A model generated the notes under the pieces. It saw only the letters and a program-made list of their open reading frames with translations, had not been told where the DNA came from and did not search any database. Both the position numbers and the translations under genes were made by a program. Positions 1 through 64,000 of a stretch of DNA of 64,000 nt are shown in pieces; positions within the stretch are counted from its first letter, which is position 1; every line of letters begins with the position of its first letter. The DNA lies in the NCBI GenBank assembly GCA_902611815.1, contig CACMAZ010000003.1:18862-82861 (forward strand), read 5' to 3'. This DNA comes from an uncultured Pelagibacteraceae bacterium. GTDB lineage: Bacteria; Pseudomonadota; Alphaproteobacteria; Pelagibacterales; Pelagibacteraceae.

Positions 1-1
1 C

Positions 2-280
2 GGAAAAACAGGAACTTCACAGGTAAAAAGAATAACTGAAGCTCAAAGAGAACTTGATCTAGATATTTCTCAAATTCCTTATGAGGATAGAGATCACGCT
101 CTTTATATCGCATTTGGACCATACAAAAATCCAAGATATGCAATGAGTATTTTTATAGAACACGGTGGCTCTGGCGGTTCAACGGCTGCTCCAATGGCTA
201 AAAAGTTGTTTAAAGTTGTAATTGATAGGCATGAAGAAAGAGAAAAATTCAAACAAAAAAATATTAATTTTGTAGCATAA
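2..280 (+). CDS. mrdA: Penicillin-binding protein 2 (C-terminal part, truncated by window start)
   Basis: Frame 2 reads GKTGTSQVKRITEAQRELD...HALYIAFGPYKNPRYAMSIFIEHGGSGGSTAAPMAKKLF...; KTGTSQ transpeptidase motif; overlaps the rodA start by 1 nt. Confidence 0.9.
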   Translation, partial: GKTGTSQVKRITEAQRELDLDISQIPYEDRDHALYIAFGPYKNPRYAMSIFIEHGGSGGSTAAPMAKKLFKVVIDRHEEREKFKQKNINFVA

Positions 281-1404
281 TGTTTCAAGAAACAGCACTA
301 AGTGGACAAATCACCTTCTTTCAAAAACTTAGATCACTAGACTATATTTTGCTTTTTTGCTTGTTAACTCTTGGACTTATAAGTTCCTTATCAATGTATT
401 CAACAGAGGGAGGAGAAATTCTTTACCACACAAAAAGTCATGTAATTCGATTTATAGTTTTCTTTTCCATGATGTTAATATTTTCTTTTGTGAATATAAA
501 ATTATGGCATTCAGTCGGCTATATTTTTTACTTTGTAGTTTTATGCTTATTAATTTGGGCTTCTTTGTATGGCGTGAAAGCATCCGGCTCTCAAAGATGG
601 GTAGACCTATACTTTATTAATCTTCAACCTTCAGAATTAATGAAAGTTGCAATAATAATGTGTTTTGCAAAATTTTATCATCGAACACAGATTCATTCAG
701 TAAATAGTTTTAAGAATATAATAATTCCAATGGTAGTATTAATTGTACCAATTCTATTAGTTGTAAGCCAACCAGATTTAGGTACCTCAATTTTAATTGG
801 TTTGAGTGGTTTAGTTGTTTTATGGTTATCTGGAGTTAATGCAAAATATTTCATCTATTCTTCTTTAGTTTTATTAATTTCTTTACCGTTTGTAATATCT
901 TTTTTAAAACCTTACCAAAAACTTAGAATATTAACTTTTTTTAATCCAGATAGAGATCCTCTTGGTGCAGGATATCAAATAATACAATCAAAAATTGCCG
1001 TAGGTTCTGGCGGTTTATCAGGAAAGGGTTTCCTCAAAGGGACACAAAGCTATTTAGACTTTTTACCTGAAAAGCATACAGATTTTATATTTACATTATT
1101 TTCAGAAGAACATGGATTTATCGGTTCAGTTTCATTACTTTTTCTTTACGCAATTATAATTTACAGAACTGCAAAAATTGGCGCGTCAGCTAGAAGCTTT
1201 TTTGGAAAATTATTTTGTTACGGATTCGCATCCTCTATATTTATTTATGTTACAGTTAATATGAGCATGGTTTTAGGACTACTTCCAATTGTAGGATCAC
1301 CCCTACCCATCATGTCATATGGAGGTTCTTCAATGCTAGCTACAATGATAGGTTTTAGTGTTGTAATGAGCACAAAAATTTATCAAAAACAAATTATTGC
1401 ATAA
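280..1404 (+). CDS. mrdB: Rod shape-determining protein RodA (SEDS family)
   Basis: Polytopic protein with SEDS motifs (QPSELMK, QPDLGTS, GLLPIVGSPLPIMSYGGSSML); follows PBP2. Confidence 0.95.
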   Translation: MFQETALSGQITFFQKLRSLDYILLFCLLTLGLISSLSMYSTEGGEILYHTKSHVIRFIVFFSMMLIFSFVNIKLWHSVGYIFYFVVLCLLIWASLYGVKASGSQRWVDLYFINLQPSELMKVAIIMCFAKFYHRTQIHSVNSFKNIIIPMVVLIVPILLVVSQPDLGTSILIGLSGLVVLWLSGVNAKYFIYSSLVLLISLPFVISFLKPYQKLRILTFFNPDRDPLGAGYQIIQSKIAVGSGGLSGKGFLKGTQSYLDFLPEKHTDFIFTLFSEEHGFIGSVSLLFLYAIIIYRTAKIGASARSFFGKLFCYGFASSIFIYVTVNMSMVLGLLPIVGSPLPIMSYGGSSMLATMIGFSVVMSTKIYQKQIIA

Positions 1405-1447
1405 TTTGTCGCGATAATTTTTTTAACTCATGATGTAGATTATTTTA

Positions 1448-2692
1448 ATGACAAAAAATGCAGTTGCTATTATTGGTGCTGGTATACAAGGTGTCTGCAA
1501 TGCTTTATTTTTACAAAAAAAAGGAATTGACGTAACTTTATTTGACAAAGATGAACCGGGTTGCGCAGCTTCTTATGGAAATGCAGGTCATTTTTCACCA
1601 TATGCCTCCTTACAGTTAAACAGATCAGATGTGTTATCTGATGTACCTGCAATGCTATTAAGTAGTAGAGGACCATTAGCTTTAAAATGGAATTATTTTG
1701 TAAAAATGATTCCCTGGTTTTCAAAATATATAATGAGTTGTTCAGAAAAGAAAATGATGCACACAGCAAAATATATGCATCAAATTTTGGATATTTCATT
1801 AAATGCATATGATGAATTATTTGCAGATATTAATTTAGACGGTCTAGTTGAAAAAAAAGGAATTATGTACGTATGGGAAAAAAAAGGAATTAAAAGTAGA
1901 AAGATTGAAATTGATATTCGAGAAAAATTGGGTGTAAAACAAAAAATTTTAAACCCAAAAGAAGTTCATGATTTAGAACCAAATTTAAAACCATTTTATG
2001 ATGGAGGTGTATTCTATGAATATGCTAGACACGCAAGAAATCCAAAAAAAATTATTGAAAAGCTATTTGCAGATTTTTTAAAAAAAGGTGGAAATTTTAA
2101 AAAACAAAATATTAATAGTATTGATTTTAAAGATCAAAAACCTATCTTAGTTACAGAAAATGATAAACTACTATTTGATAAAGTTGTTATCGCTTGTGGT
2201 GCTTTCTCAAAAAAGCTAACTGATAAATTAGATGAAAAAATTCCACTAGACACTGAAAGAGGCTATCATATTCATTTTAAAAATTACTCAAATCTATTAT
2301 CCAGACCAGTTGTTTGGGCTGATAGAGGTTTCGGTATAACACCTATGGAACAGGGTCTTAGAGTTGTTGGGACAGTTGAATTTGGAGGTTTGGAAAACCC
2401 TCTATCTAAGTCGAGAATTAAAAATTTAATATTAAATGCAAAAGACATGTTAAATGGTTTGCCAGAAAATGAGGATCATGAGGACGAATGGTTAGGATTT
2501 AGACCAACATTGCCTGATTTTCTCCCGGTAATTGGTAAGTCAAAAAATTATAACAATGTTTATTACTCCTTTGGGCATCATCATTTGGGATGGACATTAG
2601 GTGCAATTTCAGGGAAAATAGTATCTAAAATGATTCTTGGTGAAAAAACTAATTTAGATTTATCTCCTTATAGTTCATCAAGATTTAATTAA
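1448..2692 (+). CDS. FAD-dependent D-amino-acid dehydrogenase (DadA-like)
   Basis: N-terminal AIIGAGIQGVCNALFLQKKG dinucleotide fold; C-terminal GFRPTLPDFLPVIGKS and GHHHLGWTLG. Confidence 0.8.
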   Translation: MTKNAVAIIGAGIQGVCNALFLQKKGIDVTLFDKDEPGCAASYGNAGHFSPYASLQLNRSDVLSDVPAMLLSSRGPLALKWNYFVKMIPWFSKYIMSCSEKKMMHTAKYMHQILDISLNAYDELFADINLDGLVEKKGIMYVWEKKGIKSRKIEIDIREKLGVKQKILNPKEVHDLEPNLKPFYDGGVFYEYARHARNPKKIIEKLFADFLKKGGNFKKQNINSIDFKDQKPILVTENDKLLFDKVVIACGAFSKKLTDKLDEKIPLDTERGYHIHFKNYSNLLSRPVVWADRGFGITPMEQGLRVVGTVEFGGLENPLSKSRIKNLILNAKDMLNGLPENEDHEDEWLGFRPTLPDFLPVIGKSKNYNNVYYSFGHHHLGWTLGAISGKIVSKMILGEKTNLDLSPYSSSRFN

Positions 2693-2700
2693 GGATCAAT

Positions 2701-3594
2701 TTGTCAAAAAATTACTTAGCTTATACTTTGCTTGTATTTGCTACATTCTGTTGGTCAGGGAATTTTATAGTAGGTAAATACGCATATCTATATGAAGTAC
2801 CACCACTAACTTTAAATTTTTTTAGATGGATTTCAGTCTGGTTGATTTTAATACCGTTCACATACAAAGAAATTTTCAACAATTGGAATTATATTAAAAA
2901 AAATTTGATTGTGATAAGTTTTATGGGGATAATGACAATAAGCACATTTAACTCAGTAGTGTATTTTGCATTGAACTACACACAAGTAATAAATGTAGCT
3001 TTAGTTTTAGCAGCTATTCCGGCAGTAACAATAATTGTCTCATCGTTTATGAAAGTAGATAGAACAAATGTTTTTCAACTGATTGGGTTATTGCTGTCAG
3101 TAATAGGAATTAGTTCAATTATTTCAAATGCAGATATAAATAAAATTCTATCTTTAAATTTTAATAAAGGTGATCTTTGGATGTTAGTTTGTGTTATTTG
3201 TTGGTCGATTTATTCAACACTACTTAAAAAGCATAGTTTTAAGTTTTCACAATTTACATTAATTCAATTGATGGTATCTGTTGGAATTTTATTCTTAATA
3301 CCACAATTTTTTTATGAAAAATCAATTGGTTTAGAAATAAATTTTAATATACCATTTTTTATAATTCTTTTTTATGTTGTAATGTTCCCCGCGCTAGCTG
3401 CTTACTACTGTTGGCAGAAGGGCGTAGAGATAGTGGGGCCAAATCGTGCTACAATGTTTATCCAATTAATGCCACTACTAAGTGCAGTACTAGCAATTTT
3501 GATTTTTCAAGAGACATTTGAACTATACCATTTTATAGGAGCTTCATTTATTCTTTCAGGAATTTATTTATCTAATAAAAAAACTGCCAAATGA
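2701..3594 (+). CDS. EamA/DMT-family transporter (TTG start)
   Basis: About 10 TM helices; FCWSGNFIVGKYA and FQETFELYHFIGASFILSGIYLS typical of EamA. Confidence 0.85.
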   Translation: MSKNYLAYTLLVFATFCWSGNFIVGKYAYLYEVPPLTLNFFRWISVWLILIPFTYKEIFNNWNYIKKNLIVISFMGIMTISTFNSVVYFALNYTQVINVALVLAAIPAVTIIVSSFMKVDRTNVFQLIGLLLSVIGISSIISNADINKILSLNFNKGDLWMLVCVICWSIYSTLLKKHSFKFSQFTLIQLMVSVGILFLIPQFFYEKSIGLEINFNIPFFIILFYVVMFPALAAYYCWQKGVEIVGPNRATMFIQLMPLLSAVLAILIFQETFELYHFIGASFILSGIYLSNKKTAK

Positions 3595-4484
3595 AACTAC
3601 CAGTAGTCAACCACCAGGATTACGTCGCAAAGATAAATGATGATAATAAGTTTCCAATAAGAAAGTTTGGTGAACTTGCAAATTATTTAATTAACCAAAA
3701 AATAGTAGATAGATTTTATAAACCTGACTATTGTTCTGAAGAGACTTTGAGCAGAGCACACTCCTTAGAGTATATTGCTAGTATAAAAAAAAAAACTATA
3801 GACATTAAATCCCAAAAAAAAATTGGTTTTCCAATAAATGATAGCGTGGTGAATAGATCTTTTAGAGCGACTGGTGGAACTGTCTTAGCGAGTAAACTTG
3901 CTATTGATCACCGTATTGCATGCAATACGGCAGGAGGAAGCCATCACGCAACCTATAATGAAGGAGCAGGTTACTGCGTTTTTAATGATGTGGCAGTTGC
4001 TACTAGATATTTACAATCTAAAGGCTATGTAAAAAATGTTTTAATAGTTGATCTTGATGTTCATCAAGGAAATGGAACTTCAGATATTTTCAAAAACGAT
4101 AAATCTGTTTTTACCTTTAGCATGCATTGTAAATCTAATTATCCTGCAAAAAAAAACAACAGTGATTTAGATGTAAGTTTAAATGACAATATTGAAGACA
4201 AGGAATATTTAAAAAAGCTTAAAGATAATATTTTATTATTGAATAAAGAAAAGTATGATTTTGTATTTTATGTTGCAGGAGTTGATATACATTTAAATGA
4301 TAGGTTAGGTAAATTGAAAATTTCTGAGGATGGAATAAAGAGAAGAGACGAAATGATAATAAACAACTTTTTTGAAAAAAATGTTCCTATTTGTGGAGTT
4401 TTAGGAGGTGGTTATAACAAAGATTTTGAAACTTTAGTTAGACTCCATGCTATATTACATAAAACTTGTGCATCTGTTATATGA
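3591..4484 (+). CDS. Histone deacetylase / acetylpolyamine amidohydrolase family protein
   Basis: GGSHHATYNEGAGYCVFNDVAVA, DLDVHQGNGT, VAGVDIHLNDRLG metal-binding motifs; 4-nt overlap with the previous gene. Confidence 0.88.
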   Translation: MKLPVVNHQDYVAKINDDNKFPIRKFGELANYLINQKIVDRFYKPDYCSEETLSRAHSLEYIASIKKKTIDIKSQKKIGFPINDSVVNRSFRATGGTVLASKLAIDHRIACNTAGGSHHATYNEGAGYCVFNDVAVATRYLQSKGYVKNVLIVDLDVHQGNGTSDIFKNDKSVFTFSMHCKSNYPAKKNNSDLDVSLNDNIEDKEYLKKLKDNILLLNKEKYDFVFYVAGVDIHLNDRLGKLKISEDGIKRRDEMIINNFFEKNVPICGVLGGGYNKDFETLVRLHAILHKTCASVI

Positions 4485-4855
4485 AAAAAAATCCAAATTT
4501 ATCTTCCGAGCAAAAATTAATTTTATTTGAAGAGGGAACAGAAAGACCTGGATCTAGTGAATTAAATTTTGAAAAAAGAGAAGGCAATTATCATTGTGCA
4601 AATTGCGATGTAAAACTTTTTGAATCAAAAAAAAAATACGAAAGTGGTTCTGGGTGGCCATCGTTCTTCGAATCTCTGCCTGATGTATTTGAAACAAAAA
4701 CAGATCACCATATTGGTTACGCAAGAACCGAGTATCATTGTAAGAGTTGTGGTGGGCATCATGGACATATATTTGATGATGGTCCTCAACCAACAGGTAA
4801 AAGATATTGTAATAATGGTTTATGTTTAGTATTTAAACCTAAAAAATTAAAATGA
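4481..4855 (+). CDS. msrB: Peptide-methionine (R)-S-oxide reductase MsrB
   Basis: CxxC pairs, SGWPSFFESL, GHIFDDGPQPTGKRYCNNG. ATG at 4481 overlaps the upstream stop (ATGA), preferred over the track start at 4466. Confidence 0.92.
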   Translation: MKKNPNLSSEQKLILFEEGTERPGSSELNFEKREGNYHCANCDVKLFESKKKYESGSGWPSFFESLPDVFETKTDHHIGYARTEYHCKSCGGHHGHIFDDGPQPTGKRYCNNGLCLVFKPKKLK

Positions 4856-5193
4856 TTGTAAAATATTTTACTTTTTTAATTGGGATTATTTGGTCTTATT
4901 CTATAATTAAAACTCAATCTATTTTTAGTAAAAAAGCTGGTCTTTTATTTAAAATATTTATTTCCAAAGTATCTTGGTTTACTTTTTTAGCCGCAATTTA
5001 TTTTGGTTACAAAAACTTCCAAATTAAATTTGTTTTAATAGGATTAATTATTGGATTGATAATTGTTAATTTAGGATTTTATTTCTTAAGAAAAATAATA
5101 AATCAGAAGTTTAGTGAAAAACAAATATTAAATTTTAAAACGTTTTTTGAATATACACTTATATTTTTAATTATTTATTACGTTTTATTTTAA
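4852..5193 (+). CDS. Small integral membrane protein, unknown function
   Basis: 113 aa, about 4 hydrophobic segments; ATGA overlap with msrB. Confidence 0.6.
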   Translation: MIVKYFTFLIGIIWSYSIIKTQSIFSKKAGLLFKIFISKVSWFTFLAAIYFGYKNFQIKFVLIGLIIGLIIVNLGFYFLRKIINQKFSEKQILNFKTFFEYTLIFLIIYYVLF

Positions 5194-5439
5194 AAGGTCT
5201 TGTAGCTTATTATCTTTTTCTAAAGCCCTGATTTCTTCATAGCCACCGATGTGCTGATCATCAAAAAAAATTTGTGGAATAGTTCTTTTACCGTTTGCTT
5301 TCTTAAGCATCTCATCTAATGCTCCATCAACTTCTGCAATATTAATTTCAGAAAATGACACATTATTTCTCTTTAATAATCTTTTCGCGGCATCGCAATA
5401 ATTGCAAACAGGTCCAGTATAAATAGTAATTTTTTTCAT
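5185..5439 (-). CDS. grxC: Glutaredoxin 3
   Basis: KITIYTGPVCNYCDAAKRLL, TIPQIFFDDQHIGGYEEI. Confidence 0.93.
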   Translation of the reverse strand: MKKITIYTGPVCNYCDAAKRLLKRNNVSFSEINIAEVDGALDEMLKKANGKRTIPQIFFDDQHIGGYEEIRALEKDNKLQDLLK

Positions 5440-5442
5440 TAA

Positions 5443-5736
5443 TTATATATAATCATTTTTTTTAATTTTTCTTCTTATTTCTTTTCTTGTTTCTTCAAAT
5501 TTTTTTCTGTGCTTTATACTTTGACCTTTAGCCCTCTTTCTCCAAAGCCTAAATGACGAAGGTTTAAGTGATCTTCTCATAATTTTTATAACATCGCCTT
5601 CTGATAAACCTGTTTTTGATTTGATGTCTTCGAAAGTTATTCGGTCTGCCCAAGCAGCCCATACCACCCAACTCTGGCTGCCCACTTTGGGTTCAGGATT
5701 TTTAACCTTTGTGAGAGGTCTGCGACTTTTTTTCAT
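5443..5736 (-). CDS. Conserved small basic protein (resembles the TIGR03643 family)
   Basis: SWVVWAAWADRITFEDIKSKTGLSEGDVIKIMRRSLKPSSFRLWRKR reads as an HTH-like small protein. Confidence 0.7.
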   Translation of the reverse strand: MKKSRRPLTKVKNPEPKVGSQSWVVWAAWADRITFEDIKSKTGLSEGDVIKIMRRSLKPSSFRLWRKRAKGQSIKHRKKFEETRKEIRRKIKKNDYI

Positions 5737-5800
5737 AAATTCTTAATAAATATTAAAAAAATGGTTAATGCAATTTTTACTGGTTATGTTATTATGAGTT

Positions 5801-5848
5801 AGATAGTCCTATCTAGCCATCTTTAGCTCCCGGTTTTTTAGGACTATC
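5801..5848 (+). promoter_or_regulatory. Candidate structured leader: 10-bp hairpin with alternative 5-bp hairpin; right arm contains the AGGA of the downstream gene
   Basis: GATAGTCCTA (5802-5811) and TAGGACTATC (5839-5848) are exact inverse complements. AGATA-GTCC-TATCT (5801-5814) is a competing hairpin using the same left arm. LysE-family ATG at 5855. Confidence 0.6.
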
Positions 5849-5854
5849 CCAATA

Positions 5855-6469
5855 ATGCTTCCCTTAGATTATTTTCTATTTTTACAAATTATACTTTTTT
5901 TATTTATAACTCCAGGCACACCAAGAATTGTAATTATTTCATATGCGATGAATTATGGAACAAGAAATTGTATTTGGATTGCACTAGGTGATATTACTGC
6001 AAATCTAATACAAGCTACTTTAGTAATATTTTTTATAGGATCCTTCATTGCTAATAATAGTGAAACATTAAATATTTTAAAATGGTTTGGTGTAGCTTAT
6101 TTATTTTATCTATCTTACGATATCTATAAGTCTAGACCAACAAATTTTAACAAAACATCAACAAAATCAAAAAAATTGTTATCTTTTTTTAAAGATGGAT
6201 TTATTGTAGCTGGAACAAGTCCAAAAGCTTGGATATTTTTTCCATTAATCTTTCCACAGTTTATAAATTTTAATGAAAATTATATTTTCCAATTTGTAAT
6301 TCTTATAATTACATACATGGTATTAGATTTTCTTTCACTAATTGGCTATGCAATTTTAGCTAAAAAACTTTTGACATGGATCAAGGCAAATCCAAGAGTA
6401 ATAAACACAATTTCGGCGTGTGTATTGATCTTAATTGCAATTTTTATTGGATTTACACAAAATTATTAA
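5855..6469 (+). CDS. LysE/RhtB-family amino-acid exporter
   Basis: FLFITPGTPRIVIISYAMNYGTRNCIWIALGD; about 6 TM topology; GTSPKAWIFF. Confidence 0.85.
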   Translation: MLPLDYFLFLQIILFLFITPGTPRIVIISYAMNYGTRNCIWIALGDITANLIQATLVIFFIGSFIANNSETLNILKWFGVAYLFYLSYDIYKSRPTNFNKTSTKSKKLLSFFKDGFIVAGTSPKAWIFFPLIFPQFINFNENYIFQFVILIITYMVLDFLSLIGYAILAKKLLTWIKANPRVINTISACVLILIAIFIGFTQNY

Positions 6470-6487
6470 CAACTATATTAATTTATT

Positions 6488-7264
6488 ATGAAAATTGGTT
6501 TCATAGGAACAGGACAGATAACAAAAGCGGTTGTAACAGGTGTAATAAATTCAAAATTAAAAGTTACAAAATTATTTGTATCTGAAAGAAATAAAAAAAT
6601 TTCAAGAATTTTGAAATTTAAAAGTAAAAAAATTAAAATAATTAAGAATAATCAAGATATTATTAATAAATCTGACTGGGTCTTTCTTGCAGTAACACCA
6701 ACTGTAGGAAATAAAATTTTAAGCAATTTAAAATTCAATAAAAATAAGATGATAATTAGTTTCATTTCAACAATTAATTTAAATCAATTAAAAAAAATTA
6801 CAGGATTAAAATCAAATATTGTGAGGGCAATACCATTACCACCAATTGCATTATGCAAAGGTCCTGTTCCAATTTATCCACCAAATAGTAAAGTTAAAAA
6901 GTTTTTTGATAAATTAGGATCTACAGTTGAAATCAACAATGAGAAGTTGTCATTAAATTTTTGGACAACTTCTGCTATGATGGCTCCTTTTTATGAAATC
7001 TTATACTCGTTATCAAATTGGTTAATTAAGAGAGGAATAAAAAAAGAAAATGCACAAAAATATATATCATCTCTATTCCTTGCGTTATCAGAAGACGCTT
7101 TTAATCATAACAAAAATCTAAAAAGACTTGTTACAGAATCGCAAACACCCGGTGGTTTGAATGAGCAAGCAGTAAAAGATTTGCGAAAAGCAGGTTTTTA
7201 TAAATTACTTGAAAAAACATCTAATAGAATAATAAAAAGGTTAAAAAAGTCACAATCTAATTGA
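6488..7264 (+). CDS. proC: Pyrroline-5-carboxylate reductase family protein
   Basis: MKIGFIGTGQITKAVVTG; C-terminal SQTPGGLNEQAVKDLRKAGFY matches the P5CR dimerisation-domain motif. Confidence 0.75.
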   Translation: MKIGFIGTGQITKAVVTGVINSKLKVTKLFVSERNKKISRILKFKSKKIKIIKNNQDIINKSDWVFLAVTPTVGNKILSNLKFNKNKMIISFISTINLNQLKKITGLKSNIVRAIPLPPIALCKGPVPIYPPNSKVKKFFDKLGSTVEINNEKLSLNFWTTSAMMAPFYEILYSLSNWLIKRGIKKENAQKYISSLFLALSEDAFNHNKNLKRLVTESQTPGGLNEQAVKDLRKAGFYKLLEKTSNRIIKRLKKSQSN

Positions 7265-7289
7265 TTTAATTTAGTTTATAAATTTAAAA

Positions 7290-7925
7290 ATGACCGAAAA
7301 AAAACTATTAAAAAGAAAAATAAAAGTTGCTTTAAAAAGAAAAAGCAAGATATTCAAACGCTCAATTACAAAAAAAAAGGATTTAATATCTAAAAAATTT
7401 AATACTTCCATTAAAGGTAAAAAAATTGATATTGGAAAATCTGTAAAAAATTTTTTTGACTGGGTTAAAGGTGCTGAAATTGTTGAGTTGCCAAACTGCA
7501 ATACTACTGAGGATCCAGTAAGACCAGAATTAGATAATGATTTTAGAACAAGTTTTGGAAGAAAAATATATGGTGTTAAGTTTCAAGATGAAATACATGC
7601 GGTAATGTGTTTTGCGTTTACAAATAGTATTCCGAAAACTGTAGAAGAGCTAGATATGATGAGTAAAGACGCTTATCTTCAGAGTATCAATAGAGATTTT
7701 AAAGTTGGTCAAATTGCTATTGCATATACTGTTTGGTCAAAAAAAAAAGGTGGTGGAAGATTAATTGTAAAAGAGGTTTTCAAAAAAATAAAAAAAACAA
7801 ATCATTTAAATAGATTAGTAACACTATCACCGCTTACTGATATGGCTAGGAAATTTCATTTAAGTAACGGCGCCATAGAGATTGGAGTTAATGAAACCAC
7901 TCAAAATTTTGAGTATAAAATGTGA
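7290..7925 (+). CDS. Hypothetical protein, Lys/Arg-rich N-terminus plus GNAT-like C-terminal domain
   Basis: KKLLKRKIKVALKRKSKIFKRSITKKKD then VGQIAIAYTVWSKKKGGGRLIVKEVFKKI...LSPLTDMARKFHLSNGA. Confidence 0.6.
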   Translation: MTEKKLLKRKIKVALKRKSKIFKRSITKKKDLISKKFNTSIKGKKIDIGKSVKNFFDWVKGAEIVELPNCNTTEDPVRPELDNDFRTSFGRKIYGVKFQDEIHAVMCFAFTNSIPKTVEELDMMSKDAYLQSINRDFKVGQIAIAYTVWSKKKGGGRLIVKEVFKKIKKTNHLNRLVTLSPLTDMARKFHLSNGAIEIGVNETTQNFEYKM

Positions 7926-8618
7926 TTATTGGTATTTATTTTCTAAATAGTAATCAAAGTAATTTGATAAAAGTTTATCTATTTTATAAAAATTTGGCAC
8001 TAAGAACGGCCTTCTAGCATGTACTCTATCATTTACCCAATGCTTTGACCATTCAGTAGTTGTTTCTACGCATTGTTTTGGAAATTCATTAATTTTATAT
8101 CTCTCCTTAATCTGAAAACAACCACCTATAAATAAATCTACATATGATTGAACAATTGGATGACTGTTGGTTGGTTTTTTTATTTTCCCAGGATTAGCTG
8201 CATAAACCCAAAAGTTTTTATTTTTAGTTTTAATTTTTTTTCCATAAAAACTTAAGTCCTTACCTTCAACCTTTACTCTACAATAGCCACTCTCTCTCTT
8301 GTCTGTCTTATTCAAGTCCTTTATCGAAACTGGGTAATAAACTGCATTAACAACTGAGTTATCTTTTTTAATGATTGTTAAAAAAGTAATTTTGTACATT
8401 CCACCATGAAGGCCCCAAGTTCTTTCAAAACCTTTAATTAAAATAGGTCTAACTACAAAAGCTGATTTATTTGTTCGAATTCTAGACTCTTTATCCATTA
8501 ATGATCCATAACCAATAATATAATTTTTACTCCCACGCTCTGGATTTAAATTACATTCTTGACTTTGTACTAATTGTGTTGAAAAAATAAACACTACAAT
8601 TACTAATAATTTTTTCAT
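7926..8618 (-). CDS. Secreted gamma-glutamylcyclotransferase-like protein
   Basis: N-terminal signal peptide; YIIGYGSLMDKESR is the GGCT-fold YGSL motif. Confidence 0.65.
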   Translation of the reverse strand: MKKLLVIVVFIFSTQLVQSQECNLNPERGSKNYIIGYGSLMDKESRIRTNKSAFVVRPILIKGFERTWGLHGGMYKITFLTIIKKDNSVVNAVYYPVSIKDLNKTDKRESGYCRVKVEGKDLSFYGKKIKTKNKNFWVYAANPGKIKKPTNSHPIVQSYVDLFIGGCFQIKERYKINEFPKQCVETTTEWSKHWVNDRVHARRPFLVPNFYKIDKLLSNYFDYYLENKYQ

Positions 8619-8627
8619 ATTAAATAA

Positions 8628-9254
8628 TCAAAAATATTTCTTAAACTCTTCATTAACTCGTAAAATTTCTAAATCAACTAGTCCACCTATTACTAATTGA
8701 ATAGCAACAAGTAAAATAAATGCTAAACCCACATAAGCAATCCATAAATGTTTTTGAATATAGTTTGCAAGATAAGTTGCGAGGGCTCCAGTTAAAATAA
8801 CTGACAAAACTAAACCAAAAATCATGAAACCAAAATAACCTTTGGAAGCTCCAACCACACCAATAACATTGTCAAAACTGATTGTTATATCTGCAAATAA
8901 TACTTTATATACACTTTGTATATATGAGGGCTCTTTAGAAACTTTTGTTGGTGATTTTACTTTCTTGATTTCAAATAAATCTTTTCTTAAGTCATAAACT
9001 ATCCAAATTAATAGTAGCCCACCTAAAATTTTAATAAAATAGAACTTAAATAAATAAGTTGCAAAAATTGCAAAAATAACTTTAAAAATTAATGCACCTG
9101 CTACACCCCAAAGTATAATTTGTCTTCTGTGTTTTGGAACAAAGTTAGCAGCTATCAAGCCGATTATTATTGCATTATCTGCAGCTAAAATAATATCGAT
9201 GAATATTATTTGTAATAAAATTAAAGATTGTTCAAAAAATAGTGATTGTTCCAT
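8628..9254 (-). CDS. TerC/YjbE-family integral membrane protein
   Basis: IIFIDIILAADNAIIIGLIAA, DITISFDNVIGVVGASKG: paired acidic TM motifs of TerC. Confidence 0.88.
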   Translation of the reverse strand: MEQSLFFEQSLILLQIIFIDIILAADNAIIIGLIAANFVPKHRRQIILWGVAGALIFKVIFAIFATYLFKFYFIKILGGLLLIWIVYDLRKDLFEIKKVKSPTKVSKEPSYIQSVYKVLFADITISFDNVIGVVGASKGYFGFMIFGLVLSVILTGALATYLANYIQKHLWIAYVGLAFILLVAIQLVIGGLVDLEILRVNEEFKKYF

Positions 9255-9369
9255 TGGAATTCTTAGATAATAAATGAATATTAGAATTTTTCAATTAAAA
9301 GTAGATAATTTTTTTATTGATTTAACATTAAATTAATAATCAAATATATTTTTAAAAAGAGGAGGTGAA

Positions 9370-10338
9370 ATGAGAATAATAAAATACTTTATTTCAATAT
9401 TAACATCACTACTTTTACTTTCAAATGTATCATATGCTGAAAAATGGGATATGGCGTTAGCTTATGGTGCGGGTAATTTTCATTCTGCAAATGCAACTGA
9501 ATTTGCAAAAAATGTAACTGAAAAAAGTGGTGGTAAACTAACTATAGTCACACATCCAGGTGGATCATTATTTAAGGGTGGAGAAATTTTTAGAGCAGTT
9601 AGAACAGGGCAAGCCCCAATTGGTGAAAGATTTATGTCGGCATTAGGTAAAGAAGATCCTTTACTTGAAATCGATTCTTTACCTTTTTTAGCTACATCGT
9701 ACACAGATGCTATGAAATTATATAAAGCATCAAAAGCTGAAATAGCAAAAAGCTTAGATGCAAAAGGTTTAGTATTTTTATATGCAGTACCTTGGCCTGC
9801 TCAAGGATTATATTCTAAAAAAGAGATAAATAGTGTTGCAGATTTAAAAGGATTAAAGTTTAGAGCTTATAATGGTGCTACAATTAGAATTGCTGAGCTA
9901 ACTGGTATGGCTCCAACTAAAATTGAAGCAGCAGAGATATCTCAAGCATTTTCTACAGGAGCTGTTGAAAGTATGATTACCTCGCCAACAACTGGAAAGA
10001 ATAGTAAGATTTGGGAAAACGGAGTTAAATATTTTTATGATATAGCTGCTTGGTTTCCAAAAAATATGATAATTGCAAATAAAAAAGCTTGGAACAAATT
10101 AGATAAAGAAACTCAAGACTTAATTATGAAAGAAGCGGCTCTTGCTGAAAGAAAAGGGTGGCAACTTTCAAAAATGGGAAATAAGAATGACAAGAAAGCT
10201 TTAGCTGATGCTGGAATGAGTGTTGGTAAAGTCAATTCTGCATTAAAGCAACATTTTGAAAAAGTTGGATCTCAAATGGCATCTGAATGGACAAAGAAAG
10301 CCGGCGCTAGAGGTCAATCCGTTTTATCTGCTTATTAA
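9370..10338 (+). CDS. TRAP transporter solute-binding protein (DctP family)
   Basis: Signal peptide; GLKFRAYNGATIRIAELTGMAPTKIEAAEISQAFSTGAVESMITSP; strong SD AGAGGAGGTGA before the ATG. Confidence 0.93.
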   Translation: MRIIKYFISILTSLLLLSNVSYAEKWDMALAYGAGNFHSANATEFAKNVTEKSGGKLTIVTHPGGSLFKGGEIFRAVRTGQAPIGERFMSALGKEDPLLEIDSLPFLATSYTDAMKLYKASKAEIAKSLDAKGLVFLYAVPWPAQGLYSKKEINSVADLKGLKFRAYNGATIRIAELTGMAPTKIEAAEISQAFSTGAVESMITSPTTGKNSKIWENGVKYFYDIAAWFPKNMIIANKKAWNKLDKETQDLIMKEAALAERKGWQLSKMGNKNDKKALADAGMSVGKVNSALKQHFEKVGSQMASEWTKKAGARGQSVLSAY

Positions 10339-10350
10339 ATAATCTTTTCT

Positions 10351-10378
10351 AAAGGCCGTTAAAATTTTAGCGGCCTTT
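10351..10378 (+). terminator. GC-rich hairpin between dctP and dctQ (terminator/attenuator or mRNA stabiliser)
   Basis: AAAGGCCG-TTAAAATTTTAG-CGGCCTTT; 8-bp arms, and the TAAAATTTTA spacer is itself palindromic. Confidence 0.8.
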
Positions 10379-10384
10379 AATCAT

Positions 10385-10870
10385 ATGCTAAATAAAATCA
10401 ATTTTTATCTAGAAAAAATCTATAAATTTTCGGGGTATATTGCTGCTTTGTTTTTAATCTTTATAGCTATTTTTATATTAATAGGAATTTCCTCTAGAAT
10501 TTTTGGTTTTTATATTCGAGGTTTGTCTGAATACTCAGGTTATTGTATGGCTGCTTCTACATTCTTCGCTTTAGCTTATACATTTAGCGAGGGAGGACAT
10601 ATAAGAATTACATTATTTATAGAAAAACTTAACAAGAAATTCAGAAAAATATTTGAAATTTGGTGTCTATCGATTGCTTCAATATTTTCAGGTTATTTAG
10701 CATATTATTTTGTTAAAATGCTTATTATTTCTTTTAAATTTGAAGAGAGAAGTGAAGGTGCTGATGAAATATTAATATGGATTCCTCAATCACCATTAGC
10801 CATAGGTTCAATTATTCTTTTTGTGTGTATTTTACATAATCTATTAAAATATCTTATTAAAAATGACTGA
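10385..10870 (+). CDS. TRAP transporter small permease (DctQ family)
   Basis: 4-TM protein of 161 aa between DctP and DctM genes; SEYSGYCMAASTFFALAYTF, EGGHIRI. Confidence 0.9.
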   Translation: MLNKINFYLEKIYKFSGYIAALFLIFIAIFILIGISSRIFGFYIRGLSEYSGYCMAASTFFALAYTFSEGGHIRITLFIEKLNKKFRKIFEIWCLSIASIFSGYLAYYFVKMLIISFKFEERSEGADEILIWIPQSPLAIGSIILFVCILHNLLKYLIKND

Positions 10871-12173
10871 AATATTACTTAGTGTATTTTTTATTTCAAT
10901 TCTTTTAATTTTCTTAAGCACTGGTGTTTGGGTTGCCTTAAGTATGATAGGTGTTTCTACAATTGCAATGACTTTATTCACTACAAGACCAGTTGGAGAT
11001 GCAATGGCAACCACAATATGGGGCACCTCTTCTTCATGGACTTTAACAGCTTTGCCACTATTTGTTTGGATGGGAGAAATACTTTTTAGAACTAAATTGT
11101 CAGAAAATCTTTTTGAGGGATTATCTCCCTGGATGCAAAAATTACCTGGCGGATTAATTCATGTTAATGTAGTTGGTTGTGCACTATTTGCTGCCATTTC
11201 TGGGTCTTCGGCTGCTACTGTCGCCACAGTTGGAAAAATGTCAATACCAGAGCTTAGAAAAAGAAATTATCCAGAAAAAATATTATTAGGTAGTTTGGCA
11301 GGCTCAGGGACTTTGGGATTATTAATTCCGCCTTCAATAATTTTAATTATTTATGGTGTAACAGTTCAGGAGTCCATAGCAAAATTATTTGTTGCTGGAA
11401 TTATTCCTGGAATAATGATTGCACTTATTTTTATGGGATATGTAATTTTATGGTCTATTTTCAACAAAAAAGAAATGCCATCTATTTTGACTAATTATAG
11501 TTTTGGAGAAAAAATTAAAAGATCAGGTCAATTAATTCCAGTTATACTTTTGATTATTTCAGTAATTGGTTCTATTTACACAGGTATTGCAACTGCAACA
11601 GAAGCTGCATCATTAGGAGTTGTTGGTGCTTTAATACTCTCTTATTTCCAAAAAAGTTTAAATTGGAATACATTCAAAAATTCATTGTTAGGGGCTACAA
11701 TTACATCATGTATGATTTCTTTTATATTAGCTGGCTCTGCTTTTTTATCTCTTGCAATGGGTTTTACAGGGCTTCCAAGAAATTTAGCTTTATGGATTAA
11801 TAGTCTTGATCTTTCTCCATACATTTTAATTTTTGCTCTAATGATATTTTATATAATTTTAGGCATGTTTTTAGATGGAATATCTGCTGTAGTTTTAACA
11901 ATGGCGATTATAGAACCGATGATTAGACAAGCCGGTTTTGATATGATTTGGTTTGGAATATTTCTTGTAGTGGTCGTAGAAATGGCTCAAATTACCCCTC
12001 CTGTTGGGTTTAACTTATTTGTGCTTCAAGGAATGGCAAAAAAAGATATGGGTTTTATTGCTAAAAGTGCGTTCCCATTATTTTTATTAATGATTTTTGC
12101 AACAATTATATTAATAATTTTTCCCGAAATAGTAATGTGGCTACCAGAACAAATGATACAAAATATTAATTAA
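10863..12173 (+). CDS. TRAP transporter large permease (DctM family)
   Basis: GSSAATVATVG, GSLAGSGTLGLLIPPSIILIIYGV, ITPPVGFNLFVLQG. Confidence 0.95.
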   Translation: MTEILLSVFFISILLIFLSTGVWVALSMIGVSTIAMTLFTTRPVGDAMATTIWGTSSSWTLTALPLFVWMGEILFRTKLSENLFEGLSPWMQKLPGGLIHVNVVGCALFAAISGSSAATVATVGKMSIPELRKRNYPEKILLGSLAGSGTLGLLIPPSIILIIYGVTVQESIAKLFVAGIIPGIMIALIFMGYVILWSIFNKKEMPSILTNYSFGEKIKRSGQLIPVILLIISVIGSIYTGIATATEAASLGVVGALILSYFQKSLNWNTFKNSLLGATITSCMISFILAGSAFLSLAMGFTGLPRNLALWINSLDLSPYILIFALMIFYIILGMFLDGISAVVLTMAIIEPMIRQAGFDMIWFGIFLVVVVEMAQITPPVGFNLFVLQGMAKKDMGFIAKSAFPLFLLMIFATIILIIFPEIVMWLPEQMIQNIN

Positions 12174-12673
12174 TATTTTGATTGTTTTGTTCCATCAATT
12201 ACTTTTTTAAGTTCATTGTATTCTTTACAATTGCAATCTTCTAGAGCTGCCAATCTTTTTTTTGCTTCATCCATTCTATTCGTTGCAACAAATAATTCTC
12301 CCATGTATTCATTTATACCTACATGTTTAGGATCAATTTCTAATCCCATAGAGTAATAAATCTCAGCATTATCATAGTCGCCGATCTTTCTGTGAGAAAA
12401 ACCTAAAAGATTTAACGTATCAGGATTGCTTGGATTTTGAGAATTTGCCTCAAGTAATTTTACAATTGCCTTTTCGTACATCTTTTTAGCTTTGTTTTGT
12501 TTATTTTTTTTTTCTAATTTTTTTGCTTTAGAAACCAATTTTTTTCCGACATCAAATTTTGTAGATGCCTTAACCCCTTTACTTGCAGTATCTTTAGAAT
12601 CTGGCGCTGGTCCAGCCGAAAGAACAATTGAACTATAAAAACATATAAAAATTGCTAAAATTAATTTTTTCAT
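12170..12673 (-). CDS. Exported TPR-repeat protein
   Basis: Signal peptide; NPDTLNLLGFSHRKIGDYDNAEIYYSMGLEIDPKHVGINEYMGELFV tandem TPRs. Confidence 0.8.
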   Translation of the reverse strand: MKKLILAIFICFYSSIVLSAGPAPDSKDTASKGVKASTKFDVGKKLVSKAKKLEKKNKQNKAKKMYEKAIVKLLEANSQNPSNPDTLNLLGFSHRKIGDYDNAEIYYSMGLEIDPKHVGINEYMGELFVATNRMDEAKKRLAALEDCNCKEYNELKKVIDGTKQSKY

Positions 12674-12677
12674 TGAA

Positions 12678-13451
12678 TTATAAAAACTTTTTTAAATTAT
12701 TTAATGGTTTAAGACATACATCATTTTCTTCAAGAACTTTTTTAATTTGATTTGCAGTTTCTAACGATTGAATATTATCACCATGTATACATATAGAGTC
12801 TATTTGACATTTAATTTTTTTTCCAGAAAAGCAATTTATAGATTGGTTTTCAACCATTTCTAGAACGTGTTTTTTACATTTATCTGGATCAGTTATAACT
12901 GCATTACTTTTACTTCTAGAAACAAGATTGCCATCATCCTCATAATTCCTATCTGCAAATATTTCACATGCTACTTTCATATCGAATTTTCTAGCAGCAT
13001 GCTCCATTTTTGATCCAGTTGGCACCAGATAAATCAAATTTTTATCAATATTAAAAATTGTTTCAGCCAATATTTTTGATAAATTTAGATCATCACAAGC
13101 CATATTGTTTAGTGCCCCATGAGGTTTGATATGTGTAACTTTAGTTTCAAGTTTTGCTGCAATATTTTCTAAAATTTGATATTGATCAATTATTAGTTTT
13201 CTAATCTCTCCCTCTGAAAGATTATGCCTTTTTCTTCCAAAGTTTTCAGGATCATTGAAAGAAGGATGTGCTCCAATACTAACATTATTTTTTTTTGAGA
13301 TTTCTATTGTATTTTTCATAGTATCTTCATCGCCTGCATGATAACCACACGCAATATTTGCGGAGTTAACAATCTTAAGCAAGTCTGGATCATGCTTTGT
13401 AGAATGATGCTTTGATTTTTCACCCAGGTCACAATTAATATTAATTTCCAT
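12678..13451 (-). CDS. pxpA: 5-oxoprolinase subunit A (LamB/YcsF family)
   Basis: MEININCDLGEK...NIACGYHAGDEDTM...GAHPSFND; start set at MEININ (13451) because the track's extra N-terminus is atypical. Confidence 0.88.
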   Translation of the reverse strand: MEININCDLGEKSKHHSTKHDPDLLKIVNSANIACGYHAGDEDTMKNTIEISKKNNVSIGAHPSFNDPENFGRKRHNLSEGEIRKLIIDQYQILENIAAKLETKVTHIKPHGALNNMACDDLNLSKILAETIFNIDKNLIYLVPTGSKMEHAARKFDMKVACEIFADRNYEDDGNLVSRSKSNAVITDPDKCKKHVLEMVENQSINCFSGKKIKCQIDSICIHGDNIQSLETANQIKKVLEENDVCLKPLNNLKKFL

Positions 13452-13478
13452 AAAATTTCTGATGAAGTATAACATTGT

Positions 13479-14156
13479 ATGATTAAAAATATAGTTAATC
13501 TTGGTGACGCAGCTTTGTATTGTGATTTTGGACATGAAGTTAATAAAGACATAAATTCAAAAGTAATTAGATATTTTAACACATTAAAATATAAAAAACT
13601 TAAAGGAGTCACAAATCTATCACCATCCTATAACAAATTAATAATCACATACAATCTAAGTGAAACTAGTTTTAATATTTTAAAAAAAGAGATAATAGAA
13701 TTAGAAATTAATGACAATAAAGAGTATAATAGTCAAAAAATTAATATTCCAATATGTTGTGACGACGAATTTTCATTAGACATAAAAAGATTAGAAAAAA
13801 AATTTAATAAATCAAAAAGTGAAATTATAAAAATATTTCTAAATAAAAGTTATTTTTGTTACATGACAGGTTTTGTTGCAGGCATGCCATTTTTAGGAGA
13901 TATAGATAAAATAATTCAATTAAATAGATTAGAAACACCTAGAGTTAAAGTTCCAAAAGGTTCTGTTGGCTTAACCGAACAATTTTGTAATGTTTATACT
14001 TTTGAAAGCCCAGGTGGCTGGAACATAATTGGAAATACTCCTATAAATATATTTAATCCATCAGATCACAATAAACCTAATTTAATAAATCCTGGTGATG
14101 AAGTAAAATTTTATGAAATCCAAAAAAATGAGTATCACAAACTTTATGAAAAATAA
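13479..14156 (+). CDS. pxpB: 5-oxoprolinase subunit B (KipI-like)
   Basis: LGDAALYCDFG, CYMTGFVAGMPFLGDIDK, TPRVKVPKGSVGLTEQFCNVYTFESPGGWNIIGNTPI. Confidence 0.9.
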   Translation: MIKNIVNLGDAALYCDFGHEVNKDINSKVIRYFNTLKYKKLKGVTNLSPSYNKLIITYNLSETSFNILKKEIIELEINDNKEYNSQKINIPICCDDEFSLDIKRLEKKFNKSKSEIIKIFLNKSYFCYMTGFVAGMPFLGDIDKIIQLNRLETPRVKVPKGSVGLTEQFCNVYTFESPGGWNIIGNTPINIFNPSDHNKPNLINPGDEVKFYEIQKNEYHKLYEK

Positions 14157-15093
14157 TTATTTTCAAGTAGTAAGAGGAGGATTAAATTCAACTTTCCAAG
14201 ACAATGGCAGAGAAAACTTATATCATATTGGATTACCTTTTAGCGGAGCCATGGATAAAAGAAATTATCTAATTGCAAATAAACTAATCAATAATAATGA
14301 AAAAGATCCCGTAATTGAATTTGCTTTTCAGGGACCTTCATTAAAATATTTTGGCGTAACTAGAGACATTGTGATTACTGGAAATGTAAATTTTAAGATA
14401 ATTAAAAATGATAATACTGAACATTTAGGCGAGTGTTACAGGACAATTAAGATATATGATGGTGATACAATCGATATTATATCAACCAATAAGTCTGTAT
14501 ATGGATATTTTTCTATAAGTGGTGGATTTAAATTAAGTAAAGTATGGGGTAGTTTTTCTACAACACTTAGAGCTAAGGTTGGGCCGAACAATGGTAATAA
14601 ATTAATTAATGGTCAAGAGATAAAACTTAATGAGCCAAAAGAATCTTTAGATAGAAAATTAGATTTTATAAATTCTAATATTGAATTTATAAGAGTGATT
14701 AAAGGAACAAATTTTGATTATTTTTCCGAGCAGTCATTAAAAGATTTCTTTTCAAAAAAATATCAAGTTACAAAACTTTCAGATAGAATGGGAATGAGAC
14801 TAGAAGGAACAAAGTTGATAAATATTAAAAGCACAAATATTAAATCTGAGGGTTTGGTAAAAGGTACTATTCAAGTACCGGCAGATGGTAAACCAATTAT
14901 ATTGTTATCTGACCATGGCACCCTCGGTGGATACCCAAAACTCGGAGTAGTTATAAGCGCTGATTATGACAAACTTGTTCAAATCCCACCAGGCTCAAAA
15001 GTAAAATTTAAAGAAATTGAATTAAAGGATGCTGAAAATTTGTATAAAATATATAATATGGAAACAAACAATATTCTTAATAAAATTATATGA
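14146..15093 (+). CDS. pxpC: 5-oxoprolinase subunit C (KipA-like, biotin-dependent carboxyltransferase-fold)
   Basis: GGLNSTFQDNGRENLYHIGLPFSGAMDKRNYLIAN, SDRMGMRLEG, GTIQVPADGKPIILLSDHGTLGGYPKLGVV; start trimmed to ATG at 14146. Confidence 0.9.
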   Translation: MKNNYFQVVRGGLNSTFQDNGRENLYHIGLPFSGAMDKRNYLIANKLINNNEKDPVIEFAFQGPSLKYFGVTRDIVITGNVNFKIIKNDNTEHLGECYRTIKIYDGDTIDIISTNKSVYGYFSISGGFKLSKVWGSFSTTLRAKVGPNNGNKLINGQEIKLNEPKESLDRKLDFINSNIEFIRVIKGTNFDYFSEQSLKDFFSKKYQVTKLSDRMGMRLEGTKLINIKSTNIKSEGLVKGTIQVPADGKPIILLSDHGTLGGYPKLGVVISADYDKLVQIPPGSKVKFKEIELKDAENLYKIYNMETNNILNKII

Positions 15094-15866
15094 ATCCTAA
15101 AATTAAAAAAATTTTATCAAAAAAAAATAAATCAAAAATTATTTGTTTGACCTCTTATACAAAAAATTTTTCTGAAATTTTAGATAAATATACTGATATT
15201 ATTTTAGTAGGCGACTCTCTAGGTTCTGTTTTATATTCATTTGATACAACCAAAAATGTTAATCTTAGTATGATGATTGAACATTCAAAAAGTGTTAGGA
15301 AAGGCGTAAAAAAAAGTTTAATGGTTGTTGATATGCCATATAACACTTATAGAAATAAATCTGAGGCATTAAAAAACGCAAAAAAAATAATAAAAGACTC
15401 AAAAGCGGATGCAGTTAAACTTGAGGGTGGAAAAAAAATTATAAACATAATCAAACATTTGAGAAAAAATAAAATAAATGTTATGGGACATCTAGGTATA
15501 TTGCCACAAAGTCAAAAAGGCAAATTTAGATATAAAGGTAAAACTAGTTTAGAGAGAAAAAAATTATTAGCTGACGCTATGTTGTTACAAAAAAATGGTG
15601 TATTTTCTATTGTATTAGAATGTATTGAAACAAGTTTATCAAAAAAAATTACCAAAGAGTTAAAGATCCCAACTATTGGTATTGGCTCTTCGGTTCATTG
15701 CGATGGACAAGTTTTAGTCACTGATGACTTAATTGGTTTAAACCTAACATCAATAAAATTTGTAAAAAGTTTTTACAATATCAGAAAGCACATAGAGCTA
15801 GCTATTAAAAGATTTAGCAGTGATGTAAAAAATAAAAAATACCCTTCAAGTAAATTTAGTTATTAA
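15090..15866 (+). CDS. panB: 3-methyl-2-oxobutanoate hydroxymethyltransferase
   Basis: CLTSYTKNFSEILDKYTDIILVGDSLGSVLY, AVKLEGG, MGHLGILPQS, IGIGSSVHCDGQVLVTDDLIGL. Confidence 0.9.
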   Translation: MNPKIKKILSKKNKSKIICLTSYTKNFSEILDKYTDIILVGDSLGSVLYSFDTTKNVNLSMMIEHSKSVRKGVKKSLMVVDMPYNTYRNKSEALKNAKKIIKDSKADAVKLEGGKKIINIIKHLRKNKINVMGHLGILPQSQKGKFRYKGKTSLERKKLLADAMLLQKNGVFSIVLECIETSLSKKITKELKIPTIGIGSSVHCDGQVLVTDDLIGLNLTSIKFVKSFYNIRKHIELAIKRFSSDVKNKKYPSSKFSY

Positions 15867-15868
15867 AT

Positions 15869-17083
15869 TTATCTTAGTTTTTTGCTTTTTAACTTTCCTT
15901 TTTTAAAATCAACTTCTACAAATGATCCTAAAGTATCACCAAATTTATCAAACTCTACACCTGTTGCACCTTCATAATTTATCTTTTTACCGTCACGTAA
16001 AATCTCTATAGCTTTTTTAATTTCTCCAGGGTAAATTTTTACACCTGGTTTATTAGCTACATCATGTATAATATTATTAGTATCTGTTTCTGAATAAATT
16101 TTTGCAAAATTTGATAATATTATAATCGCCGCAGCGTCGTAAGACTCATTCGTGTAAGGACTATCAGGATCTATTCCTGATTTTTGTGCGAGATTAACAA
16201 ATTTTTTTGAACCTAAATTTGATAACCCAGGCATATATCCAAAGGATTTTTTTAAATTTTTTTCCTTAAAATTATTAATTATTTTTTCCTCAATCATACC
16301 ATCTGGTAAAATAAAAGTATCAAACATGCCAATCTCCAACATTGCTTTGATTATTTTGTCACCTCCTGAATTTATATCACTTATAACTGCTAAGGCATCA
16401 CCACCTGCAGCACTTAAAGTAGATATATGCTTTGAATAGTCATTCGTATTTTTATTATGTGGTACCATAACTGAAGTTTTAATATTATTTTTTTTTAAGG
16501 CTTTATCGTAAGTTTCTGCAAATTTTTTATAGTCTCTATCACTGCTATAAGAAATAGCTAAATTCCGAATACCTCTATCTTTTGTAATATCTGCTAATAT
16601 CTGACTTCCTCTAATTTTTGAAGGAGTTGTTCTAAAAACAAAATCATTATCTTTTAATCCCATCAACTCATTTGAAGAGTCTGCTGGTGAAATTATTAAC
16701 ACTTTTTTGGGTATAAAAATTTCTTCTGCTATTTTTTTAGTAATATTGGGACATGCAGCACCTATAATTGCACTAACTCCATCTCTAATAAGTTTTTTTG
16801 CTGCATTCTTTGCTTTATTCGTATCATTACAAGTCGTATCAGCTCTTTGTACTTTAAAAGATATTTCATTATTTAAATCTATTTCATTGGCCACCTCGTT
16901 AAACGCTAATTCTGCAGAGTCCGCCATTGACGGCGTTAAGCTTTCAACATTACCTGTGAAACCCAAAAATATACCAACCTTAATCTCTTTATTTTGTTGA
17001 GCAGAGACATTGGTTATTAAAATTAAAAAACAAATTAAAAAAGTCTGAATTTTCGTAAGTGATATTTTAATTATCATATGCAT
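15869..17083 (-). CDS. ABC-type branched-chain-amino-acid-like solute-binding protein (LivK fold)
   Basis: Signal peptide; KVGIFLGFTGNVESLTPSMADSAELAFNEVA, DGVSAIIGAACPNITKKIAEE; PBP type 1 fold. Confidence 0.85.
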   Translation of the reverse strand: MHMIIKISLTKIQTFLICFLILITNVSAQQNKEIKVGIFLGFTGNVESLTPSMADSAELAFNEVANEIDLNNEISFKVQRADTTCNDTNKAKNAAKKLIRDGVSAIIGAACPNITKKIAEEIFIPKKVLIISPADSSNELMGLKDNDFVFRTTPSKIRGSQILADITKDRGIRNLAISYSSDRDYKKFAETYDKALKKNNIKTSVMVPHNKNTNDYSKHISTLSAAGGDALAVISDINSGGDKIIKAMLEIGMFDTFILPDGMIEEKIINNFKEKNLKKSFGYMPGLSNLGSKKFVNLAQKSGIDPDSPYTNESYDAAAIIILSNFAKIYSETDTNNIIHDVANKPGVKIYPGEIKKAIEILRDGKKINYEGATGVEFDKFGDTLGSFVEVDFKKGKLKSKKLR

Positions 17084-17123
17084 TAAACTTGGTATCTATA
17101 AAATTATAATATAACTTATTAAT

Positions 17124-17864
17124 ATGGATTCAAAAGTAATAAAACCTCAATTTATAAAAAAAACAAATCCAAGAGTGGGCCTTATTGTATTATCAACAGA
17201 TGTAATGATTGAAAAAGATTTTCTAAAAGTTTTTAATAATGTCACAGCTGACCTTTTTATTAATAGAATAACAAATTATAACCCTGTTACAGCAGAAAAT
17301 TTAAAAAAAATGACAAATAATATTACATCTGTTACAGCAAATATTTTACCTGGTGAGAAAGTTGATTGTGTAGTTTATGGATGCACTTCAGGAACAATTG
17401 TATCAGGATATGATAATATAAAAAAAAAAATTAATCTAGCAAAACCTAATGCTTCAGTAACAGCCCCTAGCACTGCAGCTTTAAATGCTTTAAAGAAAAA
17501 AAATATTAACAAGATATCGGTAGTCACACCATACATAAAGAGTGTCAATGATGATGTTGTCAATTTTTTTATAAATAATAATTTTGAAGTTACTTCAAAC
17601 ACATATTTCGACATAGAGTCTGATGTTGATATTGGGAAAGTAGACCAAGATAAATTATTTGAAATTTTATCTAACATTGATCACAAAAACGCAGAGGCAT
17701 TATTTGTATCTTGTACATCATTACCAGTTTTAAATATTATTGAAAAATTAGAAAAAAAATTAAATATGACTGTGCTATCAAGTAATCAAGCATTAATTTG
17801 GGAAACTTTAGAAAAAATTAATAGAAATAATTCTATAAAGGGTTATGGAAGTTTATTTTATTAA
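17124..17864 (+). CDS. Asp/Glu racemase-fold protein, ectoine-utilization EutA-like
   Basis: VDCVVYGCTSGTIVSG, ASVTAPSTAALNALKKKNINKISVVTPYI, ALFVSCTSLPVLNIIEKLE: two catalytic-type Cys; immediately upstream of a DoeA-like gene. Confidence 0.7.
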   Translation: MDSKVIKPQFIKKTNPRVGLIVLSTDVMIEKDFLKVFNNVTADLFINRITNYNPVTAENLKKMTNNITSVTANILPGEKVDCVVYGCTSGTIVSGYDNIKKKINLAKPNASVTAPSTAALNALKKKNINKISVVTPYIKSVNDDVVNFFINNNFEVTSNTYFDIESDVDIGKVDQDKLFEILSNIDHKNAEALFVSCTSLPVLNIIEKLEKKLNMTVLSSNQALIWETLEKINRNNSIKGYGSLFY

Positions 17865-17873
17865 CTTAAGATT

Positions 17874-19040
17874 ATGAATTTTTCTAAAAATGAATATAAA
17901 GATAGACTTAAAAAAGTTCAACAATCAATGCAAGATAAAGGTATTGAACTTTTAATTTCTCAAGACACAGCTAATATAAATTATTTAACAGGTTATGACG
18001 CATGGTCATTTTATTACGCACAGTGTGTCATCGTTCATGTTAATGCTGATGAACCTATATGTTTTATTAGAGCTCAAGATGCAGGCGGTGCATTTATAAA
18101 AACTTATTTGAAAAAAGAAAATATAATTATTTATGATGAGAAATATATTCACACATGGCCTTTACATCCTTATGACGCATTGGTTCATTTAATAAAAAAA
18201 AATAAATGGGATAAGCTTAATATTGGTGTAGAGATGGATGCCCATTATTTTACAGCCTATTGTTATGAAAAGCTCAAACAAGGATTGCCTAATGCTTCAA
18301 TTATTGACTCAGAGAGATTGGTAAATTGGGTGAGATTTGTAAAATCTGATGCTGAAATAGATTTTATGAAAAAGGCGGCAGTTATTTCAGAGAATGCAAT
18401 GAGAACAGCAATGGAAATAATTAATCCAGGTATAAGACAATGTGATGCTGTAGCTGAAATTCAAAAAAGTTTATTTAAAGGCACAAGTGAATATGGAGGA
18501 GAATACGCAAGTATAACTACATTATTACCAACAGGAAAAGGCACATCAGCATCTCATCTTACAGCTAGTGATGAAAAGTTTAAAAAAAGTGAAGCTACAG
18601 TTGTAGAGTTATCAGGAACTTACAAAAGGTATCACGCACCTATGGCAAGGACAGTAAATCTTGGTAAACCCGAGAAAAAAAAAATAGATGCGATGAATGC
18701 AACAAATGAAGCTTTAGAAGCAGGAATAGAGGCTAGTAAACCTGGCAATACAGCTAATGATGTTGCACAGAATTTTTGGAATGTATTAGACAAATATAAT
18801 ATTAAAAAAGAGTCTAGAACTGGTTATTCAATTGGCTTAGGGTATCCACCAGATTGGGGAGAACATACGGTTAATATTTCAAAAGGAGATATGACAATTT
18901 TGAAACCAAACGTTTGCTATCACATGATTGCTGTCATGCAATTTGGTGAATGGGGAGTTGAAGCATCAGAGTCTATAAGGATAACAGAAGATGGAAATGA
19001 GTTATTATGCAATTTTTCAAGAGATTTGCATGTAAAATAA
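17874..19040 (+). CDS. M24-family hydrolase, ectoine hydrolase (DoeA/EutD)-like
   Basis: Creatinase/aminopeptidase-P fold: NYLTGYDAWSFYYAQ, FVKSDAEIDFMKKAA, YSIGLGYPPDWGEHTVNI; linked to the EutA-like gene. Confidence 0.7.
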   Translation: MNFSKNEYKDRLKKVQQSMQDKGIELLISQDTANINYLTGYDAWSFYYAQCVIVHVNADEPICFIRAQDAGGAFIKTYLKKENIIIYDEKYIHTWPLHPYDALVHLIKKNKWDKLNIGVEMDAHYFTAYCYEKLKQGLPNASIIDSERLVNWVRFVKSDAEIDFMKKAAVISENAMRTAMEIINPGIRQCDAVAEIQKSLFKGTSEYGGEYASITTLLPTGKGTSASHLTASDEKFKKSEATVVELSGTYKRYHAPMARTVNLGKPEKKKIDAMNATNEALEAGIEASKPGNTANDVAQNFWNVLDKYNIKKESRTGYSIGLGYPPDWGEHTVNISKGDMTILKPNVCYHMIAVMQFGEWGVEASESIRITEDGNELLCNFSRDLHVK

Positions 19041-19082
19041 AAACTTGAAATATTAGCCTACAAATGTTTTAAACCTTGTTCA

Positions 19083-20171
19083 ATGTCAAAGAACCAGGAA
19101 TTTGTAAAATTCGATAAAGTGGATAAAAGTTACGACGGCAAGGTCCTTGTTGTAAAAGATTTAAATTTAGATATTGCTGAGGGAGAATTTATAACGATGC
19201 TTGGACCATCTGGTTCAGGTAAGACTACTTGTTTAATGATGTTAGCTGGTTTTGAAACACCAACAAACGGTGAAATTTTCTTAGATAAAAATCCTATATC
19301 GAACATACCACCTCATAAAAGAGGCATTGGAATGGTTTTTCAAAATTATGCATTGTTTCCCCACATGACGGTTTATGAAAACTTAGCCTTTCCTCTTAAA
19401 GTAAGAAAAATAAATAAAGATGAAATAGATAAGAAAGTTGATAAGGCATTATCAATGGTATCATTATCTGGTTTTGAAAACAGAATGCCGGGACAATTAT
19501 CAGGTGGTCAACAACAACGTGTTGCTGTTGCTAGAGCTTTAGTGTTCGATCCTCAAGTAGTATTAATGGACGAACCTTTAGGAGCCTTAGATAAAAATCT
19601 TAGAGAAAGTATGCAATATGAAATTAAACATATCCATGAAAGCATAGGCGTTACTGTTGTATACGTTACGCATGATCAGAGCGAGGCTCTTACAATGTCC
19701 AATCGGATTGCAGTGTTTAACGATGGAAAAGTACAGCAATTATCCTCTCCAGACAAATTGTACGAAGAGCCAGTTAATTCTTTTGTAGCAGAGTTTATTG
19801 GAGAAAATAATACTTTTGCAGGTGAGGTAACAAACGTTCAAAAGGATCAATGTAAAGTAAAATTATTAAATGGATCAGAGATAATTGCCAATCCAATATC
19901 TGTAAGTTCAAATGGTGACAAAACTACTGTATCATTAAGACCAGAAAGAGCTCTTATAAACACAAAAAACAAGATGGATAATAATTTTAAAGGTAAAATT
20001 GAGGAAGTCATTTATCATGGGGATCACACTAGAGTTAGAATAGATTTATTAGGAAACAAAGAATTCATTTTAAAAGTCCCAAACAGTTCTGCAAACATGG
20101 ATATTAAAATGGGAAATGAAATAAATGTTAGTTGGAATAGTCACGATGCAAGGGCTTTAGACCCAAAATAA
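19083..20171 (+). CDS. potA: Spermidine/putrescine-type ABC transporter ATP-binding protein
   Basis: GPSGSGKTT Walker A, LSGGQQQRVAVARAL signature, VLMDEPLGALDKNLR Walker B, C-terminal TOBE domain. Confidence 0.93.
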   Translation: MSKNQEFVKFDKVDKSYDGKVLVVKDLNLDIAEGEFITMLGPSGSGKTTCLMMLAGFETPTNGEIFLDKNPISNIPPHKRGIGMVFQNYALFPHMTVYENLAFPLKVRKINKDEIDKKVDKALSMVSLSGFENRMPGQLSGGQQQRVAVARALVFDPQVVLMDEPLGALDKNLRESMQYEIKHIHESIGVTVVYVTHDQSEALTMSNRIAVFNDGKVQQLSSPDKLYEEPVNSFVAEFIGENNTFAGEVTNVQKDQCKVKLLNGSEIIANPISVSSNGDKTTVSLRPERALINTKNKMDNNFKGKIEEVIYHGDHTRVRIDLLGNKEFILKVPNSSANMDIKMGNEINVSWNSHDARALDPK

Positions 20172-20290
20172 ACCCCAGATTTAAATAAATTAGTCCTGAT
20201 AAACTAGGCATATTTAATGAAATGCGCTGTTGACTCCTTACTCATATATTGCTGTAATTAGCTTTTAAAAAACGTTTAAACGGAGGAATA

Positions 20291-21406
20291 ATGAAAAAAC
20301 TAAGTAAATTGTTACTAGTTCTATCTTTTGCACTTTCTATAAGCTCATCAGCATTTGCAGTTACTGTTGCATCTTGGGGTGGAGCATACACAGAGTCACA
20401 AAAGTTAGGATATGGTGACCCTGCTGCTAAGAAACTAGGCATATCGATCAATTGGGTCGATTACTCTGGTGGATTATCAGAAATTAAAGCACAAAAAGAA
20501 GCTGGCAAAATTACGTGGGATATAATTGACGTATATGCTATGGATACTATTACTGGATGTGACGAAGGTTTATTTGTTGAATTTGATTTCGATAAAGATT
20601 TCGCACCAGCTCCAGATGGAACTCCAGCGAGTAAAGATTACTTTGCTCCAATGCCAAGTAAGTGTGCTGTAGGTAATATTTTATATTCTTGGAACTATGC
20701 TTACAACACGAACAATGTTAAAGGCACACCAAAAACTATAAAAGATTTCTTTAACACAAAAAAATTCCCTGGAAAAAGAGCTATCTACAAAGGCGCTCTA
20801 ACAAACTTAGAGATTGCTTTAGCAGCAGATGGTATTAAACCAGGAAAAGGCGGCAAGAACATCTATAAAGCTTTAAACACTGAAAAAGGTGTTGAAAGAG
20901 CTATGAACAAGATCAAAGCACTTTGCACAGATCCTAACGGAGGATGTGTATTTTGGTCAGCAGGAGCTCAACCACCAGAGCTATTAGTATCTGGTGAAGT
21001 TGTTATGGCAACTGGTTGGAATGGTAGATTCTTCAACGCTGAAGTTGGTGAAGGTGCGCCGATCAAACAAGTTTGGGATGGCCAAGGACTTGACTACGAA
21101 TATTTCGTGCTAGTTAAAGGTGGACCAAACGAGTCTGATGCAAAAAAAGCATTGAGAGAGATGACAAGTACAGAAGGTTTAGCAGGAAGTGCAAAATATA
21201 TTGCATATGCTCCTTGGAGAAAATCATCACTTAAAGTTATGGCAAAAGGTGAGCCATGGTACAAAGATGGTAAGACTAATATGGTTCCACAAATGCCAAC
21301 TGCACCAGCAAACACAAAAAATTACTTCTTAGTTGATCCTATTTACTGGGCTGACAACGGCACAGAACTAGGTGAGAAATGGGAAGCGATGAAAGCTGGT
21401 CTATAA
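20291..21406 (+). CDS. potD: PotD-type extracellular solute-binding protein
   Basis: Signal peptide; VTVASWGGAYTESQK; DIIDVYAMDTITGCDEGLFVEFDF; strong CGGAGGA SD. Confidence 0.88.
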   Translation: MKKLSKLLLVLSFALSISSSAFAVTVASWGGAYTESQKLGYGDPAAKKLGISINWVDYSGGLSEIKAQKEAGKITWDIIDVYAMDTITGCDEGLFVEFDFDKDFAPAPDGTPASKDYFAPMPSKCAVGNILYSWNYAYNTNNVKGTPKTIKDFFNTKKFPGKRAIYKGALTNLEIALAADGIKPGKGGKNIYKALNTEKGVERAMNKIKALCTDPNGGCVFWSAGAQPPELLVSGEVVMATGWNGRFFNAEVGEGAPIKQVWDGQGLDYEYFVLVKGGPNESDAKKALREMTSTEGLAGSAKYIAYAPWRKSSLKVMAKGEPWYKDGKTNMVPQMPTAPANTKNYFLVDPIYWADNGTELGEKWEAMKAGL

Positions 21407-21442
21407 TTTTAAGTTTTAAAGACTAAAATTATATATTATATT

Positions 21443-21470
21443 AAAGGGCGGTTTTATTAAACCGCCCTTT
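21443..21470 (+). terminator. Strong hairpin between potD and potB
   Basis: AAAGGGCGGTTT-TATT-AAACCGCCCTTT, exact 12-bp stem with 4-nt loop and 3' T-run. Confidence 0.92.
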
Positions 21471-21476
21471 TTATTT

Positions 21477-22730
21477 ATGAGCTCAGAAACTAAACAAATA
21501 TTAACTACAGATGGTATACCTCTTGAAGTAAGCTTAAAGAAGGCTGAAAGAAAAAATAAAATCAAAGCATTTCTACTAGTTGCACCATTATTATTTTTTT
21601 TAATAATTACATACATTTTTCCTATTGGCGATATGCTTATGAGGAGTGTGGATGATAGAATGGTAACAAATATGCTACCAAACACATTTAAGTCTATGGA
21701 GAAATGGGATGGTAATGACATGCCGCCTGAAGAAGTATTTAAGTCTTTCTATATAGATTTTCAAAAATTAGTAGAGGAAAAACGTGATGGGAAACTCTCT
21801 ACCCAATTAAATTACACCAAAAATGGTTTTAAAAGTATTTTAAAAAAATTAAGAAGAAAAGCTAAAAATTTTGAAGAGGGAAATTATAAAGAGCAAATAA
21901 TGGCAGTTCACAAGAGATGGGCAGATGTTGAATATTGGCGGGCAATTAAAAGACGTGCACCGGCATATACAAATTCCAAATATTTAAAAGGGATTGATAT
22001 GTATAAAAATGAAGAAGGAAAAATAGTTAGTGTCGAGGAAGATAGAAGAGTTCATAGAGTGCTATGGCTCAGAACTTTAGAAATTGCTTTTTTTGTAACT
22101 TTGTTATGTTTTTTGATGGCATACCCAATAGCACATTTACTTGCAACATTGCCAATGAAGTACAGTAACCTTTTAATGATTTGTGTACTACTCCCATTTT
22201 GGACATCCTTGTTAGTTAGAACCGCAAGTTGGATGATACTTCTCCAACAGCAAGGAGTAGTTAATGACTTCTTTGTTATGATTGGGCTAGTAGCAGACGA
22301 TAACCGGCCAGAGATGATGTACAATAAAACTGGAACTTACGTTGCAATGACACAAATTTTATTACCTTTTATGGTTTTACCTTTATATAGTGTAATGAAA
22401 ACCATATCCCCAAGCTTAATGAGAGCTGGAAAATCACTTGGAGGCACACCATTTGTCACTTTTTGGAAGGTATATTTTCCATTAACTATTCCTGGAATTG
22501 GTGCGGGTTGCTTGTTAGTTTTTATACTTGCTATTGGATATTACATTACCCCAGCGCTAGTAGGCGGTGCGTCAGGCACCTTGATCAGTAACCAAATTGC
22601 ATTTCATATGAAGAGTACACTAGATTGGAGTTTTGCATCAGCAATGGGACTAATGTTACTAGCTGGAGTACTAGCAATTTATTGGGTTTATAACAAATTA
22701 GTTGGAATTGATAATATTAAACTAGGATAA
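21477..22730 (+). CDS. potB: PotB-type ABC transporter permease
   Basis: Multi-TM with AGKSLGGTPFVTFWKVYFPLTIPGIGAG (EAA motif); periplasmic insertion between TM1 and TM2. Confidence 0.88.
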   Translation: MSSETKQILTTDGIPLEVSLKKAERKNKIKAFLLVAPLLFFLIITYIFPIGDMLMRSVDDRMVTNMLPNTFKSMEKWDGNDMPPEEVFKSFYIDFQKLVEEKRDGKLSTQLNYTKNGFKSILKKLRRKAKNFEEGNYKEQIMAVHKRWADVEYWRAIKRRAPAYTNSKYLKGIDMYKNEEGKIVSVEEDRRVHRVLWLRTLEIAFFVTLLCFLMAYPIAHLLATLPMKYSNLLMICVLLPFWTSLLVRTASWMILLQQQGVVNDFFVMIGLVADDNRPEMMYNKTGTYVAMTQILLPFMVLPLYSVMKTISPSLMRAGKSLGGTPFVTFWKVYFPLTIPGIGAGCLLVFILAIGYYITPALVGGASGTLISNQIAFHMKSTLDWSFASAMGLMLLAGVLAIYWVYNKLVGIDNIKLG

Positions 22731-22732
22731 TT

Positions 22733-23587
22733 ATGGCATTACCAAAATATACAGAACCCCATTATAGAATTTGGCATTATTTTTATATTTTTATTTGCTC
22801 GTGTGTTTTTTTCTTTTTGATTGCACCTTTGTTCGTAATTTTCCCTTTGTCATTCAATGCAGAGGAATTTTTAAGTTTTTCCGAGGGGATGAAAAACCTT
22901 GATCCAGATGCATTTTCTTTAAGATGGTATAAAGATATGATTTACGGAACAAAAAACCCTTGGGGTCTAGCAGCTAAAAATAGCTTTGTCATTGCTATCT
23001 TTGCAACATTAGGTTCAGTTCTTTTAGGAACTGTTGCAGCATTAGGGTTAAGCAGCAGACACATGCCGTATAAAGGATTGATTATGGCAACACTAATTTC
23101 TCCAATGATCGTTCCTTTAATTATCTCTGGTGTAGCTATTTTCTTCTTCATGGCAAAAGCTGGTTTAGCGGCTACACATACTGGTATAGTTCTAGCTCAT
23201 ATAATTTTGGGAACACCATTTGTTGTAATAACTGTGACAGCTACTCTCTCAGGCTTCGATCATAGTGTAACTAGAGCTGCATCAAGTCTTGGTAGTGATC
23301 CAGTTAATACTTTCATGAAAATTACCTTACCTTTAATTTTACCGGGAGTAATTTCAGGTGGTTTATTTGCTTTTGTAACTTCTTTCGATGAAGTTGTTGT
23401 CGTATTATTTTTAGCTGGACTAGAGAATACAACTATTCCAATTCAAATGTGGACAGGTTTAAGAGAACAACTAAGTCCAACAATTCTTGCAGTTGCGACA
23501 TGTTTGATTATTTTATCTACACTTATTCTTGTTACAGCTGAGTTATTAAGAAGAAGATCTGAAAGACTCAGAGGAATTAATAGATAA
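22733..23587 (+). CDS. potC: PotC-type ABC transporter permease
   Basis: AASSLGSDPVNTFMKITLPLILPGVISGGLFAFVTSFDEVVV. Confidence 0.92.
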   Translation: MALPKYTEPHYRIWHYFYIFICSCVFFFLIAPLFVIFPLSFNAEEFLSFSEGMKNLDPDAFSLRWYKDMIYGTKNPWGLAAKNSFVIAIFATLGSVLLGTVAALGLSSRHMPYKGLIMATLISPMIVPLIISGVAIFFFMAKAGLAATHTGIVLAHIILGTPFVVITVTATLSGFDHSVTRAASSLGSDPVNTFMKITLPLILPGVISGGLFAFVTSFDEVVVVLFLAGLENTTIPIQMWTGLREQLSPTILAVATCLIILSTLILVTAELLRRRSERLRGINR

Positions 23588-23594
23588 AAAATAA

Positions 23595-25817
23595 ATGCAA
23601 ATCAAAAGTGTTGTCATCATTGGATCTGGTACTATGGGTAGCGGGATAGCTGCACATCTATGTAATGCCAATATACCTGTTACTCTTTTAGATCTATCAA
23701 CCGATATTAGCACAAAGGCTAGAGAAAGAATTTATAAATCTAGACCACCACTTCTAATCGACAAAAAAAAAATTGATAATATTAAAGTTGGCAACATCAA
23801 TGATGATTTTGATGTAGTTAAAGAAGCTGATTGGATTGTGGAGGCTGTTGTAGAGAGAATAGATATAAAACATAAAATATACGATAAAATATTTAAAAAT
23901 AGAAAATCAGGAGCAATTGTATCCTCTAATACATCCTCAATTCCTATAAAAATTTTATCAGAACATTTAACCGATGACGAAAAAAAAGATTTTTGTATAA
24001 CTCACTTCTTTAATCCTGTTAGATACATGGGACTTTTAGAGATTGTCAAAAACGAAAATAATGATTTAAAAAAAATAGATTCTTTAAAAAAATTTTGTGA
24101 GAGCGAATTAGGCAAAGGTGCAATTGTCTGTAATGATACACCCGGTTTTCTTGGAAATAGAATAGGTGTTTATGCAATGCAAGTAGCAATGACCGAAGCA
24201 TTCAAAATGAAATTATCAATTGAAGAAGCTGATGCTGTATTTGGAAGACCAATGGGTATTCCTAAAACAGGTGTTTTTGGTTTATACGATCTAATCGGAA
24301 TAGATCTTATGGCTGATGTGCTAAAAAGCTTTATAAAAGAGCTTCCTGAGCAAGATCCATTTCAAGAAGTTGCTAAAGAAATACCCTTAGTTAAAAAATT
24401 AATAGATACTGGTTATACAGGAAGAAAAGGCAAGGGTGGTTTCTATCGAATGAATAAGGCAAATGACCAAAAAATATTAGAGGCTATAAATTTAGAGTCG
24501 GGCGATTATTCTCCCTCTAAAAAAATAGACACAGGAATTGATACTGTAAATCTAAAAGAATTAATTAATAGAAAAGATAAATATGGCGAATATTCTTGGT
24601 CAGTCATATCAAAAATAATTAAATATGCCTCATCATTAGTTCCAGGTATTACAGATAAATTCAATGATATTGATGAAGCAATGAGACTAGGATTTAATTG
24701 GGCTATGGGTCCTTTCGAGATGCTTAAATCTATTGGTGTTAACGAATTTTTTAATCGAATAGATAATTTTAAAAATAACGCCTTTCTAGAAAATTTATCC
24801 AAAACAAAAGATGAGAATTTTTATGGTTCTAGACAATTATATACTGATATTGAAACTTTAGGAAAAGTAAAACCTAAGGCAATAAAAACAGATAAAAATA
24901 AGTCAGCTGAAATATATAGATTTAAAGACTTTAATATTGTTGAATTTACCACAAAGGCTTGTGCACTAGATTACGACTCCATGGATGCACTTAAAAAAGC
25001 AACTGATAAGCCATTAATAGTGATAAATGAAAGTATGCAATTTTCTGCGGGTGTAAATCTTAGTTATACTATGAACTTTGCAGAAAAAAATGATTACAAA
25101 TCGATAGAAAAATTTATTAAATATTTTCAAGATACTTGTAAAGAATTAAAATATTCAAAATATCCCGTAGTCTCAGCTCCATCTGGCCTTACTTTAGGTG
25201 GAGGATTTGAAGTTTTAGTGCAAAGTAATTTTGTTGCATCTCATACAAATATAGTAGTTGGATTAGTTGAAACCATGGTCGGACTAGTTCCAGCTGGAGG
25301 TGGATGTAAAGAAATGTTGTGGAGGTGGTCACAAACTTCTGAAGCAAAAAGCGATCCTGACTTTGCTGCGTTAAAAGTTTTTGAGATTATTGGTTATGCA
25401 AAAACGGCTACTTCTCCAATTGAAGCTGAGCCTTTGAAATATTTAAGACCAGAGGATAAAAAAATAATGAACAGAAATAGTCTTTTTGCAGAATCAAAAA
25501 AAATAATAGATCAAAATAAAAATTTTAAATCTCCGGTTGAATGTACATTTAAATTATCAGGAAAACCACTAAAAGAAAAAATGATTAAGGTGCTAGAAAA
25601 ACTTTATAATGAAAAAGTAATATTAGATCATGGCATGAAAGTAGGAACAGAACTTGCAAATGTCTTGAGCGGCGGAGATACTACTTCAGATAAATTATTA
25701 ACTGAAGATAATTTATACCAATTAGAGCTTACTTCATTTATGAACTTAATTGAAACAGATCAGACTAAAGATAGAATAAGACATACCCTAGCAACTGGTA
25801 AGCCGCTAGTTAATTAA
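23595..25817 (+). CDS. 3-hydroxyacyl-CoA dehydrogenase / enoyl-CoA hydratase fusion
   Basis: VVIIGSGTMGSGIAAHL, THFFNPVRYMGLLEIV, TPGFLGNRIG; C-terminal crotonase region SAPSGLTLGGGFEVLVQSNFV...VGLVPAGGG. Confidence 0.88.
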   Translation: MQIKSVVIIGSGTMGSGIAAHLCNANIPVTLLDLSTDISTKARERIYKSRPPLLIDKKKIDNIKVGNINDDFDVVKEADWIVEAVVERIDIKHKIYDKIFKNRKSGAIVSSNTSSIPIKILSEHLTDDEKKDFCITHFFNPVRYMGLLEIVKNENNDLKKIDSLKKFCESELGKGAIVCNDTPGFLGNRIGVYAMQVAMTEAFKMKLSIEEADAVFGRPMGIPKTGVFGLYDLIGIDLMADVLKSFIKELPEQDPFQEVAKEIPLVKKLIDTGYTGRKGKGGFYRMNKANDQKILEAINLESGDYSPSKKIDTGIDTVNLKELINRKDKYGEYSWSVISKIIKYASSLVPGITDKFNDIDEAMRLGFNWAMGPFEMLKSIGVNEFFNRIDNFKNNAFLENLSKTKDENFYGSRQLYTDIETLGKVKPKAIKTDKNKSAEIYRFKDFNIVEFTTKACALDYDSMDALKKATDKPLIVINESMQFSAGVNLSYTMNFAEKNDYKSIEKFIKYFQDTCKELKYSKYPVVSAPSGLTLGGGFEVLVQSNFVASHTNIVVGLVETMVGLVPAGGGCKEMLWRWSQTSEAKSDPDFAALKVFEIIGYAKTATSPIEAEPLKYLRPEDKKIMNRNSLFAESKKIIDQNKNFKSPVECTFKLSGKPLKEKMIKVLEKLYNEKVILDHGMKVGTELANVLSGGDTTSDKLLTEDNLYQLELTSFMNLIETDQTKDRIRHTLATGKPLVN

Positions 25818-26463
25818 TATCAGAAAACATTTTTAAAGAATTAATAAAATCTGGTCTTAGAACATATTCAGATTGATCATTAAATTTAATTTTTTCTAAA
25901 GCAGAAATTCCTTTAATAACTCTACCTAAAGGAGTGTATTCACCCTCAAACAAAAAAGCGTCAGCCAGAAGAATTAAAAATTCACTATCCTCTGTATCTC
26001 CATTTTTACTTTTTGCAAAAGCTACTGTGCCTCTTTTGAATTCAAATGGTTTATCGGTTTCTGGTTTGATTAAATCGTATTTCGATCTTCCACTACCTAT
26101 ATAAGTATAATTTATATTTTCTTTCCTACCAAATTCTAGATCTCCTGCTTGTACTAAAAAATTTTCAACAACTCTATGAAATGCAACATTGTCATATTCT
26201 TTATTTTGAACTAGCTTTTTAAATCTTTCGACTGAATTTGGTGAAATACTTGGAAAAAGTTCGATTACAACTTTACCGCATGGAACATTTAAGATGACGA
26301 TATTTTCAGGCTTATCAAAATTTAATTTTGTAAGATTTACTTTTTCAACAAACAAACATTTATTTTTAATCAAAGTGAAAGAAATTATTGAAAAAATTGC
26401 AAGTAAAATTAAAAAAATTAGTAATATTTTTTCAGATTTTGTTTGTTTGATTTTTTTTAACAT
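25810..26463 (-). CDS. Membrane-anchored cyclophilin-type peptidyl-prolyl isomerase
   Basis: N-terminal TM; YDNVAFHRVVENFLVQAGD, GTVAFAKSKNGDTEDSEFLILLAD. Confidence 0.88.
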   Translation of the reverse strand: MLKKIKQTKSEKILLIFLILLAIFSIISFTLIKNKCLFVEKVNLTKLNFDKPENIVILNVPCGKVVIELFPSISPNSVERFKKLVQNKEYDNVAFHRVVENFLVQAGDLEFGRKENINYTYIGSGRSKYDLIKPETDKPFEFKRGTVAFAKSKNGDTEDSEFLILLADAFLFEGEYTPLGRVIKGISALEKIKFNDQSEYVLRPDFINSLKMFSDIN

Positions 26464-26465
26464 TT

Positions 26466-27203
26466 TTAAAATTGATGTTTAGCATCTAATTTTTTGACTA
26501 TATTTTCAATTATTCTTACTTTTTTATTGAGTATCTCATCTTTAATAATCATATCTCGAATTAAATTATTGTCTGACATCATAAAAGAAAAAGTTTCAGC
26601 CATATCTTCAGATATTGTTGATTTTGCATATTCAGATACAAATCCCTTACTATTGTAAATTTTTTTTAAGCTATAGTTGTTAGAACATGTCGAACATGCT
26701 GAATACTTAAATTCTTTCGGATTTAAATCACTCCAAGAAATATTTAAAAAATATTTATTAAAATTATTCTCAATTATATGAAAAACCTCATGATGCAATA
26801 CTCTTTCAAAATTTGAATTGTTCGTATTTGTATTAAAAATAAGCGTTTTCATTTCAGGGTTAGTAAATCCAAGTGCGGGTATTCCTGCTATTTCTAATTC
26901 ACTACACAGAACAATATATTTCAATTTGATTTTTCTAAAAAAATTATCGTTATATCTATTGAAACCTCTTTGAGCCTCTAAATACTTTTCATTAAAATTT
27001 CGAGATTGATTTTTTTTACAACTAACATTCTTAAAACTTGAACCAACAAAAAAATCTTTTGTAGGCTTTAAGTATGCTAATGAGTTTTTATTTTCCAATT
27101 TATGTAAAGTTAAATTAGGTATCTTTATTAGTTCAAGAATTTGGTCAGCTTTAACTACAAATGATAATAATAATAGCAATATTATGTAAAAGTTTAATTT
27201 CAT
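26466..27203 (-). CDS. Exported putative zinc metallopeptidase
   Basis: Signal peptide; ERVLHHEVFHIIENNF (HExxH); CSTCSNNYS; EDMAETFSFMMSDN could supply a third ligand. Confidence 0.55.
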   Translation of the reverse strand: MKLNFYIILLLLLSFVVKADQILELIKIPNLTLHKLENKNSLAYLKPTKDFFVGSSFKNVSCKKNQSRNFNEKYLEAQRGFNRYNDNFFRKIKLKYIVLCSELEIAGIPALGFTNPEMKTLIFNTNTNNSNFERVLHHEVFHIIENNFNKYFLNISWSDLNPKEFKYSACSTCSNNYSLKKIYNSKGFVSEYAKSTISEDMAETFSFMMSDNNLIRDMIIKDEILNKKVRIIENIVKKLDAKHQF

Positions 27204-27254
27204 TGGAAAATTATGATTATACTTTAATCAAATATTATATGTTAGATTAAATAA

Positions 27255-28211
27255 ATGAAGAAAAAAAATAAAGATACAATTCAACCAGTAAGTGGAACAA
27301 TTGTACCAAGATTTGCAGGACCAAGTACATTTGCTCGATTACCAGAACTCAGGGATGTAGAAAGTTGCGATGTAGCAATCGTAGGAATTCCTTTTGATGC
27401 TGGAACAAGTTACAGACCCGGGGCAAGATTTGGACCTCAAAGTATTAGACAAGCATCAAGACATTTAAGAACTAATTATCATCCAGATTATGATGTTGAA
27501 CCATTTAAAGTTCAGCAAGTCGCAGATGCTGGCGATATAACCTGCAACCCATTCAATATAAAAGAGGCAATACACCAAATAGAAAACGGAGCAATAGACC
27601 TTTTAAATCAAACACGTGGTATTATTAGTATGGGAGGCGATCATACAATTGCATTTCCACTTTTGAGAGCGGTAAATAAAATTAATAAAGGACCAGTGGC
27701 TCTAGTGCATTTTGATGCTCATCTTGATACTTGGGATACTTACATGGGAGCACCGTTTACACACGGAACTCCATTTAGACGGGCAAGAGAGGAAGGTTTA
27801 TTTCTCGATGATGCATCAATGCATGTTGGAATTAGAGGTCCGTTATATAGCAGAGATGATTTAAAAAACGACGAAAGTTTTGGTTTTAAAATTATTCACT
27901 GTGATGAGTTTCAGACTGAAGGTATTGATAAGATAGTAAGCAGAATAAGAAAAAGAGTAGGCAATAACCCATTATATCTCTCAATTGATATAGATGTATT
28001 AGATCCTGCTTTTGCTCCTGGAACTGGTACACCAGAAATAGCTGGAATGTCCACAAGAGAAATGGTTAATGTTATTAGAGGGTTATCAGGATTAAAATTA
28101 ATATCAGCAGATGTTGTTGAAGTATCACCCGCATATGATCATGCAGAGGTAACTTCACTTGCTGCAGCAACTATAATTTACGAACTCACAAATCTATTTG
28201 CAAAAAAATAA
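27255..28211 (+). CDS. Agmatinase/ureohydrolase family protein
   Basis: GGDHTIAFPLLRAV, HFDAHLDTWD, SIDIDVLDPAFAPGTGTPE. Confidence 0.9.
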   Translation: MKKKNKDTIQPVSGTIVPRFAGPSTFARLPELRDVESCDVAIVGIPFDAGTSYRPGARFGPQSIRQASRHLRTNYHPDYDVEPFKVQQVADAGDITCNPFNIKEAIHQIENGAIDLLNQTRGIISMGGDHTIAFPLLRAVNKINKGPVALVHFDAHLDTWDTYMGAPFTHGTPFRRAREEGLFLDDASMHVGIRGPLYSRDDLKNDESFGFKIIHCDEFQTEGIDKIVSRIRKRVGNNPLYLSIDIDVLDPAFAPGTGTPEIAGMSTREMVNVIRGLSGLKLISADVVEVSPAYDHAEVTSLAAATIIYELTNLFAKK

Positions 28212-28234
28212 AGATAAGCTACTTATTATTTGTA

Positions 28235-29665
28235 ATGCTAGTTAAAAAAAATTTTTATATAAATGGTGAATGGGTTAAACCATTTAGCACAAATGAAATA
28301 GAGATTATTAACCCCGCCACAGAAAAAGTCTGTACTGTAATTTCCTTGGGTAGCAAAAAAGATATAGATAATGCAGTTTCAGCAGCTAAAGAAGCTTTTA
28401 AAACTTGGGCATTTGTTTCTAAAGAAGAAAAAATAGATTTATTAGAACGTTTGTATACCTTATATAAAAAAAGGTGGGATGATTTTGCGAATGCTATAAC
28501 TCTTGAGATGGGGGCACCAAAAGAATTTGCATCAAAACTCCAAGTGGGAGCAGGAGCTGCTCATATTAAAACTTTTATAAAATACTTAAAAGATTTTAAA
28601 TTTGATAGACCAGTTAATGACCAATTACAAAATCAGAAAATAATTTATGAACCTAAAGGTATATGTGCATTAATAACCCCTTGGAATTGGCCAATGAATC
28701 AAGTTTGTTTAAAAGTTATTCCAGCCCTAGCATCAGGGTGTACAATGGTTTTAAAACCATCTGAAATAGCACCATTATCATCAATGATACTTGCAGAAAT
28801 AATTCATGAAGTAAAATTTCCTAAAGGAGTTTTTAATCTTGTAAATGGCGATGGTCCAACCACTGGCGAGGCATTAACTAGTCATCCGGATATTGATATG
28901 ATTTCATTTACAGGCTCTACAAGAGCAGGTGCATTAATTTCACAAAATGCTGCAAAAGATTTTAAAAGAATAAGCCTAGAACTTGGTGGCAAAGGCGCAA
29001 ATATTATTTTTAAAGATGCTAAACCTGATGCAATTGAAAAAGGGGCTTCTAGATGTTTTAAAAATTCTGGCCAATCGTGTAATGCACCAACAAGAATGCT
29101 TGTAGAAAAGTCAATTTATAATGAAGCAATTGAAAAAATTAGAAAATATACTAACGAGTTAAAGGTGGGAGATCCTAATAAAGATGGCAACCACATAGGA
29201 CCCGTTGTTTCTAATCAACAGTTTGAAAAAGTTCAAAAACTAATAAAAAAAGGTATAGATGAGGGTGCCAGACTTGTTGCAGGCGGCACAGGAAAACCAG
29301 AGGGTTTAGATAAAGGATATTATGTTAAACCTACAGCTTTTGCAGATGTAAATAATAAAATGGAAATTGCTAGAACAGAAATATTTGGACCAGTATTATC
29401 GATTATACCATTTGAAACTGAGGAAGAAGCCATTGAGATTACTAATGATACAAATTATGGTTTAGCAAATTATATACAAACTCAAGATAAAGAAAAAGCA
29501 AATAGAGTAGCAAGAAGATTAAGATCAGGAATGGTTGATATAAATGGAACAGGAATAGCAGCGGACTCCCCATTTGGCGGATATAAACATTCAGGAATTG
29601 GAAGAGAAGCAGGCAAAGAGGGTCTTATTGAATTTCTAGAAGTTAAAGCAGTCGGTGGTATGTAA
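28235..29665 (+). CDS. NAD(P)-dependent aldehyde dehydrogenase
   Basis: TPWNWPMNQVCLKVIPALASGCTMVLKPSE, SFTGSTRAGALI, LELGGKGANIIF, NSGQSCNAPTR. Confidence 0.93.
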   Translation: MLVKKNFYINGEWVKPFSTNEIEIINPATEKVCTVISLGSKKDIDNAVSAAKEAFKTWAFVSKEEKIDLLERLYTLYKKRWDDFANAITLEMGAPKEFASKLQVGAGAAHIKTFIKYLKDFKFDRPVNDQLQNQKIIYEPKGICALITPWNWPMNQVCLKVIPALASGCTMVLKPSEIAPLSSMILAEIIHEVKFPKGVFNLVNGDGPTTGEALTSHPDIDMISFTGSTRAGALISQNAAKDFKRISLELGGKGANIIFKDAKPDAIEKGASRCFKNSGQSCNAPTRMLVEKSIYNEAIEKIRKYTNELKVGDPNKDGNHIGPVVSNQQFEKVQKLIKKGIDEGARLVAGGTGKPEGLDKGYYVKPTAFADVNNKMEIARTEIFGPVLSIIPFETEEEAIEITNDTNYGLANYIQTQDKEKANRVARRLRSGMVDINGTGIAADSPFGGYKHSGIGREAGKEGLIEFLEVKAVGGM

Positions 29666-30856
29666 TTAATTTAGTAAAGATTTTTTCTTTAATCCATCAA
29701 GAAATTTTATACATTTTTTTATCTCACTCAATTCTATGAATTCATCAGTTTTATGAGCCTGTTCAATTGATCCAGGTCCACAAACCACTGTACTTATTCC
29801 TATTTCCTGAAATAATCCTGCTTCCGTACCAAAAGAAACAACATTTCTTGAGTTGTCACCTGTTATACTAGATACAAGTTCACAAGCTTCAGATTTTTCT
29901 TCTCTATCAAATCCAATTATTTCACCAATAATTTCTTTTTCAATTTTAGATCCTGTATAAGTTTTTTTCATTTCAGGTAACAATTTGTTATTAATAAATT
30001 TGTCAATTTCACCATTTACAAATTCACCATCTTTTTTTACAACAGGCCTTAGTTCCCAATCAACTTTACATTTGTCAGCAATTACATTCCTTGCTATACC
30101 TCCTGATATACCACCAATTTGAAGAGTTGTATAAGGTGGATTAAAAATAGAATTTTTTGGCGGGTTATTTTTTAAATATTCTCTAATCTCTAAAAGTTTT
30201 TGTATAAACTTAGAAGCATACTCGACAGCATTTACCCCTTTATCAGGTTGAGATCCGTGTCCTGCTAATCCATAAAAATGAGTAGTGTATTCGTAACAGC
30301 CTTTGTGAGCATCTATAATTTTCATATTTGTAGGTTCACCAACTACACAAATTGCATCTTTAATATTTCTTTTTTTTAATTCTTTAATTAATAATGGTGC
30401 ACCTTGACAAGCTGTTTCCTCATCAAATGTGAATGAAAAATGAACATCTCTATCCATTTTTGAATTTGAAAAAATTGGAGCGTAAGCAAGTAAGCAAGCA
30501 AGAAACCCCTTCATGTCACATGAGCCTCTTCCATATAATTTTTCATTTTTTATAGTAGCTATAAAAGGATCTGATGACCAACCTTTCGAAACTGGAACGA
30601 CATCCGTATGTCCAGACAAAATTATAGGCTTTTTACTATTTTTATTTTTTGATTTAAGTGTAGCAAAAAGATTTACCCTTTTTTTATCAGTGTCAAAAAT
30701 TTTAAATGACTCCGCACCCAAGTTATTAAAAATTTTTTCACAATAATTTATTATAGAATTGTTATCTTCCCCGGAAATTGATTTAAAAGCTATAAGGTCA
30801 GAGAGTATTTTGACTGAACTATTGAATGTTTTATCTAAATTATTTTCTGTACTCAT
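29666..30856 (-). CDS. M20-family deacylase, acetylornithine deacetylase (ArgE)-like
   Basis: ILSGHTDVVPV, LYGRGSCDMKGFLAC, FTFDEETACQGAPLL, VSFGTEAGLFQEIGISTVVCGPGSIEQAHKTDEFIE. Confidence 0.88.
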   Translation of the reverse strand: MSTENNLDKTFNSSVKILSDLIAFKSISGEDNNSIINYCEKIFNNLGAESFKIFDTDKKRVNLFATLKSKNKNSKKPIILSGHTDVVPVSKGWSSDPFIATIKNEKLYGRGSCDMKGFLACLLAYAPIFSNSKMDRDVHFSFTFDEETACQGAPLLIKELKKRNIKDAICVVGEPTNMKIIDAHKGCYEYTTHFYGLAGHGSQPDKGVNAVEYASKFIQKLLEIREYLKNNPPKNSIFNPPYTTLQIGGISGGIARNVIADKCKVDWELRPVVKKDGEFVNGEIDKFINNKLLPEMKKTYTGSKIEKEIIGEIIGFDREEKSEACELVSSITGDNSRNVVSFGTEAGLFQEIGISTVVCGPGSIEQAHKTDEFIELSEIKKCIKFLDGLKKKSLLN

Positions 30857-30883
30857 ATATAAAATTAATTATATATTAAATTC

Positions 30884-31225
30884 ATGAAAGAACAAATAAC
30901 GTATGATATTTTCGATAAAGTAGACATCAGAATTGGCACAGTGATTTCAGTTAAAAAAAATGAAAAAGCAAGAAAACCCTCGCTTGTAGTCGAAGTAGAC
31001 TTTGGAAAAGATATTGGGATTAAACAATCTTCTGCCCAAATTACTCATTATTATAATGAGGAAAATTTAATGAATAAGCAAGTAATAGGTGTTTGCAATT
31101 TTGCTGAAAAAAATATTGCTGGTATAGTGTCACAAGTTTTAATACTAGGAGCAATCGACTCAGATGGTAAAGTAGTTTTATTACATCCATCTCAAAAGAC
31201 TGAAAATGGATTATCGATTGCTTAA
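30884..31225 (+). CDS. csaA: tRNA-binding-domain protein CsaA-like
   Basis: FDKVDIRIGTVISVKKNEKARKPSLVVEVDFG...QVIGVCNFAEKNIAGIVSQVLILGA. Confidence 0.88.
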   Translation: MKEQITYDIFDKVDIRIGTVISVKKNEKARKPSLVVEVDFGKDIGIKQSSAQITHYYNEENLMNKQVIGVCNFAEKNIAGIVSQVLILGAIDSDGKVVLLHPSQKTENGLSIA

Positions 31226-31277
31226 TTATTAAGTAACTTTGCGACAAATGATAGTTTTATTAAATTGATTAATTGTG

Positions 31278-31296
31278 TTAAATCGAACCGATTTAA
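31278..31296. promoter_or_regulatory. Perfect dyad upstream of acnA
   Basis: TTAAATCG-AAC-CGATTTAA, 8-bp exact inverted repeat, 12 nt before the acnA ATG; flanking GTG/CAC allows extension with one bulge. Confidence 0.5.
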
Positions 31297-31308
31297 ACAC
31301 TTATAAAT

Positions 31309-33978
31309 ATGAAACCAGGTAACGAAAATTCTTTTAAATCTTTAACAACAACAAAAATTAATAATAATGAATACTATTTCTATTCTTTAAAATTAGCTGA
31401 AAAAAATGGATTAGACGGAATATCTAAATTACCCAAATCTTTAAAGGTATTGTTAGAAAATTTATTAAGATACGAAGACGATGAGACAGTAACAAAATCT
31501 CAAATTCTAGCACTACAATCATGGCTAAAAAATAAAAAATCAGATACTGAAATAGCCTATAGGCCTGCAAGAGTTTTACTACAGGACTACACTGGTATAC
31601 CAGCAGTTGCTGACTTAGCTGCAATGAGAGAAGCAGTTAAAGAGAAAAATAAGGATCCGAATACAATAAATCCATTATCATCAGTAGATCTTGTAATAGA
31701 TCATTCAGTTCAAGTTGATAAATATTCAACTTTGAATTCTCTTAAAGAAAATGTTGAAATTGAATTCCAAAGAAATGCTGAAAGATATTCTTTTCTAAAA
31801 TGGGGTCAACAAGCATTTAATAATTTTAGAATTGTTCCGCCAGGAACAGGCATTTGTCATCAAGTAAATTTAGAATATTTGTCGAAAGTTGTATGGATGG
31901 AAAAATTTAATAGTAAAAATTATATATTCCCTGATACACTTGTTGGGACTGATAGCCATACTACAATGGTTAACGGTTTATCAGTTTTAGGATGGGGAGT
32001 TGGTGGCATAGAGGCAGAAGCAGGTATGCTTGGCCAACCTATTTCTATGTTAATACCTGAAGTAGTTGGATTTGAGGTAAAAAATAAACTTCCTGAGGGT
32101 ACTACAGCTACTGATTTAGTTCTAACGGTTGTTAAAATGTTAAGGGATAAAGGAGTAGTTGGTAAATTTGTTGAATTTTACGGAGAAGGTTTAAAAAATC
32201 TAACTTTAGCAGATAGAGCAACTTTAGCTAATATGGCACCTGAGTATGGAGCAACTTGTGGATTTTTTCCAATTGATGAAGAAACTTTAAAATATTTAGA
32301 ATTCTCAGGAAGAGATAAAACCCAGGTGGAAATAGTAAAGAAATATGCAATTGAACAAGGTCTATGGGCTAGTAGCGACATAGAATTTAGTGATACTTTA
32401 TCTTTAGATATGTCAACTGTAGTTCCAACTATATCAGGACCTAAAAGACCACAGGACAAAGTCTTATTGACAGATGCAGCACAAAATTTTGATGAAAATT
32501 TTAAAAAAAATACTAATAGAAAAGATTACTTAAAGGCAAAAGTTAATAACGCAGATTTTGAGATACAAGATGGCTCAATATTAATTGCAGCAATTACCTC
32601 CTGTACTAATACTTCAAATCCAAACGTGCTTATTGGCGCAGGTCTTTTGGCAAAAAAAGCTTGTGAGCTTGGTTTACACTCTAAACCTTGGGTTAAAACT
32701 TCTCTAGCGCCTGGATCTCAAGTAGTTACTGATTATCTAGAAAGAGCAGGTTTAAATAAATATTTAGATAAATTAGGTTTTAACTTAGTTGGATATGGAT
32801 GTACAACTTGTATTGGAAACTCGGGGCCTCTCGCAGAAAATATTTCTGAATCTGTAAGCAAAAATAATTTATATGCAGTTTCAGTACTTTCTGGAAATAG
32901 AAATTTTGAAGGTAGAATATCTCCATTAGTTAAAGCGAACTATTTAGCATCACCACCCTTAGTAGTAGCATATGCAATTGCGGGAAATATGCAAATAGAC
33001 TTGTATAAAGATCCCTTAGGGAAAACTCCAGATGGAAAAGATGTATTTTTAAAAGATATTTGGCCGAGCAATCAGGAAATAGACGAAGTTTTAAAAGAGT
33101 CTCTTAATGCATCAATGTTTATAAAAAGATATTCGGATGTTTCAAAGGGTCCAGATCAGTGGCAAAAAATTAAAACAAAAGAATCCAGTATTTATGAGTG
33201 GGATGAGAATTCTACTTACGTGAAAAAACCACCTTTTTTTGAAAATTTAAAAGATGAACCCGAAAAATTTGAAAATATAGAAAATGCAAGACCATTATTA
33301 ATTTTAGGAGATATGGTTACAACTGATCATATTTCACCAGCTGGATCAATTCAAAAAGAGAGTCCAACTGGAGAGTACTTTATGAAAAATCAAGTTTTAC
33401 AAAAAGATTTTAACTCATATGGATCACGAAGGGGAAACCATGAAGTTATGACAAGAGGCACTTTCGCAAATATAAGAATTCGTAATGAGATGGCTCCTGG
33501 AACAGAAGGTGGTTTTACAAAACTTCATCCAGATGACAAGATTATGCCTGTTTATGATGCCGTTGTTGAGTATAAAAAAAGAGGAACAGATCTAGTTGTG
33601 ATAGGAGGAAAAGAATATGGAACAGGATCATCAAGAGATTGGGCTGCAAAAGGTACAAAGTTATTAGGTATAAAATCTGTTCTAGCAGAAAGTTTTGAAA
33701 GAATTCATAGATCAAATCTTATTGGCATGGGAATACTCCCATTGCAATTTATTAATGGTCAGAATAGAAAAAAATTAAACTTAGATGGCTCAGAATTAAT
33801 TTCTATAAAAGGAATTAAAGAGGGTTTAAAACCAGGAGATGATGTATCAGTTGAATTTAAATACAAAAATGGAGATACAAAAAAAATTGAAATGCTTTGT
33901 AGAATAGATACTAACAACGAGCTCGAATACTACAAACACGGTGGTATCTTACAATACGTTCTTAGAAACATGATTTAA
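31309..33978 (+). CDS. acnA: Aconitate hydratase A
   Basis: DLAAMREAV, GVGGIEAEAGMLGQP, AITSCTNTSNPNVLIGAGLLAKKA, GYGCTTCIGNSGPL, GGKEYGTGSSRDWAAKG. Confidence 0.97.
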   Translation: MKPGNENSFKSLTTTKINNNEYYFYSLKLAEKNGLDGISKLPKSLKVLLENLLRYEDDETVTKSQILALQSWLKNKKSDTEIAYRPARVLLQDYTGIPAVADLAAMREAVKEKNKDPNTINPLSSVDLVIDHSVQVDKYSTLNSLKENVEIEFQRNAERYSFLKWGQQAFNNFRIVPPGTGICHQVNLEYLSKVVWMEKFNSKNYIFPDTLVGTDSHTTMVNGLSVLGWGVGGIEAEAGMLGQPISMLIPEVVGFEVKNKLPEGTTATDLVLTVVKMLRDKGVVGKFVEFYGEGLKNLTLADRATLANMAPEYGATCGFFPIDEETLKYLEFSGRDKTQVEIVKKYAIEQGLWASSDIEFSDTLSLDMSTVVPTISGPKRPQDKVLLTDAAQNFDENFKKNTNRKDYLKAKVNNADFEIQDGSILIAAITSCTNTSNPNVLIGAGLLAKKACELGLHSKPWVKTSLAPGSQVVTDYLERAGLNKYLDKLGFNLVGYGCTTCIGNSGPLAENISESVSKNNLYAVSVLSGNRNFEGRISPLVKANYLASPPLVVAYAIAGNMQIDLYKDPLGKTPDGKDVFLKDIWPSNQEIDEVLKESLNASMFIKRYSDVSKGPDQWQKIKTKESSIYEWDENSTYVKKPPFFENLKDEPEKFENIENARPLLILGDMVTTDHISPAGSIQKESPTGEYFMKNQVLQKDFNSYGSRRGNHEVMTRGTFANIRIRNEMAPGTEGGFTKLHPDDKIMPVYDAVVEYKKRGTDLVVIGGKEYGTGSSRDWAAKGTKLLGIKSVLAESFERIHRSNLIGMGILPLQFINGQNRKKLNLDGSELISIKGIKEGLKPGDDVSVEFKYKNGDTKKIEMLCRIDTNNELEYYKHGGILQYVLRNMI

Positions 33979-33979
33979 A

Positions 33980-34621
33980 ATGGACGAAGATATTGCAATA
34001 ATAAACCGAAATACAAGAATATCTAAAATAAAAAATTTCTTTAAAAAAAATTTGAAAAAAATAATTACGACAATTATTTTAATTCTTATTATACTCTTAT
34101 CTTACTTTTTTTATGATGAATTAAAAAAAAGAAAAAAAGATAAATTAGCTCAAACTTATAACAGTATTATTTTTAACACAGATAAATTTTCTCAAAATGA
34201 GATAAAGGTAAAAATGTTGGAAATTGTAAATGCAAAAGTAGATACCTATTCGACGCTGGCATTATATTATTTGATTGATAATGAAATTATTAAGGACAAC
34301 AACGTAATTAGTGAACTATTTGACAAGATTATTTCAATTAATAAAGATTTTGAACTTAAAAATCTTATTATTTTTAAAAAGGCATTATATTTTTCAGACA
34401 AATATTCAGAGAATCAAATTTTAGAAATATTAAATCCTGTAATTAATTCAGAAAGTGTTTGGAAACAACATGGACTTTTATTGATGGGAGATTTTTACTT
34501 TCATAAAAAACAATTTAATAAATCAAAAGAATTTTTTAAAAAAATTGTGGAATTAAAAAACCTAAATCCAAAAATAAAAAATGATGTTGAAATAAGATTA
34601 AATAGAGACTTCAGTGAATAA
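33980..34621 (+). CDS. Single-pass membrane TPR-like protein (YfgM-like position)
   Basis: N-terminal TM after a basic segment, helical repeats, overlaps the BamB-like gene. Confidence 0.6.
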   Translation: MDEDIAIINRNTRISKIKNFFKKNLKKIITTIILILIILLSYFFYDELKKRKKDKLAQTYNSIIFNTDKFSQNEIKVKMLEIVNAKVDTYSTLALYYLIDNEIIKDNNVISELFDKIISINKDFELKNLIIFKKALYFSDKYSENQILEILNPVINSESVWKQHGLLLMGDFYFHKKQFNKSKEFFKKIVELKNLNPKIKNDVEIRLNRDFSE

Positions 34622-35900
34622 ATATTTATATATTGTTTTTGTTTTTATTTTTAGCTGTTCGCTAAACCCCAACTCTTCATTTTGGACAAAAACAGAAAAA
34701 TTAAAAACTGACCAGGCAATTACTAAACTTCTCTTTGAAGACGTTAAACCTAATGAAAAAGAGTTCAATCCAAATTTAAAAGTTAATTTACCAAAAATAA
34801 ATACAAAAAATATCAATTATAACTATAATAATGATGGCTTCACCAGTGAAAAAATAATTGGTAATAATTTCTCAAAATTTAAATTTTCAAAAATAGACAA
34901 TTTTTCTGGATTTGAACCAGAAATCCTAGTCGATAACCAAAATTTATTTTTTTTTGATAACAAAGGATCAGTAATTAAATTTGATAAAGATTCTAAAGTA
35001 GAATGGAAGAAAAATTATTATTCCAAGTCAGATAAAAGAAATAATCCTATTTTATTTTTAGCTTCTGAAAAAAATAATTTATTTGTAGCCGATACTAATG
35101 CAAACTACTATTTACTCAATAAAGAAAACGGTAACTTAAAGTGGAAAAAAAAACACACTTCTTCATTTAATTCACAAATAAAAATAAAAAATGATAAAAT
35201 TCTCGTTGTAGATATGGAGAATAATTTAAGATGTTTTTCCATGAAAAATGGAGAAATTTTATGGACTGTTCCTACTCAATTAACAATAGTAAGATCACAA
35301 AAGAAACAATCATTAGTAATTGTCAGCAATTTAGTTATTTTTTCAAATTCGATAGGTGATTTAACAGCTGTAGATTTAAATACAGGTGAGTTAGTTTGGC
35401 AAACACCTACTCAAGCTTTAGGTTTAGCAAAAAACATAACTTTAAGAAACTCCGATGTAGTTTCTGATGGAAATTTAGTGTTTATGTCAAGTAACAAAAA
35501 CCAATTCGTAGCAATGAACATTAAAACTGGCATAATTAGATGGAAACAAGAAATAAATTCAGAATTAAGACCAGTTGTAGTATCTAATTATATTGTAACA
35601 ATATCAAATGAAGGACTTATGGTGCTTTTAAATAAAACTGATGGAAATATTTTAAGAATAAATAATATTTTAAAAAATATTAAAAAAAAAAGAAGAGAGA
35701 ATTACCGTCCAACTGGATTTATAATAAGTGATGACAAAGTGTATGTTTCAACGAGGAATGGAAGAATATTTATAATAAATTTCTCTGATAATTCTTTACA
35801 AAAAGTATTGAAATTAGATAAAGAGAAGTTGCAAAGACCTGTTTATTTTAATAGAGAGCTTTACATCGCTAAAGATAATTCAATAATTAGGATTAATTAA
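34614..35900 (+). CDS. bamB: Outer-membrane assembly lipoprotein BamB-like (PQQ propeller)
   Basis: Lipobox-like FIFSCS; repeats such as DLNTGELVWQTPTQALG, NIKTGIIRWKQEINSELRPVV. Confidence 0.85.
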   Translation: MNKYLYIVFVFIFSCSLNPNSSFWTKTEKLKTDQAITKLLFEDVKPNEKEFNPNLKVNLPKINTKNINYNYNNDGFTSEKIIGNNFSKFKFSKIDNFSGFEPEILVDNQNLFFFDNKGSVIKFDKDSKVEWKKNYYSKSDKRNNPILFLASEKNNLFVADTNANYYLLNKENGNLKWKKKHTSSFNSQIKIKNDKILVVDMENNLRCFSMKNGEILWTVPTQLTIVRSQKKQSLVIVSNLVIFSNSIGDLTAVDLNTGELVWQTPTQALGLAKNITLRNSDVVSDGNLVFMSSNKNQFVAMNIKTGIIRWKQEINSELRPVVVSNYIVTISNEGLMVLLNKTDGNILRINNILKNIKKKRRENYRPTGFIISDDKVYVSTRNGRIFIINFSDNSLQKVLKLDKEKLQRPVYFNRELYIAKDNSIIRIN

Positions 35901-36331
35901 TGTTTTTAAAATTTTTAGAAAAAATCGGAAGAAAAAAAGTTGTTTTAGATAGAGGACCATCACATCCAAAATTTAATGAGGCAAAACCATGGATGAATAG
36001 GTATTATTTAATTTTTAGACATAGACCAAAATGGTTTCCGTTTAACATTCTAATACATGAAATGCTCGCTGATGATCATGGTGAAGGAGTACATAATCAC
36101 TTATTTCCATTTATAACAATTATTTTAAGAGACGGATATTGGGAAACACTTAAAAGTGGAAGATATTGGAGGCCACCAGGTTATATAGGTTTTAGATCAG
36201 CAAATACTCATCATAGAGTAGATTTAAAACCTGGGACTAAACCTTTAACACTTTTTATTTCAGGACCATTTGGATTAAGAAAAGGACCAAGATCCGAATA
36301 TGGAATTGATTTTAATACTAAAATAAAGTGA
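35900..36331 (+). CDS. Cupin-like conserved protein
   Basis: HEMLADDHGEGVHNHLFPFITIILRDGYWET...YIGFRSANTHHRVDL: His-rich double-stranded beta-helix pattern. Confidence 0.6.
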   Translation: MFLKFLEKIGRKKVVLDRGPSHPKFNEAKPWMNRYYLIFRHRPKWFPFNILIHEMLADDHGEGVHNHLFPFITIILRDGYWETLKSGRYWRPPGYIGFRSANTHHRVDLKPGTKPLTLFISGPFGLRKGPRSEYGIDFNTKIK

Positions 36332-36747
36332 GACAAAAATTTTTTAACCTTGTAGTTAATACATCGGGTCAAAGATTGTACGAAATTACAGATCAAACAA
36401 TCGAATGGATTGACAAAAATAAATTCTCAAATGGAATGTTGAATTTAAGTATTCAACATACTAGCGCATCGCTTATAGTGCAAGAAAATGCAGATCCCGA
36501 TGTACAAAAAGATTTAATAAACTATTTCGATAGATTAGTTCCTATGGATGATCAACTTTATATTCACTCATCTGAAGGTAAAGATGATATGCCAGCACAT
36601 ATAAAGTCTGCACTAACTAATAATCAAATTTCTTTAAGTATAAAAGAATCAAGATTAATTTTAGGAACTTGGCAAGGTATTTATTTATTTGAACACAGAT
36701 TAGATAGTCATAAAAGAACTATCGTTCATCATTACATTGGTGACTAA
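36328..36747 (+). CDS. YjbQ/UPF0047 family protein (GTG start)
   Basis: GMLNLSIQHTSASLIVQENADPDVQKDL, HIKSAL, LGTWQGIYLFEHR. Confidence 0.9.
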   Translation: MRQKFFNLVVNTSGQRLYEITDQTIEWIDKNKFSNGMLNLSIQHTSASLIVQENADPDVQKDLINYFDRLVPMDDQLYIHSSEGKDDMPAHIKSALTNNQISLSIKESRLILGTWQGIYLFEHRLDSHKRTIVHHYIGD

Positions 36748-38162
36748 TTTTTTTTTATACTTTGAAACGCTTTTAAAGCTTCAGCTCTTGCTTGTTCGTG
36801 TATAACTATCGGTTTAGGATAATCTTTGCCTATAACAGTATTTATGGCTTTTTGATATTTATCTTCCATTTCCCATGGTTTATGAACATATTTGGATGGT
36901 ACTTTACTAAGTTCAGGAACCCATTTTTTAACATATGTTCCTTCTTTATCAAACTTTTCACCCTGTAATATAGGATTGAAAATTCTAAAATATGGAGCTG
37001 CATCTGCACCGCATCCAGCTACCCATTGCCATTGTGCTACGTTGTTTGCTTCATTAAAATCTAATAAACAATTTCTAAAATGTTTTTCACCCTCGACCCA
37101 ATTTATCCTCAAGTGTTTTACTAAAAATGAACCTACAACCATTCTTATTCTATTATGCATCCAACCTGTTTCATATAATTGTCTCATTCCAGCATCTACA
37201 ATAGGATAACCGGTCATACCTTGCTTCCAAGCATTCAAAAATTCTTTGTTTTTTACCCAAGGGAATTTGTCGAATTCTTTTCTTAGGTTCCCTTTAAGCA
37301 TTTCTGGAAAATAGTTTATTAAACTATGTGAAAATTCGCGCCAACCAATTTCATTTACATATTTTTTTATACCAATATTTTTTGGTTTTATTTCGTTACA
37401 TTTTCTCCAAATTAAACTTACATGTATTTGACCACTTCTTATATATGGAGAAAGTCTGGACGTTCCATTGATACTTGGATAGTCTCTTAACGTACCATAA
37501 TCTTTTACTTTTTTAGTAATAAAATTTTGGAGTAATTTACCAGCATCATTTTCTGAAGGTTGCCAATATTTTTCAAATTTTTTATACCAATTTTTATTGG
37601 GTAGTATTTTTTCAGGTTTCACTTTATTTTTGAATAAGTTTTTAATTTTTTTTAATTTCTTTAAAGATTTATTTTTTAGTGGAACACTTTCGATATAGTA
37701 ATTTTCAGCATTTCTCCAAAAAGGACTGTAAACCTTAAATGGAGTACCATCATTTTTTGTAATCTCATTATATTCATTTAGAACATTTCCTTTGAAAAAT
37801 TTGTAATTTATTTTATTTTTTTCCAACTCAGCGATTATTTCTTTATCTTTCTTTAGTTCTTGTGGCTCATAAATTTTGTTCCAATAAACTGCGATATCAT
37901 TTGATTTAAATTTTTTAAAAAAGTTAATTTGATTATCTTCAATAATTTCTAAATTTACATTATTTTTAAGCAAATCCTCATTTAAACTTTTTAAAGACCT
38001 AGATATCCACCACTTTTGAGCTTCTCTAATATTGTCAAAGTTTTTTTTATCATAAATGTAAATTGCAGAGACAAATTCATGATTATTTGTTGCAAAGGAT
38101 AGTGCAGGGTTATCCTGTAATCTAAAATCATCTCTTATCCAAACTATAGAATTTTTAATCAT
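36744..38162 (-). CDS. phrB: Deoxyribodipyrimidine photolyase
   Basis: SIVWIRDDFRLQDNPAL; GWREFSHSLINYFPE; TGYPIVDAGMRQLYETGWMHNRIRMVVGSFLVKHL; ANNVAQWQWVAGCGADAAPYFRIFNP. Confidence 0.96.
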   Translation of the reverse strand: MIKNSIVWIRDDFRLQDNPALSFATNNHEFVSAIYIYDKKNFDNIREAQKWWISRSLKSLNEDLLKNNVNLEIIEDNQINFFKKFKSNDIAVYWNKIYEPQELKKDKEIIAELEKNKINYKFFKGNVLNEYNEITKNDGTPFKVYSPFWRNAENYYIESVPLKNKSLKKLKKIKNLFKNKVKPEKILPNKNWYKKFEKYWQPSENDAGKLLQNFITKKVKDYGTLRDYPSINGTSRLSPYIRSGQIHVSLIWRKCNEIKPKNIGIKKYVNEIGWREFSHSLINYFPEMLKGNLRKEFDKFPWVKNKEFLNAWKQGMTGYPIVDAGMRQLYETGWMHNRIRMVVGSFLVKHLRINWVEGEKHFRNCLLDFNEANNVAQWQWVAGCGADAAPYFRIFNPILQGEKFDKEGTYVKKWVPELSKVPSKYVHKPWEMEDKYQKAINTVIGKDYPKPIVIHEQARAEALKAFQSIKKN

Positions 38163-39300
38163 CTTTTTTTAATCTCTGATTACCTATTTTGTATAATTTA
38201 TTATATAAATTTTTGTCTGTATCACCTTCACAACCAATTATTAAAATATTTGATTTTTCATTTATTTCCAATTTTCTTTTTACAAGTGGATCATTGCAAC
38301 AAGAGATTATACTTATCACAGCAGGGGTAGAACATTCTCCTGCAATTATTTTTTTATCGCTAAATTTTTTTTTTGCTAACATTGTTAAAGTTTGAGGCAC
38401 ATATTTATCTGATACACTCACACAATTATTTACAGCATTTTTTAAAATTCGCCATGGGACCAAAGATACTTCAGCACAAGACATTCCACCCATAATACTC
38501 TGTTTTTGGATATTAACTTTTTTTTGATATCCATATTTAATGCTTTTCATCACACAATTTGCATTCTCTGGTTCAATAACAATTATTTTTGGAATTCTTT
38601 TAAAATATTTAGCAATCCCACTTATAATTCCTGCTGCCATGCCACCAACCCCAGCTTGAAGAAAAACATGCGTAATATAATGTTTCGTTTGATTAGAAAT
38701 TTCTTTGATCATTACTGAATATCCAGCCATAGTTAATTTGGGAACGTATTCATAATTCCGCCAGGCAACATCTTGAATAATTTTCCATCCTTTCTTTTTC
38801 GATATTTCTTTACAAACTTTTAAAGATTTTTCATAATTTCCTTTCACCCTAATTACATCAGCTCCGAGTTTTTCCATCTCAATAGCTCTAGTGTTACTCA
38901 CATTTTCACTAATAAAAATTTTACATCTTGCTCCTATTTTTTTTGCTCCCCAAGACACAGATTTTCCATGATTTCCGGCTGTTGCAGTTGATACTGTTAC
39001 TTTTTTTTTATTTTTAACAATTTTTTCTACCGCATAAGCCCCACCTAATGCTTTAAAAGATTTTAAACCAAATCTCTTAGACTCATCTTTGTAAAAAATG
39101 TTATTTGTACGCAAATTCTTAGACAATATCCTTAGATTAATTAGAGGAGTTTTTTTATATCTTTTCCATTTTGAAATTACTTTATGAGCATCTAATAGAT
39201 GCTTTTCTGGTAGTACTTTGAGTATCTTTTTCCTACTAAAATTAAAATTTTTATTAGTAGTAAATTCAGAAAATTTAAAATTTAAATATTTTTTTGCCAT
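38155..39300 (-). CDS. PLP-dependent lyase, diaminopropionate ammonia-lyase-like
   Basis: KDESKRFGLKSFKALGGAYAVEKI, TATAGNHGKSVSWGAKKIG, QAGVGGMAAGI, GECSTPAVI. Confidence 0.75.
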   Translation of the reverse strand: MAKKYLNFKFSEFTTNKNFNFSRKKILKVLPEKHLLDAHKVISKWKRYKKTPLINLRILSKNLRTNNIFYKDESKRFGLKSFKALGGAYAVEKIVKNKKKVTVSTATAGNHGKSVSWGAKKIGARCKIFISENVSNTRAIEMEKLGADVIRVKGNYEKSLKVCKEISKKKGWKIIQDVAWRNYEYVPKLTMAGYSVMIKEISNQTKHYITHVFLQAGVGGMAAGIISGIAKYFKRIPKIIVIEPENANCVMKSIKYGYQKKVNIQKQSIMGGMSCAEVSLVPWRILKNAVNNCVSVSDKYVPQTLTMLAKKKFSDKKIIAGECSTPAVISIISCCNDPLVKRKLEINEKSNILIIGCEGDTDKNLYNKLYKIGNQRLKKDD

Positions 39301-39434
39301 TTATCTTTTTAAGTTATTTTAAAAATTTTTAAACGTATAGGTGTATTTTATTATAATATTTGTGAAATAATTATTTAATTTTATACTTATTAATGCTAGC
39401 CTAAGAACTTCAAAGAACTAATTACGGAGGAAAT

Positions 39435-39986
39435 ATGAAACACTGTGAAGAAGCCGATGGTTTAATGGCTCCAGATAAAGACACTGATGGATTTGTTTTT
39501 AACCATCTAATGCTAAGGATAAAAGATCCCAAAAAAACATTAAATTTCTACTCAAAATTGATGGGAATGAGACTAATTAAAAAATTTGACTTTCCAACAA
39601 TGAAGTTTTCTTTATATTTTTTAGGCAATCTTACAGATGAAGAAATTGCAAATGTTCCAAAAGATAATTTTGATAGGTCTGCATGGACTTTCACCCAAAA
39701 AGGAATGCTTGAGTTTACGCATAATTGGGGGTCAGAAAATGATGACAAAGTAAAATTCCACGATGGGAATGCAGAGCCAAAAGGATTTGGGCACATATGT
39801 TTTTCAGTTCCAGATATATACGCCGCTTGTAAAAAATTTGAGGAAAATGGAGTTGAATTTGTTAAAAAACCAGACGATGGATCCATGAAAGGTTTAGCTT
39901 TTATAAAAGATCCAGATGGATATTGGATTGAAATTGTTCAATCAAAAAAAGTTGCAAACATCGTGAAAGAGATGGGAAAAATTTAG
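39435..39986 (+). CDS. gloA: Lactoylglutathione lyase (glyoxalase I)
   Basis: [62 protein letters not shown]; strong SD CGGAGGAA. Confidence 0.93.
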
Positions 39987-40089
39987 CAAGATTTTACAAT
40001 CTGAAGTTGATTAAAATAATTTTTTTCGTTGCGAATTATTATCAATATAATTGACTTCTTTTTTTAGATCATGTTAAATTTAGCTTATA

Positions 40090-40163
40090 AAATTTATCAT
40101 TAGATAAATTTAACGTTAAATTTTGAGAGTGCCACTTGAAGCCCTCAAGTTTCCCGCTCTCAA
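40090..40163 (+). promoter_or_regulatory. Dense dyad leader upstream of the GMC oxidoreductase operon
   Basis: AAATTTATC-ATTA-GATAAATTT (40090-40111); palindrome AAATTTAACGTTAAATTT (40106-40123); nested stems TTGAGAGT/GCTCTCAA (40123-40130/40156-40163, one G-U) and ACTTGA-AGCCC-TCAAGT (40134-40150). Confidence 0.6.
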
Positions 40164-40181
40164 CAATTGGAGGAAGAATAG

Positions 40182-40751
40182 ATGAAAATAACTAGACGAG
40201 AACTTCTTATTAGTGCTGGATCTTTACTTGCTTACTCACAGTTGGGTTCACTAGCTAATGCTGAAGTTAATATCGCTGCACAGCCAGGTGATCAAGAAAT
40301 GATCGCTTCTATGTGCAAAGCTCTATATCCGCATGATAGGTTTCCAATGAGTATCTACATGGATGTAGCTGCTGGAGCTATCAAAAAAGGAAATGCAGAT
40401 ACAGGTGCAAAAATTTCCTTTAGAGCTGGTTTAGATGGCTTGAAGATTAATAAGTTCGACAAGATGAACTTTAAGAAACAAACTAAATACCTAAAATCAA
40501 TAGAGAACACTCCGTTCTTTGGCTTAGTAAGAGGTCATACGGTAGTAGCACTTTATGATCACAAAGAAGTTCACAAAATATTTGGATACCAAGGTGCAAG
40601 CTTTGATAAAGGTGGATACAAAGACGGCGAATACAATGACCTATCATGGTTACCGGAGCCAAGAATTGAAGAGCACCCAGATTTAACTGCTTTTCTAGAC
40701 GACAGCTCGCCGAAAAAATATGCGTCTTTGAAAATTAAAAAAACATTTTAA
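40182..40751 (+). CDS. Tat-exported small subunit of GMC dehydrogenase (gluconate 2-dehydrogenase subunit 3-like)
   Basis: TRRELLISAGSLLAYSQLGSLANA twin-arginine signal; gene pair with GMC oxidoreductase. Confidence 0.75.
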   Translation: MKITRRELLISAGSLLAYSQLGSLANAEVNIAAQPGDQEMIASMCKALYPHDRFPMSIYMDVAAGAIKKGNADTGAKISFRAGLDGLKINKFDKMNFKKQTKYLKSIENTPFFGLVRGHTVVALYDHKEVHKIFGYQGASFDKGGYKDGEYNDLSWLPEPRIEEHPDLTAFLDDSSPKKYASLKIKKTF

Positions 40752-40768
40752 CTAGGGGAGATATATAA

Positions 40769-42331
40769 ATGAAAATAGACAAAAAAGAAAAAGCTGTTGT
40801 CGTTATAGGATCTGGTCCTGGTGGCGCACAAGTAGCTTATCAATTAACTAAACAGGGTATTCCTGTAGTTCTTTTAGAAGCTGGAAGACGTATTATGAAA
40901 GAAGAGTACGTAAACGAAGAATGGCCAGCTTTCAGCCAAATGGCTTGGTTAGACAAAAGAACTATGTCAGGTAACGCTAGAATAGTTAAAGACTTTAATG
41001 GCTTACCAACATGGTTAGTAAAAGCTGTGGGTGGAACTGCTACACACTGGGCAGGTGCTACTCCACGTTTTCTTGACTATGAATGGAAAACTAAATCAAC
41101 ATACGGAAGCGTTGACGGTGCAACTCTAATGGACTGGCCGATCGATGGTAAAGAAATGAAGCCTTACTATGTAAAGGCTGAAGATGCTATCGGATCAACA
41201 CATAGAGGTGGACGTCCTCCATTACCAGCAAACAACAACTATAAAGTTTTTGCTGAAGGAGCAAAAAGAAATGGTTACAAGTTCTATGCAACAGGACCTT
41301 ACGGTACTAATGCAGCTCCATATGATGGAAGACCAGCATCAATTCAAGATGGTTTTAATTTCCAAGGTGATAAAAATGGTTCAAAATGGAATCCAAACGT
41401 AAGTGAAATTCCAAAAGCCCTTGCAACTGGAAAATTAGAACTAAGAACAAACTCTCAAGCTGTTCAGATAACTACTGACAGTTCAGGAAAAGCTGATGGT
41501 GTTTTATACATGGACACAAAAACTAAAGCTTTACACAGACAAGAAGCTAAAGTTATTTGTGTTGCTGGTAACTCAATTGAGACACCAAGATTGTTCTTAA
41601 TGAGTGCTTCATCAAGATTTCCAAATGGTTTAGCTAACAGCTCAGATCAAGTTGGAAGAAACTACATGAGACACTTAACAGGTTCAGTTTATGCTACATT
41701 TGATAAGCCAGTTAACTTCTTTAGAGGAGAGACTATGGCTGGGTTCTTAGCAGATGAAGTAAAACACAATCCTAAAAGAGGTTTCGTAGGTGGATACTAT
41801 CTTGAGACATTAGCTTTAGGACCATCATTCTTAGGAGCTTTCTTAGATCCAGGTAAATGGGGTAAGAAATTTGCTGACATGATGGATGGATATCAAAATA
41901 TGGCTGGTATGTGGATTGTAGGTGAAGATATGCCTCAAGCAAACAACAGAATAACTTTAGGATCTGCAAAAGACGCTTTTGGTCTTCCTGCTCCTAACGT
42001 TCACTTTGATGATCACCCGAATGATACTGCAATGAGAAACCATGCGTATGAAAAAGGTGAAGCAATATACAAAGCTGTTGGTGCAACACAAACATACAGA
42101 GTTACACCATATCCACACACTCACAACCTTGGCTCTATGAGAATGAGCGCTAAGGCAAAAGATGGTGTTGTAGATAAATGGGGCAGATGCCACGATGTGA
42201 AAAACCTTTTCGTATCAGATGGTTCTGTCATGACTACAGGTGCAGCATGTAACCCAACATTAACGATTACTGCATTAGCTATCAGACAAGGTGAGTATCT
42301 TGCTGATCAACTAAAAAAAGGTAACGTTTAA
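40769..42331 (+). CDS. GMC-family FAD oxidoreductase
   Basis: AVVVIGSGPGGAQVAYQLTKQGIPVVLLEAG; VKAVGGTATHWAGATPRF; HNLGSMRMS; LFVSDGSVMTTGAACNPTLTITALAIRQ. Confidence 0.92.
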   Translation: MKIDKKEKAVVVIGSGPGGAQVAYQLTKQGIPVVLLEAGRRIMKEEYVNEEWPAFSQMAWLDKRTMSGNARIVKDFNGLPTWLVKAVGGTATHWAGATPRFLDYEWKTKSTYGSVDGATLMDWPIDGKEMKPYYVKAEDAIGSTHRGGRPPLPANNNYKVFAEGAKRNGYKFYATGPYGTNAAPYDGRPASIQDGFNFQGDKNGSKWNPNVSEIPKALATGKLELRTNSQAVQITTDSSGKADGVLYMDTKTKALHRQEAKVICVAGNSIETPRLFLMSASSRFPNGLANSSDQVGRNYMRHLTGSVYATFDKPVNFFRGETMAGFLADEVKHNPKRGFVGGYYLETLALGPSFLGAFLDPGKWGKKFADMMDGYQNMAGMWIVGEDMPQANNRITLGSAKDAFGLPAPNVHFDDHPNDTAMRNHAYEKGEAIYKAVGATQTYRVTPYPHTHNLGSMRMSAKAKDGVVDKWGRCHDVKNLFVSDGSVMTTGAACNPTLTITALAIRQGEYLADQLKKGNV

Positions 42332-42342
42332 TTAATTAATTT

Positions 42343-42376
42343 AAAAAGGCCCCATATTCATATATGGGGCCTTTTT
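42343..42376 (+). terminator. Intrinsic terminator after the GMC operon
   Basis: AAAAAGGCCCCATAT-TCAT-ATATGGGGCCTTTTT, exact 15-bp stem followed by more T. Confidence 0.95.
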
Positions 42377-42474
42377 TTTATACCTCATTTAAAATTAATC
42401 GCTAAACAACTAATAAAAATTTTATATCAATTTATAAAACTAAGTACTAATTTGATTGTAATAAATTTTATATC

Positions 42475-43503
42475 ATGAAAAATATTTTAATTATTGGTGC
42501 AGGAGCAATGGGTTCAGCATTTTCAGTACCTTGTGTTGAAAATAATAATAATGTATCTCTTATAGGGACCCACCTCGAAGATAGTTTGATTGAAACAATT
42601 AAATCTAAAAATAATTTTCATCCAAAATTAAATGTAAACTTACCTTCAAAATTAAAAGTAGAAAAAATTGAAAAACTTGATGATTTGATGAAGGAAAAAC
42701 CAGATGTGTTGGTTGTTGGAGTAAGTTCTATCGGAATTGACTGGTTTGTAGATAAAATTGCAGACAAAATTGATAACAAAACCTCTTTAGTAATACTCAC
42801 CAAAGGTCTCTCAATCGTTAATAAAAAACTTAGCACTATTTCAGATAAGATAAAAATAATGTTAAGTGAAAAAGGAATTGAATTTACAAATATATCTGCA
42901 ATCAAAGGCCCTTGTTTAGCAGCTGGTCTAGCTAACAAAATTAGAACAAGCACATTAATTGCAAGCCCTAATATTGCTGAAGCCAAAAAATTACAAAAAA
43001 TAATTTCAACAGATTATTATTCAACAGAAATTTCAGAGGATCTTAATGGCGTTGAATTATCTGGAGCAATTAAAAATATTTATTCTATGATTATCGGTGC
43101 CTCAGAGGGACTGAGTAGTTCATCTGCAAAAAGCGAAGTTAAATCTAAATATTTTCATAATACATCCGCTTCATTAATACATAAATCAATTTCTGAAATG
43201 GCAAAATTTGTAAAACACTATGGAGGTAAATCAGATACTGTTTATGGATTAGCTGGACTTGGAGATTTATATGTAAGCGCAGTTGGTGGAAGAAATAGTC
43301 AAATGGGAAAATACTTAGGCGAGGGATATCTATACAAAGAAGCTAAAAAGAAATTTATGGACGAAGTTACTGTTGAGGGAGCAGAACTTGCAATTGAAGT
43401 AGGAAAAAAAATAAAACAAGACTTAAATGAAAAAGATTTTCCTCTTATGTTAAGCATTATTGAATGTATTTGTGAAAATAAAAAATTAGAAATCAGTTGG
43501 TGA
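42475..43503 (+). CDS. gpsA: Glycerol-3-phosphate dehydrogenase [NAD(P)+]
   Basis: ILIIGAGAMGSAFSVPCVENNNNVSLIG; ELSGAIKNIYSMIIGASEG; TVYGLAGLGDLYVSAVGGRNSQMGKYLGEG. Confidence 0.88.
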   Translation: MKNILIIGAGAMGSAFSVPCVENNNNVSLIGTHLEDSLIETIKSKNNFHPKLNVNLPSKLKVEKIEKLDDLMKEKPDVLVVGVSSIGIDWFVDKIADKIDNKTSLVILTKGLSIVNKKLSTISDKIKIMLSEKGIEFTNISAIKGPCLAAGLANKIRTSTLIASPNIAEAKKLQKIISTDYYSTEISEDLNGVELSGAIKNIYSMIIGASEGLSSSSAKSEVKSKYFHNTSASLIHKSISEMAKFVKHYGGKSDTVYGLAGLGDLYVSAVGGRNSQMGKYLGEGYLYKEAKKKFMDEVTVEGAELAIEVGKKIKQDLNEKDFPLMLSIIECICENKKLEISW

Positions 43504-43524
43504 TATTTTAATTAATCTTTAATC

Positions 43525-44319
43525 ATGACAATTAAATTATTAATAGTTGAAGGAAACCTACAAGAGGAAAATCAAAATTTTAAAAACGCTGGTATTCAAA
43601 CACATACAGAAAGTTTAAAAGATAGTCTTGCTTACATTACCAAAGATCTCGACATAGATGTTGTTAACCCATCTGCTGATCCTAAAATTTTTGAAAATAT
43701 TGGAAATTTGGAAAAATATGATGGGACAGTGTGGGGTGGTAGTAGTTTAAATATTTACAATAATACTGATGAAATTAAGAGACAAATAATGTTTATGAAA
43801 GAATGTCAAAAAAAAATAAAAAAGATTTTAGCAATTTGTTGGGGCATGCAAGTTGCTGTAGTTGCAGCTGGAGGAGAAGTTAAAAAATCCTCTAACGGAT
43901 CTCATATAGGTATTGCTTTTGATATTGAATTAAACCCTAATGGTCAAAGACATCCTATTTACAAAGGTAAAAAAAATAAATTTTGCTCACCAGCTTTTAA
44001 TTTTGATGAAGTGGTTACTTTACCAAAAGATGCAATTCTATTGGCTTCAAATAATATCAATAAAATTTCAAGTATATCTTTTAATCATGAAAAAAGTGAA
44101 ATATGGGGAATTCAGTATCATCCAGAGATTAAATATGAAAAAATGATAGAATTAATTAAATTTAGAAAAGATAGATTAATAAATCAAAGAAAAGCTTTCA
44201 AATCATATGATGAAATCGATCATCATATAAGTTTGATAAAAAATGAATTATCAAAATCTGAAATAAATCATAGAATGATAGAATTAAAGAACTGGCTAGG
44301 TAGTATAAATGGAAATTAA
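43525..44319 (+). CDS. Stand-alone class I glutamine amidotransferase
   Basis: AICWGMQVAVVAAGGEV nucleophile elbow; IWGIQYHPEI; adjacent to gshA and gshB. Confidence 0.85.
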   Translation: MTIKLLIVEGNLQEENQNFKNAGIQTHTESLKDSLAYITKDLDIDVVNPSADPKIFENIGNLEKYDGTVWGGSSLNIYNNTDEIKRQIMFMKECQKKIKKILAICWGMQVAVVAAGGEVKKSSNGSHIGIAFDIELNPNGQRHPIYKGKKNKFCSPAFNFDEVVTLPKDAILLASNNINKISSISFNHEKSEIWGIQYHPEIKYEKMIELIKFRKDRLINQRKAFKSYDEIDHHISLIKNELSKSEINHRMIELKNWLGSINGN

Positions 44320-45565
44320 ATCTAAAAATGACATTATAGATTATTTTGCATCAGGCATTAAGCAAGATGAATTAATAGGTGTTGAGAATGAGCAGTTTTT
44401 ATTCAATATTAAAACAAACAAAAGAGCCGAATATGAAAATATTCAAAAATTATTACAAATTTTTATAACAAAATTTGGCTGGCAAGAAATTAAAGAAAAC
44501 GAAAATTTAATAGGGCTAAAATTTAATGGTAAATCGATATCGCTAGAGCCTGGAAATCAAATTGAGTTATCAGGAGACAAATTAAAAAATATTCATGAGG
44601 TTTGTGTAGAGTTGCACAATTTTCAAAAAGAATTAGACTCAGCTTGTTTTGATACTAATTTAACAAATATGGCAACAGGGTACGATCCTGTGACTAAATT
44701 AAAGGATGTACCTAATAATCCAAAAGAAAGATACAAAATAATGACAAATGAAATGCCAAAAGGTGGCGAGCTAAGTTTAAATATGATGTACCAAACATCT
44801 GGAACGCAAGTAAACATGGACTATAGCTCTGAAGAAGATTTTAAAAAAAAATTTAAGTTGATGTGTTACTTAACACCTTTAGCAATTGGCATATTTGCTA
44901 ATTCAGCTGTATATGAAAACAGAGCAAGTGGTTATTTATCTTATCGTGCAAAAGTCTGGCAAAATACCGCGAGAGCGGGTCTACCGAAAATATTTTTAGA
45001 AAACATGGATTTTGAAAAATACGCAGATTTCATTATTAAATTTCCTTTATTATTTATTGAAAAAAATAACTCTTACCATTATGGGGGTGACCAAACATTT
45101 AAAGACTTTATGGAGGGAAATTTACAATCTAACAAATCTATACCGACTGATAAAGATCTTGGACTGCATTTAAGTACAATATTTACCGAGGTGAGATTAA
45201 AAAAATATTTAGAGGTTAGATCAATAGATGAGTGCGAATGGGATTGTCATTGCGCAGGGCCCGCATTTTACACTGGTTTAATTTACGGGAATTTAGAGGA
45301 ATCTTTAGATGTAATAAAAAAATGGGACCAAAGTGAAATTTTAAATGCATATTATGACTCACCTAAAAAAGGTTTAAACACACTAATAAATAATAAAACT
45401 ATTTTAGAATGGGGTAAGATTTTCCTAGATATTTCAAAAAATGGTCTAAAAAAAAGGAAATATATAAATAGCAATAATCAAGATGAGACAGTTTTTTTAA
45501 AAAATGTTGAAAATATACTAAATGAAAAAAAAACTAGAGCCGAAAAGGTATTGGAAAAATTATAA
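44309..45565 (+). CDS. gshA: Glutamate-cysteine ligase
   Basis: IGVENEQFLFN, ISLEPGNQIELSGD, MYQTSGTQVNMDYSSEEDF, FTEVRLKKYLEVRSIDE. Confidence 0.87.
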   Translation: MEIKSKNDIIDYFASGIKQDELIGVENEQFLFNIKTNKRAEYENIQKLLQIFITKFGWQEIKENENLIGLKFNGKSISLEPGNQIELSGDKLKNIHEVCVELHNFQKELDSACFDTNLTNMATGYDPVTKLKDVPNNPKERYKIMTNEMPKGGELSLNMMYQTSGTQVNMDYSSEEDFKKKFKLMCYLTPLAIGIFANSAVYENRASGYLSYRAKVWQNTARAGLPKIFLENMDFEKYADFIIKFPLLFIEKNNSYHYGGDQTFKDFMEGNLQSNKSIPTDKDLGLHLSTIFTEVRLKKYLEVRSIDECEWDCHCAGPAFYTGLIYGNLEESLDVIKKWDQSEILNAYYDSPKKGLNTLINNKTILEWGKIFLDISKNGLKKRKYINSNNQDETVFLKNVENILNEKKTRAEKVLEKL

Positions 45566-45567
45566 AT

Positions 45568-46503
45568 ATGGCTGAAAAAATATTAGCAATACAGGGTAAC
45601 TCTTTTAAAAATCTCAACATTATCACAGACACAACATATCTTTTAGCTCTAGAAGCACAAAGAAGAAGTTATAAGATTTACTGGTATGAGACAAAAGATA
45701 TAAATTTTATAAATTCTAAATTGATTGCCGAGGTTTGTCATATTAAATTTTTAGAAAATAATAAAACTTACTTTAAAATTATATCAAAAAAGAAGTTTGA
45801 ATTAAAAAAATCAAAAGTTATATTTATAAGGCAAAATCCACCTTTCAATATGGATTATGTAACTTCTACATTATTTTTAGATACTATAAAAAATAGTGTA
45901 AAAATAGTTAATGACCCAACCTCTATCAGAAATATATCTGAAAAGTTATTTTCAATTAATTTTAAAAAACTTATGCCACCAACAATTTTCACTAAAAATT
46001 TAGATGAGATTAAAAAATTTATAAAAATTAACAAAAAAATTGTATTAAAGCCTATACATGGGTATGCAGGAAAAGACATAATTTATATTAACGGTTTAAA
46101 AAATGTAAAAAAAATTAGACAATATCTAAAAAAAATTGGTCATGTTATGGCCCAAAAATATTTACCAGGAATTAAATATGGTGATAAGAGAGTTTTTATA
46201 ATTAACGGTAAGGTTAAAGGTGCAATAAGCCGTGTGCCTTCCTCAAATTCAATTTTATCAAATTTATTCCAAGGGGGCAAAGCTATAAAAACTACTCTTA
46301 ACCATAAAGAGTTAAACGTTTCAAATCAAGTAGCTAAAGTCCTAAAAAAAAACGGAATATTTTTTGCAGGTATAGATCTAGTTTCTGGATATCTAATTGG
46401 TGATATAAATGTAACATCACCAACAGGGCTTCCTCAATTTAAAGAATTAACAGGAGTAAATCTTGCAAAAAATTATTGGGATGAGCTAGAAAAATTAAAA
46501 TAA
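45568..46503 (+). CDS. gshB: Glutathione synthetase
   Basis: [39 protein letters not shown]-grasp pattern, [24 protein letters not shown]. Confidence 0.92.
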
Positions 46504-48183
46504 ACCTTCTACCTGACCTTTTTTATTTAATTTAATTTTGTCTGCAGCAGGAATTTTCGGCAACCCTGGCATAGTCATAATTGATCCACATATAACAACA
46601 ATAAATTCTGCTCCAGAAGATAATCTTACGTCTCTAATTGGTATTTCATGATTTGTTGGCGCACCTTTTAATTTTGGATCAGTAGAAAAACTATATTGAG
46701 TTTTTGCTATACAAACTGGAAAATTTTTGAACCCATTATTTTCAAATATATTTAATTTTTGTTTAATCTCTTCAGTTGCTGTAATTTTATCAGCTCTATA
46801 TATTTCTTTTGCAATAATCTCGATTTTTTCCCATAAACTTTTACTATCATTATACAAGAATTTAAATTTTTGTTTTTTTGAATTATTACAAACTCGTACA
46901 ACTTTTTTTGCTAAATCAACTGTTCCTGCTCCACCTTCTGCCCAGTGTTTACAATTACTAACTTCGACATTTAAATTTTTACAAAAATTAATTATTGTCT
47001 TTATTTCTTTTTTAGTATCTAAAACAAAATGATTAATCGCAACTATTGGCTCTATGCCAAATTTTTTAATATTATTTATATGCCTGTCTAAATTTGATAA
47101 TCCTTCTTTTAAAGCATCAATATTCTCAATTTTTAAATTTTCTTTTTCCACACCACCATGCATTTTTAAAGCACGAACTGTGGCAACTATAACAACACAA
47201 CTTGGTTTTATATTTGCTTTTCTACATTTAATATCCAAAAATTTTTCAGCGCCAAGGTCAGCACCAAAACCTGCCTCCGTTACTACGTATTTAGATAACT
47301 TTAAAGCTGACTTTGTTGCAATTACTGAATTACATCCGTGAGCAATGTTAGCGAACGGTCCTCCATGAATTATAGCTGGGTTATGCTCTAGACTTTGAGT
47401 AACATTTGGCCTAATTGCTTCTTTCAGAAGGACTGTCATTGGACCTTGAGCATTTAGGTCTTTTGCATAGACTGGTTTATTATTTTTATCATAAGCAATT
47501 GTAATGTTTCCAATTCTTTTTTCTAAATCAGACAAATCATTAGATAAACAAAAAATTGCCATTACCTCAGATGCCACTGTAATATCAAAACCATCCTCTC
47601 TAGCAAAATCCTTTGCTACTCCTTTAGTATTTATATCTATAAATCTTAAAGCCCGATCGTTCATATCTACAACTCTTTTCCAAACAATTTTTTTTTCATC
47701 AATGTTAAGTTTATTTCCCCAATAAATATGATTATCGATTAAAGCTGACAGAAGGTTATGCGCTGATGTAATAGCATGAAAGTCACCAGTGAAGTGAAGA
47801 TTTATTTGTTCCATAGGAACTACCTGTGCATTACCACCTCCAGCCGCACCTCCTTTCATTCCGAAAGAAGGGCCAAGACTAGGCTCTCTCAAACAAACAA
47901 TAGATTTTTTTCCAATTTTATTTAATCCATCATTTAAACCAACAGATGTTGTAGTTTTACCTTCCCCAGCTGGGGTTGGCGTTATTGCTGTTACAAGAAT
48001 AAGATGACCATCTTTTTTATTTTTAAGTTTATCCAAGAATTCAAAATTTATTTTAGCTATGTGTCTTCCCATGGGACTAAAAGCTTTTGGGTTATCTGGA
48101 ACATTTATCTTTTTTAAAATTTTTGAGATGGGTTTTAGTTTACAACCTCTTGCAATCTCAATATCAGATTTAAATTTTTTCAT
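46495..48183 (-). CDS. fhs: Formate-tetrahydrofolate ligase
   Basis: [74 protein letters not shown]. Confidence 0.97.
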
Positions 48184-48274
48184 TACTAGAGTTTTTAAGG
48201 GTGTTTATACTTTATTTATCTACTTTAAAAGAAATATTTATAATGGACATTTAATTACATAATACATATCTTAA

Positions 48275-49387
48275 GTGATGAAAAAAAATTTCCGTTTTTT
48301 CGATAATAGACAAAAATATCTACTTTTTGTTACCACTACTAATGAAAAAAATAAAATTGCTGATGCTTTAAGACCGATTGTTCAAAATTTAAAACCTAAA
48401 AATCCTGCATTAAAAATTTTTGATGCTGGTATGGGAGACGGATCTTTACTAATGAATGTAATGAGACAATGTCATCAAAAAATGCCAAACATACCTTTAC
48501 TAGTTTCAACAAAAGAAATTAGCATGGAAGATGTTAGACTTGGTTTAGAAAAACTTCCAGATAGATTTGCTGAACATAAAAATACTGTTTTTGTAATATC
48601 AAATTTAAATTATGTTGAATCTACCTCTTTAAAATCAAGAAATATTAACAAACAAAAAAAAATGAATTGGAAAGTTGTAAAACTTAAAGGAAATTCATCT
48701 TTAGATTTTTCAAATCAATTAAGAAAACTTAATCAAGAATTCTTAGCAAAAAAATGGCAAGTTGAAACAAATCCTAAAACTGGTACATCAACTTACAAAG
48801 AACCATCAGTAATAGTAATTTACAGAAAAGATCAAGAATTTGTTCTTAAAAATGTAATCCCACAAAAAAATAATGGCAAAACTGATTATGATCTAATTAT
48901 TGCATCTCAACCTTATCGATCAAGAGTTTCTGCTGAAAAAAAAGTAAAATATGTGATTGATCCAATGTTAAGATCTTTAGCTAAAAAAGGAAAATTAGTT
49001 GTAGTGCACGCTTGTGGTGGAGATCCAGGCAATAAGATAATTAAAAAGTTGTGGCCGAAAGAAAATCCATTCCCTTACCTATACTCTTCAATTGAAAAAT
49101 ATATAAAATCTAATACAGAAAAACCATTTTTAAAAACTTTGAAATTTCATAAGGTAAAAAAAATTAGTTATGTTTTAAGAGCTCTCCCAAATGAAATAAA
49201 AGGTGGTATTGCTACTTCTTTAATTTTTTCAGCTTGGAATGCAGCAGTATATGTTAATCAAATGACAGATGAACAAATTTTTAAAGTGCAAAGATCTAAA
49301 AATTATCAAAAAATAGTTCAACAAGTGGTTAATAAATATAAAGGCTTATATTTTAAAAATGAATTATTTGTCATAGAAAAAAGGTAA
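48275..49387 (+). CDS. Predicted SAM-dependent methyltransferase-fold protein, unknown substrate
   Basis: LKIFDAGMGDGSLLMNVM (motif I), YDLIIASQPYRSR, LAKKGKLVVVHACGGDPGNKII. Confidence 0.6.
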   Translation: MMKKNFRFFDNRQKYLLFVTTTNEKNKIADALRPIVQNLKPKNPALKIFDAGMGDGSLLMNVMRQCHQKMPNIPLLVSTKEISMEDVRLGLEKLPDRFAEHKNTVFVISNLNYVESTSLKSRNINKQKKMNWKVVKLKGNSSLDFSNQLRKLNQEFLAKKWQVETNPKTGTSTYKEPSVIVIYRKDQEFVLKNVIPQKNNGKTDYDLIIASQPYRSRVSAEKKVKYVIDPMLRSLAKKGKLVVVHACGGDPGNKIIKKLWPKENPFPYLYSSIEKYIKSNTEKPFLKTLKFHKVKKISYVLRALPNEIKGGIATSLIFSAWNAAVYVNQMTDEQIFKVQRSKNYQKIVQQVVNKYKGLYFKNELFVIEKR

Positions 49388-49399
49388 TCAATTAACTTT

Positions 49400-49855
49400 T
49401 TAAAGTTTTAGAGACATGTAACATGAGTTTGGGTCGTCAACGTAATGGCTAAAAGGTTGACATTCTGTGAAACCTAAGTTTTTAAATAATTTACGAGCTG
49501 GTAGAAAAAATTCACCTGACCCCGTTTCAACACTAATTTTTTGAATATTTAATTTTCGAGATTTATCAATTAGAACTTTAATAATTTTATTTCCATAACC
49601 CTTTTTTCTAAAAGAATCTGAAACACGAATTGATTTGAATTCACCATGCTTAGGATCTAAAAATTTTAAAGCTCCACACCCGATTAACTCATCGTTTTCA
49701 TATATACTCCAAAACTTAATACTTTTGTTTTGCAAACCCTGAATGTCTAGCACGTGGGTACTTCCTTCAGGTGAAACTGATCTTAATTCGATAAAATGTT
49801 TTTTTAAAAGTTCATTAACTTCAGGATTATCAAAATTACCTTCAATAGTTTTCAT
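49400..49855 (-). CDS. GNAT-family N-acetyltransferase
   Basis: LIGCGALKFLDPKHGEFKSIRVSDSFRKKGYGNKIIKVLID. Confidence 0.9.
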   Translation of the reverse strand: MKTIEGNFDNPEVNELLKKHFIELRSVSPEGSTHVLDIQGLQNKSIKFWSIYENDELIGCGALKFLDPKHGEFKSIRVSDSFRKKGYGNKIIKVLIDKSRKLNIQKISVETGSGEFFLPARKLFKNLGFTECQPFSHYVDDPNSCYMSLKL

Positions 49856-49900
49856 ATCAATTGAATATCTATATTGAAAATTTAATTTATCAAATAAAAA

Positions 49901-50941
49901 CTAATCAAATATTTCTTGCAGAGGTCTTATTTCTCCAATTTTAAAAATAATGGCATCTTTTTTTTGAAAACCATAATTTTCTGCATTATTTTTAAAACGA
50001 ACAGGAGGTTCCATAATAGGTTCTAAAGAAAGCACAAAAGTACCCCAATGAGTTCCTATTACTTTTTTGCTTTTAAGATCTTTTGCAACCTGTAAAGCCT
50101 CTTCTGGATTTGTGTGGTAAATAGATTTTTCAAACATCGGTCTAAAGTCGTATGCACCTATATTAATCATCGTAAGATCGACTGGACCAAATTTTTCACC
50201 AAGTTTTTTATATATTTGTCCATACCCCGTATCACATGCGAACAGTATTTTTTTATTTTTATATTCTATTAAAAAATTTCCCCAAAGTGTTTTATTAGTA
50301 TCTGTCAAACTTCTTTTTGACCAATGAACAGCTGGTAACAATGTTATTTTTAAATCATTTACTTGAATTGTTTGAAACCAATCGAGCTCATTAACTTTTT
50401 TATAATTGTATTTGGTAAAATACTTACCCAACTTAAGAGGCACAATAACATTTGCATCTTTATAAGGAAACTTTCTGATTGTTGCTGTATCTTGATGGTC
50501 ATAGTGGTTATGCGTAAGTAAAAATAAATCCACTTTAGGAATTTCTTTTAAACTTAAAGCTGGATCAACATATCTTTTTGGGCCAAATATTAATGGTCCC
50601 GCATTGTTAGAAAAAACTGGATCAGTAATAATAGTTGTATTTCCAAGTTTTATTAAAAAAGTAGCATGACCAATCCACCCAATGTAATCTTCGTCTTTAT
50701 ATAGTTCTAAATTTTTTAAAACTTCATTTTTATTTAAAACATGGCTTTTTGGTACGGTCATGTCTAATTTTTTTTTCTCTTTATTAAACGTACTCCAAGA
50801 CCATTTTACTTTTCCCGAACGCTCTGGTGAGCCTTCAGGATTTTTAAATGTACCGTCAGACTGATGATGTGAAGGTTTATTTTCCATTGCAATAGTGTTT
50901 GTAATAATAATTAAAAATAAAATGAATAAAAATTTTTTCAT
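49901..50941 (-). CDS. Exported metallo-beta-lactamase-fold hydrolase (NAPE-PLD/UlaG-like)
   Basis: Signal peptide; WIGHATFLIKLGNTTIITDPVFS, LLTHNHYDHQD, LFACDTGYG, GTHWGTF. Confidence 0.88.
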   Translation of the reverse strand: MKKFLFILFLIIITNTIAMENKPSHHQSDGTFKNPEGSPERSGKVKWSWSTFNKEKKKLDMTVPKSHVLNKNEVLKNLELYKDEDYIGWIGHATFLIKLGNTTIITDPVFSNNAGPLIFGPKRYVDPALSLKEIPKVDLFLLTHNHYDHQDTATIRKFPYKDANVIVPLKLGKYFTKYNYKKVNELDWFQTIQVNDLKITLLPAVHWSKRSLTDTNKTLWGNFLIEYKNKKILFACDTGYGQIYKKLGEKFGPVDLTMINIGAYDFRPMFEKSIYHTNPEEALQVAKDLKSKKVIGTHWGTFVLSLEPIMEPPVRFKNNAENYGFQKKDAIIFKIGEIRPLQEIFD

Positions 50942-51987
50942 TTATTTTCAATTATAGTTAAGTGCCCCATTTTCCTTTTAGGTTTAATTTGTTTTTTTAA
51001 ATAGTCAAAAAAAAATTCTTTTTCAGTATATTTTTTGTTTCTGTAATTATTTATTTCATCACCAATAATATTTATCATTTTTGCATTACATATTTTTTCT
51101 AGTTTAATTTTTTCTAATCCACAAACAGCCCTGATATGATTTTCAAATTGACTAATATTATAGGCATTTATAGTTAAATGACCTGAATTGTGAACCCTTG
51201 GTGCAATTTCATTTACATATAAATTTTGATCTTTATCTATAAAAAATTCAACACATAAAGTTCCAACATACTGAAGTTCTTCAGAAATAAGTTTAGCCCA
51301 TTCTTGAGATTTTTTAAAATGAGACAAATTAATTTGGGCTGGAATAGTTGAATATTTTAAAATTTGTTCTTCGTGTAAATTTTCTATTGGTTCATATATT
51401 TCGTAATTATCTTTTGAAAATCTTGTAATTACTACAGAAATTTCTTTTTCTAGATTTACTAATTTTTCTAGCACAAATTCTCTATCAAAGGTAATTTTAT
51501 GATTATCCAAATCTTCTAAATTATTTAATTTATATTGGCCCTTACCATCGTACCCAAGTGTAGAAGTTTTTAGTATTCCAGGTAATAAATTTTTATTTTT
51601 TTTTATATCACTTTCATTAATAATTTTTTCAAATTCTGTAGTTTTTATATTTTTTTTTATTAGAAAATTTTTTTCTGAGTATCTGTGTTGAACAATTTTG
51701 TTAACTTCTGGTTTAGGATCTACTTTTTTAATTTTGTTTAATTTTGACAACACATCATATGGAATATTTTCAAATTCATAGGTTATTTTATCTACCATTG
51801 AGGTAAACTTTGCTAAATTTTCCTCATTCTCATATTTAGAATAAATAAAATGATCTGCAAAATGTTTTGCTGGCGAGTCTTCATCGTCACTAATTACAAC
51901 TGTATTTATGTTTATATTTTTTGCTGCCGTGCAAAGTAAAGATCCTAGTTGGCCCCCACCAATAATACCTAAAGAAATTTTACTCAT
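50938..51987 (-). CDS. purK: 5-(carboxyamino)imidazole ribonucleotide synthase
   Basis: LGIIGGGQLGSLLCTAAKNI, ATP-grasp VNEIAPRVHNSGHLTINAY. Confidence 0.95.
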   Translation of the reverse strand: MSKISLGIIGGGQLGSLLCTAAKNININTVVISDDEDSPAKHFADHFIYSKYENEENLAKFTSMVDKITYEFENIPYDVLSKLNKIKKVDPKPEVNKIVQHRYSEKNFLIKKNIKTTEFEKIINESDIKKNKNLLPGILKTSTLGYDGKGQYKLNNLEDLDNHKITFDREFVLEKLVNLEKEISVVITRFSKDNYEIYEPIENLHEEQILKYSTIPAQINLSHFKKSQEWAKLISEELQYVGTLCVEFFIDKDQNLYVNEIAPRVHNSGHLTINAYNISQFENHIRAVCGLEKIKLEKICNAKMINIIGDEINNYRNKKYTEKEFFFDYLKKQIKPKRKMGHLTIIENK

Positions 51988-51988
51988 T

Positions 51989-52480
51989 CTATTTAGGTTT
52001 TTTTTTTACAGATTTTGATTGTTTCAATCTAAACTTTAATAATGAATTTTTAACTTTTTTATTTTGAAGTCCAACAATTGATGCAGCATAAAGTCCAGCA
52101 TTTATCGCACCGTCCTTACCGATTGCAACTGTACCAACTGGGATACCTTTTGGCATCTGTACTATTGATAAAAGACTATCCATACCTTTTAATTTTTTAG
52201 ACTCGATTGGAACTCCAATAACTGGAATGCTAGTCAATGATGCAACCATACCAGGAAGATGCGCAGAACCACCAGCTCCCGCAATTATCACAGAGTAATT
52301 ATTTCTTTCAGCATTTTTAGCAAATTCAAACATTCTTTTTGGAGTTCTGTGTGCTGAAACTATTTTCACATCAGATTTTATGTTAAAGCTTTGAAGAACT
52401 TTTTTGGAATATTTCATAGTAGAGTAATCCGATTGACTACCCATTATAATTGCTACTTTGTTAATCTTTTTATTCTTCAT
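51989..52480 (-). CDS. purE: 5-(carboxyamino)imidazole ribonucleotide mutase
   Basis: IIMGSQSDYSTM, SAHRTPKRMFEFAKNAERN, IAGAGGSAHLPGMVASLTSIPVIGVPI. Confidence 0.96.
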   Translation of the reverse strand: MKNKKINKVAIIMGSQSDYSTMKYSKKVLQSFNIKSDVKIVSAHRTPKRMFEFAKNAERNNYSVIIAGAGGSAHLPGMVASLTSIPVIGVPIESKKLKGMDSLLSIVQMPKGIPVGTVAIGKDGAINAGLYAASIVGLQNKKVKNSLLKFRLKQSKSVKKKPK

Positions 52481-52558
52481 TTAATATTTAATATCAAATA
52501 ATTATTTACTAATATATAGTTAATATTACTGAATTCAAATTCCAGAATTTAAAAATTT

Positions 52559-52717
52559 ATGACAAAAAAAAATGCTGAAAATGTTACAGAATTAATATTA
52601 GATGATTTATGTGAGGAATGTCAAAAAAGTGACGAAAGTGTTACCCACAATTTAATACTTACCGGGTTTAAGATTTGTAAATCTTGCAGAGTTTCTAAAA
52701 CAATATTTCCAATTTAA
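52559..52717 (+). CDS. 52-aa protein with two CxxC pairs (zinc-ribbon-like); not in the ORF track
   Basis: Read directly: MTKKNAENVTELILDDLCEECQKSDESVTHNLILTGFKICKSCRVSKTIFPI*; fills the gap between purE and the next gene; convergent 4-nt overlap with 52714..53259. Confidence 0.6.
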   Translation: MTKKNAENVTELILDDLCEECQKSDESVTHNLILTGFKICKSCRVSKTIFPI

Positions 52718-53259
52718 GTTACATTACTTATTGGCAAGGTATCCATTCTACTCATAACAAAAGACACTGATAATATAGCTAGTATTAAAAACGATAAAAA
52801 TATAATTCCAAAAGATTTAAAATTAGATTTTAATTGTAATACTTCCCTTGTTGAAATTATAAGAGATGCAAAAATCCATAGTTGAGTGAGAAATATAATT
52901 GGCATTACCATCGTGGGAGTAATAGCAAAAAATCTTAGTAAGCCGGGCGCATGAGCGAAACCTACCGCTATTAGTATTTTTTTAAATGGTACCTTAGTAT
53001 CTTTGTCTGGAAAAAGTTTTACTCCAATTACAAATATAAATATTGCCCAAACGAACCAAGTAAAAATAGCAGTAATCGCAGATAAACCGATCGATGTTTT
53101 ATAAAATGTATTTGCCGCAATAGCCCCAGCTACTCCATCTAAAACCATTACAAGTGCTGCAAAATATATTGCCGCCTCACCAAAACTCTTACTTTCTCTA
53201 TAAAGATTTTTATCAAGCTTGATAGATCTAAATACGATACTTAAAAATTGTGCAAACAT
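52714..53259 (-). CDS. Yip1-like multi-pass membrane protein
   Basis: Five hydrophobic segments; KDTKVPFKKILIAVGFAHAPGLLRFF. Confidence 0.65.
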   Translation of the reverse strand: MFAQFLSIVFRSIKLDKNLYRESKSFGEAAIYFAALVMVLDGVAGAIAANTFYKTSIGLSAITAIFTWFVWAIFIFVIGVKLFPDKDTKVPFKKILIAVGFAHAPGLLRFFAITPTMVMPIIFLTQLWIFASLIISTREVLQLKSNFKSFGIIFLSFLILAILSVSFVMSRMDTLPISNVT

Positions 53260-53360
53260 TACTTTTTATTTTTTTTTTCAATTAAGGAAACTATTAAAGG
53301 AAATATTAACAAAATAATAGCAATAATGATACTTGCGATTATTATGACAATTTTTGTCAT
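53259..53360 (-). CDS. 33-aa single-pass membrane microprotein; not in the ORF track
   Basis: Reverse strand reads MTKIVIIIASIIIAIILLIFPLIVSLIEKKNKK*; stop overlaps the next start as TAATG. Confidence 0.5.
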   Translation of the reverse strand: MTKIVIIIASIIIAIILLIFPLIVSLIEKKNKK

Positions 53361-53386
53361 ATAAAAAACAGATAAATTATAAAAAT

Positions 53387-54799
53387 CTACTTCGCAACTT
53401 CCCTAGTATTTGGATTATAAGACTCTGTAAAAGGAATATCCACAACAACTGCATCAACAGGATTACTTCCTTTTTCACAATATTTTTTAGGTAAGTGAAC
53501 TTTAAATTTATCACCCACATTACCTTTGGGAAATCCATTTTTGTTAACTGTTCCATCAAATGGAACATAACCCATTGCGATATTTGTACCTTTTTCTGGA
53601 TGATACCAAGGTGATGTAACAAAACCGATCGGATTTTTTCCATCTTTTGATATTAACCAAAAATCTGGAGCATACTCTTCAATTGGTTTTCCACCTAGTT
53701 CCATACCAACTAATTGAAGTTTGTATGGTTTTTGTCCATTTAATAATTCTTTTTTCATATTTTCTAGCGCTTCTTTACCAATGTAATCTCCTTTTTTAGC
53801 CCATTCACCTTTTCCAGATAATGAAACTTGATAGCCTAAATTACATTGAAATGGATTATGTTCATTATCCATATCTTGACCCCAAGATAAAATTCCAGCT
53901 TGAATTCTTCTGTGATGCGCAGGAGCGATAACCATTAATTTATGTTTTTTACCTGCTTTTAAAACTGCATTCCACATATCTTCTGCGTAAAGTGTCGCGT
54001 TTCTTAAATATATTTCATAACCCGCTTCACCAGAAAAACCAGATTGAGAAATTACACAACTTCTTCCACCAACTTTCGCTTCAGCTAATCCATAATAAGG
54101 CATATTATCTAAATCAACTTGCTTACCAATTAAGTCGTTCATTAAAGCTTTTGATTTTGGACCTTGAATTTGCACAGGACATGCATCTATTTCATCTATC
54201 TCAACATTAAATCTTTTATCTGCATTTACTCCTTGAAGATATAAGCCTATATCACTGTCTGATAAACTAAACCAAAACTCATCTTGAGCAATTCTTAATA
54301 AAATTGGATCATTAAGCACTCCGCCTTTATAATTACAAAGAATTACATATCTAGCTCTCATCGGTGAAATTCTAGTTGCATCTCTTGTAATTACATAATC
54401 AGTAAATTTTTCTGCATCAGGACCTTTAACTCTAATTTGTCTCTCAACTGCAACATTCCACATTGTAACGTGATTTTTAATTGCTTTATACTCAACCATC
54501 GCTCCACCTTTTTCAGGTCTTACATATCCACGTGGGTGATAAATTCTGTTATAAACTGTTGCTCTCCAACATCCTGCTTTCATTGACAAGTGCCAGTATG
54601 GAGATTTTCTAACTCTTGTTGACATTAACAAATCTACTTTTGTTGGACCGCTTTGTCTTAAGTTATATGGAACGTGTCTGTCTGATTGATCAACTTTTGT
54701 CGTATGTGATACTTTAGAGTAATCTACTTTTTCAATAATTCTGCTTGGTGATAATTTTCCGTTGGACTTTTTTTTTGTTTTTTTTCTTTTTTTAGGCAT
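53387..54799 (-). CDS. GcvT-family aminomethyltransferase / DmdA-like methyltransferase
   Basis: WNVAVERQIRVKGPDAEKFTDYVITRD, VQIQGPKSKALM, SQSGFSGEAGYEIYLRN, GILSWGQDMDNEHNPFQC. Confidence 0.8.
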   Translation of the reverse strand: MPKKRKKTKKKSNGKLSPSRIIEKVDYSKVSHTTKVDQSDRHVPYNLRQSGPTKVDLLMSTRVRKSPYWHLSMKAGCWRATVYNRIYHPRGYVRPEKGGAMVEYKAIKNHVTMWNVAVERQIRVKGPDAEKFTDYVITRDATRISPMRARYVILCNYKGGVLNDPILLRIAQDEFWFSLSDSDIGLYLQGVNADKRFNVEIDEIDACPVQIQGPKSKALMNDLIGKQVDLDNMPYYGLAEAKVGGRSCVISQSGFSGEAGYEIYLRNATLYAEDMWNAVLKAGKKHKLMVIAPAHHRRIQAGILSWGQDMDNEHNPFQCNLGYQVSLSGKGEWAKKGDYIGKEALENMKKELLNGQKPYKLQLVGMELGGKPIEEYAPDFWLISKDGKNPIGFVTSPWYHPEKGTNIAMGYVPFDGTVNKNGFPKGNVGDKFKVHLPKKYCEKGSNPVDAVVVDIPFTESYNPNTREVAK

Positions 54800-55520
54800 A
54801 GTTATTTTCCTTTAGCCAGTTGTTGGTTTCCTTAAGCCCACCAAATGTGTAGATGTGAAAATATTTAGTATGCTCTTTTATTTTATCTACAAGTTCATTT
54901 GGGTCTTTTGGTTTTAATAAATCAATTGCCCTACTAAAATTGGATTTAATAAAATTTATAGAATTTTTTGCTCCTACAATATTTGCAAACTTAATTAAGC
55001 TTGATATTTTCATAGGTCCAGTAATTCCAACATGAACTGGGACAGACTGTTTAGAAATAAAATCAATAATTGGTTCTGACTGCATTAACCATTGAGTTAC
55101 AATGTAATCAGCGTAAGGCTTTTTATCAATCATTGCTTTTTCTAACACTTCGTCGGATATATCAGGACTCCCCTCTGGATGTCCAGCAATTCCTATCTTC
55201 ATTTTCTCAAAATAACCAGTCTCTAAAAGCTGGAAAGAACTATCGAATTTTCCCATGGGTTCTCTGCCGCCACCAATTACAAGGGCTTGCTTTACCCCGC
55301 CGTCTTTACACATTGTTACATATTCTTTTAGTTGTGCTTCATTAGCCATTGATCTTGCAGGAAAATGAGGGACAGGGTTGAAACCCTTTTTCACTAAGTT
55401 GACTGCTTGTTGAGCTGTCTCTTTAAAATCGCCACCAGGTAGCATTGTAATGTAGACGTCTTTTAAAGCTGGCAAGGTATCTAGATTTGTTTTTGGTCCA
55501 ATTTCTATAGAAAAATTCAT
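54792..55520 (-). CDS. Methylenetetrahydrofolate reductase-like protein (short)
   Basis: YITMLPGGDFKETAQQAVNLVKKGFNPVPHFPARSM, ALVIGGGREPMG, GIAGHPEGSPDI, ADYIVTQWLM. Confidence 0.8.
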   Translation of the reverse strand: MNFSIEIGPKTNLDTLPALKDVYITMLPGGDFKETAQQAVNLVKKGFNPVPHFPARSMANEAQLKEYVTMCKDGGVKQALVIGGGREPMGKFDSSFQLLETGYFEKMKIGIAGHPEGSPDISDEVLEKAMIDKKPYADYIVTQWLMQSEPIIDFISKQSVPVHVGITGPMKISSLIKFANIVGAKNSINFIKSNFSRAIDLLKPKDPNELVDKIKEHTKYFHIYTFGGLKETNNWLKENNYA

Positions 55521-55649
55521 TCGAGGATCATTATTTATTTTGAATTATCTGTCTATATAAATATTGACGTCATAAAGTCAGATATGGAGGCTCAAATTTA
55601 CATCTATAAATGTTAAAATTTATCTATTATATAAGTTTAAAATTTGCTT

Positions 55650-56060
55650 ATGAAAATAATACTAATAATGGGTCTTCCTGGAGCTGGGAAAACAACCTTG
55701 GCCGATGAATTAGCCCCCATGTTACAAGCCAAAAGACTAAATGCTGATGAAGTTAGGAAGGCTGCTAATGACTGGGACTTTTCACCAGAGGGAAGAACTA
55801 GACAAGCAAAAAGAATGGCAGACTTTGCTTTAAAATTAAAAGAAGAAGGTAATTATGTTATTGCAGACTTTATTTGTCCAACACCGAAAGCAAGAAGTTT
55901 GTTCCCTGCAGATTATACAGTTTGGGTTGATACTATTCAAAAAGGTAGATTTGAAGACACTAATCAGATGTTCGTAAAACCTGAAAAATTTGACTTTCAT
56001 GTAACCACTCAGGATGCTAAAAATTGGGCACCAAAAATACTTAAAGATTTAAAAAAATAA
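55650..56060 (+). CDS. P-loop kinase resembling adenylylsulfate kinase
   Basis: IILIMGLPGAGKTTLADELAP Walker A; RLNADEVRKAANDWDFSPEGRTRQAKRMADFA; ATG at 55650 preferred. Confidence 0.75.
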   Translation: MKIILIMGLPGAGKTTLADELAPMLQAKRLNADEVRKAANDWDFSPEGRTRQAKRMADFALKLKEEGNYVIADFICPTPKARSLFPADYTVWVDTIQKGRFEDTNQMFVKPEKFDFHVTTQDAKNWAPKILKDLKK

Positions 56061-56072
56061 GTTTGTGATTAT

Positions 56073-58253
56073 ATGAGTACTTTTAAAAAAACACTTTTAT
56101 TTTTATTTTTTTATTTTTACATATCTAATATTTTTATTCAAAAGGCTTATGCAATTTTAGAAAGCGGCGACAATCTTGATGATACCAATTATGAAGTGCG
56201 AACATTTGATGTTTCAGATGAAGAAACTACGCCCAGAGATGTTACATTTAGTAATGATGGAAAAAAAATGTTTATTGTTGGAAACGGTGGTGATGATGTA
56301 GATGAATATACCCTATCAACAGCATATAACATATCGACAGCTGTTTTTGTTGATAGCTTTTCAGTTGCCAGTGAAGATGGTAACCCAATGGGAGTTAGGT
56401 TTAACAACGATGGATCAAAAATGTTTATTGCAGGAAGATCAAATAAAAAGGTATTTGAATATTCTCTCTCTGTAAATTTTGATGTATCAGAAGCTGCCTA
56501 TACCGGAAACTTTATTGATGTTTCAGCACAAGTTGCCAGCGTATTTCTTGGTCTAGCTTTTAGTCATGATGGAACAATGATGTATGTAACCGATGGTCAG
56601 AAGGCTGCTTCAACCGATAGTATCTATCAATTTTCATTGAATAAAAGTTTTGATTTGTCTGGTGGAGCTAATCTTATAAGATCTGTTAAAACAACAACTG
56701 AAGGTTTGGAAACTCTGCTACCTGAAGAAAATGAACCAAATGGTATAGCGTTTAATAAGAGTGGAACAAGAATGTTTTTGATAGGTACGAAAGGTAATGA
56801 CGTTAATCAATATACTCTATCTGAAGCTTTTAACATTTCTACAGCTTCCTTTGATGGTGGTGCAGGTAGAGCTGGAGCTGATAACCCCAATGGTATAGAC
56901 TTTAGTCCAGATGGGTTAATAATGTATCTTTTAGATACTTTTAATAAAGAAGTGCAAGAACATCACTTGCCTTGTCCGTTCAATCTTTTTGCTGGAAAAT
57001 GTGAAAAGATTACTCAAAATAGCGACCGTGCAGGAATAGCAGAGGCACAAATGGAACTTGCAAAAAGAACAATTAATATGTCAACAAATTCAGTTTTAAA
57101 TAGATTGAAGTGGATAAAGAGAAACGAGGATAAACAAAATTTATCTAACCAAAATATTAAATTAAACTTTTCAAATACCATGCTTTCATCTTTAAACCAA
57201 TTACCTATTTCATCCTTTAAAAAAATATCAACGACTAAAAGAAATACTGACTCTAATAAAAAATATTTTTACTGGAGCGAAGGCAATATTACACTAGGAA
57301 GAGTTGGAGACAGTGACATTGCATCTACAAAGGAAATTAGTACAAATTCTTTAACTTTTGGTCTTGACAAATTCACTGATGATTATGGTATCGATGGATT
57401 AGCTTTCAGATTTGGAAGGGATGATGTTGATGTTGGTAATTCTGGAAGTCATTTAGACTCTAATACATTTAATGTAACCTATTACAATACATCGTCTATA
57501 GAAAATGATACAAAATTTGTAGATAAATTTTTTGGGATAGGAAAATTGAGTTCTGATATTATCACTGATGTTGGTGGAAATAAATTAACAGCTAAAAGAA
57601 AAGGTTATCAAGTTTATGGAACTTACAGGCTTAAAGAAGAATTTATAAAAGGTAAATTAACTTTTATAAATTCTGGACAATTAGACTTAGGGCATACTCT
57701 TTTAAAGAGATATAAAGAATCTGGAAAAGAAGAAGCAGCCATAAGAGTTAAGGACCAACATGTTGGAACATTTAATTTAAGACATTCAATTGCTGTAGTT
57801 GAAGATTTATCAAATGAAAAATATCAATTCAAAAGGCATGGTAAACTAGAATATTTAGTTGATGGTGATCGGTCTTCTGATATTAAGTATAGTTATGCTA
57901 ATGATCCGTCAAATTCCTATAAGGATAAACTTGAAGTAGGTTCAGTTCATAATATTAACGCTGAAATTGGTTTAGATTTAATTTTTCCTGATAGATATAG
58001 TATATTTTTAATTTACGAGAGAAATCAAGCTATAAATTCTGGTCACAATGATAATTTGTACATTGCAATAGGATATTTACCTTATGAAGGTGCCGAATAT
58101 GCATTTACAATCAATGGTTCAGAAAATTTATTATCAAAGTTAGAATTTAAAAAAAATGTAAACGGTTTAAATTTAAGCTTTAATGTTAAAGATGATATCA
58201 CAAATTTAGGAGATAACAGAGAAGCTAATATTGTATTAAATAAAGTCTTTTAA
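56073..58253 (+). CDS. Exported beta-propeller protein with C-terminal outer-membrane beta-barrel
   Basis: Signal peptide; at least four repeats (DVTFSNDGKKMFIVGNGGDDVDEYTLSTAYNISTAVF, GVRFNNDGSKMFIAGRSNKKVFEYSLSVNFDVSEAAY, GIAFNKSGTRMFLIGTKGNDVNQYTLSEAFNISTASF, GIDFSPDGLIMYLLDT); amphipathic C-terminus ending ANIVLNKVF. Confidence 0.75.
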   Translation: MSTFKKTLLFLFFYFYISNIFIQKAYAILESGDNLDDTNYEVRTFDVSDEETTPRDVTFSNDGKKMFIVGNGGDDVDEYTLSTAYNISTAVFVDSFSVASEDGNPMGVRFNNDGSKMFIAGRSNKKVFEYSLSVNFDVSEAAYTGNFIDVSAQVASVFLGLAFSHDGTMMYVTDGQKAASTDSIYQFSLNKSFDLSGGANLIRSVKTTTEGLETLLPEENEPNGIAFNKSGTRMFLIGTKGNDVNQYTLSEAFNISTASFDGGAGRAGADNPNGIDFSPDGLIMYLLDTFNKEVQEHHLPCPFNLFAGKCEKITQNSDRAGIAEAQMELAKRTINMSTNSVLNRLKWIKRNEDKQNLSNQNIKLNFSNTMLSSLNQLPISSFKKISTTKRNTDSNKKYFYWSEGNITLGRVGDSDIASTKEISTNSLTFGLDKFTDDYGIDGLAFRFGRDDVDVGNSGSHLDSNTFNVTYYNTSSIENDTKFVDKFFGIGKLSSDIITDVGGNKLTAKRKGYQVYGTYRLKEEFIKGKLTFINSGQLDLGHTLLKRYKESGKEEAAIRVKDQHVGTFNLRHSIAVVEDLSNEKYQFKRHGKLEYLVDGDRSSDIKYSYANDPSNSYKDKLEVGSVHNINAEIGLDLIFPDRYSIFLIYERNQAINSGHNDNLYIAIGYLPYEGAEYAFTINGSENLLSKLEFKKNVNGLNLSFNVKDDITNLGDNREANIVLNKVF

Positions 58254-58293
58254 TTTTAATTAATAAGAATAAACTCAAACATTAGGAATATAT

Positions 58294-58668
58294 ATGAGTT
58301 ACCAGTGGGATAATAAAAAACCAACAGCGCAAATGTTAGGACGTTGGCAACCTTTTCATGATGGTCATTATGCTTTGTTTGAGGAAATAATAAAAAAAAC
58401 AGGACAAGTTTGCATTCAAATAAGAGATGTGCAAGGAGTTGATGATAATCCTTTTGATTTTGAAACAGTGAAAAAGAAAATTGAAGAAAGATTAAACCCA
58501 AAGTTTGAGGGACGATTTAAAATAGTGTTGGTACCCAATATAACAAATATTTGTTATGGACGAGGGGTTGGATATAAAATTGAGGAAATAGTATTACCAG
58601 AGGATATTCAAAAAATCTCTGCAACAAACATTAGGAAAAAAATGCGTGAAGATGGAGAGCTTGAGTAA
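58294..58668 (+). CDS. Nucleotidyltransferase-fold protein
   Basis: MLGRWQPFHDGHYALFEEI (HxGH) and ISATNIRKKMREDGE (ISxTxxR). Confidence 0.8.
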   Translation: MSYQWDNKKPTAQMLGRWQPFHDGHYALFEEIIKKTGQVCIQIRDVQGVDDNPFDFETVKKKIEERLNPKFEGRFKIVLVPNITNICYGRGVGYKIEEIVLPEDIQKISATNIRKKMREDGELE

Positions 58669-58670
58669 TA

Positions 58671-59444
58671 ATGTCAGTTCTTTTAAAAGATCTAGGAAAT
58701 GGTATTAAAAGTGTAATTATAAATGATCCAAAGACTTATAATTCACTTTCTTTTAAAACATTAGGATCTTTAATAAAGATATTTAAAAAATTAAATAACG
58801 ATAACAAAACTCATGTCATTGTAATAAGTGGAAACGGCAAAGGCTTTAGTGCTGGTCACAATTTAAAAGAAGTTAAAGGTTTAAAAGTAAGATCCAAATA
58901 TTTAAAACTATTTAATTTATGTTCTAAATTAATGATTGATATAGTTGAATGTAGAAAACCTGTAATTGCAAAAGTTCATGGTTCAGCATATGCAGCAGGA
59001 TGTCAGTTGGCTGCTAGTTGTGACTTAACTTATTGTTCAACAGATGCAAAATTTGCAACACCAGGTGTAAACATTGGACTATTCTGTAGTACCCCTATGG
59101 TTGCAGTAAGTAGAAAAATTAATAGAAAAAGAATGATGAAAATGCTTTTAACAGGTGAGCCAATTAATGCGAAATACGCAAAAGAAATTGGTTTAATAAA
59201 TGATTATTATCCAAAATCGAAACTAAATAAAAAAGTTTTAGAAGTTGCTAAAGTTATTTCATCTAAATCAAATGCTTCAATTAGAATTGGAAAAAAAGCT
59301 TTCTATAAACAATTAGAGATGCCATTAAAACAAGCTTACACATATACGAGCAAAATGATGACTTTAAACATGATGAAACAAGATGCAAAAGAGGGGATAT
59401 CTGCGTTTTTAGGAAAAAGATCTCCAAAATGGAAAAATAAATAA
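58671..59444 (+). CDS. Enoyl-CoA hydratase/isomerase family protein
   Basis: VIVISGNGKGFSAGHNLKEV; KVHGSAYAAGCQLAASCDLTYCSTDAKFATPGVNIGLF. Confidence 0.92.
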   Translation: MSVLLKDLGNGIKSVIINDPKTYNSLSFKTLGSLIKIFKKLNNDNKTHVIVISGNGKGFSAGHNLKEVKGLKVRSKYLKLFNLCSKLMIDIVECRKPVIAKVHGSAYAAGCQLAASCDLTYCSTDAKFATPGVNIGLFCSTPMVAVSRKINRKRMMKMLLTGEPINAKYAKEIGLINDYYPKSKLNKKVLEVAKVISSKSNASIRIGKKAFYKQLEMPLKQAYTYTSKMMTLNMMKQDAKEGISAFLGKRSPKWKNK

Positions 59445-59905
59445 TGCAGGAGATAGAAACTATATTAAAAAATTCAAAAACAATTGCAATGATTGGGGTT
59501 AGTTCTTTAAAAGAAAAAGAGGATAGAACAAACTTAAAAAGAAAACCTTCAACAATTGTTATGAAATATATGCAAGAATTTGGCTATAAAGTTATACCAG
59601 TCAATCCATTTGCTGTAGGAGAAATAATTCATGGTGAGAAAGTAGTAGCTAAACTAAGCGATATAAATGAAAAGATAGATATAGTTAATGTTTTTAGACC
59701 ATCTAAAGAAGCCCCTGGAATAGCAGAGGATGCAGTAAAAATTAACGCTAAAGTTTTATGGTTACAGTATGGAATTAAAAATGACGCAGCAGAGAAAATA
59801 GCGAATGATGCAAAAATCAAGTATATTTCTAATCGCTGCATTAAACAGGATTATCAAAATATTTTTCAAAAAGTTAATCCAGTTTTTCCAGCATTAAAAA
59901 ATTAA
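59444..59905 (+). CDS. CoA-binding domain protein (YccU-like)
   Basis: KTIAMIGVSSLKEKEDRTNLKRKPSTIVMKYMQEFGYKVIPVNPFAVGEIIHGEKV. Confidence 0.88.
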   Translation: MQEIETILKNSKTIAMIGVSSLKEKEDRTNLKRKPSTIVMKYMQEFGYKVIPVNPFAVGEIIHGEKVVAKLSDINEKIDIVNVFRPSKEAPGIAEDAVKINAKVLWLQYGIKNDAAEKIANDAKIKYISNRCIKQDYQNIFQKVNPVFPALKN

Positions 59906-59917
59906 ACAACCCATAAA

Positions 59918-60490
59918 ATGCTGAGAATATTTTTAGTTTTATTTTTGCTTTTTAATACCAACGTTTTTGCAGAAGATTTAAAAAAAGTTTACTTTGGTGG
60001 GGGATGCTTTTGGTGCATGGAAGAATCCTTTGATAAAGCCGAGGGTGTAAAAGATGTAATATCTGGATATTCTGGAGGCACAACAAAAAATCCAACATAT
60101 AAAGAAGTAACTTACGGAAATACCGGACACTTTGAAGTAGTTGAAATTGTCTATGACAGTAAAATAACAAATTTTGAAAATTTATTAAATGTCTTTTGGA
60201 AAAATATTGATCCTTTCGATAAGGCAGGTCAATTTTGTGATAAAGGATATAGCTACAGATCAGTCGCGTTTTATCAAAACCAAGAGCAAAAAAAATTAAT
60301 AGAAAAAAGAATCAAAGAAATTGAATTTCAATATAATAAAAGAGTAGTAACTTATGTAAGAGATTTTGATAAGTTCTATAAAGCTGAAGACTACCACCAA
60401 AACTATTATGAAACTAATTTTATTAATTACTTACTTTATAAAAAAGGTTGTGGTAGAGAGAGTAGACTAAAACAAGTCTGGAAAAAATGA
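59918..60490 (+). CDS. msrA: Peptide-methionine (S)-S-oxide reductase with signal peptide
   Basis: MLRIFLVLFLLFNTNVFAEDLKKVYFGGGCFWCMEESF; VISGYSGGTTKNPTYKEVTYGNTGHFEVVEI; DYHQNYYE. Confidence 0.94.
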   Translation: MLRIFLVLFLLFNTNVFAEDLKKVYFGGGCFWCMEESFDKAEGVKDVISGYSGGTTKNPTYKEVTYGNTGHFEVVEIVYDSKITNFENLLNVFWKNIDPFDKAGQFCDKGYSYRSVAFYQNQEQKKLIEKRIKEIEFQYNKRVVTYVRDFDKFYKAEDYHQNYYETNFINYLLYKKGCGRESRLKQVWKK

Positions 60491-61056
60491 AAAATATTTT
60501 TATTGTCTACGGCCACTATAATCAAAATTCATTTAATGCGGCTATAAAGAATACATTTACAGAAGCAGCCCAAAAAAAAGGCCACACCGTAGATTGTGTT
60601 GATCTATACAAAGAGAAGTTCAATCCAGTTTATGCAGGCGAAAAACCTGATGAAGTAGTCCTAGATCACCAAAAGAGAATAGATAAATCTGATATTATAG
60701 TTTTGGTAGCTCCGATTTGGAATTATCGTATGCCAGCAATTGTTGAAGGTTGGATAGATAGGGTTCTATCTCCACCATGGGCATTCACTTTTAAAAAATT
60801 ATTTGGAAACTATGGTTATCCAAAAGGAAATTTAAAAGGAAAAAAAGTCATTATATTTTGTACTTACGGTTCACCAAGGTTTGCAGTTACAACTTTCTTT
60901 TTGAATATGCCTATAAGACGATTAAAAAGAGGAGTTTTCTTTATTTGCGGCATCAAAGATGTGCTTTACAGAAGATATTTTGAGGTTCCTTTCGTATCAG
61001 ATGAAAAAAGAAAAAAATATTTAAAAGACGTTGAAAATACCGCTACCAGTTTATAA
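60487..61056 (+). CDS. Flavodoxin-fold NAD(P)H oxidoreductase (quinone reductase-like)
   Basis: IFIVYGHYNQNSFNAAIKNTFTEAAQKKGHTVDCVDLYKEKFNP; VLVAPIWNYRMPAIVEGWIDRVLSPPWAF. Confidence 0.9.
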   Translation: MKNIFIVYGHYNQNSFNAAIKNTFTEAAQKKGHTVDCVDLYKEKFNPVYAGEKPDEVVLDHQKRIDKSDIIVLVAPIWNYRMPAIVEGWIDRVLSPPWAFTFKKLFGNYGYPKGNLKGKKVIIFCTYGSPRFAVTTFFLNMPIRRLKRGVFFICGIKDVLYRRYFEVPFVSDEKRKKYLKDVENTATSL

Positions 61057-61057
61057 T

Positions 61058-61528
61058 TTATTTTTTTAATTTGTTGGAGAATTTTAAATTCTCAGAATTA
61101 AATTTAGATGAGTTTTCTTTAATATATTCATCCATAATTTTTATTTTCTCATCCTCAAACTCTGCAACTTTTCTTTGATTTAAATCAACATATAAAGACA
61201 AAACTTCAATTGTTGATGCAACATATTTTTTTTCTTTATGTACCATCTCAAGCTTATATTGAAGTCTTTTTTTATCGTGATCAAAAAAAATTAAATTAAC
61301 ATCTACATCTTCTCCTTCTTTTACTTCTTGATTATAAGTAATATGAGATTCTACAACCATTGTACTTTTTTTTGTGGTTTTTGCAGACTCTTCTCCCATT
61401 TGAAATTTATTCATTAATATTTCTGCACCGAATATATCAAATATCAAAACGTAGTATGCGACATTCATGTGCCCATTATAATCAGTCCAATCCTTAATTA
61501 TTTTTTTTGATGTCAAATAAAGTGTCAT
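61058..61528 (-). CDS. Hotdog-fold thioesterase
   Basis: KDWTDYNGHMNVAYYVLIFDIFGAEIL...VESHITYNQEVKEGEDVDV. Confidence 0.85.
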   Translation of the reverse strand: MTLYLTSKKIIKDWTDYNGHMNVAYYVLIFDIFGAEILMNKFQMGEESAKTTKKSTMVVESHITYNQEVKEGEDVDVNLIFFDHDKKRLQYKLEMVHKEKKYVASTIEVLSLYVDLNQRKVAEFEDEKIKIMDEYIKENSSKFNSENLKFSNKLKK

Positions 61529-61568
61529 TTTTTCTTAAATTTATACTTAAATATTATATTATAAAATT

Positions 61569-62039
61569 GTGAAATTTAATATTTTTAAAACATTTTTTTT
61601 TATAATTATTTTTTTTAATACAAACTTTTCTTATGCAGAAATTTTGAAACCTAATATTTCTATTTTGCCATCTGAAGTTGTCAAAATTCAATTAAGCAGT
61701 TTACAAAAAAATAATTCTCCTAACATCGACTCTGGAATTTTACAAACTTGGGAATTTGCACATCCAAAAAATAAAAGTTTTACTGGTCCTTATGATAAAT
61801 TTAAAAATATGATCAAAGAAGATTCATATTCAATCTTAATTAATCATAAGTCACACGAAGTAAAAGAGATGTTTAAAAATGAAAACGTTGCTACCTACGA
61901 AGTAGTTATTTTAGGAAAAGATAAAAAATTTTATAAATTTAAGTGGCAGGTAGAAAAGTATAATAAAGAAGGACCACTTAAAAATTGCTGGTTAACGACA
62001 GCTGTTTTAGCACCAAAAGTGTTAGGTTCTTCCGTCTAA
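61569..62039 (+). CDS. Exported protein, possible DUF4864-like
   Basis: Signal peptide; SSLQKNNSPNIDSGILQTWEFAHPKNKSFTGPYDKFKNMI. Family call is tentative. Confidence 0.65.
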   Translation: MKFNIFKTFFFIIIFFNTNFSYAEILKPNISILPSEVVKIQLSSLQKNNSPNIDSGILQTWEFAHPKNKSFTGPYDKFKNMIKEDSYSILINHKSHEVKEMFKNENVATYEVVILGKDKKFYKFKWQVEKYNKEGPLKNCWLTTAVLAPKVLGSSV

Positions 62040-62278
62040 TTGTTCTCAGCTGGTTTAACTTTGCCATTTTCCATCTTTGGAGGTGAATACTTTGTATCCG
62101 GGAGGAAACTATTGTCGAACCTGAAGTAAACTAAAGTTAAAATCAATAGTATTAAGCTTGTTAAAGAAAGTGCTAGGAAAGGTATTTTTTTATCTGACAA
62201 TTTAAAAGCAATTTTAATTAAATAAAAAGTTATAAAAGGAGCTAAAATACTCAGTATAATTAATATTTTTTTTGTCAT
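62036..62278 (-). CDS. Small membrane protein, unknown
   Basis: Two hydrophobic segments in 80 aa; fits the intergenic gap with 4-nt convergent overlap. Confidence 0.5.
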   Translation of the reverse strand: MTKKILIILSILAPFITFYLIKIAFKLSDKKIPFLALSLTSLILLILTLVYFRFDNSFLPDTKYSPPKMENGKVKPAENN

Positions 62279-62330
62279 AGTGCGTCATTAGAATTATATA
62301 TTAAAATCCCTATTTTGGTAATTTCACATA

Positions 62331-62534
62331 ATGTCTAAGCCTCCTTTTTATTTAAGAATCCCAATTTTAATGGCGATCCTTTGCCTACCACCTATTGGTG
62401 CAACCCAAATTGGATGGTATTTTTGGGGTAAAGTAGCTGGTCTTAATTGTGGAATGATTGTAGGCGCTATCAGCGTTACTGTAGCTGGTTACCTTATGTA
62501 TATAAAAGACTGGCGAGACTTTGAGGATGATTAG
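62331..62534 (+). CDS. Small membrane protein, unknown
   Basis: 67 aa with two TM segments in a tight gap before the DMGDH-like gene. Confidence 0.5.
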   Translation: MSKPPFYLRIPILMAILCLPPIGATQIGWYFWGKVAGLNCGMIVGAISVTVAGYLMYIKDWRDFEDD

Positions 62535-62580
62535 CAAAAATTATGTTTCGTAAATTATCAAAATTTAGTAAAACCATATT

Positions 62581-64000
62581 GTGAAATCTAAATCTAAAGT
62601 AGTTGTTGTTGGTGGTGGCGTAGTAGGAGTTAGCGCACTATATCATTTAGCAAAAAAAGGTTGGTCGGATGTTGTTCTAGTCGAAAGAAAGGAACTTACT
62701 TCAGGATCAACTTGGCATGCAGCTGGACTATTACCTTTATTCAACATGAGCTATTCGGTTGGTCAATTACATAAATACGCAGTTAACTTGTACGGTAAGT
62801 TAGAGGAAGAGACAGGAAAAAATGTAGGCTTCAGTAGAGTATCAAATATTAGACTTGCAAACAATAAAGATAGAATGGATGAATATTTTCAGTATGCAGG
62901 TGTTGCACAAACAATTGGTGTTGATGTAAAATTTTTAACTCCAGATCAAGTAAAAGAAATTTGGCCACTATGTAATACATCTGATTTAGTTGGGGCCATT
63001 CAACATCCTGAAGATGGTTACATTCAACCAGCAGATTTAACGCAAGCTTTGGCTACAGGAGCAAGAAACAGGGGTGCAGAAATTTATAGAAACACAACAG
63101 TTGTAGGAATTAAACAAACTAAAAATGGTTGGGTTGTTGAAACAGATAAAGGATCAATAGAGTGCGAACATGTAATTTCTTGTTCAGGAAACTTTGCAAG
63201 ACAAACTGGTAAAATGGTTGGATTAGATATTCCTGTTATACCAGTTGAGCATCAATACATCGTTACAGAACCTCATCCAGAAATTCAAAAAAGAAAAAAA
63301 GAAGGTTTACCTGAAATGGGAGTTTTAAGAGATAGTGATAGCAGATGGTATATGAGAGAAGAAGCAGGAGGATTAATTCTAGGTCCATATGAAGATGGTG
63401 CTCCAGCATGCTATGTTAATGGACCATCTAAAGAGTCAGAGTATGAATTATTTCAAGAAGATTTAGACAGGCTAGCACCACATATAGAAGGCGCCATACA
63501 TAGAGTTCCAGCTTTTGGTGAAGTTGGAGTTAAGAAAGTTTATAATGGTGCAATTTGTTATACGCCTGATGGAAATCCAATTGTTGGACCAGCTTGGGGA
63601 TTAAAAAATTTTTGGATTAATGAGGGACACAGTTTTGGAATAACTGCAGCTGGAGGTGCAGGTTGGCAATTAGCTGAGTGGATTGTTGATGGAGAACCTA
63701 CAATTGATATGCTTGGTGTTGAACCAAGAAGATACGGTGACTATTGCTCAAAATCATATTTGATTAAAAAGAATGAAGAAGCTTATAGCCACGTATTTAT
63801 AAATCATTTTCCAGATGAGGAAAGACCTGCAGCAAGACCTCTAAGAACAGCTCCGTGTTACGACAGAATGAAAAATTTAGGTGCTGTGTTTGGTCAAAAA
63901 TTTGGGTGGGAAAGACCGAATTTTTTTGCAACAGATGGAATGGAACAAAAAGACGATTGGTCGTTTAGAAGATCTAAATGGTTTAGCGCTATAGAAAAAG
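62581..64000 (+). CDS. Dimethylglycine/sarcosine dehydrogenase-like FAD protein (GTG start, truncated at window end)
   Basis: Translation MKSKSKVVVVGGGVVGVSALYHLAKKGWSDVVLVERKELTSGSTWHAAGLLPLF...NEGHSFGITAAGGAGWQLAEWIVDGEP..., open to 64000. Confidence 0.88.
   Translation, partial: MKSKSKVVVVGGGVVGVSALYHLAKKGWSDVVLVERKELTSGSTWHAAGLLPLFNMSYSVGQLHKYAVNLYGKLEEETGKNVGFSRVSNIRLANNKDRMDEYFQYAGVAQTIGVDVKFLTPDQVKEIWPLCNTSDLVGAIQHPEDGYIQPADLTQALATGARNRGAEIYRNTTVVGIKQTKNGWVVETDKGSIECEHVISCSGNFARQTGKMVGLDIPVIPVEHQYIVTEPHPEIQKRKKEGLPEMGVLRDSDSRWYMREEAGGLILGPYEDGAPACYVNGPSKESEYELFQEDLDRLAPHIEGAIHRVPAFGEVGVKKVYNGAICYTPDGNPIVGPAWGLKNFWINEGHSFGITAAGGAGWQLAEWIVDGEPTIDMLGVEPRRYGDYCSKSYLIKKNEEAYSHVFINHFPDEERPAARPLRTAPCYDRMKNLGAVFGQKFGWERPNFFATDGMEQKDDWSFRRSKWFSAIEK

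Follow-up and report, generated by a model that had tools for sequence, protein, structure and literature searches.

The window, that is, the whole 64,000-nucleotide stretch of DNA analysed here, carries a gene of the GcvT/DmdA superfamily, AMT, that overlaps a gene for a short MetF-like protein. We propose that AMT is a direct, cobalamin-independent glycine betaine (GB):tetrahydrofolate (THF) methyltransferase, a reading to which we assign a probability of roughly 0.55 and in which GB is chosen from gene context only. The more general statement, that AMT uses THF to demethylate some methylated onium osmolyte and that the MetF-like protein oxidises the product, can be made with considerably more assurance. 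The more ambitious one we regard as evenly balanced: that a direct GB:THF methyltransferase family, independent of cobalamin and O2 and sister to the DmdA group, has spread horizontally with a reverse MetF among SAR11, other Proteobacteria and haloarchaeal megaplasmids.

In the proposed scheme, AMT would move one methyl group of GB to THF, giving dimethylglycine (DMG) and 5-methyl-THF with no need for cobalamin, oxygen or homocysteine, and the co-translated MetF-like protein, working in reverse, would convert 5-methyl-THF to 5,10-methylene-THF, to be carried on to CO2 by FolD, Fhs and formate dehydrogenase; dimethylglycine dehydrogenase (DMGDH) and sarcosine oxidase would take off the remaining two methyl groups. 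A redox-neutral methyl transfer of this kind would require an onium donor and have 5-methyl-THF as its product. As DMGDH and sarcosine oxidase yield methylene-THF unaided and need no MetF, the presence of a MetF partner would mark the transfer of a methyl rather than a methylene group, and, as DMGDH and Sox already belong to the pathway, the missing onium step would be that from GB to DMG. SAR11 bacteria are reported to lack MetE, MetH and MtgC (PMC12478193); 5-methyl-THF would therefore have no evident use but oxidation, and MetF no evident biosynthetic outlet, which fits a MetF running in reverse.

The genome of the window is that of a SAR11 bacterium (Pelagibacter; 0.97 Mb in 41 contigs, 78.6% complete). 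Both reading frames and their 8-nt overlap were recovered where the initial annotation had placed them (Table 1); the metF-like gene ends in ...AACTATGCCTAA and AMT starts with ATGCCTAAA. That annotation also described the genes as fused in an operon; they are co-oriented and overlapping, and there is no fusion. The Lys-rich N-terminus that had seemed atypical proved, in the alignment, to be a tail that is longer in one other SAR11 locus (L029) and missing from the alphaproteobacterial, gammaproteobacterial and haloarchaeal orthologues. A 181-aa protein that matches no Pfam family, possibly a membrane partner, is encoded at 52714-53259, and its gene lies 3' of AMT in 56 of 80 SAR11 loci.

Table 1. 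Features of the window bearing on the proposed pathway.
Feature	Position	Strand	Length	Remark
AMT, GcvT/DmdA superfamily, SAR11_1265 orthologue	53387..54799	-	470 aa	proposed GB:THF methyltransferase
Short MetF-like protein, S6MTHFR type, SAR11_1264 orthologue	54792..55520	-	242 aa	proposed 5-methyl-THF oxidising partner
Overlap ATGCCTAA, metF stop and AMT start	54792..54799	-	8 nt	
Lys-rich N-terminal tail of AMT	54755..54799	-	15 codons	SAR11-specific, length variable (alignment)
fhs, formate-THF ligase	46495..48183	-		would serve downstream C1-unit oxidation; beside the pair in other SAR11 lineages
DMGDH-type FAD oxidase gene, start only	62581..64000	+		truncated where contig C3 ends

The product of the truncated DMGDH-type gene has mitochondrial dimethylglycine dehydrogenase as its best PDB match (E=2.9e-113), and one end of contig C11 holds the C-terminal part of a DMGDH-type gene, followed by etfB. 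The gene in the window is probably the next step of the pathway, located outside the operon; its distance of 7 kb from the metF-AMT pair and its opposite strand are counted against GB as the substrate. Clustering with GB-module genes (GbdR, DMGDH, Sox) is a feature of the AMT family outside SAR11 and is weak in the window itself.

AMT scores 140.7 bits against GCV_T (cut-off 25.6), with a weak match to GCV_T_C, 241.6 bits against the DmdA model NF009133, below its curated cut-off of 410, and 134.1 bits against the GcvT model TIGR00528, below its cut-off of 235.85; the scores against LigM (31.2 bits, cut-off 580) and DesA (45.5 bits, cut-off 800) are both far below threshold. Maximum-likelihood analysis of 63 proteins placed AMT in its own clade of 26 members (support 97/91) from SAR11, Alpha- and Gammaproteobacteria and haloarchaea. 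Next to this clade is a larger group (87/78), which contains both the DmdA core clade (100/100) and additional DmdA-like proteins; the GcvTs fall outside both. The description of AMT as a DmdA-related methyltransferase other than GcvT thus agrees with the scores and with a phylogeny in which its clade is supported and is sister to the DmdA group. A DmdA orthologue was ruled out, the score being below the cut-off and the position outside the DmdA clade. In the alignment, the invariant AMT residues D164, Y151, E262 and Y264 correspond to D108, Y95, E204 and Y206 of DmdA, which are folate-site residues, while several neighbouring positions are clade-specific relative to DmdA (at 87-88 AMT has YH where DmdA has LL, at 258 E in place of Q, and at 112 T in place of Q); this combination is one of the reasons for favouring GB. 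AlphaFold2 models built with SAR11-only alignments were too poor to use, the mean pLDDT being 46 for AMT and 56 for MetF.

Two further clades are of separate interest. DmdA-like proteins of Roseobacter plasmids (L089, 7989-9128; L090, 7971-9113) form another uncharacterised clade within the DmdA group, with the cluster order Lrp-AMT-OsmC-enoyl-CoA hydratase-acyl-CoA synthetase. A distinct AMT-like clade, approximately 40-44% identical (L109, 8982-10022; L160, 7426-8637), is encoded beside an S6-type metF and a DMGO-like oxidase and is probably a related N-methyl demethylase.

The MetF-like protein gives 21.5 bits against the Pfam MTHFR family, a real match though below the cut-off of 24, and 23.5 bits against the canonical MetF model TIGR00676, whose cut-off of 293.7 is not reached. 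Its sole PDB match, 7xg9 (E=7e-34), is presumably S6MTHFR of Sphingobium lignivorans SYK-6, and a relationship to the LigM-coupled MTHFR is thereby supported. S6MTHFR oxidises the 5-methyl-THF that LigM produces (PMC12585457), and the closest solved relative of the MetF-like partner recognised earlier is thus a 5-methyl-THF-oxidising type of MTHFR; we infer that it, too, is a 5-methyl-THF oxidiser working in the reverse direction. No second MTHFR was found in its own 78.6% complete genome. Within residues 80-90 of the window protein, SAR11 and the operon at L163 have a Gly (IGGGREP) where S6MTHFR and some relatives have a conserved Asp (IAGDPNEP), the residue that is catalytic in E. coli MetF. 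At two other loci (L155, 7584-9113; L156, 7224-8753), a single 509-aa ORF, of the same length and start in both, lies upstream of AMT; that of L156 consists of a BetI/TetR-type regulator (TIGR03384, 138 bits) followed in one chain by an S6-type MetF domain and is possibly a choline/betaine-sensing regulator joined to a C1 enzyme. An ORF-calling artefact was considered and dropped, because both loci carry the fusion and the one in L156 scores as BetI plus MetF.

Within SAR11, AMT was found in 99 of 148 genomes of the family, and the order of the two genes and their overlap are conserved: in 78 of 80 loci the gene immediately upstream, on the same strand, is metF, AMT being near a contig end in the other two. 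The metF-AMT pair moves as a unit in this group, and the pairing seen in the window is not a matter of chance. In one lineage the pair faces fhs and an NAD-dependent formate dehydrogenase (NF005750; 670 bits against a cut-off of 329), and another lineage has a Rieske oxygenase and DMGDH-EtfBA-ETFQO beside it; at L029 its neighbours are fhs, a sarcosine oxidase operon and BhmT paired with DMGDH. Seventeen AMT-carrying SAR11 genomes, each at least 92% complete, have no PF02574/BhmT homologue, and all of them keep one to three DMGDH/SARDH-type genes. We count both this retention and the linkage to fhs and NAD-formate dehydrogenase in favour of GB; the presence of BhmT, a possible existing GB demethylase, in many other SAR11 is counted against it. 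Other recurrent neighbours are a DUF3726 protein, a 553-aa protein that matches no Pfam family and an M19 dipeptidase, encoded 3' of the pair in about 40 of the 80 loci (for example, L006, 6834-10073) and missing from the window, and ergothioneine-type EgtB-like (DinB/FGE domains) and EgtD-like (histidine methyltransferase) genes, adjacent to metF-AMT and divergent from it in approximately 22-25 of the 80 (for example, L008, 5025-7159).

The argument for GB also draws on gene context outside SAR11, where the neighbourhoods of 29 AMT loci from Proteobacteria were set against those of 13 DmdA-type controls (nine loci exceeding the DmdA cut-off and four falling just short of it). A DMGDH-type FAD/GcvT oxidase occurs in 14 of the 29 AMT loci (counted over the whole locus), metF in 13, soxA in 8, and GbdR and fhs in 5 each; DMGDH, sox, GbdR and metF are found in none of the 13 controls. 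DMSP-type genes (DddP-, DmdB-, DmdD- or DmpX-like) show the reverse pattern, with 6 of 13 DmdA-type loci against 1 of 29 AMT loci. For the genes that are missing from the controls, the Fisher p values, about 5e-4 and 3e-3, are optimistic and indicative, related loci being non-independent. Approximately 10 of the 29 loci lack an informative neighbour, which we count against GB, and neither BCCT nor OpuAC was found in any of the 29.

Several loci are telling in their arrangement. The operons soxA-soxG-DMGDH-metF-AMT (L163), AMT-soxBDAG (L164) and sox//AMT-metF-fhs-DMGDH (L249) follow the order of the pathway. Three related halophilic gammaproteobacteria (L106-L108) carry a DMGO-like oxidase, sdaA, GbdR, fhs and metF with AMT, the metF match being partial in L106 and the regulator of L107 exceeding the GbdR equivalog cut-off. 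Two genomes with the GbdR cluster (G138, G174) gave no GbcA match and no MTTB, which we also read in favour of GB. In a further genome, G729, DmdA adjoins a DmpX-type transporter and AMT sits in a soxAG-DMGDH-metF operon, a division of labour between the two proteins within one genome that again argues for GB.

The linkage extends to another domain. Orthologues on haloarchaeal megaplasmids, 48-57% identical to AMT, have DHFR, SHMT, S6-type metF, FolD, fhs and large FAD oxidoreductases as neighbours; the S6-type metF is near AMT in 9 of 11 loci and the large FAD oxidoreductases in 8 of 11, and the four of these that were scanned are DMGO-like. The co-occurrence of the S6-type metF and the FAD oxidoreductases with AMT is further reason for choosing GB, as is the BCCT transporter of one haloarchaeal locus, which has a GB-uptake model as its top match (522.6 bits, below the cut-off of 650). 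On three of the plasmids (L086, L112, L113), AMT is surrounded by one-carbon islands of folP, pabAB, FolD, fhs, SHMT and FDH.

The main rival is that AMT demethylates DMSP, as a second, non-DmdA DMSP:THF methyltransferase, or acts on a mixture of sulfonium and quaternary-ammonium osmolytes. It is unlikely. In its favour, the AMT clade is sister to the DmdA group, a DddP-like gene is nearby in 5 of 80 SAR11 loci, and in L029 and L085 a DmpX-like binding protein and a ProW-type permease are encoded directly upstream of the pair. We had considered this ABC transporter as one for GB and dropped that assignment, the best PDB match of the binding protein being DMSP-binding DmpX (7YLE, a DMSP complex), most of whose DMSP-pocket residues are kept (W35, T64, W84, W152, Y200, W202). 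Against DMSP stand the true DmdA found alongside AMT in G016 and G729, the scarcity of DMSP-type genes at non-SAR11 AMT loci where DMGDH is frequent, the GbdR/BetI-type regulators and Sox operons, which indicate GB, and the DMGO-type genes beside haloarchaeal AMT.

It is less probable still that AMT acts on another betaine or related compound (proline betaine, hydroxyproline betaine, carnitine, an ectoine-derived compound, or TMAO/TMA) and owes its GB-gene neighbours to products that enter a common pathway. Such substrates would suit L151, where a Rieske oxygenase and cis-3-hydroxyproline dehydratase-like enzymes are encoded near AMT, L105, with its M24/DoeA-like gene, and Haloarcula and several SAR11 lineages, in which Rieske oxygenases near AMT are GbcA-like with scores far below the cut-off; the neighbours common across phyla are nevertheless DMGDH, Sox and GbdR, which trace the route from GB through DMG and sarcosine to glycine. 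Removal of the methyl group of methylmercaptopropionate (MMPA), the second methyl of DMSP, was proposed on the strength of a likeness to DmdA and of equal abundance in metagenomes (PMC3160333), and we consider it improbable, since a methyl group on a neutral thioether should be a poor donor compared with one on an onium centre and since AMT is linked to GB genes even where the organism has no obvious pathway for DMSP. That AMT is the ordinary GcvT of glycine cleavage, as the shared fold family and the GCV_T and weak GCV_T_C matches might suggest, is contradicted by its TIGR00528 score, by a tree that groups it with DmdA and by the true GcvT on contig C24 of the same genome (334.7 bits against that model), and no gcvP, gcvH or gcvL adjoins AMT, as had been noted at the outset.

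The initial annotation put the pair forward as a candidate undescribed demethylation route, and in this it must be corrected. Sun et al. (2011) reported SAR11_1265 beside metF and close to DmdA, and offered the speculation that its role is to demethylate MMPA, taking off the second DMSP methyl (PMC3160333); the adjacent pair had thus been named and its function guessed. The module logic was not new either, since experiments have already addressed LigM-S6MTHFR, two enzymes that form a module of this kind. For the methyl donor, which had been left open, gene context favours GB over DMSP, and GB agrees with the oxidation of 14C-methyl GB to CO2 by HTCC1062 (PMC3160333). In a sulfur-limitation study of the same strain, SAR11_1264 and SAR11_1265 both changed strongly and fell in parallel (PMC5069961), which fits a single transcript. 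In open-licence literature, we found no tested function for SAR11_1265 or SAR11_1264 and no paper tying the AMT family to GB demethylation.

SAR11 are among the most abundant ocean bacteria, and GB is a major marine nitrogen osmolyte. The first demethylation of GB in SAR11 rests on a putative BhmT, which would tie the use of GB to the demand for methionine. If AMT is a GB:THF methyltransferase, many of the most abundant ocean bacteria would possess a GB demethylation route beside GbcAB, BhmT and Mtg; such a THF-linked route would explain how the methyl groups of GB are burned for energy and why the downstream enzymes are retained in BhmT-less SAR11. AMT would also become usable as a marker with which to follow GB turnover in ocean data, the GcvT/DmdA/LigM demethylase superfamily would gain a new substrate class, an old core SAR11 gene would become directly testable, and a one-carbon island on haloarchaeal plasmids would be suggested.

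Among characterised proteins, the closest solved relative of AMT is DmdA of P. ubique (PDB 3tfh/3tfi/3tfj; E=5e-45), a DMSP:THF methyltransferase. AMT shares with it the invariant folate-side D, Y, E and Y and an expected product of 5-methyl-THF, and differs from it in its separate clade, its score below the cut-off, its clade-specific residues and its gene neighbours. Judged by sequence, the pair resembles LigM and S6MTHFR of SYK-6 in combining a putative GcvT-family THF demethylase with an MTHFR related to a 5-methyl-THF oxidiser, although AMT is only distantly related to LigM, its proposed substrate is non-aromatic and the SAR11 MetF is much shorter than S6MTHFR (242 versus 288 aa). SAR11_1265/SAR11_1264 of HTCC1062 is the same adjacent pair with identical anatomy, and only the proposed substrate differs, GB here and MMPA there (PMC3160333). 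GbcAB, BhmT and the cobalamin-dependent MtgB/MtgC/MtgD belong to unrelated protein families and share with AMT the proposed reaction from GB to DMG, for which AMT, unlike them, would need no O2, homocysteine or cobalamin (PMC12478193).
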